Part shown: in pieces, positions 1 through 34,578 of the stretch
Layout of the letters: the number at the start of each line of letters is the position of its first letter
Numbering within the stretch: position 1 is the stretch's first letter
IMG/VR virus record: IMGVR_UViG_3300047319_001451
Coordinates: 1 to 34,578 of that record
Source of the DNA: a virus
Direction: 5' to 3' (one strand)
DNA length: 34,578 nt
The notes under the pieces: generated by a model
The model's input: the letters and a program-made list of their open reading frames with translations, nothing else
Told to the model about the DNA's origin: nothing
Database searches by the model: none
Position numbers and translations under genes: made by a program

Positions 1-267
1 GAGCACGCTGGCGACGCGGTTATACATCGCCGCCATTTTGCGGGCGACGTCGACGTTCGGCGGCTGCCAGCCGCGCGCCGTGACGTCGAGCATCAGCATC
101 AACTGACACTTCCCGATTTCGTCGACCAGATTGACGATCGGCATGTTCTGCGAAAAGAACGAGTCCCCCGGATTCGGCGCGCCGAATCCCAAGCCAGACC
201 ACGGATCGACTGCGAACAGCAGGACGCGATTGTTTCCAAAAACGGGTTGTGATTGAGACGCGACCAT
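1..267 (-). CDS. Hypothetical protein, 3' end outside the window
   Basis: The ATG at 267 is preceded by a good ribosome binding site (AGGAAGG, 8 bases upstream), and the frame stays open for 89 codons to the window edge. The protein starts MVASQSQPVFGNN and contains VLLFAVDPWSGLGFGAPN and a later region rich in Met and Leu. I do not recognise a family. It follows the secreted protease gene on the same strand with a gap of about 30 bases, so it is probably in the same transcript. A longer reading frame covering the same bases in another phase has arginine/serine-rich shadow composition and was rejected. Confidence 0.7.
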   Translation of the reverse strand, partial: MVASQSQPVFGNNRVLLFAVDPWSGLGFGAPNPGDSFFSQNMPIVNLVDEIGKCQLMLMLDVTARGWQPPNVDVARKMAAMYNRVASVL

Positions 268-299
268 AAGCGGACCTTCCTGAGTAAAAGCAATCGGGG

Positions 300-1919
300 C
301 TAGGAATTGACGAACGGTGCGGAGGGTGTGACGGCCTTCCGTGAACGATGAATAATGCCCGCCGAATTCCTGGCCCTGGCGACGACGGCCGCGAACTCAG
401 GCCGCAATGCGACCTCGGCATCGAGCGCAGAGTTGAGATCGTCCGTGAGTGAATCGGCAACGGGCACAGGAACATACTTTGTGTCGCTCTGGGCCGCAGC
501 CGGCGGCATAACGACGATCTGAGCGCGTTGTGCCGGCTGGTCGTTGATGGCCGCAACCGGAGCCGGCGCGAGTTGCGGCGAAGAGGAAACATTGCCCCCG
601 CTCGGAATCGTCCAGGGGGGCGTTGGTCCGGATGGCGGACGATTCGCCAATGATTTCTTGACTGTGCGATTGATGAAGAATCCCACGAGCCCGATCGCCG
701 CGCCGGCAATCGCCCCCGCGGGGCCGCCGACCGAGCCCGCCAGTGCACCGCCGCCCAGGTGAACGCCGATGGCCGACAGAATTGACGGGATCGCCTCCTT
801 GGTGACCTGGCCCGCGACGTCGGTCGCCGCGGACTTGGCGACCGACTGCAGGACTGGCGCGAACGCGGCCGGATCCAGCTTCCCCTCGGCCGCGCTTTTC
901 GCGATGGCCTGCTTCAGGTCGTCGCCGTGTCCCGCCAGAAGCTTTGCGACCTCGGCCTTGATCTCTTCAGGCAGCGCGCCGACGTCGAGCTTGCCGCTGG
1001 CCGCGCTGGCCGAGATCGCATCCTTCAGATCGCCGCCGTGATCTTTGAGCAGGGCCGCCACGTCGCCCTTGAGCTGCGTCCCGTGTTCCTGAAGCAGTTT
1101 CGCGACCTCGCCCTTGAGCTGATCGACAATCGCGTTCCGGAACTCATCCGCGCCGACGGTTTCTGTTTTCGTCGCTTCGGCGGGGCCGCCCTCGGCTGCC
1201 GGCTGCTTATCCTTCGGCGTGGCCGCCTTCGGATCGCTCGAGTCCGCCTCGCCGGGGATCATCCCCAGCTTGCCCTTCACGAATCGCCGGATCGGCGCGA
1301 GTGAACAGAGCGCCCCGTCGTTGATGAGTGACGATGGTTTGCGGTTCCCAGGGATCGCTGATGTCGGGCCGAAGTCCCCGTGAATCACTCCGACCAGTTT
1401 CGTTCCCAGGAGCGCCGCGCCGCCCGATTCGCCGTCGGTGTAGGTTTCGCTTCCGACAAGCTCGTCGCCGAAGTAGCCTTTGACGATCGTATCCCGGCAG
1501 CGGAGCGTCCGGCCTCGAGCGAAGCCGCCGGTGATCAACTTCTGACCGATGGGCGGGTCGACGCTGCCCAGTGGACAGCACCCGGTCGTCGCCGCATGAT
1601 CGACCAGCAGCAACTTGAGATCGTGGACGCTGTCGATTCCCGCGAGCTCGCCTTCTTCCCAGCCTTCGCCTTGTTCGATCTCGACCTGGTGTGTTCCTTT
1701 CTGCGTCCCGTGGGCGCAGGTGAGAATCGCCAGTTTGTCCTTGCAGCGGCCGATCACCGTTCCGGATGTCCAGTTTTGATAACACCTCCCGTCCCGGCAT
1801 TCCTGCTGGCAGATCCGCACGATCGGCGCGGCGTCGGCTGCTCTCGCGAACAGCGATGAAAGGAAGGCCAGAGCGGCGACGATGGCCGCCAGCAGCAATG
1901 CGCCTCGTATCTGTTTCAT
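300..1919 (-). CDS. Secreted trypsin-like serine protease with helical repeats and a glycine-zipper segment
   Basis: The protein has 539 residues. Start chosen at ATG 1919 (MKQIRGALLL), which has AGGAGC upstream and directly precedes a signal-peptide or membrane anchor at about residues 5-27. An upstream in-frame start would bury this signal. Residues 35-215 read as a chymotrypsin-fold domain with His70 (TCAHGT), Asp100 (HDLKLL) and Ser165 (DGESGG, a conservative change from GDSGG). Residues 265-345 hold repeated segments of the type VAKLLxxHGxxLK, probably helical or coiled. Residues 378-416 are Gly/Ala-rich and hydrophobic, a possible second membrane segment, followed by a proline-rich tail. 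The gene lies one base after the stop of the NlpC/P60-like gene, so it probably belongs with the lysis functions. Its substrate is unknown; a role in processing host envelope or virion proteins is inference. Confidence 0.75.
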   Translation of the reverse strand: MKQIRGALLLAAIVAALAFLSSLFARAADAAPIVRICQQECRDGRCYQNWTSGTVIGRCKDKLAILTCAHGTQKGTHQVEIEQGEGWEEGELAGIDSVHDLKLLLVDHAATTGCCPLGSVDPPIGQKLITGGFARGRTLRCRDTIVKGYFGDELVGSETYTDGESGGAALLGTKLVGVIHGDFGPTSAIPGNRKPSSLINDGALCSLAPIRRFVKGKLGMIPGEADSSDPKAATPKDKQPAAEGGPAEATKTETVGADEFRNAIVDQLKGEVAKLLQEHGTQLKGDVAALLKDHGGDLKDAISASAASGKLDVGALPEEIKAEVAKLLAGHGDDLKQAIAKSAAEGKLDPAAFAPVLQSVAKSAATDVAGQVTKEAIPSILSAIGVHLGGGALAGSVGGPAGAIAGAAIGLVGFFINRTVKKSLANRPPSGPTPPWTIPSGGNVSSSPQLAPAPVAAINDQPAQRAQIVVMPPAAAQSDTKYVPVPVADSLTDDLNSALDAEVALRPEFAAVVARARNSAGIIHRSRKAVTPSAPFVNS

Positions 1920-1920
1920 G

Positions 1921-2577
1921 TCATGCTCCTGGTGCCGCGCCGAGCGCGGCTGAATCGAGAGACGTCGGACTTGGCGAAAGCGGTTCGAGCGGCCCATAGA
2001 CACCACTGCGAATAAGTTGGGCGACCAGACTGGCCGGGTTGTAAACCGTGGGGTTGTCGATCGGCAGGCGGCCGATGCGCATCAGGGCTGCGGCGCAGAG
2101 CTCAGAGCAGAACTGCGAGCCGAGATCGGCGGTCGGCAGAAGCCGCGTCCATTTCAGAACGCGAGTGCCGCTGCAGATCGCGCCGCGAGCGTCATACGTG
2201 AGCTTGCGGCGGTGATAAAACCAGCCGGTGATGAAGTCGGCCTCGGCTTCGTCGATCTTCCAGCCGTTCGCCAGACGGATCCGAGCGACGTGGCCGGGAT
2301 AAACCGCCAGCCGATCCTCGGGTCGATGGAACTGGACGCCCTTGCGCTTCTCCTTGTTGAGCCGGCAGACCAGATCGCACAACGTCGTGCTTTCGACTAG
2401 CAATGGCCCGTGGTTATACATCGGCCAGACGATGCCGACGTGGGACGGGGCGAGACGCCAGAAAGGCGGGATCAAGGTCGGGGAGCCCGTGAAGAGCTCG
2501 ATGGTGCGGCTGATCGTTCCGCGTCCGTAGAATGCCAGTATGTCGCCTGGCTCAAATTGTTGGGCCTGGTCGCTCAC
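1921..2577 (-). CDS. YiiX-like permuted NlpC/P60 (papain-fold) enzyme, possible endolysin
   Basis: The 218-residue protein starts with GTG at 2577, overlapping the stop of the upstream gene as GTGA. It opens with FEPGDILAFYGRG, then APSHVGIV with His46, VES with Glu62 and a late QFCSELCAAAL with Cys157. The order His, then polar residue, then C-terminal Cys is that of circularly permuted NlpC/P60 proteins (YiiX/YebB, DUF830 type), which act as amidases, peptidases or acyltransferases. No signal peptide is visible, as expected for a phage enzyme released through a holin. It sits directly after a holin-like gene, which supports a peptidoglycan-degrading role, but the substrate cannot be read from sequence. 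Confidence 0.68.
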   Translation of the reverse strand: MSDQAQQFEPGDILAFYGRGTISRTIELFTGSPTLIPPFWRLAPSHVGIVWPMYNHGPLLVESTTLCDLVCRLNKEKRKGVQFHRPEDRLAVYPGHVARIRLANGWKIDEAEADFITGWFYHRRKLTYDARGAICSGTRVLKWTRLLPTADLGSQFCSELCAAALMRIGRLPIDNPTVYNPASLVAQLIRSGVYGPLEPLSPSPTSLDSAALGAAPGA

Positions 2578-2864
2578 TCGCCGGCCTCCTTCACGCGGGC
2601 GGCGACCTGGCCGCGGGCCGGCAGGCGTTCGACGATCCGTTCCAGCTTGCCCTCGAACTTTTCGAGACGCATCTCCACGGCCTCGAGCTTGGCGATGGCC
2701 GTGTCGACCTTGCCCTGCATGGAATTTGCCCAGCCGGCCGCCGCCACGACGATCGTCCCGATGCCACCGCTGAGCTTACCCCAGTCCCACCCGGTGAGGG
2801 CGTTGGGACGCGTTCGACTGCGTGGCTGGTTTACCGATGCCGCGGCTGCTGGTGTGGGTGCCAT
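2574..2864 (-). CDS. Small membrane protein with coiled coil, holin-like
   Basis: The 96-residue protein starts at ATG 2864 with AAAGGA upstream. An N-terminal Ala/Pro-rich stretch is followed by one hydrophobic segment (GGIGTIVVAAAGWANSM, about residues 35-52) and then a strong heptad pattern (KLEAVEMRLEKFEGKLERIV), ending in a basic tail. One membrane segment plus a coiled coil and a position immediately before the peptidoglycan-hydrolase-like gene fit a holin or spanin-type accessory protein. No specific family can be assigned. One copy of the dispersed 20-base GC-rich element lies 21 bases upstream of the start codon. Confidence 0.6.
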   Translation of the reverse strand: MAPTPAAAASVNQPRSRTRPNALTGWDWGKLSGGIGTIVVAAAGWANSMQGKVDTAIAKLEAVEMRLEKFEGKLERIVERLPARGQVAARVKEAGE

Positions 2865-2884
2865 CGTGGCAGGTCCTTTCGTTG

Positions 2885-2904
2885 AATTCGGCGCGCCTGC
2901 GCGC
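2885..2904. repeat. Dispersed GC-rich element, copy 1
   Basis: The plus strand reads aattcggcgcgcctgcgcgc. The same 20 bases occur at 13745-13764 and 34454-34473, and with one change at 15885-15904, all in the same orientation. In minus-strand RNA it reads GCGCGCAGGCGCGCCGAATT, able to form a short GC hairpin. This copy sits in the 5' leader of the holin-like gene. Confidence 0.8.
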
Positions 2905-2910
2905 TTGGAA

Positions 2911-2995
2911 AACGAAAAAGCCCCCGGCGAAAAGACACGGGACTCCATTCGGTGAGCTGATCACCGGAGGGCCTGTGTCTCGACGCCGGGGGCTT
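2911..2995 (-). terminator. Strong intrinsic terminator with nested hairpins
   Basis: A perfect 12-bp stem (2918-2929 with 2984-2995) is followed on the minus strand by a T-rich tract (GCTTTTTCGTTTT). The 54-base interior holds two further nested stems, 2933-2938 with 2975-2980 and 2950-2955 with 2961-2966. It would end the transcript of the small genes upstream and separate them from the lysis genes. A promoter for the lysis genes is then needed, but none is obvious. Confidence 0.75.
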
Positions 2996-3096
2996 CCTAG
3001 GACGGCCACCTTTGTATGGCTGAGGAGACGCGATTCAGGCGGGGCAATCCGTGCCTCAACTGAACCGTCGCAGATCATACTCGGCTTTTGGAATTG

Positions 3097-3273
3097 TCAA
3101 GGGGAATTTTTATTTTGTGCCACGGCCGCCGCCAGGGCCAGCGCCACGGCCTCGCCAGCGATCTCGACCATTACGACGAACTGCCGCTTGTGACGCGGCT
3201 TGCGACGAACGTCGATCCGCAGTGCCCCGATCTGATGGGGCTTGCCCTCGGTGACCGTAACGCGGCGCTTCAT
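3097..3273 (-). CDS. Small basic hypothetical protein (58 aa)
   Basis: ATG at 3273 with GAGGT just upstream opens a 58-codon frame starting MKRRVTVTEG and ending AAAVAQNKNSP. The N-terminal half is rich in Arg and Lys and the C-terminal half in alanine. I do not recognise the family. It lies 23 bases after the next small gene on the same strand and just before the terminator at 2911-2995. Confidence 0.6.
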   Translation of the reverse strand: MKRRVTVTEGKPHQIGALRIDVRRKPRHKRQFVVMVEIAGEAVALALAAAVAQNKNSP

Positions 3274-3296
3274 GCGACCTCGTTGTTAAATAATCC

Positions 3297-3509
3297 TCAG
3301 ACAGCAGTTGGATCGAAAGGCCGCATGGCTCTTTGGGCAGTGTTCCAATCAACCTCGTCGGCATCCTCTGGCGGGTCCGTCCGTTCGTAAACCCAAATCG
3401 GCTCATAGGGTGCGACGATCATGTATCCGTGGAAGAGCGCGTAGTGCAGGTTCTGGCAGTCCCCTGGTCCCTTCCACAGTCGCCCCAGCCAGTCGATGAA
3501 GTATTTCAC
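3297..3509 (-). CDS. Hypothetical protein (70 aa)
   Basis: I chose the GTG at 3509 (VKYFIDWLGRLWKG), with AAGGGG upstream, rather than a longer frame beginning near 3632. The longer start would overlap the neighbouring zinc-ribbon gene by over 100 bases. The protein is aromatic-rich in the middle (GYMIVAPYEPIWVYER) and acidic near the C terminus. No family is recognised. Confidence 0.6.
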   Translation of the reverse strand: MKYFIDWLGRLWKGPGDCQNLHYALFHGYMIVAPYEPIWVYERTDPPEDADEVDWNTAQRAMRPFDPTAV

Positions 3510-3522
3510 TGCTGGTTTCCCC

Positions 3523-3780
3523 TTACATCTGGTCCCGGAAAACGCCGGGTCGCACTTCTGAACCGTTATACATCGCTGGCCACTGGGTTCCTTTGACGCT
3601 CGAAATGCAACCGCGGCAAATATGTCGCTCATGTTCCGATAGGGGACCGATCGTCAGCGGCGAGCCCCAGCCTTCAGGGAAGGCGACTCCGTGGCCGCCA
3701 CGCTTAGCGCCGTTGTCGCCATTAACATGAACGTCGAGCTGTTCGCCGCACAGGTCGCAATAATACAGTTCATTTTTCAT
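3523..3780 (-). CDS. Small zinc-ribbon-like protein
   Basis: The 85-residue protein starts MKNELYYCDLCGEQLDV and has a second pair, HICRGC, near residue 55. Two CxxC pairs suggest bound zinc. Between them is a glycine-rich segment. It belongs to a run of small genes of unknown role in phages. The start ATG at 3780 has only a weak GAGAGAG element upstream. Confidence 0.65.
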   Translation of the reverse strand: MKNELYYCDLCGEQLDVHVNGDNGAKRGGHGVAFPEGWGSPLTIGPLSEHERHICRGCISSVKGTQWPAMYNGSEVRPGVFRDQM

Positions 3781-3799
3781 GGTGCTGACCCACTCTCTC

Positions 3800-4024
3800 T
3801 CAACAGAAATCGCTCATGTCGGGTTCGGGCTCAAAGCTGGGCGGGTCAATCCAAACAGGTTCGGCACCTTCCCAGCCACACGCATTGCACCGGAACCATT
3901 CTGAATCGCCGCGGTCGTCGAGCCGGTCAACGTCGTGGCTCTCGCATTGTTTGTTCGGACACATCGGCGCAGCGCCGGAATCGTCTCCGGGTTCGATGTA
4001 TCCGGGTGGTAAATTTGATGCCAT
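3800..4024 (-). CDS. Small zinc-ribbon protein
   Basis: The 74-residue protein starts at ATG 4024 (MASNLPPGYIEPGDD) with GGAGAAAG upstream. The longer in-frame start at 4141 would run through the terminator hairpin just upstream and is rejected. CPNKQC and RCNACGWEG provide four cysteines in a C-x4-C...C-x2-C zinc-ribbon arrangement. The C terminus is acidic. The role is unknown. Confidence 0.65.
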   Translation of the reverse strand: MASNLPPGYIEPGDDSGAAPMCPNKQCESHDVDRLDDRGDSEWFRCNACGWEGAEPVWIDPPSFEPEPDMSDFC

Positions 4025-4054
4025 CTCGGCTGTCTCTTTCTCCACAGGAAAAGG

Positions 4055-4128
4055 CAAAAAGATGCGGCCGCCCCGTTTAGGCAGGGCAGTGACCGTCGCG
4101 AAAAGAAACGCTCCGGCGGGGCGGCCGC
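4055..4128 (-). terminator. Intrinsic terminator
   Basis: A perfect 12-bp GC stem (4064-4075 with 4117-4128) is followed on the minus strand by ATCTTTTTGCCTTTTCC. The loop is 41 bases long. It lies between the 83-residue membrane protein gene (stop at 4145) and the zinc-ribbon gene, so it is likely the end of the long methyltransferase-containing operon. Confidence 0.7.
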
Positions 4129-4144
4129 GAATTATTTCCACGGG

Positions 4145-4396
4145 CTACTTAAAGCCCGAGGTCCAGAACGGCAGACGCCGATCCAGGACGCCCTGAACGC
4201 TCCGGGAAATCGAGACTTCCCCTCGCGCCGTTGGAATTTTGTAGCGGCCGTCCTCGCCCGCAACTTTCACACCGCAGCAGCCGACGCAGATCACTGCGAT
4301 CAGTCCGAACAGCTGAAACAGCGATCGGCGACCTTCCCAGGTCAGCACGATCCCATGCCTGCGGCGAGGCTCCGGCATCAGTTCCCACTCAGACAT
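4145..4396 (-). CDS. Small single-pass membrane protein
   Basis: The 83-residue protein starts at ATG 4396 (MSEWELMPEP). A basic stretch (PRRRHG) precedes one membrane segment at about residues 25-46 (LFQLFGLIAVICVGCCGV), then a short soluble C terminus. No family is recognised. The Cys-Cys pair at the end of the hydrophobic segment could also be a lipid or metal site. It is the last gene before the terminator at 4055-4128. Confidence 0.6.
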   Translation of the reverse strand: MSEWELMPEPRRRHGIVLTWEGRRSLFQLFGLIAVICVGCCGVKVAGEDGRYKIPTARGEVSISRSVQGVLDRRLPFWTSGFK

Positions 4397-4409
4397 GCAT
4401 CCGTGCTTT

Positions 4410-5291
4410 CTAAAACAGCGAGTTCGCCTCGGGGCCTGCCGGCACGCGAGACGGGCCATTGATGATCAAGACCTCGGGGGCCGGTGCATTCGTTTGCTTC
4501 CGGCCGCAGGTGAGGAAACGCCAAGTCCACCGGTCCTGCGGATAGAGTTCGCGGATCAGCGGGTGATCATAGAAGCGGCAGACAACCCGGGCCTGTGCGA
4601 ATGTGCCGAGCATGCGGGCCAGTTCGCGGTGCTGGTCGATGGTGAATTTATACCTGTACTTTTCGCCGGGACCGGGGAACGGCGGGTCGACGTAGAGCCC
4701 CGTCTCGGGAGTGTCTGGGCAGTTCGGAATGAAGAGCAGTGCATCGAGCACGTGGAAATCACAGCGACGCATTAGGCGTCGCCACGCCACCGCAGAGCGA
4801 ACCGCCGAACGGTATCTCGTGCCGCTGCCGCCGCCGTTGCTATTCCAGCGAGTTGCAATCCCTCCGTTGAACTCGTCGACAGATCCGCCTTTCGACGATC
4901 GGCCCATCCAACTGACGATGAAATACCAGTAAGCCGCATTCGGATCGCAGGGCCAGCGGTCCTTCGGCTCGTTGGCGCGGCAGAACGCCTGCGCCCGCTG
5001 CAGCAGATCTGGATGGTAGGGAGCCTCGGCCCACATTCTCGCCAGCGCCCGAAACTGGCCGGCATCCGGATTGGCAATGGCCCTCGCGAGATTGATGACG
5101 TGCCGGTGCAGATCTGAAACGACCAATGTCCGCGCCGTGATCGAGTCGAGGCAGCTCATTGCGCCGGCGAACGGGACGCCCACCCAGGAACAGCCCTCGA
5201 GCTCGGCCCCGATCTCGTCCCCGATCATCCGATCGGAACCGAACCATGACGCCAGCGCCCGATCGGGCATGTCGGCGAGAAGTTCAGACAT
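4410..5291 (-). CDS. D12-class N6-adenine DNA methyltransferase
   Basis: The protein has 293 residues. PFAGAMS (residues 40-46) is the S-adenosylmethionine-binding motif, a variant of PFxGxG. DLHRHVINL (60-68) corresponds to the DxNxxLI motif of Dam-like enzymes, and VDPPF (201-205) is the DPPY catalytic motif with Phe in place of Tyr. These motifs in this order define the alpha (D12) class that methylates adenine N6. No endonuclease gene is visible nearby, so it is likely an orphan phage methyltransferase for protection or regulation. The start overlaps the stop of the Gp37/Gp68 gene by 8 bases, indicating coupled translation. The target site is unknown. Confidence 0.82.
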   Translation of the reverse strand: MSELLADMPDRALASWFGSDRMIGDEIGAELEGCSWVGVPFAGAMSCLDSITARTLVVSDLHRHVINLARAIANPDAGQFRALARMWAEAPYHPDLLQRAQAFCRANEPKDRWPCDPNAAYWYFIVSWMGRSSKGGSVDEFNGGIATRWNSNGGGSGTRYRSAVRSAVAWRRLMRRCDFHVLDALLFIPNCPDTPETGLYVDPPFPGPGEKYRYKFTIDQHRELARMLGTFAQARVVCRFYDHPLIRELYPQDRWTWRFLTCGRKQTNAPAPEVLIINGPSRVPAGPEANSLF

Positions 5292-6306
5292 TGATGCCGA
5301 CCTCCGGCAGATCGTCCCACGTTCGGCCGTCGAGAATCCGGCCGGCGGCCTTCTTCCCGACGCGGTCCATTCGCACGTCGGGCTCGTCCCACAGGCCGGG
5401 CAGGTCGGTCACGTCGCGCCCCTCGCTGTCGATCCGCAGATCGGCCATTTCCTCGGGATCGAAGTTGACCGAGGGGACGCAGTCGCCCCATTGCTTGAAA
5501 TGAAACAGCACTTCCTCGCGATCGCAGTCGTCGCGGAGCTTCCGAGCCCAGTCGGGATGCATTGGCCGCGCCTTGCGGCTCCCCCGGTCGTCGCTTTCGC
5601 CGCCGACAATCACCAGCCGCAGATAATCCCGGAGCGCCGGCCAGGTCTGCGTTGTTGTCCCTGGGATCTTGTCCCCCGCGGCGACCCAGCGATTGAATGT
5701 TTGGAGCAGATCGAGCGGCCCCAGGAGCGGCTCGCACGACAGGAACCGGACGCGGGCCGGGATCGACACCAGATGCTTGAATCGGTGCTCGAGCCATTCC
5801 TGGTTCTCGGCCGTCACGCCGATCTGCACGTTGTCGGGCGGTTCGCCGGCCACCCAGGTCCTCAGCCACTTCGCCAGAGCCGCATTTCCGTCGAAGTCCG
5901 CGGAGACGGCCGCCTGGGTGAGCATGTGAACGACAAGATGCGGGCGCTTGGTCAGCAGCAGGCAGGCGCAATCGCCGGCCAGACGGATCGCCTCGAGGCC
6001 GATCAGACGCGGCCCCTTCAATTCGGGCTTGTTCTCGAAGAAGTCGGACATGCTGTTGATGAACTGGCGTCGCGGGCGGCCTTCGCGGATCGCCCGGCGG
6101 TTGTTGCGGGCCAGTTCGGCGGCCGCCTTCTCGGCACGCAGGAGCCGCGGGTCGTCGTTCCAATGCGTGCCTCGGCCGAAGCGCCTCGCGTGCTGCGAAT
6201 CGAGCCGCCGTGCGTAACACAGGTCGCACGCCGGCGAGACCTCGCTGCAGCCCCACCAGAAATTGACGGTGTCGTCCGTCCACTCAATTCCGCTGTCAGC
6301 CCCCAT
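5284..6306 (-). CDS. Phage Gp37/Gp68-family (DUF5131-type) protein
   Basis: The 340-residue protein starts at ATG 6306 (MGADSGIEWTDDTVNFWWGC) with GAGGAGAG upstream. The opening IEWTD...WWGC, the cysteines at 20, 27 and 30 (C-x6-C-x2-C), and later segments such as LLLTKRP, IGVTAENQ, SCEPLLGPL and VIVGGESG-like VIVGGESDD are typical of the Gp37/Gp68 (DUF5131) family of phages. The cysteine cluster resembles an iron-sulfur site of radical-SAM type, but the spacing is not canonical and the biochemical role is not established to my knowledge. It overlaps and probably works with the adenine methyltransferase. Confidence 0.78.
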   Translation of the reverse strand: MGADSGIEWTDDTVNFWWGCSEVSPACDLCYARRLDSQHARRFGRGTHWNDDPRLLRAEKAAAELARNNRRAIREGRPRRQFINSMSDFFENKPELKGPRLIGLEAIRLAGDCACLLLTKRPHLVVHMLTQAAVSADFDGNAALAKWLRTWVAGEPPDNVQIGVTAENQEWLEHRFKHLVSIPARVRFLSCEPLLGPLDLLQTFNRWVAAGDKIPGTTTQTWPALRDYLRLVIVGGESDDRGSRKARPMHPDWARKLRDDCDREEVLFHFKQWGDCVPSVNFDPEEMADLRIDSEGRDVTDLPGLWDEPDVRMDRVGKKAAGRILDGRTWDDLPEVGINV

Positions 6307-6598
6307 CGTCGCTCTCCTCTTCGAGATTGGTTTCATCAGCCCCGGTGATCGCGCCGTCGCGTTTCACGATCTCCCAGGCGTGGGAGGCCGCGTTGATGCA
6401 TTGGATCCAGGCGTCGAAGTCGGCATCGCTCCCGGTCTGCAGGTAGCGCCCGTGCGCCTCGGCCGATCGCGCCGAGCAGCGACGCCAGTGTTCCCAGGCC
6501 TCGGCCGGCGAGAGGTCCCGCTGGGGCTGCTCGGTCGGCTTGTGCCGTTTGCAGCCGAATTGATGAACGCCTGGCGTCCGGGCATAGGTTGAGCTCAT
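6296..6598 (-). CDS. Hypothetical protein (100 aa)
   Basis: Start at ATG 6598 (MSSTYARTPGVHQF), which forms an ATGA overlap with the stop of the upstream gene and has GAGGAGAG about 8 bases before. The protein is polar with an acidic C terminus (EEESDDGG). The central AEAWEHWRRCSARSAEAHGRYLQ looks helical. Its end overlaps the Gp37/Gp68 start by 11 bases. No family recognised. Confidence 0.65.
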   Translation of the reverse strand: MSSTYARTPGVHQFGCKRHKPTEQPQRDLSPAEAWEHWRRCSARSAEAHGRYLQTGSDADFDAWIQCINAASHAWEIVKRDGAITGADETNLEEESDDGG

Positions 6599-6873
6599 TG
6601 GGTTCTCTCCTCGAGGGGCAGATTCCGATCCAACCATTCCCGCTCGGCCGCCAGTGCGTCGCCGCGAAGCGGGAACGGTCCCAGCAGGGGGCCGCCGATC
6701 GGCGACAGATCGGCCGTCCAGCCGCCACCGTTCGCGACTGGCTCGACGTGCGACGCGCGGGCGACCCATACGTCTCCCAGGCCGCAGAGGTCCGCGAGCT
6801 CGTCGGCCCAGACGAACACGAGCTCGCCCAGGTCGTTGACGTGCAGCACGAACTGCTGAAGGTCGGCGTTCAT
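6595..6873 (-). CDS. Hypothetical protein (92 aa)
   Basis: Starts at ATG 6873 (MNADLQQFVLHVNDLGE), one base after the stop of the preceding gene; a longer start at 6969 would overlap that gene by 95 bases. The sequence VFVWADELADLCGLGDVWVARA suggests a small globular fold. No family is recognised. The stop overlaps the next start as ATGA. Confidence 0.65.
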   Translation of the reverse strand: MNADLQQFVLHVNDLGELVFVWADELADLCGLGDVWVARASHVEPVANGGGWTADLSPIGGPLLGPFPLRGDALAAEREWLDRNLPLEERTQ

Positions 6874-6874
6874 T

Positions 6875-7108
6875 TCAGATCCACGTTTCGACGATGGACA
6901 GCTCGTCGTCCGCCGCTCGGCGGAAACGCACCATTCCCGCCGCCCTGATCTCTGGCTCGATTTGTTCATAGATCGCTTTGAGAGTCTGGCCGCGGGCGAT
7001 CAATTCCCCAGGACATGGCATGCCCAGCGCCGGCAGATACTCGAAGGCCCGCGCCACGAATTCGGCCGGGTAGTCGAGCGGACGGCAGTAGACAGTGATC
7101 GTCCTCAT
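6875..7108 (-). CDS. Hypothetical protein (77 aa)
   Basis: The protein starts MRTITVYCRPLDYPAEF and its ATG overlaps the stop of the DUF2997 gene as ATGA, so it is likely translated by coupling. It is a small mixed alpha/beta-looking protein ending in DDELSIVETWI. No family is recognised. Confidence 0.65.
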   Translation of the reverse strand: MRTITVYCRPLDYPAEFVARAFEYLPALGMPCPGELIARGQTLKAIYEQIEPEIRAAGMVRFRRAADDELSIVETWI

Positions 7109-7305
7109 TGCCCGGCCTGCGCCTGCTGGCCCTGTTGATTGTGAGCGCCCAGGTGGAACTCCGGCTTCTTCCGGTCGTTGACCGTTTCGCCGATCGATTG
7201 CTCGATCGCCCGCGTGAGCGTGCTGCAGCCGCGGCCCCGCAAGCCGTGGGCTTCTACCTCGGCGTTCCCCTGGTCGTCGATGATGACGCTGATGCGTTCC
7301 GCCAT
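7105..7305 (-). CDS. DUF2997-family protein
   Basis: The 66-residue protein MAERISVIIDDQGNAEVE followed by GLRGRGCSTLTRAIEQSIGE matches the DUF2997 pattern: a short strand, I-D-x-x-G-x, then G-x-x-G-x-x-C and a helix. In many bacteria DUF2997 genes sit beside a DUF1257 gene and a Ycf46-like AAA+ ATPase gene, and all three occur here. A GGGAGAAA ribosome binding site precedes the ATG at 7305. The conserved cysteine in RGCST may be functional, but the role of the family is not known. Confidence 0.72.
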   Translation of the reverse strand: MAERISVIIDDQGNAEVEAHGLRGRGCSTLTRAIEQSIGETVNDRKKPEFHLGAHNQQGQQAQAGQ

Positions 7306-7336
7306 GATTTCTCCCGGTTCGAATGACTGAATGCGA

Positions 7337-7352
7337 GCGGCCCCGCGGCCGC
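7337..7352 (-). other. Short GC hairpin between DUF1257 and DUF2997 genes
   Basis: gcggcc at 7337-7342 pairs with ggccgc at 7347-7352 around a four-base loop. No T tract follows on the minus strand, so it is not a normal terminator. It may be an RNA-stability or attenuation element. Confidence 0.3.
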
Positions 7353-7354
7353 CC

Positions 7355-7759
7355 CTACTTGCTGAACATCAACTGGATCTTCCCGTTCGACAGGCGACGC
7401 TCCTGCACGCGGAAGCCCGACGCCCGCGCCGTGGCGATCGCCGCGGCTGCGGCGTAGGCTTTTTTGAGTTCGCCGACCAGCGGCTGGCAGAAGCCGCTCT
7501 GCGTCGATTCGAACAGCACGCCCCACTCGTTATCGCCCGTGCGCTGGACGCCGAATGGGAAGTCCACGTCGCGAGACCACATCGCGCTCTTGTAGGCGTC
7601 GAGCTGCTCGGCGGACTTCGGGCGGATCGCGTGCTCGCAACCGCGGGCCTTGTAGTACATCGCCTGGTCGCGCACGAGCTCGAGCCCGACGCGACGGCAG
7701 GCCTCGGCCAGATGATCAAGGTTTTTGAACTGGACTCTGACGCGGGCAACGTGGCTCAT
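7355..7759 (-). CDS. DUF1257 (Ycf35-like) protein
   Basis: The 134-residue protein starts at ATG 7759 (MSHVARVRVQFKNLDHL) with GAAGGGAAAG upstream. The N-terminal MSH...V..Q.K.LD.L pattern, the central AYKSAMWSRDVDFPFGVQR segment and the late LVGELKKAYA-A-A...A...GF are the layout of DUF1257, the family of the plastid/cyanobacterial protein Ycf35. It starts within the stop of the preceding 92-residue gene (ATGA). The cluster with a Ycf46-like ATPase and a DUF2997 gene strongly supports the assignment. The molecular function is unknown. Confidence 0.75.
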   Translation of the reverse strand: MSHVARVRVQFKNLDHLAEACRRVGLELVRDQAMYYKARGCEHAIRPKSAEQLDAYKSAMWSRDVDFPFGVQRTGDNEWGVLFESTQSGFCQPLVGELKKAYAAAAAIATARASGFRVQERRLSNGKIQLMFSK

Positions 7760-8034
7760 GTGGATTTCTTTCCCTTCTTCGTTTGAGAATTGGCCGCCTC
7801 TTGGGCCGCCTCGAGGGCGGTCCGTCCGAAGTGCCAGCGATCCTTTCCGATCCGGCAACGATACGCGTGCCGCGTTCTAAGCAGATCCTGCAGCGCCACG
7901 ATTTCGGTCTCGCTCATTTCCCGCGACGCCCGGAACTGGATGTCGCAGAGGGCGGTCGTCGCGCTGATCCGATGCAGCTGCCAGCCACAGCCGAAAGGCT
8001 CGAGGACGGCGAGAGGATCCTGTGACTGGCTCAT
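7756..8034 (-). CDS. Hypothetical protein of the Ycf46/Ycf35 cassette (92 aa)
   Basis: Starts MSQSQDPLAVLEPFGCGW and ends in a lysine-rich tail (KKGKKST). Both ends overlap neighbours by four bases (ATGA), so it is clearly inside the operon. The region ETEIVALQDLLRTRHAYRCRIGKDRW looks like a helix followed by strands. No family recognised. Confidence 0.65.
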   Translation of the reverse strand: MSQSQDPLAVLEPFGCGWQLHRISATTALCDIQFRASREMSETEIVALQDLLRTRHAYRCRIGKDRWHFGRTALEAAQEAANSQTKKGKKST

Positions 8035-8993
8035 TCGTCCTCCAGTTCGATCCGCCGCGTCGGTGCCTCGACCAGCAGCGTGTCGATCTGGCCGCGGAGC
8101 TGCTGCATTTGGTCCAGCACGTTCTGCCGCATGACGTCGTTGTTGCGGATCTCGTCGACCTGGATGCCGCCGACAACCTTGCGGGCCTGCTCGACGATCT
8201 GGTCGAGTTGAGCGTTGCTCCCGATGCGCATTTTCTGGAGACGTTCGAAGAATTCCGTGAAGCCGTCGACGGCCTTCTTGTTGAGGCGCTTTTTCTTGCC
8301 GTCGTCGTCGAGCGTCATCCGTTCCGCGAGATGCGTGACCAGATCGGAGAGCTCAGCGGCGAACGCATTCTCTGCCAGGGCGGCGGCCTCGGCGAATCGG
8401 TTCTCGAGCCGTTGCCGTTCCTGCTCCCAGAGCGCAGGGTTCAATTCCTTCAGATAGTCGGGCGGTTCGACGTTCGGGAAATCCCATTCCAGATAAAAGC
8501 TCTCGGTGACCGATTCCGGATAGTCGTCGGGGTTGAACAGCTCGCCGAGACTGTTGCGGGCTTCGTTCTGCAGCGACGCATACGCCTCGTCGAGCGCCCG
8601 CTTTGCTTCGGCCAGTTCGGCCGCGAACGCCTGCATGGCCACATTGAATGACGGCACGAGCTCGCGACGGAGCAGGCGGATCCCCTTATCCGGATACGGC
8701 ACCGTCATGGTTCGCCAGTACAGCCGAGCCCGACCGATGGCCCCCGTGGCGGCGATCCAGACCGGATCCTTGGTGTTGAGGATCCGCTTGCCGGCAGACA
8801 GAAACTGCTGGTTGGCCCCGAACACGCGGGCGGCCCGATAGACCTGGTCGGGGATCAGAGCGCGGCGCGTGCCGAACTTTTTATATTGCAGCCGGACGGC
8901 GGCCGTTTCCCGCTTGAGCCTTCCGATGAACGAGTCGGGAGACGGCTCGCCTGGTGCATACGGGGCATAGGGGGCTGCGGTTTCTTCAGGCAT
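8031..8993 (-). CDS. DUF3150-like protein beside the AAA+ ATPase
   Basis: The 320-residue protein has a long, mostly helical middle part. Features include GTRRALIPDQVY, LYWRTMTVPYPDKGIRLL and, at about residue 150, GELFNPDDYPES followed by LEWDFPNVEPPDYL. This general pattern resembles DUF3150 proteins, which are commonly encoded next to AAA+ ATPases; the match is from memory of the pattern and is only moderate. It overlaps the MazG-like gene by 8 bases and the next gene by ATGA. It could be a substrate adaptor or partner of the ATPase; that is inference. Confidence 0.6.
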   Translation of the reverse strand: MPEETAAPYAPYAPGEPSPDSFIGRLKRETAAVRLQYKKFGTRRALIPDQVYRAARVFGANQQFLSAGKRILNTKDPVWIAATGAIGRARLYWRTMTVPYPDKGIRLLRRELVPSFNVAMQAFAAELAEAKRALDEAYASLQNEARNSLGELFNPDDYPESVTESFYLEWDFPNVEPPDYLKELNPALWEQERQRLENRFAEAAALAENAFAAELSDLVTHLAERMTLDDDGKKKRLNKKAVDGFTEFFERLQKMRIGSNAQLDQIVEQARKVVGGIQVDEIRNNDVMRQNVLDQMQQLRGQIDTLLVEAPTRRIELEDE

Positions 8994-9327
8994 GGTCCAC
9001 GTCTTTCTGCTCGAGCAAATAGCCCAGGTCCTTCGCGGCCCGAATGGCGGTCACTGCGATCTGCATCAGTTCCGTGCGCACACAATCGTGCTGGCGGTCC
9101 CGCGATTTCATCCGGACCAGATCCCAGAGCTCGTCGACCTCTTCGAGAATGACGGCATACGCCTCGTGCAGCGAGTTGTACGGGTCGTGGTTGCGCTCCG
9201 CGGATTCGAGCTCGTCCCGAACGTCGGAGATGAAAACGCCGAGCCGAACTGACTGCCGCTGGGCTTGGTCGCGTTCGCGCTCGAGCTGCTGCTCCGCGAG
9301 AGCCCTTGTTTGTGCGTCGAGTGGCAT
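8986..9327 (-). CDS. MazG-like nucleotide pyrophosphohydrolase
   Basis: The 113-residue protein starts at ATG 9327 (MPLDAQTRALAEQQLERERD) with AAAGGG upstream; the longer frame upstream overlaps the ATPase gene and has shadow composition. HEAYAVILEEVDELWDLV gives the E-x-x-x-E-x-x-D/E pattern of the all-alpha NTP pyrophosphatase superfamily, and the later ELMQIAVTAIRAAKDL matches the second metal-binding helix. The usual length for phage members is about 100 residues. It probably trims (d)NTPs or modified nucleotides. It lies between the AAA+ ATPase and the DUF3150-like gene. Confidence 0.72.
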   Translation of the reverse strand: MPLDAQTRALAEQQLERERDQAQRQSVRLGVFISDVRDELESAERNHDPYNSLHEAYAVILEEVDELWDLVRMKSRDRQHDCVRTELMQIAVTAIRAAKDLGYLLEQKDVDHA

Positions 9328-9337
9328 CGGTTCCCTT

Positions 9338-10861
9338 TCAGTCGTCGATTTGGATCTTGCGTCCGTTCTTGGCCGGCTCCTTCGCCGACACGCCGCTGTC
9401 CTTGTTGAACAGGCCTGGGTGACTTGCCGACAGAAATTTCCCGTGGGCCTGCTGGCGCAGCTTGCCGATCGCCTCGGCCGCCGACTTCGAGACAGGCACC
9501 ACGAACGCCGCGGCCTCGGCGAATGAGCACCCGAGTCGCCAGGCGATGTCGCAGCATTGACGAATCTCGGCTCCCGTCCAGCCATCGTCGGGCGGAAGGG
9601 CACCCAGCGACTTCAACGTTCTGGTTCTGATTCCAATCTGGTCGTTGAAATAACGGGCCGTCCAGATCTCCCAGATCGCGAGCCGTTCTTTCGAATCGGG
9701 CAGATCGAAAAAAAACGTCCCCAGGGTGAACCGCCGGCGCAATTCGGGAGGCAGCTCGGCAATGCTGTTGCAAGTGGCGATGAACAGCGCCTTGGAATTG
9801 CTGACCGCCGTGATCACCTTGAGCGCCGCCCGCAGTTGCTGCTCGCTCTGGCCCACGAGCGAGCCTTTCATCGCCCCCAGGTCGAGTTGGATCGTGGGGA
9901 TCCCCGCCTCGTTGCCGGCCGCCTTGGCAACTGCCGTCTTGGCGGCTCCTGGCGGCCCCAGGAAAATGCCGCCGGCCGCCGAATGGTCCTGCATGTAAGT
10001 GAGCAGGCTGCCGAGCTGATCCTGACCGACGCCGCTCATGTCCCCCTTCGCGCCGGCCATCGCCTTCTCGATTTCATCGATGAACACGATCGCGTTCGGC
10101 CGCCCCTGGCCCGCGAGAACGCGCTGCAGAAATCCTTTGACGACATCGCAGCCGCCGATCCCATCGAACCGGTCGCCCCCGCGGAAGATCTTGAGGCCCG
10201 GCGTCTGTTCGACTTGCTGCCGCTTGCGTTCCCAGAGGGCGTCGACGTCGATCCCCTTCCGACGCAGAGACATCGCCGTGATCTGCTCGGCGCTGAAGGC
10301 CGACAGGCCGCGGAGCGCCTCGATCGCCTTCTCGTTTCCGCCGTCCGGGGCCTCGAGTTCGGCCGCCTTGTATTGGCTGAGTACGATCGCCTCGAGCTGC
10401 TGCGAATCGGGCAGCGGTTCGTCGAAGCCCATGACGTCGTCCGACAGCTCGATCGGCATCTTGCCGGCCTTCGAGAGCAGCACGAGCATGCGGTTGTTGT
10501 TCTTGAACGGGTTCCTGAGATTCCAGACCGCCTGCAGCAGCACAGGTTCGGCCAGCCACCGATCCGCCAGATGGATGAACAGCAGCGAGCGCTCCGGCAG
10601 TTCCAGCGCCGCCTTGAGCGCCTCGAGCGGGTCCCCCTTGCCCCGTTCGTCGTTCTCTTCGGTCAAGACTTCGACCGCCTCGAGCCCGGGCTTATTGCGG
10701 CCGGTGAAACCGCGGACGATATCCCATTCCAGTTTCGGCAGTTCGCCGGCCGTCCCCGCGCACAGATCGTGGATCGTTTGCCACGGGTCGGGCGTCGCGA
10801 TTGAGACCAGCGGCACCGATCGCCGTATTGCCGAATGAATGTCCTGCAGCAGTGTCGACAT
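9338..10861 (-). CDS. Ycf46-like AAA+ ATPase with rearranged core motifs
   Basis: The protein has 507 residues. The N-terminal about 240 residues fit the Ycf46 type: RRSVPLVSIATPDPW, LLFIHLADRW, VWNLRNP, MPIELSDDVMGFDEPLP and GLSAFSAEQIT. The ATPase core is unusual: the Walker B stretch AIVFIDEIEKAMAG (encoded near 10055-10095) comes before the P-loop GPPGAAKT (encoded near 9935-9965), while sensor 1 (FIATCNSIAELPPELRRRF) follows in its normal place. The P-loop has Ala in place of the last Gly. A ribosome binding site (AAGGAA) precedes ATG 10861. It likely acts as a ring ATPase with the DUF1257 and DUF2997 proteins; the role is unknown. Confidence 0.8.
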   Translation of the reverse strand: MSTLLQDIHSAIRRSVPLVSIATPDPWQTIHDLCAGTAGELPKLEWDIVRGFTGRNKPGLEAVEVLTEENDERGKGDPLEALKAALELPERSLLFIHLADRWLAEPVLLQAVWNLRNPFKNNNRMLVLLSKAGKMPIELSDDVMGFDEPLPDSQQLEAIVLSQYKAAELEAPDGGNEKAIEALRGLSAFSAEQITAMSLRRKGIDVDALWERKRQQVEQTPGLKIFRGGDRFDGIGGCDVVKGFLQRVLAGQGRPNAIVFIDEIEKAMAGAKGDMSGVGQDQLGSLLTYMQDHSAAGGIFLGPPGAAKTAVAKAAGNEAGIPTIQLDLGAMKGSLVGQSEQQLRAALKVITAVSNSKALFIATCNSIAELPPELRRRFTLGTFFFDLPDSKERLAIWEIWTARYFNDQIGIRTRTLKSLGALPPDDGWTGAEIRQCCDIAWRLGCSFAEAAAFVVPVSKSAAEAIGKLRQQAHGKFLSASHPGLFNKDSGVSAKEPAKNGRKIQIDD

Positions 10862-10864
10862 CGT

Positions 10865-11140
10865 TCAAATTCCTTCCCCGAATCCAAAGACCGCCTTGGG
10901 ACAATACGCCTCGAAGTCCTCGCCGAGGCGCACGACCGGACGCCAGCCGCGGCTCGAGTAGTCGGCCTCGAACCGCTTGCCGCAATTCACGCATGCAACG
11001 CAGTAGCCGCGCGACGACAGTCGGCGGGCTCTTTTCGTAGAGGCACGCGACAGAACGTGCAGGCGAGATCGCGCCCACTGGCGCAGGTCCTGCGTGCAGG
11101 CCGCATACGATGTGCGTTGACCAGATCTGCCGCGTGACAT
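10865..11140 (-). CDS. Small zinc-ribbon-like protein
   Basis: The 91-residue protein starts at ATG 11140 (MSRGRSGQRTSYAACTQ); the longer start at 11221 runs into the preceding gene. A basic N-terminal half is followed by CVACVNCGKRF and a later YCP, suggesting a zinc site with three or four cysteines. It precedes the ATPase gene by 3 bases. No family is recognised; DNA or RNA binding is a guess. Confidence 0.6.
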   Translation of the reverse strand: MSRGRSGQRTSYAACTQDLRQWARSRLHVLSRASTKRARRLSSRGYCVACVNCGKRFEADYSSRGWRPVVRLGEDFEAYCPKAVFGFGEGI

Positions 11141-11171
11141 TACTTCGGATCCTCGCTGATGTTCCATTCGA

Positions 11172-11651
11172 CTAGTCAACGCGGTAACTGCCGTCCTCGG
11201 TGCGTCTGAACATTCCCGCATCGACGCCGGCTGCGAGCAGCGGCGTGATCGATCCCGTGGGCACGTTGCATTTGCGGGCGATCTCCGACGTCGTCGCGCT
11301 GCCGACGTTCGTCAGAAACCGCTCGATCGATTCGAGCCTGACCTGACGGAGGCTGCTCTCGCCGCGGCTGACGCGCCCCGCCTGCTGTTCGGCCTCGGCC
11401 TCGGCCTTCCGTTTGCGGCGGGCCTTCGGGCGACGTTCCGCCGTCGTCTCCACCGGAGCGGCCCGCGGCGACGCCGGCGGATCCAGGGTGGCGGCCGGGG
11501 CCGGCAGAGCGGCCCGTGCCGGCGCGCAATCAATTGCCGCCTGGGGCGTGCCGCCGATCGCTAATGCAGACCTGATCAACTGGCCGATTGCCTGCGGGTC
11601 GCCTTCCTGGGCGAGCTCGACTTCGGCGAATACGAATTTCAGCTTTGCCAT
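11172..11651 (-). CDS. Protein with C-terminal winged-helix-like domain
   Basis: The 159-residue protein begins MAKLKFVFAEVELAQEGDP, followed by an Ala/Pro-rich linker and a basic stretch (RPKARRKRKAEAEAE, about residues 74-88). It ends in a domain of about 55 residues (LESIERFLTNVGSATTSEIARKCNVPTGSI...GMFRR) with the helix-turn-helix and wing of a winged-helix DNA-binding domain. It could be a phage regulator of the downstream operon. AAAGGGG lies upstream of the ATG at 11651. Confidence 0.65.
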   Translation of the reverse strand: MAKLKFVFAEVELAQEGDPQAIGQLIRSALAIGGTPQAAIDCAPARAALPAPAATLDPPASPRAAPVETTAERRPKARRKRKAEAEAEQQAGRVSRGESSLRQVRLESIERFLTNVGSATTSEIARKCNVPTGSITPLLAAGVDAGMFRRTEDGSYRVD

Positions 11652-11705
11652 CCATGCACCCCTTTCTGGTTTTCGGGTTCGGATTTCCTGATCACTCGAG
11701 CGGCG

Positions 11706-12257
11706 TCATGCCGGATCTTTGTCGGGCGGATAAGACGCGTTGATGCGGTCCCGCGCCGCCGGATACTTGTCCATTTCCTTTTTCAGTTTGGCGAACGACT
11801 CGTCCGACGTTTCGACGCGCGGGGGCTCGACGAACTCCCACACGAAGCCGGCGTGTGGCTCCCAGTCCCACAGACCCTGCTCTCCGCGGAGCGGAATCGG
11901 CCGGACCAGCCGCCGCGTCCCTTCCAGCTTCCAGCCCCAGCGGTGCGGCAGATAATTTCCGAGCAGCCGTTCCTGCGCCGGGATTGACCTGGCCAGCGTC
12001 TCGGAACGGGCCACAGACGCCAGCTTCGAGACGGCGATCGCGAATCCGAACGGCATTTGATCGACCCGCGTGATGCCGTGTTTCAGGAGCAGCGACTTGA
12101 TCGGCTCGGACCAACATTCGCGGATCATGCCAGATCCCTTGCCGGCATGAATCACGATCGGCCCGTGGTAGTCGGGCCGCCAGCCTCGAGTCTCGATGTG
12201 CTTTTCACCGAGCGCGATCAGCGTCGCGAACGGCTGCAGGATGGTGAGAACTTTCAT
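11706..12257 (-). CDS. ASCH-domain protein
   Basis: The 183-residue protein starts at ATG 12257 (MKVLTILQPFATLIALGEK) with GGAGGCG upstream. The opening LQPFA.LI..G.K.IETR.W...Y.GPI.IHA matches the ASCH beta-barrel fold found in many phage proteins, related to PUA and EVE domains that bind RNA or modified nucleic acid. The later WGWKLEG..RLVRPIPLRGEQGLW is the second half of the barrel. The C-terminal 40 residues are helical and basic. The start overlaps the stop of the replication-like gene as ATGA. The substrate is unknown; it may act on modified bases. Confidence 0.78.
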   Translation of the reverse strand: MKVLTILQPFATLIALGEKHIETRGWRPDYHGPIVIHAGKGSGMIRECWSEPIKSLLLKHGITRVDQMPFGFAIAVSKLASVARSETLARSIPAQERLLGNYLPHRWGWKLEGTRRLVRPIPLRGEQGLWDWEPHAGFVWEFVEPPRVETSDESFAKLKKEMDKYPAARDRINASYPPDKDPA

Positions 12258-13444
12258 GGCGACGCCTCCGCGTTTGCCTGGCCCGCGAACCGCACCGGAA
12301 CTCTCTCGGCCAGACGGCAGAGCAGGAAGTCCCGCATCCAGCCTGACGGCGGCCACTTCGATCCGTCGCGACGCCAGCGGGCAATCTGGAACGCCGCCCC
12401 TTTCCCAATGACGCCGCCGATGAACTCGAGCGCCGCCGCCTGGGGGACGGCGTCGAGCTCGGGACCGAAGTCGAGCTCACGCTGCCGATGAACCGCCCGG
12501 GCCTGGTTCTGCCGTTCGGCCGCCAGACGGATCCGTTCCTCTTCGGCGGCGGACGCCGCCAGCCAATCGGCCGCCTCGCGCTGCCGATCCGCCTCGGTCT
12601 GCTTTCCCTTTCGCGGCGCGGGCCAGTGTTCGCTGACCGACTGCCGGGGCCACGCGTTGAGCAGGCGGAACCGGAGAGCGCCCGATGGGTTGTCCCAGGC
12701 CGATCGGTTGGCGACCGCCCAGGCCAGCAGCTCGCGGACGAAGCCGGCGTCGCAACCGTGATCGCGAGCCGCCTTGACCGATCGCGCCGAGTCCCCCAGG
12801 GGGAAGGCCGCGATATCCATTTCGAGCGCTAACCATTCGCGCGCTGCGGTAGCGCCGGCGCTGGCAGCTTCCGGAGGAGGAGGTAATTTGTAAACAACCT
12901 CCTCCTCCTTTGAAGCTTCAATCCTTATTATGCGAGAGGCCAAGTTGACCTCTGAACTCGAAATTGAGAGGCCAAGTTGACCTCTCAATTTGGCCGGTTG
13001 AGAGGCCAAGTTGACCTCCGAATGACCCGTGAACCCGGAAGTTGAGAGGCCAAGTTGACCTCTCAATTCGGCCGCCTCCGAGCCGCCGGCCTCCTCGCCG
13101 GGTTCGCCATAGACCGCCGACCAGATCTCCGGCCAGCGGATCGTGTATTTGTTGGCCCTCGTCAATTTGGTCCGCCTGGCCACGTCCAGGAACTTGAGCG
13201 CCTTGGAATCGGCGACCGCCCGTTTGACGGTGCTCTCCGAGACCTGCATCTCGCGGGAGAGCGTCGCCAGCTTCAGCCAGCAGACGGAGCCCTTGTCGGC
13301 GTGATCGTCCAGCACGCGCAACAGGTGCTTGACGTTGGGCGGGGCCGCCAGCTTCCGGAGCGCCTCGCGACGCCGCTGGAATTGCAGGAACTCGCGCTGC
13401 AGCCGCGCCGGCTTGTGCCCCTGGTCCCCTTCGCGTTCGTCCAT
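12254..13444 (-). CDS. Replication-initiator-like winged-helix protein containing an intragenic repeat array
   Basis: The 396-residue protein starts at ATG 13444 (MDEREGDQGHKPARL) with AAGGGGAAAA upstream. Residues about 35-105 form a winged-helix domain (LAAPPNVKHLLRVLDDHADKG, then LATLSREMQVSESTVKRAVADSKALKFL), the arrangement of phage replication initiators and plasmid Rep proteins. A linker of about residues 125-185 carries the alternating peptides RGQLGLS and EVNLAS, which are the translations of four copies of one 19-bp DNA element read in two frames. The C-terminal part is helical and charged and ends WRRDGSKWPPSGWMRDFLLCRL. As in phage lambda O, the origin may lie inside this gene. 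Replication function is inferred from the domain and the repeats. Confidence 0.6.
   Translation of the reverse strand: MDEREGDQGHKPARLQREFLQFQRRREALRKLAAPPNVKHLLRVLDDHADKGSVCWLKLATLSREMQVSESTVKRAVADSKALKFLDVARRTKLTRANKYTIRWPEIWSAVYGEPGEEAGGSEAAELRGQLGLSTSGFTGHSEVNLASQPAKLRGQLGLSISSSEVNLASRIIRIEASKEEEVVYKLPPPPEAASAGATAAREWLALEMDIAAFPLGDSARSVKAARDHGCDAGFVRELLAWAVANRSAWDNPSGALRFRLLNAWPRQSVSEHWPAPRKGKQTEADRQREAADWLAASAAEEERIRLAAERQNQARAVHRQRELDFGPELDAVPQAAALEFIGGVIGKGAAFQIARWRRDGSKWPPSGWMRDFLLCRLAERVPVRFAGQANAEASP
12873..12908. repeat. Perfect 12-bp inverted repeat with AT-rich centre
   Basis: ggaggaggaggt at 12873-12884 pairs with acctcctcctcc at 12897-12908 around a 12-base AT-rich loop (aatttgtaaaca). 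It lies 26 bases from the iteron-like array, inside the initiator-like gene, where its minus strand encodes a Glu run and a Pro run. It could extrude a hairpin or serve as the unwinding region of an origin. Confidence 0.6.
12934..13062. repeat. Array of four 19-bp palindromic iteron-like elements
   Basis: The plus-strand sequence gagaggccaagttgacctc occurs exactly at 12934-12952, 12966-12984, 13000-13018 and 13044-13062. Spacing is 32, 34 and 44 bases, near whole numbers of DNA turns. The core is a near-palindrome, AGAGG-c-CAA-g-TTG-a-CCTCT, and copies 2 and 4 extend to longer palindromes (12962-12990 for copy 2). All copies lie within the coding sequence of the winged-helix protein, in two alternating reading frames. 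This is most like initiator-binding iterons of a replication origin; operator sites for another protein are the alternative. Confidence 0.8.
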
Positions 13445-13504
13445 GTTCGCGTTTTCCCCTTCGCTTCGGTTTCGTTTCAACGCCAGACGCAATACGTGCC
13501 CCGT

Positions 13505-13933
13505 CTACGCGTCCGCGGCCACCGCGGCGACCTCGGGGGCGTCCGCGAGGTCGCCAGACGCTACACGCCGCTCCCAGGCCCATAGGACAGGCTCGATCAC
13601 ATCGCGAATCGGATCGAACAGCGTGCTCGGTCTGGCGTCGCAGCAGAAAAACAACAGCGCGAGCAGCCCGTCCGGACTCCCCTCGACCGGCAGCGCCGCC
13701 TGGGGATTCTTTTCCAGACTCGCCATTTCACCCGTCGCCGGGCAAATTCGGCGCGCCTGCGCGCGCAAATACTCGACGATCGCCGGCATGCGTTCCGAGA
13801 ACTTCGGGTTCCGGTTGCAGACCGGCACGGCGAACGCATAGAGGTCCCACTGGTCGCAGATCACTTTGATCAGGTGGCACGGGATCTCGAACGGCAGCTT
13901 GACCGGCTTGCAGACGTCGGGCCTGGAACTCAT
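13505..13933 (-). CDS. Hypothetical protein (142 aa)
   Basis: Starts at ATG 13933 (MSSRPDVCKPVKLPFEIPC) with GAGGAGGG upstream and overlaps the stop of the HD gene as ATGA. It has conserved-looking segments FYAFAV-like LYAFAVPVCNRNPKF and LLALLFFCCDARPSTLFDPI, and an acidic C terminus. A copy of the dispersed 20-base element lies inside the gene, encoding part of LRAQARRICPA. No family is recognised. Confidence 0.62.
   Translation of the reverse strand: MSSRPDVCKPVKLPFEIPCHLIKVICDQWDLYAFAVPVCNRNPKFSERMPAIVEYLRAQARRICPATGEMASLEKNPQAALPVEGSPDGLLALLFFCCDARPSTLFDPIRDVIEPVLWAWERRVASGDLADAPEVAAVAADA
13745..13764. repeat. Dispersed GC-rich element, copy 2 (intragenic)
   Basis: Exact copy of aattcggcgcgcctgcgcgc in the same orientation as the others. 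Unlike the other three copies it lies inside a coding sequence, where it is read without breaking the frame. Confidence 0.75.
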
Positions 13934-14493
13934 GCGGCGGCCCTCCTCTCGCGGAGCAGTCGGCGAAGGCGCTGCAGGAATCGCCGCTCCGCGTGCTCGG
14001 GAACCCAGGGATCGATCCGCATCGGCAGCGGCTCCGGGAGCGGCCCCCAATCGTGCCGCGGCGCGCTGATCAGGTCGCGGGCCTCGGTCGCCAGCAGAAC
14101 CGCGTCCCAGTGCTTGACGTGCATCCGGGTTTCAATGAAATCGTTGGGGTCCCGGCCGATCAGTCCGAAGCGGGTCGCGATCGTCGCCTCGATCCTGGAC
14201 TCGAGTTGCAGGAACGCGGGACAATTCAAGCGCAGCCATTCCTTGAGCGGCCGCGTCCGATCGCCCAGATAAACCTCCGGGGTGTCATGCAATAAGCCCC
14301 AGAGGGCGTCTGGCGGGCGGCAGCGCTCGGAGACGAGAACGGAGTGCTGAGCCACGCTGTAAAAGCAATCGCAGTGGCCGTTGAATCGGCACAGGTTCGA
14401 CAGCGAGTGGGCCAGGTCGGGAATCTTGATCGACTCGGGAACGAACAGATCGAAATCGAAATGTTCGCCTGTAAACGTCTGCATCCAGGACAT
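13930..14493 (-). CDS. HD-domain phosphohydrolase (YfbR/5'-nucleotidase-like)
   Basis: The 187-residue protein opens MSWMQTFTGEHFDFDLF and has the layout of phage HD hydrolases: DLAHSLSNLCRFNGH, FYSVAQHSVLVS with His50, LLHDTPEVYLGD with His69-Asp70, and RPLK. These supply the metal-binding His and His-Asp residues of the HD superfamily. Members of this group dephosphorylate dNMPs or related nucleotides. A role in nucleotide metabolism for phage DNA synthesis fits its position upstream of the replication-like gene. A GGGGGG purine tract precedes the ATG at 14493. Confidence 0.8.
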   Translation of the reverse strand: MSWMQTFTGEHFDFDLFVPESIKIPDLAHSLSNLCRFNGHCDCFYSVAQHSVLVSERCRPPDALWGLLHDTPEVYLGDRTRPLKEWLRLNCPAFLQLESRIEATIATRFGLIGRDPNDFIETRMHVKHWDAVLLATEARDLISAPRHDWGPLPEPLPMRIDPWVPEHAERRFLQRLRRLLRERRAAA

Positions 14494-14507
14494 ACGCGCC
14501 CCCCTTG

Positions 14508-14867
14508 CTATGCCAGACCGATCAGTTCCAATTGGGTCTCGCGGCCGCCGCGTTCGCCGGAGAGCGCCGCGGCAATGCCATCGACGCTGAAACCGGTTCC
14601 CTCGAGCAGGACGGCCTGCAGAAGCGACTGGCCGTCACGATGGATCACGTTGACGCGAACGTCGGCCGCCCAGGAGACGCGGCGCGTCGTGGCCGCCCGG
14701 AAGTGCCGCGCCTTGCCCCGCTTATCCTGGAAGCCGACCTGGCGGGGCTTTCCCTCGAGCTTCACGAGCGCCCGGTTGTCGGTGACCCGCACGAGCTCGC
14801 CGGTGACCTCCGGCATTTCCGCCAGGGCGAACCGCGTCCCCGGCGCAAGCTGTTTGAGTGTTGCCAT
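14508..14867 (-). CDS. Hypothetical protein (119 aa)
   Basis: Begins MATLKQLAPGTRFALAEMPE and continues TGELVRVTDNRALVKLEGKPR, which suggests a small beta-barrel at the N terminus. The C terminus ends ETQLELIGLA. The start lies 3 bases after the stop of the upstream gene, suggesting translational coupling, since the Shine-Dalgarno is weak. No family is assigned. Confidence 0.6.
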   Translation of the reverse strand: MATLKQLAPGTRFALAEMPEVTGELVRVTDNRALVKLEGKPRQVGFQDKRGKARHFRAATTRRVSWAADVRVNVIHRDGQSLLQAVLLEGTGFSVDGIAAALSGERGGRETQLELIGLA

Positions 14868-14870
14868 TGG

Positions 14871-15335
14871 TCACCCGTTGACCGTTGAGGAATTCGAGCC
14901 TGGCGGAACGTGGCCGTTGCCACAGGTCGCCGCCGCCCCGGCTCGATGTTCGCGTTCCGCGAGCAGGATGCCGAGCTGCCGCTCGAGCTCATCGGCCCGG
15001 CGTATTTGGTCGCCGAGCCGCCGCGCCGTGATTTCGAGCCTGAGGTTCAACTGATCCGCGAATGTTCTCACCGTCGCCAGCGCGACATCATGGTTCGCCA
15101 GATGCGACTGGCAGGCCTGGATCTCTGCCGCCAGTTGCGGAGCAGCGACTCCATAGACTGACTGACCATTTTCGATCGGGCCGGCGGCGACGAACTGCGG
15201 CGCGTGGGCCGCGGCCGGACTGCCGAGCAGCTCGGCCAGTTGTTCGGCGAACGCATCGCGACGCGGCCGCCTGACTGGAAAGCCCTGCAGCATTTGCAGC
15301 GGCACAGAATCCACAACGTAGAACACGACAGGCAT
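14871..15335 (-). CDS. Hypothetical protein with helical C-terminal half (154 aa)
   Basis: Starts at ATG 15335 (MPVVFYVVDSVPLQMLQGF) with AAGGGGAGAG upstream; a longer frame would overlap csrA in shadow composition. The C-terminal half (from about residue 80) is long and helical with regularly spaced leucines (AADELERQLGILLAERE-like pattern in RRADELERQLGILLAERE), a probable coiled coil. No family is recognised. Confidence 0.6.
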   Translation of the reverse strand: MPVVFYVVDSVPLQMLQGFPVRRPRRDAFAEQLAELLGSPAAAHAPQFVAAGPIENGQSVYGVAAPQLAAEIQACQSHLANHDVALATVRTFADQLNLRLEITARRLGDQIRRADELERQLGILLAEREHRAGAAATCGNGHVPPGSNSSTVNG

Positions 15336-15375
15336 CGTTACTCTCCCCTTCGAGACTTCGGACGCGAACCAGACG

Positions 15376-15413
15376 TCAAAAACTGCCGGGGGAATTTCCC
15401 GCTCCCCCGGCAG
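15376..15413 (-). terminator. Intrinsic terminator overlapping the 3' end of csrA
   Basis: ctgccggggg at 15383-15392 pairs with cccccggcag at 15404-15413, an 11-base loop separates them, and on the minus strand the stem is followed by TTTTT immediately before the csrA stop codon. The terminator therefore encodes the last residues of CsrA (NSPGSF). Confidence 0.7.
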
Positions 15414-15615
15414 CCCCAAGGACGGCCGCCGCTGTCGCCTCCGCGACGCGGCCATCACGCAATTCCTCACGCACGATGTTGAACCGATCCGAGGCCTCGA
15501 TCCCCAGGCGGGAACTGTTCGGCCCGACGCGAATCTGCACAAGCCGAATCACCTCGCCGGTGAGTTTGTCCTCGATCAGAATTCGCTCTCCCGGCTTCCT
15601 CGTAAGCACCAGCAT
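15376..15615 (-). CDS. csrA: CsrA-family RNA-binding translational regulator
   Basis: The 79-residue protein starts MLVLTRKPGERILIEDK, the hallmark of CsrA/RsmA. It continues with IRLVQIRVGPNSSRLGIEA, matching the beta strands that bind GGA motifs, and VREEL near the end of the core, where the C-terminal helix and the conserved Arg and Glu lie. The last 20 residues are an Ala/Gly-rich extension encoded over a terminator. CsrA dimers bind A(N)GGA in mRNA leaders to block or alter translation. A consensus AAGGAGG precedes the ATG at 15615. A phage copy could regulate host genes or phage messages; many leaders here contain GGA within the Shine-Dalgarno. Confidence 0.92.
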   Translation of the reverse strand: MLVLTRKPGERILIEDKLTGEVIRLVQIRVGPNSSRLGIEASDRFNIVREELRDGRVAEATAAAVLGAAGGAGNSPGSF

Positions 15616-15683
15616 CGTTCCGCCTCCTTGCGGTTGAGAAATGTTGAATGTCTAGATCCAAATGCCTATAGAAATCCGAAGCG

Positions 15684-15872
15684 TCAATCCGCAGTCAACG
15701 CCCGTCCGTTTGCCTTTTTACGTTCCCGTATTTTTGCGACGCGAAGCAGCGACCTCAGTAGTTGGGCCCTATCTTCCATCTCGTCAAGCTCTCGAATGAG
15801 CTCTTCAATCGTGAGGCTCTCAACGCGCTTGAGCACGAAGTCGACTGCCCGCCTCGATCGCATCTTTTCCAT
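15684..15872 (-). CDS. Small helical hypothetical protein (62 aa)
   Basis: Starts at ATG 15872 (MEKMRSRRAVDFVLKRVES) or at the second Met nine bases later. The sequence LTIEELIRELDEMEDRAQLLRSLL predicts helices with heptad character. A variant copy of the dispersed 20-base element lies 13-32 bases upstream. It is the first plausible gene after the long leader from the early promoter and precedes csrA by about 70 bases. Confidence 0.5.
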   Translation of the reverse strand: MEKMRSRRAVDFVLKRVESLTIEELIRELDEMEDRAQLLRSLLRVAKIRERKKANGRALTAD

Positions 15873-15884
15873 TTCGTAACTACC

Positions 15885-15904
15885 AATTCGGCGCGCGTGC
15901 GCGC
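15885..15904. repeat. Dispersed GC-rich element, copy 3 (one mismatch)
   Basis: aattcggcgcgcgtgcgcgc differs from the other copies by one base in the centre. It has the same orientation and sits just upstream of the start of the 62-residue helical protein. Confidence 0.7.
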
Positions 15905-15914
15905 TCAGAAACAT

Positions 15915-16087
15915 TCAGCCCTCGCCCGGCAGGCAGCGACATTCCCAAAGGAACAGGCCGCAGTCCGGGCATACGTTGACAGTCTGCGAATTTTGAAAAG
16001 ACCGCGGCCGAGGAACCCGCCTTCCATGCCGGCACCCGAGATGCGAGTCAAGCCGGCGTCGGCCGGCGGTGGGCAGCTGAACTTCAC
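15915..16087 (-). pseudogene. Possible small gene with a frameshift (CPDCGLFLWECRC)
   Basis: A frame opening at GTG 16087 (VKFSCPPPADAGLTRISGAGMEGGFLGRG) looks coding in base composition up to about 16000. After that the coding-like signal moves to the -1 frame, which reads NVCPDCGLFLWECRCLPGEG and stops at 15915. The four cysteines suggest a zinc site. The switch could be a sequencing error, a decayed gene or programmed slippage near CTTTTCAAAA; no perfect slippery heptamer is present. There is no clear ribosome binding site. It may equally be a chance open frame. Confidence 0.28.
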
Positions 16088-16092
16088 GCCGA

Positions 16093-16700
16093 TCAGCGGC
16101 CACCGAGTGGGGCACCGCCGTCAGAGCTGAAGTTCTGTCCGGATGGGATCCGGGAGTGCGATCGTCGCTTAGTGGCAGCTCGAAGCGCCGCGACGCGCAG
16201 CCCGCTTGTTCTCGCTTCTCTAAACCCGAGGCCGACGCCCCCGCGGTTTCCCTGAGACTGCACCAATTCAGCCGACGCCTGAAAATGACATCGTGAGTCG
16301 CCGACCTTCCGGCTGCAGAGACAGGGCGCGACGACCGGGGAGGACCAGGCAGGAATGCGCGGCGGGCCAGCCACGCAATCGTTGGGTGCCCCAGGTCGCC
16401 GCGCCGCGCATCCGCGAACGCTTGCGGGAAGTAGCGCTGGACGAACGCCGCTAAAGTTTCCGTGGCCGCTCGAGCCATCATGGCCTCGCATCCGATGCGA
16501 TGGGTCAATTCCCACTGGCCTGGGACCGAAGGCCGTGAAGTGGTTTCACGACCAGATCAGCTCCCCCGCGCCGCGTCCGCCGCAACCTGCGTCGGGCCAG
16601 CAACGCCAAGCCGCACCAGACGCGGCGCGGGAAAGCCGATCACAACTGAAATCAGGTTTGCACCCGGTTCGCGGCAGAGGCCGCCAGAGGTGCCAAGTTC
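16093..16700. other. Leader region without a confident gene
   Basis: This stretch lies downstream of the early promoter. An ATG at 16481 begins a coding-looking frame (MMARAATETLAAFVQRYFPQAF...DLGHPTIAWLARRAFLPG) that loses coding character after about 50 residues, so it may be a decayed gene or a chance frame. A 17-bp palindrome (cgtgaa-N5-ttcacg, 16534-16550) could be another protein-binding site. On the plus strand I see nothing convincing. Confidence 0.35.
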
Positions 16701-16710
16701 ACACGTCCTC

Positions 16711-16737
16711 GCGTTCGGCGCTTTCAGGACCGAACGC
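16711..16737 (-). other. Hairpin at the 5' end of the early transcript
   Basis: gcgttcgg at 16711-16718 pairs with ccgaacgc at 16730-16737, an 8-bp perfect stem with an 11-base loop. The predicted transcription start of the promoter at 16743-16771 is about 16736, so the hairpin would form at the very 5' end of the RNA. It may stabilise the message or act in antitermination. Confidence 0.5.
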
Positions 16738-16742
16738 GGGCG

Positions 16743-16771
16743 ATATTACGATGACTCGTAACACCCGTCAA
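16743..16771 (-). promoter_or_regulatory. Early promoter with repressor operator
   Basis: On the minus strand TTGACG (16771-16766), a 17-base spacer and TAATAT (16748-16743) make a good sigma70-type promoter. The operator TTACG-N6-CGTAA occupies 16746-16761, overlapping the -10 element and the spacer. An identical operator and -10 arrangement occurs at the repressor gene. Repressor bound here would block RNA polymerase and keep the minus-strand early genes silent. Confidence 0.7.
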
Positions 16772-16777
16772 GCCGAA

Positions 16778-17035
16778 TCAGGCAGATTTTTTCCGCCGGC
16801 GGACGGGGGGAGGCTGGAGCAGATCTTCGACCGTGGCCCCGACCGCCTCAGCGATCCTGGCCCCCATCGCGATCGACGGCAGAACGTCGCCGCGGACGAT
16901 CGGATAAATGGCCCCAGGAGACATGCTCAAGCGCTTCATGAGCCAATAGACCGATTGGCCGTGAACCGAGAGCAGACGCTGCACGTTGGCAGAGATGTTG
17001 GCTCGAGCTTCGTCGTCCGTGATCACGATTGACAT
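16778..17035 (-). CDS. XRE-type helix-turn-helix repressor (cI/Cro-like)
   Basis: The 85-residue protein starts MSIVITDDEARANISANVQ. Residues about 15-70 form an XRE helix-turn-helix domain: LLSVHGQSVYWLMKRLSMSPGAIYPIVRG, with recognition helix in MSPGAIYPI, then PSIAMGARIAEAVGATVEDLL. The C terminus is basic (VRRRKKSA) and there is no cleavage or dimerisation domain, as in small Cro-like or single-domain repressors. Matching operators flank the gene on both sides, at 17045-17060 in its own promoter and at 16746-16761 in the promoter just beyond its stop. It is likely the lysogeny or early-gene regulator and autoregulated. Confidence 0.82.
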   Translation of the reverse strand: MSIVITDDEARANISANVQRLLSVHGQSVYWLMKRLSMSPGAIYPIVRGDVLPSIAMGARIAEAVGATVEDLLQPPPVRRRKKSA

Positions 17036-17041
17036 GCCTCA

Positions 17042-17071
17042 ATATTACGCGTTAACGTAACAGAGAGTCAA
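17042..17071 (-). promoter_or_regulatory. Repressor promoter with operator, probably leaderless
   Basis: On the minus strand TTGACT (17071-17066), an 18-base spacer and TAATAT (17047-17042) form a sigma70-like promoter. The operator TTACG-CGTTAA-CGTAA fills 17045-17060. The A of the repressor ATG (17035) is 7 bases beyond the -10 element, so transcription would start at or next to the start codon, giving a leaderless message like lambda cI from PRM. Confidence 0.7.
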
Positions 17072-17157
17072 CCGCAGTCGTGAAAGCTGCCGGAACTTAG
17101 CGATTCGGCAACGCGGGCCTCGCGGCAAAGCGCCGACTGCGGTCGAACTCTCTCCAG

Positions 17158-17204
17158 TGGGCGGCACAGGATTCGAACCTGTGACTTCTACCGTGTGAGG
17201 GTAG
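17158..17204 (-). tRNA. 3' half of a tRNA-Val(CAC) gene, probable attP core
   Basis: On the minus strand the sequence gives an anticodon arm CTACC-CTCACAC-GGTAG with anticodon CAC, a 4-base variable loop, a perfect T arm (CACAG-GTTCGAATC-CTGTG) and the acceptor 3' strand CCGCCCA. No D arm or matching acceptor 5' strand (GGGCGG) lies upstream, so it is only the 3' part. Phage integrases often use this part of a tRNA gene as the crossover core, so that integration restores the host gene. It lies about 180 bases before the integrase gene. It is not a working tRNA by itself. Confidence 0.82.
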
Positions 17205-17381
17205 CGGTAAATGAGAGTCCGGCAGCAGCCGGCCGATCCGCAAATTATAGCCGGACGGCCGGCACAAATCACGCAGGCCGCGTGACCTGACCACGGAGCG
17301 GGAGGAAAAGCGCTCAGGGATGGGCGGCTCCAAGGGACTGCAATTTAACCGCCGCCGCGAACGCGACAGAATGAGCCCTTG
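17205..17381. other. Intergenic attachment flank
   Basis: Between the tRNA fragment and the integrase gene there is a 7-bp inverted pair (gtccggc near 17217 and gccggac near 17248) and GC-rich sequence that could hold integrase arm sites. I see no gene here and no convincing plus-strand promoter. Confidence 0.4.
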
Positions 17382-18353
17382 ATGATTCGCGGGCTTGACA
17401 CGGTTCGCCGTGTATTCGAGTCGCTACGCCTCGGCGATTCGATCGCGGACTCGACGTCTGCTCTCCGTCGATTCGAGCTGCAGCGTTGGGAACGGTTGAC
17501 GTCGGACCCTGAAATCGGTGGCATCAGCCTGGAGACGCTGAAAACGTTTCAGTGCCGGGCCAGACGCTCCGGGCTCGCGCCGGAAACGGTCGAGACGACG
17601 ATCAACACGGTGATGCACGTCCTGAACGCCGCCCACGAAGAGGGGCGACTCGAGCGCGTGCCACGCCGGCCGCCCCGCAGGAAGGGAGACCCGAGCAAGA
17701 CGGCACGGATCAGCCTGAGCGACTTTGACGCGTTCCTGGCCGCCATCCCGGCCGCGGGGCTCTCGAAACGCCGCGGGCCGGAATGGTGGCAGGCGTTCTG
17801 GGGCACGATCTTCTTCACGGCCCTCCGGCTGGGCAATATGGAAAAGATCGAACGCCGGCAGGTCGCGTCCGAAGTGATCGAAGTTCGGCAGCTCAAGACG
17901 GGCCACATCGTGCGGATCCCCGTCCACCCGGTGCTGCGCCGGCTGCTGAGGTCGCACGCCCAGAAAGTCCGCGGTCGCCGGCTGTTTCGCCTGGGGAGAA
18001 AAACGCTTTACTCTGCGACCGTCAAGATTTGCAAGGCCGCCGGCGTCCAGGGGATCACGCCGCAGGCCGTGCGGGCGCTGGCCGCCCGCACCTTCGAACG
18101 AGCCCATCCGGGAGCCGGCCGCCTGATCCTGGGCAGACCGCTGCCCGGAGCCGACGCGTTCTATTTCGACGTTCCCGAGATTCTCGAATCGGCGTGCGAC
18201 AAGCTCCGCGTGCCGCCGTCGCTGCTGACCTCGGACGAACAGGCCCGGGCGGGCAATGACGAACGGCAGCTGCTGGTCTCCTTCCGGGGGCTCGGCAACT
18301 CCGACCGGGAGACGGTCCTGCGGTTCGTGCAGTCGCTCCGGCGCACATCTTGA
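17382..18353 (+). CDS. int: Tyrosine recombinase (phage integrase)
   Basis: The 323-residue protein is on the opposite strand to its neighbours. I chose ATG 17382 over the TTG just before it. Residues about 15-100 look like a SAM-like core-binding domain. The catalytic domain has Arg149 in FFTALRLGN, Lys172 in RQLKTGH, Arg231 in TPQAVRALAART and a probable nucleophile Tyr261 in ADAFYFDVP. The positions normally held by His in HxxR and LGH are Gln228 and Arg252, so the catalytic set is degenerate. The nearby tRNA-Val fragment is the expected attachment site. The ribosome binding site is weak. Confidence 0.72.
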   Translation: MIRGLDTVRRVFESLRLGDSIADSTSALRRFELQRWERLTSDPEIGGISLETLKTFQCRARRSGLAPETVETTINTVMHVLNAAHEEGRLERVPRRPPRRKGDPSKTARISLSDFDAFLAAIPAAGLSKRRGPEWWQAFWGTIFFTALRLGNMEKIERRQVASEVIEVRQLKTGHIVRIPVHPVLRRLLRSHAQKVRGRRLFRLGRKTLYSATVKICKAAGVQGITPQAVRALAARTFERAHPGAGRLILGRPLPGADAFYFDVPEILESACDKLRVPPSLLTSDEQARAGNDERQLLVSFRGLGNSDRETVLRFVQSLRRTS

Positions 18354-18422
18354 CGAGCCGGTCCCGCTCGCCGATGATCCTCTCAAGGCCCGTTTGCGTT
18401 TCCGCCATTGGAGGGACTGACT

Positions 18423-19082
18423 ATGCGTCGAATTGCGCTCTGCCTCGTGCTCGCGGCTCTCCCGTCGCTGTGCCTGGCCCAGGCCTCGAAGCCGCGGGCG
18501 GGGCGGCCGGCACGCGAAAAGAAGGATGACAAGCCCCGCCTCGATATCGACCTCCTGCAGCGGATCGCGTCGACCGAAGAGGAGCGCCGCAAAACGATCG
18601 AGGCCCTGCGCAAAAAGCGAGCGCCCAAAGCGAAGATCGCCGAGGCAGAGGCCGCGGTCTTGTGGGAGCAGATTGACTTTCCCCTGAAGGTCGGAAACCT
18701 GGGGACGCCGCAGGGACTGATTGAACCGGTGCAGCTGATCAGCGTCGCCCAGGTCATCGACGATGACACCTTCGTGGCCACCATCTATCGCCGGCGGACG
18801 GGAACGGGGAGCGCGGCTATCGATCGCCAGCAACGGCGGACAGCGAGCGACAACCAGACCGCTTGGTTCAAGGGATTTCCGACAAAGGGATTCGCGGACG
18901 GCGATCGGTTCGAACTGAAGTCGGACTGGCGCGTGACCGGGACCAAGCGCTATGAGACGGCGGACGGCGGCACGAAGCAGGTCGTGGTGTTCGAACCGTT
19001 CGACGTGGCTCCCTATTTCGCGGAGCTCAAACGGAAGGCCGCGGCCGGCGATGAACCGGCTGATCCCGCCCGCGATCCTTAG
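18423..19082 (+). CDS. Secreted protein of unknown function, possible lysogenic-conversion gene
   Basis: The 219-residue protein starts at ATG 18423 with GGAGGGAC upstream. MRRIALCLVLAALPSLCLAQA is a clear signal peptide. A basic, helical part with coiled-coil character (residues about 30-90, TEEERRKTIEALRKKRAPK) is followed by a beta-rich part with VAQVIDDDTFVATIYRR and FPTKGFADGDRFEL. The layout is common in planctomycete exported proteins. It lies in the same direction just after int and ends convergent with the glycosyltransferase gene, their stops overlapping by 4 bases. An exported host-style protein beside int suggests expression from the prophage. Confidence 0.7.
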   Translation: MRRIALCLVLAALPSLCLAQASKPRAGRPAREKKDDKPRLDIDLLQRIASTEEERRKTIEALRKKRAPKAKIAEAEAAVLWEQIDFPLKVGNLGTPQGLIEPVQLISVAQVIDDDTFVATIYRRRTGTGSAAIDRQQRRTASDNQTAWFKGFPTKGFADGDRFELKSDWRVTGTKRYETADGGTKQVVVFEPFDVAPYFAELKRKAAAGDEPADPARDP

Positions 19083-20314
19083 CGCCCGACGAGGGCCGCC
19101 ACTGCCTCGATCATCCGGGGCTTCGCCGCTCGAGCGGCGTCGGACCAGGCCCAGAGGCCGTTGGGATCGATGACCAGATCGGTCGCCGGGTCGAAGGCAT
19201 TGTCCATCAGGGCCCGCCAGCGTTCGCGGTAGCGGCGCTCGCCGGTGGGGCCGTGCCACAGGTGCAGGATCGTGCCGGGGACGAAGGCAAAGCGGCGGTC
19301 GACCGCCTGGCTGACCGGCTCGGCCCACCGGCCCATCCAGTTCATGAATCCCGCAGACGCGTCGCGGTAGAAGTTGCAAGGGTCGGGCAGCTGCGTAAAG
19401 GCCCGCACCATTGAGACGTCGCCGCCGGTTGTGACGTGCGAGTCCTCGAAGCCGTAGGTGCGGAGCCAGTCGGCGCGGGCCGCCCAGGCCAGGCCCGGGT
19501 GGCCATTCGCCGTGCCGTGCTTGGCGAAGTGAGCGCCGACCGATTCGACGCGGCCCCCCTGATGCATGGCGTCGCGGCGGATTTCGATCGAGCCGGCCTC
19601 GGTCAAATGGTATGTGTCCTCGAAGAGCTGCACCACCTGGCAGCGCTCCAAGGCCCTCAGCGTTTCTCGCGCCCAGTCCCGATTGAGAAATTTGATGTCG
19701 CAATCGATCCAGGCCAGCGCGTCGAATACGATCCCCGCCTTGGGCCTGGGATCCCGCTCGCCATTGAGCCACTTCAGGAGCTCGCCCAGAGCCCGCTCCT
19801 TCTGCCAGAGCTGATGCCGCTCGCGCGTTCCGCGGATCTGCAGGACGTGCGAACTGCGCTGCAGTTCGAATGGATCGTCGTCGAGCGCCACCTCGACGGT
19901 GAACAGCGGCACGCCGGCCGAACGGATCCCGGCAGCGAATGTGTCAAAGTTCTTTTTCCAGATCGGCCTCCGTCCGAAGTTGAAATAAACCGTCAGAACC
20001 GCCAAGCGAGAGACGGGCGAGAGCAGCGAGCGCGACATGGGAGGCTGCAACGAACGCGGAATGCGGAACGCGGGACTGGCTCCCTGGCCCAGGGGATCAC
20101 TCGCGGCGGCGTTCTGGCCCGGCCAGCGGCTATCGGGACACGCCGGCGTGGGTTGCCGGGCCAGAAATGTGATGAACTGGTTAGCGGCCTTGCAGCGGTG
20201 CGAACGCCGCAAAGGGCAGACCTGGCAGATTTTCACTCGCTCGTGAAACTGGTCGTGTTCGACGTCGTCGCCGCGGGGTTGATGGCGGGCGGTTGCCTGA
20301 GTTGCTGAGAACAT
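19079..20314 (-). CDS. Glycosyltransferase-like protein with N-terminal cysteine cluster
   Basis: The 411-residue protein has an N-terminal part with KICQVCPLRRSHRC and a later PTPACPDSRWP, a four-cysteine cluster that probably binds metal. From about residue 105 it follows a GT-A-like fold: LAVLTVYFNFGRR, VEVALDDDPFEL, LWQKERALGELLKWL, then AWIDCDIKFLNRDW with a DxD-type DCD, and GHPGLAWAARADWL. Such phage proteins may decorate virion or host surface components. The first domain could be a separate module fused to the transferase; a Met at 20035 would give the transferase alone. It is the last gene of the late operon. Confidence 0.68.
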   Translation of the reverse strand: MFSATQATARHQPRGDDVEHDQFHERVKICQVCPLRRSHRCKAANQFITFLARQPTPACPDSRWPGQNAAASDPLGQGASPAFRIPRSLQPPMSRSLLSPVSRLAVLTVYFNFGRRPIWKKNFDTFAAGIRSAGVPLFTVEVALDDDPFELQRSSHVLQIRGTRERHQLWQKERALGELLKWLNGERDPRPKAGIVFDALAWIDCDIKFLNRDWARETLRALERCQVVQLFEDTYHLTEAGSIEIRRDAMHQGGRVESVGAHFAKHGTANGHPGLAWAARADWLRTYGFEDSHVTTGGDVSMVRAFTQLPDPCNFYRDASAGFMNWMGRWAEPVSQAVDRRFAFVPGTILHLWHGPTGERRYRERWRALMDNAFDPATDLVIDPNGLWAWSDAARAAKPRMIEAVAALVGR

Positions 20315-20325
20315 GCGCTGCAGTC

Positions 20326-20826
20326 CTAAGGCCAGAATGGTTCAATGTCGAAGTAGGGGGGCATGCCGACGAAGTTTCCCGATCCGGCCAACGGATCGAG
20401 ATAGAGACGATTGGGAAACAGGCAGCGCCACGGGGCCTTGGGCTGGCCGAAGGCTTGATTCGAATAGACCGCCGCGTCGAGCGGCACGCCGGGGAAGTGC
20501 GAACCGATCAGTGAGAGCGTCCATTCCCGCGTGCCGCGGCCGCCCTGCGCCTGCAGATACATGCCCGGCGACGGATCGACGATTGATGTGCCGATGCCGC
20601 TCGGGAATAGCATCGGCAGAAACCAGAGGCAGCTGCCGCCGCCGATGAACTGTTGGAAGTTGCGGGCGAGAATGTGCTCCCCCATGAACAGACCCTCGTA
20701 GTCTGAGTGCTGCCCCGGCTGAACCGCGCCGATCGTCTTGTGGAAGGGGGGCACGCAGAAACAATTGCCGCACAGTTCCGTGGGTGAACAGTCCGGCGCG
20801 GGCGGGTTGAAAATGTGAATGCACAT
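20326..20826 (-). CDS. Hypothetical protein (166 aa)
   Basis: The start at ATG 20826 (MCIHIFNPPAPDCSPTELC) follows the stop of the preceding gene by 4 bases. The protein is rich in Cys, Pro, Gly and Phe, with HIFNPPAPDC, CGNCFCVPPF and MFPSGIGTSIVDPSPG. It has no recognised family. Position at the end of the structural operon suggests a minor virion or tail-associated protein. Confidence 0.62.
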   Translation of the reverse strand: MCIHIFNPPAPDCSPTELCGNCFCVPPFHKTIGAVQPGQHSDYEGLFMGEHILARNFQQFIGGGSCLWFLPMLFPSGIGTSIVDPSPGMYLQAQGGRGTREWTLSLIGSHFPGVPLDAAVYSNQAFGQPKAPWRCLFPNRLYLDPLAGSGNFVGMPPYFDIEPFWP

Positions 20827-20830
20827 GCTG

Positions 20831-21061
20831 TCAGTGCCGAGCGATGGCCAACGGAGCTGCTCGCGTGCCAAAGTCGCCACGCCGCGCTGGGGGGCCGTTG
20901 TCCCAGGTGGCGGCGTCGGCCAGATCGAGCAGCCAGAGCAGATCGCGCGTGCAGACGGCGATCTCCGACAGCTCCGGATCCCCGCTGAGCATTACCGCTT
21001 CCCGCCGCGCCTCGTCGGCCTCGGCCCGGATGGCCGCCAGGCGCAATTCCCAATCACTCAT
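20831..21061 (-). CDS. Hypothetical helical protein (76 aa)
   Basis: ATG 21061 with GAGGAC upstream starts MSDWELRLAAIRAEADEARRE. The protein is largely helical and acidic-basic, with CTRDLLWLLDLADAATW in the middle. The longer frame extending to 21505 lies across the neighbouring virion gene and is rejected. No family is recognised. Confidence 0.6.
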   Translation of the reverse strand: MSDWELRLAAIRAEADEARREAVMLSGDPELSEIAVCTRDLLWLLDLADAATWDNGPPARRGDFGTRAAPLAIARH

Positions 21062-21071
21062 GATTTCGTCC

Positions 21072-21827
21072 TCAACTAAAAACAGATGGCTCGAGCCGAA
21101 GGCTGCCCTCGATGGGATACAGTTTCGCGCCGCTCTTCGTGACGCGGAGCTGGTAGTGATAGTCGTCCCCAGCGCCGTCCGATGGTGACGCGCCGGCAGT
21201 ATTGGCGGCGTGGATCTCGACGAGTGCCGTCTGGCTCTCGGTGCCTCCGTTGACGATCGAGCCGGTGATGGGACCGACTGAGTCGTCGCCTCGAGCCCCG
21301 GCCAATTCGACCGTCGCCGCGGTGAGATCTCCGAATGTGCTGGCCGGCAGAGTGAACGGGATCGCGAGGCCATTGGCGGCCAGATAGTCGCCCCCCTGTA
21401 CGATCCGGATTGTCCCGCCCTGGGTGACAGGGCTCGTGACGTTGACCGAGGCGGCCCCGATCTTCTGCAGCGCGCCACCGGCCGTGTTGGAGGCATAATC
21501 TCCAAGCGGGTTCTGGAGTGGATCCGAACCGCCGCCGCCGCTCGATGGACTGATCAGCGAATCGGTCTCATACGTTCCCGTCGCCAGCAGCAGACCTGTC
21601 AGCGTGTCGAAGGCCACCGACGTGCCGCTGCCGTCCGTGAGCTCCACGATGTAATTCCCTGCCGCCAGGTCGGTGAACGTGCAGCGATAAACGCATTTCC
21701 GATTCGTCGCCGCCACGACGGCGCTGGCCGTCTGCGAAATGGTGTCGCTGGGCTGATGGTATGCCTTGGCCGTCAAGCCGGTTAGGCCCGACGATGCCGG
21801 GATCTCGATGGTTTGCGTTGCAGGCAT
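21072..21827 (-). CDS. Probable virion (tail fibre-associated) protein
   Basis: The 251-residue protein is Gly, Ser and Thr rich. It begins MPATQTIEIPASSGLTGL with a short domain (CTFTDLAAGNYIVEL) typical of small beta-sandwich phage modules, then a Gly-Ser linker, then FTLPASTFGDLTAATVELAG and the C-terminal TALVEIHAANTAG...YQLRVTKSG. The composition and its place between fibre genes support a virion function. No family is assigned. Confidence 0.6.
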   Translation of the reverse strand: MPATQTIEIPASSGLTGLTAKAYHQPSDTISQTASAVVAATNRKCVYRCTFTDLAAGNYIVELTDGSGTSVAFDTLTGLLLATGTYETDSLISPSSGGGGSDPLQNPLGDYASNTAGGALQKIGAASVNVTSPVTQGGTIRIVQGGDYLAANGLAIPFTLPASTFGDLTAATVELAGARGDDSVGPITGSIVNGGTESQTALVEIHAANTAGASPSDGAGDDYHYQLRVTKSGAKLYPIEGSLRLEPSVFS

Positions 21828-21830
21828 GCT

Positions 21831-22091
21831 CTAGGCTCCCGGTTTTTTGCCGCGTTCGGATTTGATCAAGTCGCCGTGAACGACCGTCAGTCTCGTTCGC
21901 AGTTCGGTGTTTTGATGCTCGAGCGAAAGGATCCGGCAGTTCAGCGTTTCGATTTCGTCGTTCTTGGCCGCGAGCTGCTGGCTGAGCGCGGCCGTTGCCT
22001 GGCGGTGCAGTTCCTTCAACACCTCGACCGCGTTGTCCTCCATCGGTTTCTCAGCCTGCTCTGGTTCCGCGAGCGTAGGTTCCACTGCCAT
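21831..22091 (-). CDS. Coiled-coil protein (86 aa)
   Basis: Starts at ATG 22091 (MAVEPTLAEPEQAEKPMED). Residues 18-75 form one long predicted coiled coil (VEVLKELHRQATAALSQQL, then IETLNCRILSLEHQNTELR), ending in a basic tail (KSERGKKPGA). The start follows the stop of the tail fibre gene by 4 bases. It could be a fibre chaperone or assembly protein, by position only. Confidence 0.62.
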   Translation of the reverse strand: MAVEPTLAEPEQAEKPMEDNAVEVLKELHRQATAALSQQLAAKNDEIETLNCRILSLEHQNTELRTRLTVVHGDLIKSERGKKPGA

Positions 22092-22095
22092 CGTG

Positions 22096-23835
22096 CTATC
22101 CGATCTGAATAATCGAAGCCGAAATGTTGTAAACGACACTGGTGAACGTGCCCGTGGTGCCGATCGTAATTGCCGATCCGGATTTCGTGCGAATGTTGAG
22201 CGGGATTCCCATGTACGGCACGGCCCCGCCGGCGTTCGCAATGGTCGGCGAGATCGTCCCCGCCAGATTCGAAAAGTTGATCGTCCCCGTTCGCGCGTTG
22301 TTGCCCTCGTCCGTATAGGCGAAGATCACGGTGAAGCTGTGGGTTGTGGCCGTCGTGACCCTGACCTCGGCCGTGACGAGATAGTCCCCATCCGCGGCCG
22401 GCGTCGTGAAGGTGGCGACCGAGCCGACAGACGCTACCTGCCCGGTGAGTTGCGCGTTGGCCCGGGTGACCAGAACTCCGGTCGCGCCGGCCGTGTTGAC
22501 ATTGACGACCTTCGCGACTTTCGTTTGCAGGGTGACATCGCCGCTGAACGTCGTCGCGTTGAGCGTCGCCGGAATGTCCCCCGCGCCAAGCGCCGCCCAG
22601 GCCGGGGCCGCGCTGCTGGACTGCGTGAGGAATTTATTTGTGGCCGTCGAATTGACCGCGAGCGCCTGAACTGCCGACGCGGCGTTGCCGTATAAGACTC
22701 CGTTCGACGCGAGCGTCGCGACGCCGGTGCCGCCCTGGCCCACAGTGACCGCGGCGTTATCGGTCAAGATCGTTGCCGATGCGTTCGGGAGCGTGAACGT
22801 CTTTTCTGCCGTGGCCGGGCCGCTGAATTTCGTGAAACCGTTGCCCGTTCCGCCGAACGTCGACGCGATGATCTGCGCGAGCGCTGCCGACCCGTCGAAA
22901 TTGTTGCCGTAGATCGATCGGGGCGTCGTCAACGTCGCCGCCGAGCCCGTGGTGTTTTGATTGAGCGTCGGAACGTCGCCGGCGGCGATCGTGCCGACAG
23001 TGACCGCTCCCCCGACCGTCGCCTGCTTCAGGTATTGACCGGCCCCGCCAGTGGCCGACAGGTCGGCATTCGTGCCGCCGCGAGATAACCCGAGCTGGCC
23101 AGACCAGCCGAGCGTCAGTGAGGCGGACACCAGCAACGCAGACGCTGGGGTTCCGCCAAGAGTCAGCGTGACGTTCGTATCGTTGACTCGCGTCAGTGCC
23201 GCGCCGTTGCCGATGTCGGCGGCCGTCAGAGTGACCGCGCCGGTTCTGCTGGCGACTGAAGTCACTGGCGCTGTCGGGTAGCTTAATTGCGTCCAGCTCG
23301 CCAGCTGCGTCGGGTCGGCTCCGGTAATGACCCAGGTCGTGCTGAGGTCGGTTCGGATCGCCCAGTCGCCCTGCTGGCCCGTCAGTGCGAGCATTGCGGC
23401 CTGGCTGGCGACCGATCCCAGGTATGACACGATCGCGATGTCGGGAATTTGCGAGGCCGTCAGTTTTCCGGAGCCGTCGAGCGTTGCAGCCCCGCTCGCG
23501 CCACCGGCCGCGAGCAACGCCGCGGATCCGAGGCCGAGGTTCGTCCTGGCGGTCGCTGGGTTTGCCAGGTCGCTGAGGTTGCTTGCCACGGCAGCGAATT
23601 CTCCGGCCGCGTGCGTCGCGACAGATCCCAGGCCGGAAATGTCGCCCGTCGCCAGCGTGACAGCGCCCGTCCTGCCGGAGACCGAAATCATCGCCGCCGT
23701 CAGTGCGCCGGCCGCGAGAGAGAGGCCGGATCCGACGTCGAGCGCTTCGAGCGCCCCGGCGCTCGCGGTGGAGCGGCCGGCGAGCTTCCCGGTGGGGAAG
23801 TTGAGCACGCTTTTATAATTCAGCGCGGTGAGCAT
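22096..23835 (-). CDS. Tail fibre / receptor-binding-like protein
   Basis: The 579-residue protein has repeated fibre motifs: VASRTGAVTLTAADI and the related VSGRTGAVTLATGDI, NLSDLANPATARTNLGLGSAA, and LSRGGTNADLSATGGAGQYL. These occur in phage side-tail and long tail fibres. The C-terminal 130 residues form a separate beta-rich domain (FTVIFAYTDEGNNARTG, IGTTGTFTSVVYNISASIIQIG), probably the receptor-binding tip. AGAGGAAC precedes ATG 23835. Confidence 0.75.
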   Translation of the reverse strand: MLTALNYKSVLNFPTGKLAGRSTASAGALEALDVGSGLSLAAGALTAAMISVSGRTGAVTLATGDISGLGSVATHAAGEFAAVASNLSDLANPATARTNLGLGSAALLAAGGASGAATLDGSGKLTASQIPDIAIVSYLGSVASQAAMLALTGQQGDWAIRTDLSTTWVITGADPTQLASWTQLSYPTAPVTSVASRTGAVTLTAADIGNGAALTRVNDTNVTLTLGGTPASALLVSASLTLGWSGQLGLSRGGTNADLSATGGAGQYLKQATVGGAVTVGTIAAGDVPTLNQNTTGSAATLTTPRSIYGNNFDGSAALAQIIASTFGGTGNGFTKFSGPATAEKTFTLPNASATILTDNAAVTVGQGGTGVATLASNGVLYGNAASAVQALAVNSTATNKFLTQSSSAAPAWAALGAGDIPATLNATTFSGDVTLQTKVAKVVNVNTAGATGVLVTRANAQLTGQVASVGSVATFTTPAADGDYLVTAEVRVTTATTHSFTVIFAYTDEGNNARTGTINFSNLAGTISPTIANAGGAVPYMGIPLNIRTKSGSAITIGTTGTFTSVVYNISASIIQIG

Positions 23836-23870
23836 GGAGGCGTTCCTCTTTCGGTCACTTCACACGCGGA

Positions 23871-24587
23871 TCAATAAACCGAGTCATACGGGGTGTGGAA
23901 TTCGCGACACTCGAGGGATCCGACCGTATAACCTTCGCCCTCGATCCAGTGCAGGAGCGCCACAGCACCGGCACGCATCGGCGTGGGGTGGCCCACGGGA
24001 ACTCCCGCGTTGGCCGTTTCGATCGTGCCGGAATCGGCGTACTGCGTCGTGGCGATGATCAGGACGGCCATGCCGGTGACGAGCGATTGCCCGGTCAGGA
24101 GTGGGACCGCAGTTTCCGCCTCGGCGAATTTCCCGACGAACTCGACCAGCCAGACTGCCGGGAATGTTCCGATCGCCCCGGCCTCTCCCGGCTGGTCGCC
24201 GATCGAGACAGAGACGTTGCCAGCCCCGATCGTTTCCAGCTTCTCCAGGATGGCCTGCAGCTCGGCCGCCGTCGCGTCCCATTTGATCTTGTCGCTGACT
24301 TGCCCTTTGAACCCCAAAGTGAACGTGCCGCCGACGGCGTCGCCGGCGATGTAGATTTTCTGGATGGTCGGATCGTCGACGCGGATCAGGATCGAACAGT
24401 CGGCGTGCCCCTCGTTGACCAGATCCTCGAGCAGAATCGCGCGAATGCAGGGACGGCCGACCTGTTGCGGCGGCGAGGTCAGATCGCGGGCTGGCACGCC
24501 CGGGCGTTTCTCCCAGTCGAGCACCACCTTCTCGGTGCGCTCGGCCGAGCTCTTCGAAATCATTACGCCCGGATCAGTTGTGGCCAT
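23871..24587 (-). CDS. Virion protein with one GGTFTL-type module
   Basis: The 238-residue protein has at residues about 80-125 GGTFTLGFKGQVSDKIKWDATAAELQAILEKL then IGAGNVSV, the same module that is repeated in the next, larger gene. The flanking N-terminal part (MATTDPGVMISKSSAERTE) and the C terminus, with LHWIEGEGYTVGSLECREF, are unlike that gene. The start lies 3 bases past the neighbour's stop with GAGGT before it. Probably a small subunit or adaptor of the same tail structure. Confidence 0.65.
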   Translation of the reverse strand: MATTDPGVMISKSSAERTEKVVLDWEKRPGVPARDLTSPPQQVGRPCIRAILLEDLVNEGHADCSILIRVDDPTIQKIYIAGDAVGGTFTLGFKGQVSDKIKWDATAAELQAILEKLETIGAGNVSVSIGDQPGEAGAIGTFPAVWLVEFVGKFAEAETAVPLLTGQSLVTGMAVLIIATTQYADSGTIETANAGVPVGHPTPMRAGAVALLHWIEGEGYTVGSLECREFHTPYDSVY

Positions 24588-24590
24588 GGG

Positions 24591-27458
24591 TTACCTCAAC
24601 ACCACCTGGCCGTTGATTGTCGCCCCGTCGCTGATCAGCTTGCCGCCGGTCTGGTCGATCGGGCCTGTGACCGTGGTGCCGGTCCCGAGTTCCGCCTGGC
24701 CCTGCCGGAGAATCAGTGGCTTCGCCCCGCCCAGGTTGGCGACCTCGCCGGCCCACAGGGCGCAGCCGAAGTTGCCGTTGATGATCTCCCAGACGTTCGA
24801 CGCGTGGGATCCTTTCCAGACCACGGCCGGGATCCCCGACTCAGACCCGGAGCCGGTGTCGACCAGCCGGCCGGCGACCTGATCGGGTCCCGTGTCGAAC
24901 TGGATCTTTCCGGAACCGGTCCCGTCGCCCGTGCCTATTTGGATCTGCTGAGTTCCGGCGGCTCGCAGACCGATTCGCAGGAAGCGCGGGCGGTATTCGT
25001 GGTAGCCGCCGGGGTTCTGCCGCGGCAGTCCGACATCGCCGGTGAACCGAGAGTTCATTTCGGCATAGTCGAGACGCACGCCCATTGTGTGCGTGCCGGT
25101 GCCGGCGGTCGTGATGTCGATCGGAGAGCCGCCGCTGGAAGCGCTGATCTGGCAGGTGGCGGCGTTGCGATCGACGTTGATCAGGTAATAGTTGGTGGCC
25201 GCCGAGATGCCGGCGGGGAGACCCCCGCCGGCATTGCTGAACTGCACGATCTGGTCGTTGACGAATGAGCCGCCGGTGTCGCCGGAGGCTTTTCCGAACG
25301 TGATGACGTCGGTGCCGGCGTTGGCCGTGATCGTGCAGAGCTGGGCAATGCCGTATAGGCAGCCGCTGTCCCCGTCCTCGCAATAGAGCGAGTCGCCGGT
25401 GTCAGGGACCCGGCCGCGAGACCAGTTGGCGGCAGTGTCGTAATGGTTGGGGCCGGCGCTGAACGTCGTCGTCGAGACGGTGACTGCCTGCGTGCCGAAT
25501 GTGCCGGTCAGGTTGGCACCGTCGCCGATCAGCAGCGGCTGCAGGGCGTTGGCTTGGGCACCCGACCAGGTGACAGTCCAGGGACCGCCGGCCGAGCCGC
25601 TGACAGAAACGGTGTTGACGGTGGGCAGCGCCCGCAGATCGGTCTGCACGGTGGCAGCTGCGGCGTTCCAGGCGATCGGCGTGCATTCCGCCGAGCCGTT
25701 GAATGACAGCGCGAACGTGCCGCCGCTGACTCCGGCCTCGAGCGTCACGAGCTGCACTTCGCTCGCGCCGGCGCTGCCGGCAGTGAGTTCGGCGATTGTC
25801 CCGCCGCCGCCGGTCAAGCTGGCCGCGTTGGCGGTGAGCTCGGCAATGTTGGTGTTGGCCGGGGCGGTGACCGTGACACTGTAGGGGCTGGCGACCGTTC
25901 CCGCTCCGGAGGTCGTGGTGGTGGTGATGGTGGCCGACAGGTCGGCTTCAATGCGGGTCTTGAGCGTCGCGGCAGAGGCGTTGAAGGCGATCGCCGACGT
26001 GGTCTGGGCTCCCTCGGTGAGGGTGAACGTTCCCCCGGTCGCAAAGACGGTGATTGTCTGGATTTCGTTCTGGTTGGCATGGCCGGCGGAAACCCGCGTG
26101 ACTGTCGTTCCGGCGCCTCCGCTGAGTCCTGCGGATCCGACCGACAGCAGATTTGCCGCGGTGTTGGCCAGCGCTCCGTTGAAATGCACTAACAGGACCG
26201 TAGGCCCGAAACCGATCGCGGTCTGAAAACTGCACGTGGTCACTGTGACGTTTCCGGCCCCGATGTTACTGAGCGCGGCCAGCGCGTTTTGCACGCGCGT
26301 TGACATAACGGGCGATGCACTGTTAGCGGCGATCGGCGCGGTAGTTTTGTTGCCGTATGTCAGGGTGAAAGTTCCGGTGACCGCGGATCCGTTGAAACCC
26401 AGATCGACAATTTGGAAATCATCGCTGGTCGATTGGCCCCCCTGCTGCAACGTCGAGACGGTTCCCCCATCAGCCACAGTCGTGGCGTCGAGCACGAGCT
26501 GCGACACGTTGGCATTGGCCAGCACGCCGGTGAAATGCACATAGAAGTAACCGCAGTTGCTCCCTTCGGATCCGGCCTGAAACCCATACACGAGCGCATT
26601 GCCGGATCCGACCGTCGAGAGCCCCTGAATCGCCGTCTGGATCGTGGCCGGCGTCGAGCCACTCGACAGCGTGGCGGTCGTCTGACCGTTGAACGTGAGC
26701 GTGAAATTCCAAGCGCCGTTGATGTTCGACAGGTCAATCAACTGGATCTCGTCGGACGTGCCGTTCCCGTCCTGCGTCGTCGTGATCGAGACGCCGCCGT
26801 TGCCGGTGAGATTCGTGCCGTTAATCGTCCCCGCGGCGATCGATTGGGAACCGAGCGTTCCGGTCCACGTCACAAACCAGGGCGAGTTCGGACCTGGGCC
26901 GCCGGTCACCAGCACATTCCCCGCCCCCACTCCGGTCAACGCCACGAGCGCCGCCTGCACAGTGGCCGCGGTGGCGTTCCAGGCAATGTTGCCGGTCGTC
27001 ACGTTCCCCGCGCCGACGTTGTAAGTCAGCGTGAATGTTCCCCCCGAATAGCTCCCCACCAGATTGATCTGGTGCACCTCGTTGATGCCCCCATGCCCGG
27101 GCGTGCTCTCAGTGACAATCACCGTCCCGGCCGTCGAGCTCGTCGCCGATGCCGTCACATCGAAGGGGATGCCCGCCGTCGCGGCCACTAGGGCGACGTA
27201 ATCCATCAGGCCGTCGCCGTTGCTGTCGACCGGGCTCGCCAGGAACTCGGCGAATTCCGGGATCGATGTAGAGGCCAGGGCCGCAGCCAGCCCCCGGCAA
27301 ACGTCGTCCACCGTCGACGCGGCCGCCGTGTAGCCCACCGACTTGCCGTTGCAGCTCAGCGTGAAGCCGTCGCCGATGACTACGTTGAGCGGAGTGACCC
27401 GCGTGATTTGAGCGATGGGAAGTGCGTCGCCGCGCCACGAATTGATAACGGCAGTCAT
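24591..27458 (-). CDS. Large modular virion protein with about five GGTFTLT/GAGNV repeats
   Basis: The 955-residue protein begins with a distinct domain (MTAVINSWRGDALPIAQITR). It then has about five modules of 85-110 residues, each running from E-x-Q-x-I-x-L through GGTFTLTYN, IAWNATAATVQAALVAL, VGAGNVLVTGGPG and a Trp-Thr strand to LTGGG. Module 2 is divergent (NGAWNFTLTFNGQTT) and module 4 lacks the GAGNV turn. The last 270 residues are a beta-helix-like domain with GGSFVNDQIVQFSNAGGGLP and a glycine-rich end. Such repeats are common in large planctomycete surface proteins. It probably forms an extended tail or baseplate structure. Confidence 0.72.
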   Translation of the reverse strand: MTAVINSWRGDALPIAQITRVTPLNVVIGDGFTLSCNGKSVGYTAAASTVDDVCRGLAAALASTSIPEFAEFLASPVDSNGDGLMDYVALVAATAGIPFDVTASATSSTAGTVIVTESTPGHGGINEVHQINLVGSYSGGTFTLTYNVGAGNVTTGNIAWNATAATVQAALVALTGVGAGNVLVTGGPGPNSPWFVTWTGTLGSQSIAAGTINGTNLTGNGGVSITTTQDGNGTSDEIQLIDLSNINGAWNFTLTFNGQTTATLSSGSTPATIQTAIQGLSTVGSGNALVYGFQAGSEGSNCGYFYVHFTGVLANANVSQLVLDATTVADGGTVSTLQQGGQSTSDDFQIVDLGFNGSAVTGTFTLTYGNKTTAPIAANSASPVMSTRVQNALAALSNIGAGNVTVTTCSFQTAIGFGPTVLLVHFNGALANTAANLLSVGSAGLSGGAGTTVTRVSAGHANQNEIQTITVFATGGTFTLTEGAQTTSAIAFNASAATLKTRIEADLSATITTTTTSGAGTVASPYSVTVTAPANTNIAELTANAASLTGGGGTIAELTAGSAGASEVQLVTLEAGVSGGTFALSFNGSAECTPIAWNAAAATVQTDLRALPTVNTVSVSGSAGGPWTVTWSGAQANALQPLLIGDGANLTGTFGTQAVTVSTTTFSAGPNHYDTAANWSRGRVPDTGDSLYCEDGDSGCLYGIAQLCTITANAGTDVITFGKASGDTGGSFVNDQIVQFSNAGGGLPAGISAATNYYLINVDRNAATCQISASSGGSPIDITTAGTGTHTMGVRLDYAEMNSRFTGDVGLPRQNPGGYHEYRPRFLRIGLRAAGTQQIQIGTGDGTGSGKIQFDTGPDQVAGRLVDTGSGSESGIPAVVWKGSHASNVWEIINGNFGCALWAGEVANLGGAKPLILRQGQAELGTGTTVTGPIDQTGGKLISDGATINGQVVLR

Positions 27459-27465
27459 TGAGACC

Positions 27466-28401
27466 TCACTTCAAAGGCAATTGTGAGAAGGGAAGTGCAT
27501 CCTGGAAATCGAACGGCAGGAGCACGATGTTCTTCAGTGTCGGATTGGCGATGTGCGCCCCTTGCTTGTCGAGAAACTGCGGCTCCTTCGGTTTATCGGG
27601 CGGGATCCCGCACAGGATCTCTTCCCGGATGTATTTGGTTTTCAGGTCGGACGGCTTGATGCCGGACGAACGGAGCAGCTTTTGCAGCTGCCGCTTCGAG
27701 AGCGTGTTCTCGTTTGAAATCACCCATCGGATCGGCACGAGTTGAAACCAGCCGCGGTTGGGAATGTAGCGCGTCCAGCCCGACTTGCGGCGGTGCAGCT
27801 CGAACGTCATCGGCGCGAAGTCCTTGCCAGCCTGGTTGTCGTCGACGCCGATATTGAAGTGCATCGCCTGCAGCGTGCCGACGTCGCAGTTGATTCCCTT
27901 GATTCTCTGGGCGTCGGAATTGATCGCGTTGACGTAGTCCTCGAGGTAGGCGGGATATTTGGTCGAGACGTTGACCTGCACCTTGAACACCAGATCGCTG
28001 ACCACAACCTCTTGCGCATCGAGCAGGTCTCCGGCCGCATTGACGACGGGGCGGTTTTTGGCGTCGACGAACCGCACCTCCGAACGTTCCACCGTTTCGA
28101 CGCTGATCTGCGGCGGCCCCTGGAATGGGTTCTCGGCCTTCTGCCCTGATGTCGAGTAGGTCACTCGCAGGTTCCAGACGCAGCTCTGCTCGGCGCGGGT
28201 CGGCTCGAACTGCGTGACGATGGCGCGCGGCTGATCGGGATGCTGTGCGCCCCTGGCAATCGACGGCAGCGCCTTCTCGATGGCCAGCGAGCCTTCACTC
28301 CACTTGCTCATTTGCAGATCGAAGAAGCGAACGTACTCTTCCCGTTCCAGCTCGAGCCGGGATTCTTCCTGCCGCGTTTCCTCGATCCACAACAGCGACA
28401 T
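27466..28401 (-). CDS. Probable distal-tail / baseplate protein
   Basis: The 311-residue protein starts at ATG 28401 (MSLLWIEETRQEESRLELER); an alternative GTG at 28407 overlaps the tape-measure stop. After a helical N terminus it has mixed beta segments, including VTYSTSGQKAENPFQGPP, VSDLVFKVQVNVSTKYPAY and HFNIGVDDNQAGKDF. A helix-turn-helix-like KRQLQKLLRSSGIKPSDLK follows. It lies directly after the tape-measure gene, where tail tip proteins are encoded in siphoviruses. The family is not recognised; function is from position. Confidence 0.6.
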   Translation of the reverse strand: MSLLWIEETRQEESRLELEREEYVRFFDLQMSKWSEGSLAIEKALPSIARGAQHPDQPRAIVTQFEPTRAEQSCVWNLRVTYSTSGQKAENPFQGPPQISVETVERSEVRFVDAKNRPVVNAAGDLLDAQEVVVSDLVFKVQVNVSTKYPAYLEDYVNAINSDAQRIKGINCDVGTLQAMHFNIGVDDNQAGKDFAPMTFELHRRKSGWTRYIPNRGWFQLVPIRWVISNENTLSKRQLQKLLRSSGIKPSDLKTKYIREEILCGIPPDKPKEPQFLDKQGAHIANPTLKNIVLLPFDFQDALPFSQLPLK

Positions 28402-28403
28402 GA

Positions 28404-30287
28404 TCACCCGAATGAGAACACGGTGATATTTTCCAAGGCCTCCCGCGACTTGCGGAGGTCCACGGCCTCGCGCGTTTGCACGCCGGCCATTTGCTCGAGC
28501 GTCCTGGCCGCGCGCTCCGGGGCGTCGTCGTGCGACGCGCGAAGCGACGCGAGCAGTTGATCCGCCCCCTCCTTCGTTCGAACGTCGGCCGATCCGATCC
28601 CCTTCGTCTGGGCGTGCGTCGCCAGGTCCGACAGGTGATCGGTGAAAGGGACGTTCGTGCCGGGCATGTTCATCCCCTTGCCTCTCTCGTCGGCGGCCTT
28701 CTTGGTCAGAGCGTCGAGCTGCTTTTTCGCATCGTCGATTTCACCGGCTCCGGCCAGCCCTGCTGCCAGCATTTCCCGCCGGCCGTTTGTGCCGAGTTGA
28801 CCTTTGAGGATTCCGGCCGCGATCCCCACGCCGGCGGCTTTGTTGGTGATCGCCGGCCCCGCTGTCGCCATCCGCACGCCGACGCCGATCCCGAACTTCT
28901 CGTCGTCGGTAAGCTGCATCCGGCCCTGCTTGATGCGCTCGGTCGTCTCGAGGGCCGCGATCAGCATCTGCGTTTGCGTCTCTTGCCAGAGCTGCTGGAC
29001 TTTCATAAAGCCCGACGCCAGCGCCTCGACGATGCCGGCCGCCAGATCAATCGCGACCTCGATCGCTGAGAATTTGAAACCGATCCAGGCTGTTCGCAGG
29101 CTGAGCATTAACCTGGCCCATTCGAGCGAGCCCTGCGCCGTCGCGATCTGGAACGCCAGGCCGAAGTTGCCGGAAGCGATTGCGTCGGAGATGCCCTGCC
29201 AGGCCTGCCCAAAATGCTCCTTGAGCTCAGTGAACTTGGCAGAGATCCAGTCGACCGCGCCGCCGGCAGCACTCCTGAGAGGAATGAAGTTTGCGGCCAG
29301 AGCGGCGACGGCCAGCGCCGCCAGGCCAACCGGACTGAGCAGAGCCCCCACGGCCACGCCGGCAATTGTTCCCGCAGTCGCCAGCCCGGTCCCCATCGCG
29401 GCCGCGGCCGAACCGATGCCGATCAGCGACGCGCCGACGGCAAAGGCGGCCGCGGCGACCAGAGTGGCGGTCGTCACGAGCTCCTTATTCTTGCGGATCC
29501 AATCGGCGATCGCCGTCGCGATTGGCTGAATGACGTCGGCCACGTCTTTGACGGCCGGGGCCAGCGACGAGACCATCGCCCCTGTGATGCGTCCCACGGA
29601 CCCGTATAGGCGGTCTAGTGCCAGATCGAAGGCGTGGGCCGCCTCGGCCTGTTCGGTCGTCTTGCGGCCGTTGTCGATCGCCTCCTGCCGCATGCGGGCC
29701 ATCCACTCCGTGCCGCGGGCGAACAGGGGGATCAGGTCGGCCCCCCCCTTGCCGAGCAGCTGCATGGCGGCCGCTGTCCGAACCGCGGGATCCTTAATGG
29801 CCGCGATCCGCTGGCCGATCAGTTCGAACTGTTTGTCGGGCGAGAGGCGGGCCAGATCTGAGACGCTGAGGCCCACGAGCGCCAGAGCCCCGCGGGCTTC
29901 CTTCGAACCGCTGGCCGCCTCGAAGAGCAGCTTCTGCATTCGGCCCAGGCCGGTGGTCATCGAATCGACGTCGACGCCGGCGGACTTGGCCGCGTGCTGT
30001 AGCTCGCCGATCGCCTCGACGCTGGCACCCGTCTGCTGGCTGACCTTAAGGAGGGCGACCGCTGGCTCGTTGAACCCTTTGAGCTTCTCGAGCAGCGCGG
30101 CGATCCCCTCGACGCCGAGCGCGGCCCCGCCCCCCTTGGCCAGCGGCTCGCCGAGCCGGCTGAGTTTTTCGCCGAACTTCTTCAGGAGCCCTTCGCCATA
30201 TTTGAGTCCCCGCTCGAGGGGCGAGAGCTCGGCGTAAACTTCCTCATACGCCTGGCCCATCCGAATGGCTTTAGAGTTTCCGGCCAC
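28404..30287 (-). CDS. Tail tape-measure protein
   Basis: The 627-residue protein starts with GTG at 30287. It is long, Ala-rich and helical, with YGEGLLKKFGEKLSRLG, then AAKSAGVDVDSMTTGLGRMQKLL, a recognisable tape-measure segment (LLGKGGADLIPLFARG), and two hydrophobic Gly/Ala-rich stretches near residues 270-340 that match membrane-interacting parts of tape-measure proteins. It follows the tail-assembly chaperone genes and precedes the distal tail genes, the usual place. Its length would set a short tail for a siphovirus of roughly 90-100 nm if the usual ratio holds. Confidence 0.85.
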   Translation of the reverse strand: MAGNSKAIRMGQAYEEVYAELSPLERGLKYGEGLLKKFGEKLSRLGEPLAKGGGAALGVEGIAALLEKLKGFNEPAVALLKVSQQTGASVEAIGELQHAAKSAGVDVDSMTTGLGRMQKLLFEAASGSKEARGALALVGLSVSDLARLSPDKQFELIGQRIAAIKDPAVRTAAAMQLLGKGGADLIPLFARGTEWMARMRQEAIDNGRKTTEQAEAAHAFDLALDRLYGSVGRITGAMVSSLAPAVKDVADVIQPIATAIADWIRKNKELVTTATLVAAAAFAVGASLIGIGSAAAAMGTGLATAGTIAGVAVGALLSPVGLAALAVAALAANFIPLRSAAGGAVDWISAKFTELKEHFGQAWQGISDAIASGNFGLAFQIATAQGSLEWARLMLSLRTAWIGFKFSAIEVAIDLAAGIVEALASGFMKVQQLWQETQTQMLIAALETTERIKQGRMQLTDDEKFGIGVGVRMATAGPAITNKAAGVGIAAGILKGQLGTNGRREMLAAGLAGAGEIDDAKKQLDALTKKAADERGKGMNMPGTNVPFTDHLSDLATHAQTKGIGSADVRTKEGADQLLASLRASHDDAPERAARTLEQMAGVQTREAVDLRKSREALENITVFSFG

Positions 30288-30298
30288 GCCTCATCCTT

Positions 30299-30508
30299 TC
30301 ATCCGGAACGCAGTACTTTTGTCCCCGCCTCCCTGGCGACCTCGACCGGATCGAGCGGCCGCGCTTTCTTCGGCCGTGCCAGAAACGGATTGAGCTCCCT
30401 CGCCCTGACCGTCCTCGAGCCCCGTCTGCGATTGGCCCGCGTGTTGATGAGCGTCGCCAGGATCTGCGACGTTTGGTTCCAGTCCTCCATGAGCCGGCCT
30501 GCCGACAT
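30299..30508 (-). CDS. Tail assembly chaperone, second frame (T-like)
   Basis: The region MSAGRLMEDWNQTSQILATLINTRANRRRG is preceded in frame by TLRQLD and resembles the small proteins found between chaperone G and tape measure (TLREL...W..TS..LA pattern). As a separate gene its first ATG is 30508. However, the pattern already starts upstream (WELAGIAGVDPTRRTLRQL), in the -1 frame relative to the chaperone gene. This suggests it may be made as a fusion by programmed -1 frameshifting, as with lambda gpG-gpGT. Confidence 0.55.
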   Translation of the reverse strand: MSAGRLMEDWNQTSQILATLINTRANRRRGSRTVRARELNPFLARPKKARPLDPVEVAREAGTKVLRSG

Positions 30509-30522
30509 CAGGTCGAGTTGCC

Positions 30523-31029
30523 TTAAGGTTCTCCGAGTGGGATCGACGCCGGCGATTCCGGCGAGCTCCCAGACGTACTGGCGAAGATCTCGTCGATTGC
30601 GCCGGCGACGTCGAGCCCGGCGACGGCGCTTGTTAACCGCACCTGTGCCGCGGCGAGCAGCTCTCTCGACTTCCCGACCAGTTCCGCGGTCGTCGGCTCG
30701 CCGCAAAGGAGGAAAAAATCGCACCACGCTTTCAGGAATGCTTCCAGCGCGTCGGGAAAGGCCTGGCCGCCCAGGCGTTGCCGCAGGAATTCTTTCGGCT
30801 CGAGCGGCGGCTGCAGCGCGGCCGCCTGGTCGGCCACGAGCACCCACAGCACCTGCAGGAAGAGTCGCTTATCTGCCTGCAGCAGCAGATTCAGAGGGAC
30901 GCCGCCATGATCCTGCTGCGGGTTGTACAGGTCGTATTTCTTATCGAATTCGTCGTCGATCTCGTCGATCGATCCGACGTCGATATTGACCTGCCATTCC
31001 TGCCCGGTGCTGTCGGTGAACTTTGCCAT
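30523..31029 (-). CDS. Tail assembly chaperone (G-like)
   Basis: The 168-residue protein starts MAKFTDSTGQEWQVNIDVGSIDEI and is acidic and helical. It includes PLNLLLQADKRLFLQVLWVLVADQ and LEAFLKAWCDFFLLCGEPT, typical of phage tail assembly chaperones. It lies between tail tube and tape-measure genes. A slippery heptamer T-TTT-TTC in the correct phase is at 30712-30718. The upstream -1 open frame continues to the second chaperone part, although through an unusual Arg-rich stretch. Confidence 0.66.
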   Translation of the reverse strand: MAKFTDSTGQEWQVNIDVGSIDEIDDEFDKKYDLYNPQQDHGGVPLNLLLQADKRLFLQVLWVLVADQAAALQPPLEPKEFLRQRLGGQAFPDALEAFLKAWCDFFLLCGEPTTAELVGKSRELLAAAQVRLTSAVAGLDVAGAIDEIFASTSGSSPESPASIPLGEP

Positions 31030-31065
31030 GCTAGAGAATCCAAAGTCTGAGACCTGAAACCGTGA

Positions 31066-31326
31066 TCAGCTGCCGCTTGCCGCCGAGCCACTGTCGCCGG
31101 CCGGGGCCAGCGCCCGCTCCGCGAACCGCTGCAGCTCGATCGTCTTGACCGAAATGTGCATGTTGTCAGCGACGCCGCCGGCCGCGATGACAGCGAGCAG
31201 CTGCTCGAGGTCGACGGTATGCCAGACCTCCTGCTTGTCGTCGTCGCTGATGATCGGGGCCAGTTCGGCGATCGCGGCCTTGAGAAAACTGGTGGCGATC
31301 GCGGTGGCGTTCTTGTCCTTTGCCAT
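31066..31326 (-). CDS. Hypothetical protein of the tail operon (86 aa)
   Basis: Starts MAKDKNATAIATSFLKAAIAELAP with AAAGAGGA upstream. Helical, with an acidic part (IISDDDKQEVWHTVDLEQ) and a Gly/Ser-rich C terminus. It lies between the tail tube and tail chaperone genes. No family is recognised. Confidence 0.62.
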   Translation of the reverse strand: MAKDKNATAIATSFLKAAIAELAPIISDDDKQEVWHTVDLEQLLAVIAAGGVADNMHISVKTIELQRFAERALAPAGDSGSAASGS

Positions 31327-31398
31327 GATGGGAATCCTCTTTCAAAAATGACCGTTGATGGTGACTGTGAAATCCGAATTGCGAACTTCCTCGGTCGA

Positions 31399-31848
31399 TC
31401 AGACCGTGGTGCGGCTGGAGGCCCCGCCGCCTTTGGCCGGCTTGACGGTGACCGAGGCGCCAACGCCGTCCTCGAGCGGCTCGTCTTCGTCGAAGCCGGT
31501 CACAATGGTGGAGACGCGCGTGTAAACCGTGCCGGCCGTCGCGATGAGGCCATTCGCGAACGCGAACTCAATGATCGTGCTCCCCGCTTCGTGAGCCGCG
31601 CGGATCGCCACATAATCGGTGTCGGTTTCGTCGGTGACCATGCCCCACGAGTATTCGCGGGAGCGCAGCCCCGGGCCGAAGAGCTCCTCGTCGGCCGCCC
31701 GCGTTTTGAAGGTCGCCTCGTTGCGCTTCGACGCTTTCTTGACGTCGGTCACGTTGGGGATCAGGCCCCAGACTGGAGAACCGAACGAGCCCGTGTTGCG
31801 ATAGAGCTTCTGGTCTTTGCCGACATAGCTGAGTTGCGTCGCAGGCAT
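31399..31848 (-). CDS. Major tail tube protein
   Basis: The 149-residue protein starts MPATQLSYVGKDQKLYRNTG with AAGGAG upstream. It includes NVTDVKKASKRNEATFKTRA, then REYSWGMVTDETDTDYVAIR and IIEFAFANGLIATAGTVY. The VxDVxxxxxxxExxxxxR pattern and the later FSWGM-type strand are typical of siphovirus tail tubes (TP901-1/HK97 type). Position after the gp10-like gene supports the call. Confidence 0.75.
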   Translation of the reverse strand: MPATQLSYVGKDQKLYRNTGSFGSPVWGLIPNVTDVKKASKRNEATFKTRAADEELFGPGLRSREYSWGMVTDETDTDYVAIRAAHEAGSTIIEFAFANGLIATAGTVYTRVSTIVTGFDEDEPLEDGVGASVTVKPAKGGGASSRTTV

Positions 31849-31869
31849 GAAAGTGGCTCCTTACGATTC

Positions 31870-31885
31870 GCCCGCTCAGGCGGGC
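31870..31885 (-). other. Hairpin upstream of the tail tube gene
   Basis: gcccgc at 31870-31875 pairs with gcgggc at 31880-31885 around a 4-base loop, about 20 bases before the tail tube start codon. No T tract follows. It may protect or set the 5' end of a highly expressed message. Confidence 0.4.
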
Positions 31886-31897
31886 TGGCGGGTAATT

Positions 31898-32467
31898 TCA
31901 GGCGGCCCGGGTCACGATGCCGGCGGCCGCATTGTGGAACATGTGCGGAAGGTTCCGCTGCTCGATTTCGAACGCGACGCTCATGTATGGACGTGGTGCG
32001 ATCTTGACCGTCCGCATCCGGGTTTTCTTTTCCGCCAGGCGGCGGCGGGATCGCAGATCGGCCCTGTACCATTTGCCGGCGAAATTATTGAACGCCTCGA
32101 GGATGCGGACTGATCCGCCGTGCTCGAGGACGCTGGGCACGGTGCCAGTGACCGGCAGGCCGTCGCCGTCGAAGAACACCTGGTTCGTTTTCGCCGGCCC
32201 GATCACGACCGATCGGCTGCGCGTGTCCCAGTCGAAGTAAATGAACCGCTCGAGGATCCCGGTGTGGGAGTGGGGCGGCTTGCCGGGCTTCGACGGGCCC
32301 TTGGCCTTGTAGATGATCTGCTTCGCCCGCCGGCGGACGAACGCGCCGAACCGACCGAGAACCGAAGCGACCGCCGCGCTCACGTGATCGAACACCAGAC
32401 GCCGCTGGAAGGAGAATTTGCCCGGCCGGAATTTGGCGTGCGGAACGCCCCAGGATTTGTGCGCCAT
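31898..32467 (-). CDS. HK97 gp10-like tail completion protein
   Basis: The 189-residue protein begins MAHKSWGVPHAKFRPGKF and shows RRRAKQIIYKAKG, SKPGKPPHSHTGIL, VIGPA, LEHGG and RPYMSVAFE. The order SxPGxPPHxxTGxL, then xxGPxx, ExGG and RPFMxP is the signature of HK97-gp10-like proteins. These join the tail to the head or complete the tail. The start overlaps the preceding stop by one base (TAATG). Confidence 0.8.
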   Translation of the reverse strand: MAHKSWGVPHAKFRPGKFSFQRRLVFDHVSAAVASVLGRFGAFVRRRAKQIIYKAKGPSKPGKPPHSHTGILERFIYFDWDTRSRSVVIGPAKTNQVFFDGDGLPVTGTVPSVLEHGGSVRILEAFNNFAGKWYRADLRSRRRLAEKKTRMRTVKIAPRPYMSVAFEIEQRNLPHMFHNAAAGIVTRAA

Positions 32468-32952
32468 TATCGCGGCCTCCGCATGCGGTGCTTGACCAGA
32501 CAGGCCTTCGAGAACACCGCCTGGTTCTTCAGAGCGACGTCGCCGAACAGCGCTCCCCGTTCAGTTCCCATCCAGGCGGCCTGCAGGGCCGGGATCCCCT
32601 GGCGGACGGCGTTGCGGAGCTCCTGGAAGAAACCGAGCAGGCCGGGGATCTCGCTTTCGTCGACCTCGAGGCCATCGTTTGTTTCGCGAGCCGAGACTTT
32701 CTTCATGATGCCGACCAGAACGCTGGTGTTGACCCAGATGAAGCCCCGGCCGGCGTCGGTCTCGTCGGAGTCGCCGGCGATGAGCGACACCTTGACGTCG
32801 GCAAGCTCCTTAAGGTCCATTTTTGGAACCGAGATCACCCGGGCGTCAAAGCTCTGGCTGAAGGCCCCTGCCGCTGACAGCGTATTGAGCTGCGCCGCCA
32901 GCGCCTCGGCGACTTCGACCTCTTCGGCAGTGATGGGAGCGGCAAGGGGCAT
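32467..32952 (-). CDS. Head-tail connector-region protein (161 aa)
   Basis: Starts MPLAAPITAEEVEVAEALAAQ. It contains FSQSFDARVISVPKMDLKEL, a mixed region with RGFIWVNTSVLVGIMKKV, and a basic C terminus (CLVKHRMRRPR). It is encoded between the 133-residue protein and gp10-like genes, where connector or neck proteins lie. No family is recognised. Confidence 0.6.
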   Translation of the reverse strand: MPLAAPITAEEVEVAEALAAQLNTLSAAGAFSQSFDARVISVPKMDLKELADVKVSLIAGDSDETDAGRGFIWVNTSVLVGIMKKVSARETNDGLEVDESEIPGLLGFFQELRNAVRQGIPALQAAWMGTERGALFGDVALKNQAVFSKACLVKHRMRRPR

Positions 32953-32955
32953 GGT

Positions 32956-33357
32956 TCAGACAACCGCGGCGTTGATTTCCTGGGCGTGCGCCTCGATCCG
33001 GGTTTTCTCCGGGTCGAGATAAGCGAAACACTGGGCTCCCAGCGGAGACACGATTTCAAAGCGCTGCGTTCGGGCCGCTCCCGAGACGCTGATCTCGATC
33101 AGCACCAGATCGCCCGGTTCCGGTTCGACGCGCCGACCGCCGATCACCAGTGACTCGGCGTCGAAACCGATCGAAGTGCCAGTCCAATCGACCGTCTGGC
33201 CGGTTCCCTCCTCGGAACGAAACTGAAGATCATCGAGAGTGACGTCGAGCGGGCAGTCCCCGGGCACCGTCGGCCGGCGATAAATTGCCGGCCGGCTGGC
33301 GTTGCCATTGAGTGCCGCGTTGAAATACGGCATCGCGCTCGCAAAGACGTCGGGCAC
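32956..33357 (-). CDS. Head-tail joining-region protein (133 aa)
   Basis: The 133-residue frame starts with GTG at 33357 and the start is uncertain; an ATG lies 24 bases downstream. It carries IYRRPTVPGDCPLDVTLD, WTGTSIGFDAESLVIGG and EPEPGDLVLIEISV, which fit a small beta-sandwich of the head-tail joining type. It is the first gene after the capsid terminator. The call is from position and fold impression. Confidence 0.58.
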   Translation of the reverse strand: MPDVFASAMPYFNAALNGNASRPAIYRRPTVPGDCPLDVTLDDLQFRSEEGTGQTVDWTGTSIGFDAESLVIGGRRVEPEPGDLVLIEISVSGAARTQRFEIVSPLGAQCFAYLDPEKTRIEAHAQEINAAVV

Positions 33358-33374
33358 GGGAACTCGCTATGAGA

Positions 33375-33412
33375 AGAAAAGCCCCGCGCGGCGCTGGCCT
33401 CACCGCGCGAGG
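33375..33412 (-). terminator. Intrinsic terminator after the major capsid gene
   Basis: ccccgcgcgg (33382-33391) pairs with ccgcgcgagg (33403-33412) with one G-U pair. On the minus strand the stem is followed by CTTTTCTTCTC. It would separate the abundant capsid message from the tail genes and is probably only partly effective. Confidence 0.68.
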
Positions 33413-33425
33413 GTCGAAGGGCAGA

Positions 33426-34400
33426 TCAAATGCCGGTGAGCAGGTGGCCCATCTGGGTATAAAGCACCTGCTCCTGCACGTCGTGGCGAACGCGGACGAT
33501 GTCCGACCGCTTGGTTTCATCGCGGTAAGTCTCGACCGTGCCGCCGACCTGAGAACCGTCCTTGGCCCAGTGGAAAATGCGGCCCAGGCAGGGCTCCCGG
33601 ATGTCGTCGGTTTCGGCGACGCGACAGACCATCGCCTTCGTCGAATCCCAGAGCTGGTCGGGCGTGGCGGTCTGGCCTTCCGTCGCCGTGTTCTTGCTCG
33701 AGCCGGCGACCAGAATATGGTCCAGATCGAACACTGCCTTGAGCATGTCGATCGTGATGTCGCGGGCCTTGGTCGGCGTGCCGGCCCCGGTGGACGCGAT
33801 CACGGTCTTGATCTGAGACGACAATCGCAGGTCGCGGAACTTCTTCTTGGTGATCACGAGCGCATTCGGCCAGACGCCGCTGTTCGTGTACACCTTCCGG
33901 ACGGCGTTCTCGACGTCGGTGATCGGCGTCCCGTTGGTCGCGTCGCTCCAGGCGGTGCCGATGGCCGTGGTGAGCGTCGCTCCGGTCCAGGTCGTCGTGT
34001 TGAAGATCTGGGCCGCGACGCGGACTTCCTGTGCCCGCAGCACGGCGTCGAAGGCACGCAGGGTGGAGATGACCTCGGCGTCGAAGTAGCGGGCGTACAT
34101 CTCGGCCTCGCGATCGTCGACGGGCTCCTCCGTGCCGCGCTCCGTGCAGGAGTAGGTCTTCGGATCGAAGGTGAAGTTGCCGCGGCTGTATCCGCCGCCC
34201 GGAGCCCGGTCGACGTTCCGATTCTGCAGCAGCTGATCGAGCGGGATCTGGCCGAAATTTCCGGCCTGGCTTTCCGCCTCGAACACGGGCAGCAGCGACT
34301 GCGAAATGAACCCGCGGCGGTCCATTTCCAAGTCGAACTGCATGAAGCAGGCGGCCAGATCGGGCCGCAGCGTGGCGAGAGTACTTGTGGGGGCTGGCAT
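33426..34400 (-). CDS. Major capsid protein
   Basis: The 324-residue protein starts MPAPTSTLATLRPDLAACFMQ with AAGGAAGG upstream. It runs through PVFEAESQAGNFGQIPLDQLL, GGGYSRGNFTFDPKTYSC, EEPVDDREAEMYARYFDAE, NTTTWTG, then NALVITKKKFRDLRLSSQIK and VAETDDIREPCLGRIFHW. This arrangement (a coat strand, EEP-type segment, and a long helix before the P-domain) matches large-family major capsid proteins of the HK97 fold in planctomycete/proteobacterial phages. Being the longest gene in the head block and flanked by a decoration-like gene and terminator, it is the likely coat subunit. Confidence 0.8.
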   Translation of the reverse strand: MPAPTSTLATLRPDLAACFMQFDLEMDRRGFISQSLLPVFEAESQAGNFGQIPLDQLLQNRNVDRAPGGGYSRGNFTFDPKTYSCTERGTEEPVDDREAEMYARYFDAEVISTLRAFDAVLRAQEVRVAAQIFNTTTWTGATLTTAIGTAWSDATNGTPITDVENAVRKVYTNSGVWPNALVITKKKFRDLRLSSQIKTVIASTGAGTPTKARDITIDMLKAVFDLDHILVAGSSKNTATEGQTATPDQLWDSTKAMVCRVAETDDIREPCLGRIFHWAKDGSQVGGTVETYRDETKRSDIVRVRHDVQEQVLYTQMGHLLTGI

Positions 34401-34453
34401 CGTCTATTTCCTTCCTTGAAAATCGAGTGTCCGTGGAGAGTGTGAACGCGTCG

Positions 34454-34473
34454 AATTCGGCGCGCCTGCGCGC
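34454..34473. repeat. Dispersed GC-rich element, copy 4
   Basis: Exact copy of aattcggcgcgcctgcgcgc, 54 bases upstream of the capsid start codon. In this copy the RNA can extend to an 8-bp stem, CGGCGCGC-GCAG-GCGCGCCG. Confidence 0.8.
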
Positions 34474-34492
34474 GCCGAAGTGTGCCGGCCGC

Positions 34493-34578
34493 TCAGGTCC
34501 CGATGGCAATCCAGTTGACCTTCTTCGTGAACGTCGTCGCGGCCAGCGGCGTGGGGTCGGTTCCGCCGGTGTTCTTCC
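34493..34578 (-). CDS. C-terminal end of a virion protein, 5' part outside the window
   Basis: The minus strand ends with a 27-residue coding segment (TTFTKKVNWIAIGT at its end) and TGA at 34493-34495. It lies about 90 bases upstream of the capsid gene, where decoration or scaffold genes are usual in siphoviruses. Too short to name the family. Confidence 0.55.
   Translation of the reverse strand, partial: KNTGGTDPTPLAATTFTKKVNWIAIGT

Follow-up and report, generated by a model that had tools for sequence, protein, structure and literature searches.

A candidate replication origin built from four palindromic iterons inside the initiator gene of a temperate-looking tailed phage

The window analysed here is an IMG/VR virus contig of 34,578 bases. 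At 12254-13444, on the minus strand, it carries the gene for a 396-aa protein (ATG at 13444), which consists of an N-terminal winged helix, an iteron-encoding linker and a C-terminal part. The winged-helix domain (HTH_36; 13211-13336, minus strand) scores 26.5 bits, above the curated cut-off, with residues 38-77 of the protein matching the profile at E=5.6e-5. Furthermore, the N-terminal region matches phrog_270 'replication initiation protein' (1e-5) and phrog_391 'replication initiation O-like' (1.2e-5), and a further profile match of the initiator has a value of 5.1e-8. An initiator-type winged helix is present, and the profile match is limited to the N-terminal part, the C-terminal part being without one. 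No close or full-length homologue of the initiator was found among annotated phages, viral contigs and genomes, and a PDB sequence search with it gave no match. A structure predicted for the isolated winged-helix part had a mean pLDDT of 50 and, being poor, was left out of the evidence.

Other genes of the record include an integrase (17379-18353, plus strand; phrog_1, 7e-15) and, at 16778-17035 on the minus strand, a small HTH repressor-like gene; the two suggest that the phage is temperate. A CsrA-like regulator is encoded at 15376-15615 (minus strand; Pfam CsrA, E=1.7e-12). An AAA ATPase gene lies at 9338-10861 (minus strand; phrog_8638), and in its product a Walker B segment (AIVFIDEIEKA...LGSLLTYMQDH) precedes the Walker A segment (GPPGAAKT). 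Since this swapped order is common to all eight aligned phage copies of the gene, the protein looks like a permuted AAA+ core; in a distant relative (L051) the Walker B segment is found where it normally lies, after the post-Walker A helix and before sensor 1. The predicted model of the AAA ATPase (pLDDT 77) resembles Cdc48/p97, and literature searches on an AAA core with Walker B before Walker A returned no obvious earlier description. One genome-contig match for the head protein falls on a short Elusimicrobia MAG contig and is too weak to name a host. Records having the same major head protein lack a matching initiator.

Within the initiator gene, just after the DNA-binding winged helix in the direction of the gene, lies an array of four exact copies of one 19-mer, GAGAGGCCAAGTTGACCTC, starting at 12934, 12966, 13000 and 13044, as an earlier note on this DNA had claimed, with copy-to-copy spacings of 32, 34 and 44 bp. 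Read in the gene direction, where the repeat core is GAGGTCAACTTGGCCTCTC, the copies, all taken on the minus strand, follow in the order D (13044-13062), C (13000-13018), B (12966-12984) and A (12934-12952), the last adjoining an AT-rich tract. Each iteron is an imperfect inverted repeat of ~19 bp, as in lambda, with a 17-bp core, GAGGCCAA-G-TTGACCTC, in which 7 of the 8 arm positions are paired in all four copies. The palindrome extends to ~31 bp at B (12961-12991) and to ~25 bp at D, and stays short (~17 bp) at C and A. Outside the four copies, the 34,578 bases contain no GAGAGGCCAAGTTGACCTC site at ≤3 mismatches, palindromic self-matches aside, and none arises in 100 dinucleotide shuffles. 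Elsewhere in the contigs searched, the iteron has one single-copy match, in an unrelated nuclease-like gene, which we take as chance, and no contig holds two linked copies. As a separate observation, L040 contains dispersed TAACAAGTA repeats at 2842-3322, a region without obvious gene. The earlier note had also put the copies on almost one and the same face of the DNA; taken over the whole array this does not hold, the cumulative phases being 0/17/103/171 degrees at 10.5 bp per turn (R=0.40).

The repeats are kept in two reading frames, as had likewise been proposed: D and B are translated as RGQLGLS, and C and A as SEVNLAS. Conservation of a linker peptide, instead of the DNA, could be read into the occurrence of two peptide types, each found twice, yet one 19-bp sequence encodes unrelated peptides in the two frames, and synonymous-codon shuffles of the gene (n=5000) did not reproduce the array, their 12-mers and 17-mers reaching at most 2 copies against the 4 observed. 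These two observations refute the peptide motif as an account of the array as a whole, the two reading frames already excluding it, and we give it next to no credence. The four copies also have a history. D-C and B-A resemble a duplicated pair, with 78 bp from D to B and 66 bp from C to A, the 12-bp difference falling in the spacer; the cores of the two units are identical at 19 of 19 positions, and their flanks and spacers differ by substitutions and by this 12-nt length change. Because of this resemblance to a duplicated 78-bp pair, the use of two frames is, as judged from the repeats themselves, one independent frame difference followed by later duplication of the pair, not four independent placements. 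The same resemblance would be expected of a recent neutral duplication without function. That reading explains less, since all four cores have remained identical while flanking and spacer bases drifted; it also has to accommodate the identical 19 bp that D and C hold in different frames, and repeats at the same place in most comparable initiators, so that we consider it extremely unlikely. That the cores are preserved exactly nonetheless indicates that it is the DNA that is conserved.

The DNA next to the array is the weakest of the record. A nearest-neighbour energy scan of the whole 34.6-kb record puts the least stable 60 bp at 12878-12937 and the least stable 100 bp at 12884-12983; the weakest stretches of both lengths thus adjoin or overlap the array, and 12878-12937, a candidate DNA-unwinding element, lies directly downstream of iteron A in the gene direction. 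A perfect 12-bp inverted repeat with a 12-nt AT-rich loop, noted before and found to be real, occupies 12873-12908, downstream of the iterons as in the lambda origin. Its arms are GGA-rich, and because an equally strong repeat occurs in 31 of 2000 codon shuffles, on its own it is modest evidence. The minimum of the GC skew falls at 16.8 kb, away from the array, and is confounded by gene orientation.

A weak promoter-like match, TTCAGA-18-CATAAT (12927-12956, minus strand; 1 found against 0.1 expected), overlaps iteron A and the AT-rich tract. It bears on the possibility that the repeats are operators through which the winged-helix protein or a phage repressor regulates the early operon, without origin function, as does the fact that a palindrome recognised by an HTH dimer is a typical operator. 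One would expect operators to stand in front of a gene, however, and no site at ≤3 mismatches precedes the initiator gene, the repressor gene or any other; the sites are instead in the middle of a gene, adjoining the weakest DNA, as in the lambda origin. Operators therefore explain less, and appear quite improbable. The elements might alternatively act as hairpins in the initiator mRNA, controlling translation or stability. Indeed, in the mRNA sense they fold fully with U-G wobble, at -10 to -18.5 kcal/mol, better than in the antisense. Folding as RNA is nevertheless true of any palindrome, in lambda it is as DNA that O binds iterons of this type (PMC5043065), and hairpins leave the position beside melting-prone DNA unexplained, which makes this alternative very improbable.

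We favour, with a probability of roughly 0.85, the reading of the array as a replication origin that lies inside the initiator gene of a temperate-looking tailed phage and probably works like that of lambda. What tells against it is that the searches gave no close homologue of the protein, that the sites are widely spaced and out of helical phase, that no helicase-loader gene was recognised beside the initiator gene, and that the GC-skew minimum lies elsewhere. An origin inside the initiator, as in lambda O, was the proposal of the earlier note, and this part of it is well supported, namely by the match to initiator profiles, by where the repeats sit and the least-stable DNA adjoining them, by the lambda layout, and by homologues that keep the architecture with other repeat sequences; the contrast with lambda drawn there, and the common face, were not sustained. 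By analogy, initiation would proceed through initiator binding, DNA opening and helicase loading. The winged-helix protein, presumably as a dimer, would bind the four palindromic iterons in its own gene, and the resulting protein-DNA complex would strain and open the adjacent weak tract at ~12878-12937, whose far side would be marked by the 12-bp inverted repeat; the replicative helicase could then be loaded at the opened tract. This provides a concrete candidate origin for an uncultivated phage without close relative in the phage collection. The alternation along the array might further reflect two classes of site, long palindromes (D and B) and short ones (C and A), arranged as two duplicated 78-bp pair units with wide spacing and no phasing. 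This is a tentative and rather unlikely proposal; if it were true, the initiator would assemble by pairing of a long site with a short site, unlike the closely packed O-some of lambda.

The nearest relative found, L037 (IMGVR_UViG_3300005680_000058), was located through its nearby AAA gene, which is 60% identical to the one here; its initiator (12011-13279) has winged-helix homology to that of the present phage (E=2e-4). In both records palindromic iterons occupy the corresponding linker, use more than one frame and sit on the weakest local DNA, with the AAA gene as a shared neighbour. The iterons themselves differ: the L037 linker carries five palindromes of the form TTCCAC-NNN-GTGGAA, spaced strictly 20 bp apart and covering all three frames, in the least stable DNA of that locus, and one of these five has matching changes in its two half-sites (CTCCAC...GTGGAG). 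Homologues that keep the peptide and lose the DNA repeats had been named beforehand as speaking against an origin; the opposite is seen, in that L037 keeps the architecture and changes the repeat sequence.

Repeats of this kind were common in a set of 23 winged-helix phage initiators comprising lambda O, the initiator described here, L037, L063, and those of phages of Pseudomonas, Vibrio, Salmonella, Aeromonas, Rhodobacter, actinobacteria and others. At least three repeats (≥3 copies of a 14-mer within 260 bp) were carried by 17 of the 23 against 4 of 58 control ORFs, a proportion that is only indicative because the set was picked by similarity and is phylogenetically unbalanced. Clustered palindromes occurred in 11 of the 23 and in 4 of the 58 controls. 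The repeats are usually found directly after the winged helix, often in shifting frames, and the 32-44 bp spacing of the present array exceeds that of most sampled initiators. Many of the annotated phage initiators among L067-L084 have repeats just after the winged helix, examples being those of Pseudomonas phage LESphi3, Vibrio phage 1.226 and Rhodococcus phage Tonitrus. The feature tables retrieved for the L067-L084 initiator genes mark no origin at these repeats, those of lambda alone being annotated as iterons. Together, the survey suggests that in phage initiators of the winged-helix type the origin is usually found immediately behind the winged helix, in the form of frame-independent repeats. 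The rule has exceptions, since L063, an O-like initiator in a record that shares the AAA gene of the present phage, shows no clear iterons. Such a rule would make it possible to predict origins from sequence and to compare initiator-iteron specificity among many phages.

The iterons of lambda, each a near-perfect 19-bp inverted repeat, are bound by O dimers, and O bound to them opens a neighbouring 40-bp A+T-rich region (PMC5043065; PMC7466680). In lambda gene O (NC_001416, 38686-39585), the annotated iterons lie mid-gene, at 39034-39118, the gene's least stable 40-60 bp begin immediately behind iteron 4, and ~40 nt beyond that iteron comes an imperfect inverted repeat. Both systems have a winged-helix protein with an initiator profile match and, midway along its gene, four imperfect inverted repeats of ~19 bp, and in both the order is iterons, weak A+T-rich tract, inverted repeat. 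The earlier note had presented 'different, palindromic iterons' as a contrast to lambda. Being palindromic is no difference, since the lambda iterons are themselves imperfect palindromes (PMC5043065; PMC7466680); among iteron properties, only sequence and spacing set lambda apart, the sequences being unrelated and the spacings 32/34/44 bp here versus 20/24/23 in lambda. Unlike in lambda, long and short palindromes alternate here, the C-terminal part of the initiator is unmatched, and no P-like helicase loader was recognised among the neighbouring genes tested, most of which have no assigned function. Iteron plasmids of the P1 RepA and F RepE type also have repeats for an initiator beside an A+T-rich tract, the binding being presumed in the case of this phage; plasmid iterons, however, are mostly direct repeats, bound by monomers and helically phased (PMC5043065), whereas the sites here are inverted repeats inside a gene. 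The locus is a well-supported candidate for a lambda-O-like intragenic origin, which would be a new example of a known arrangement, not a new kind of system.
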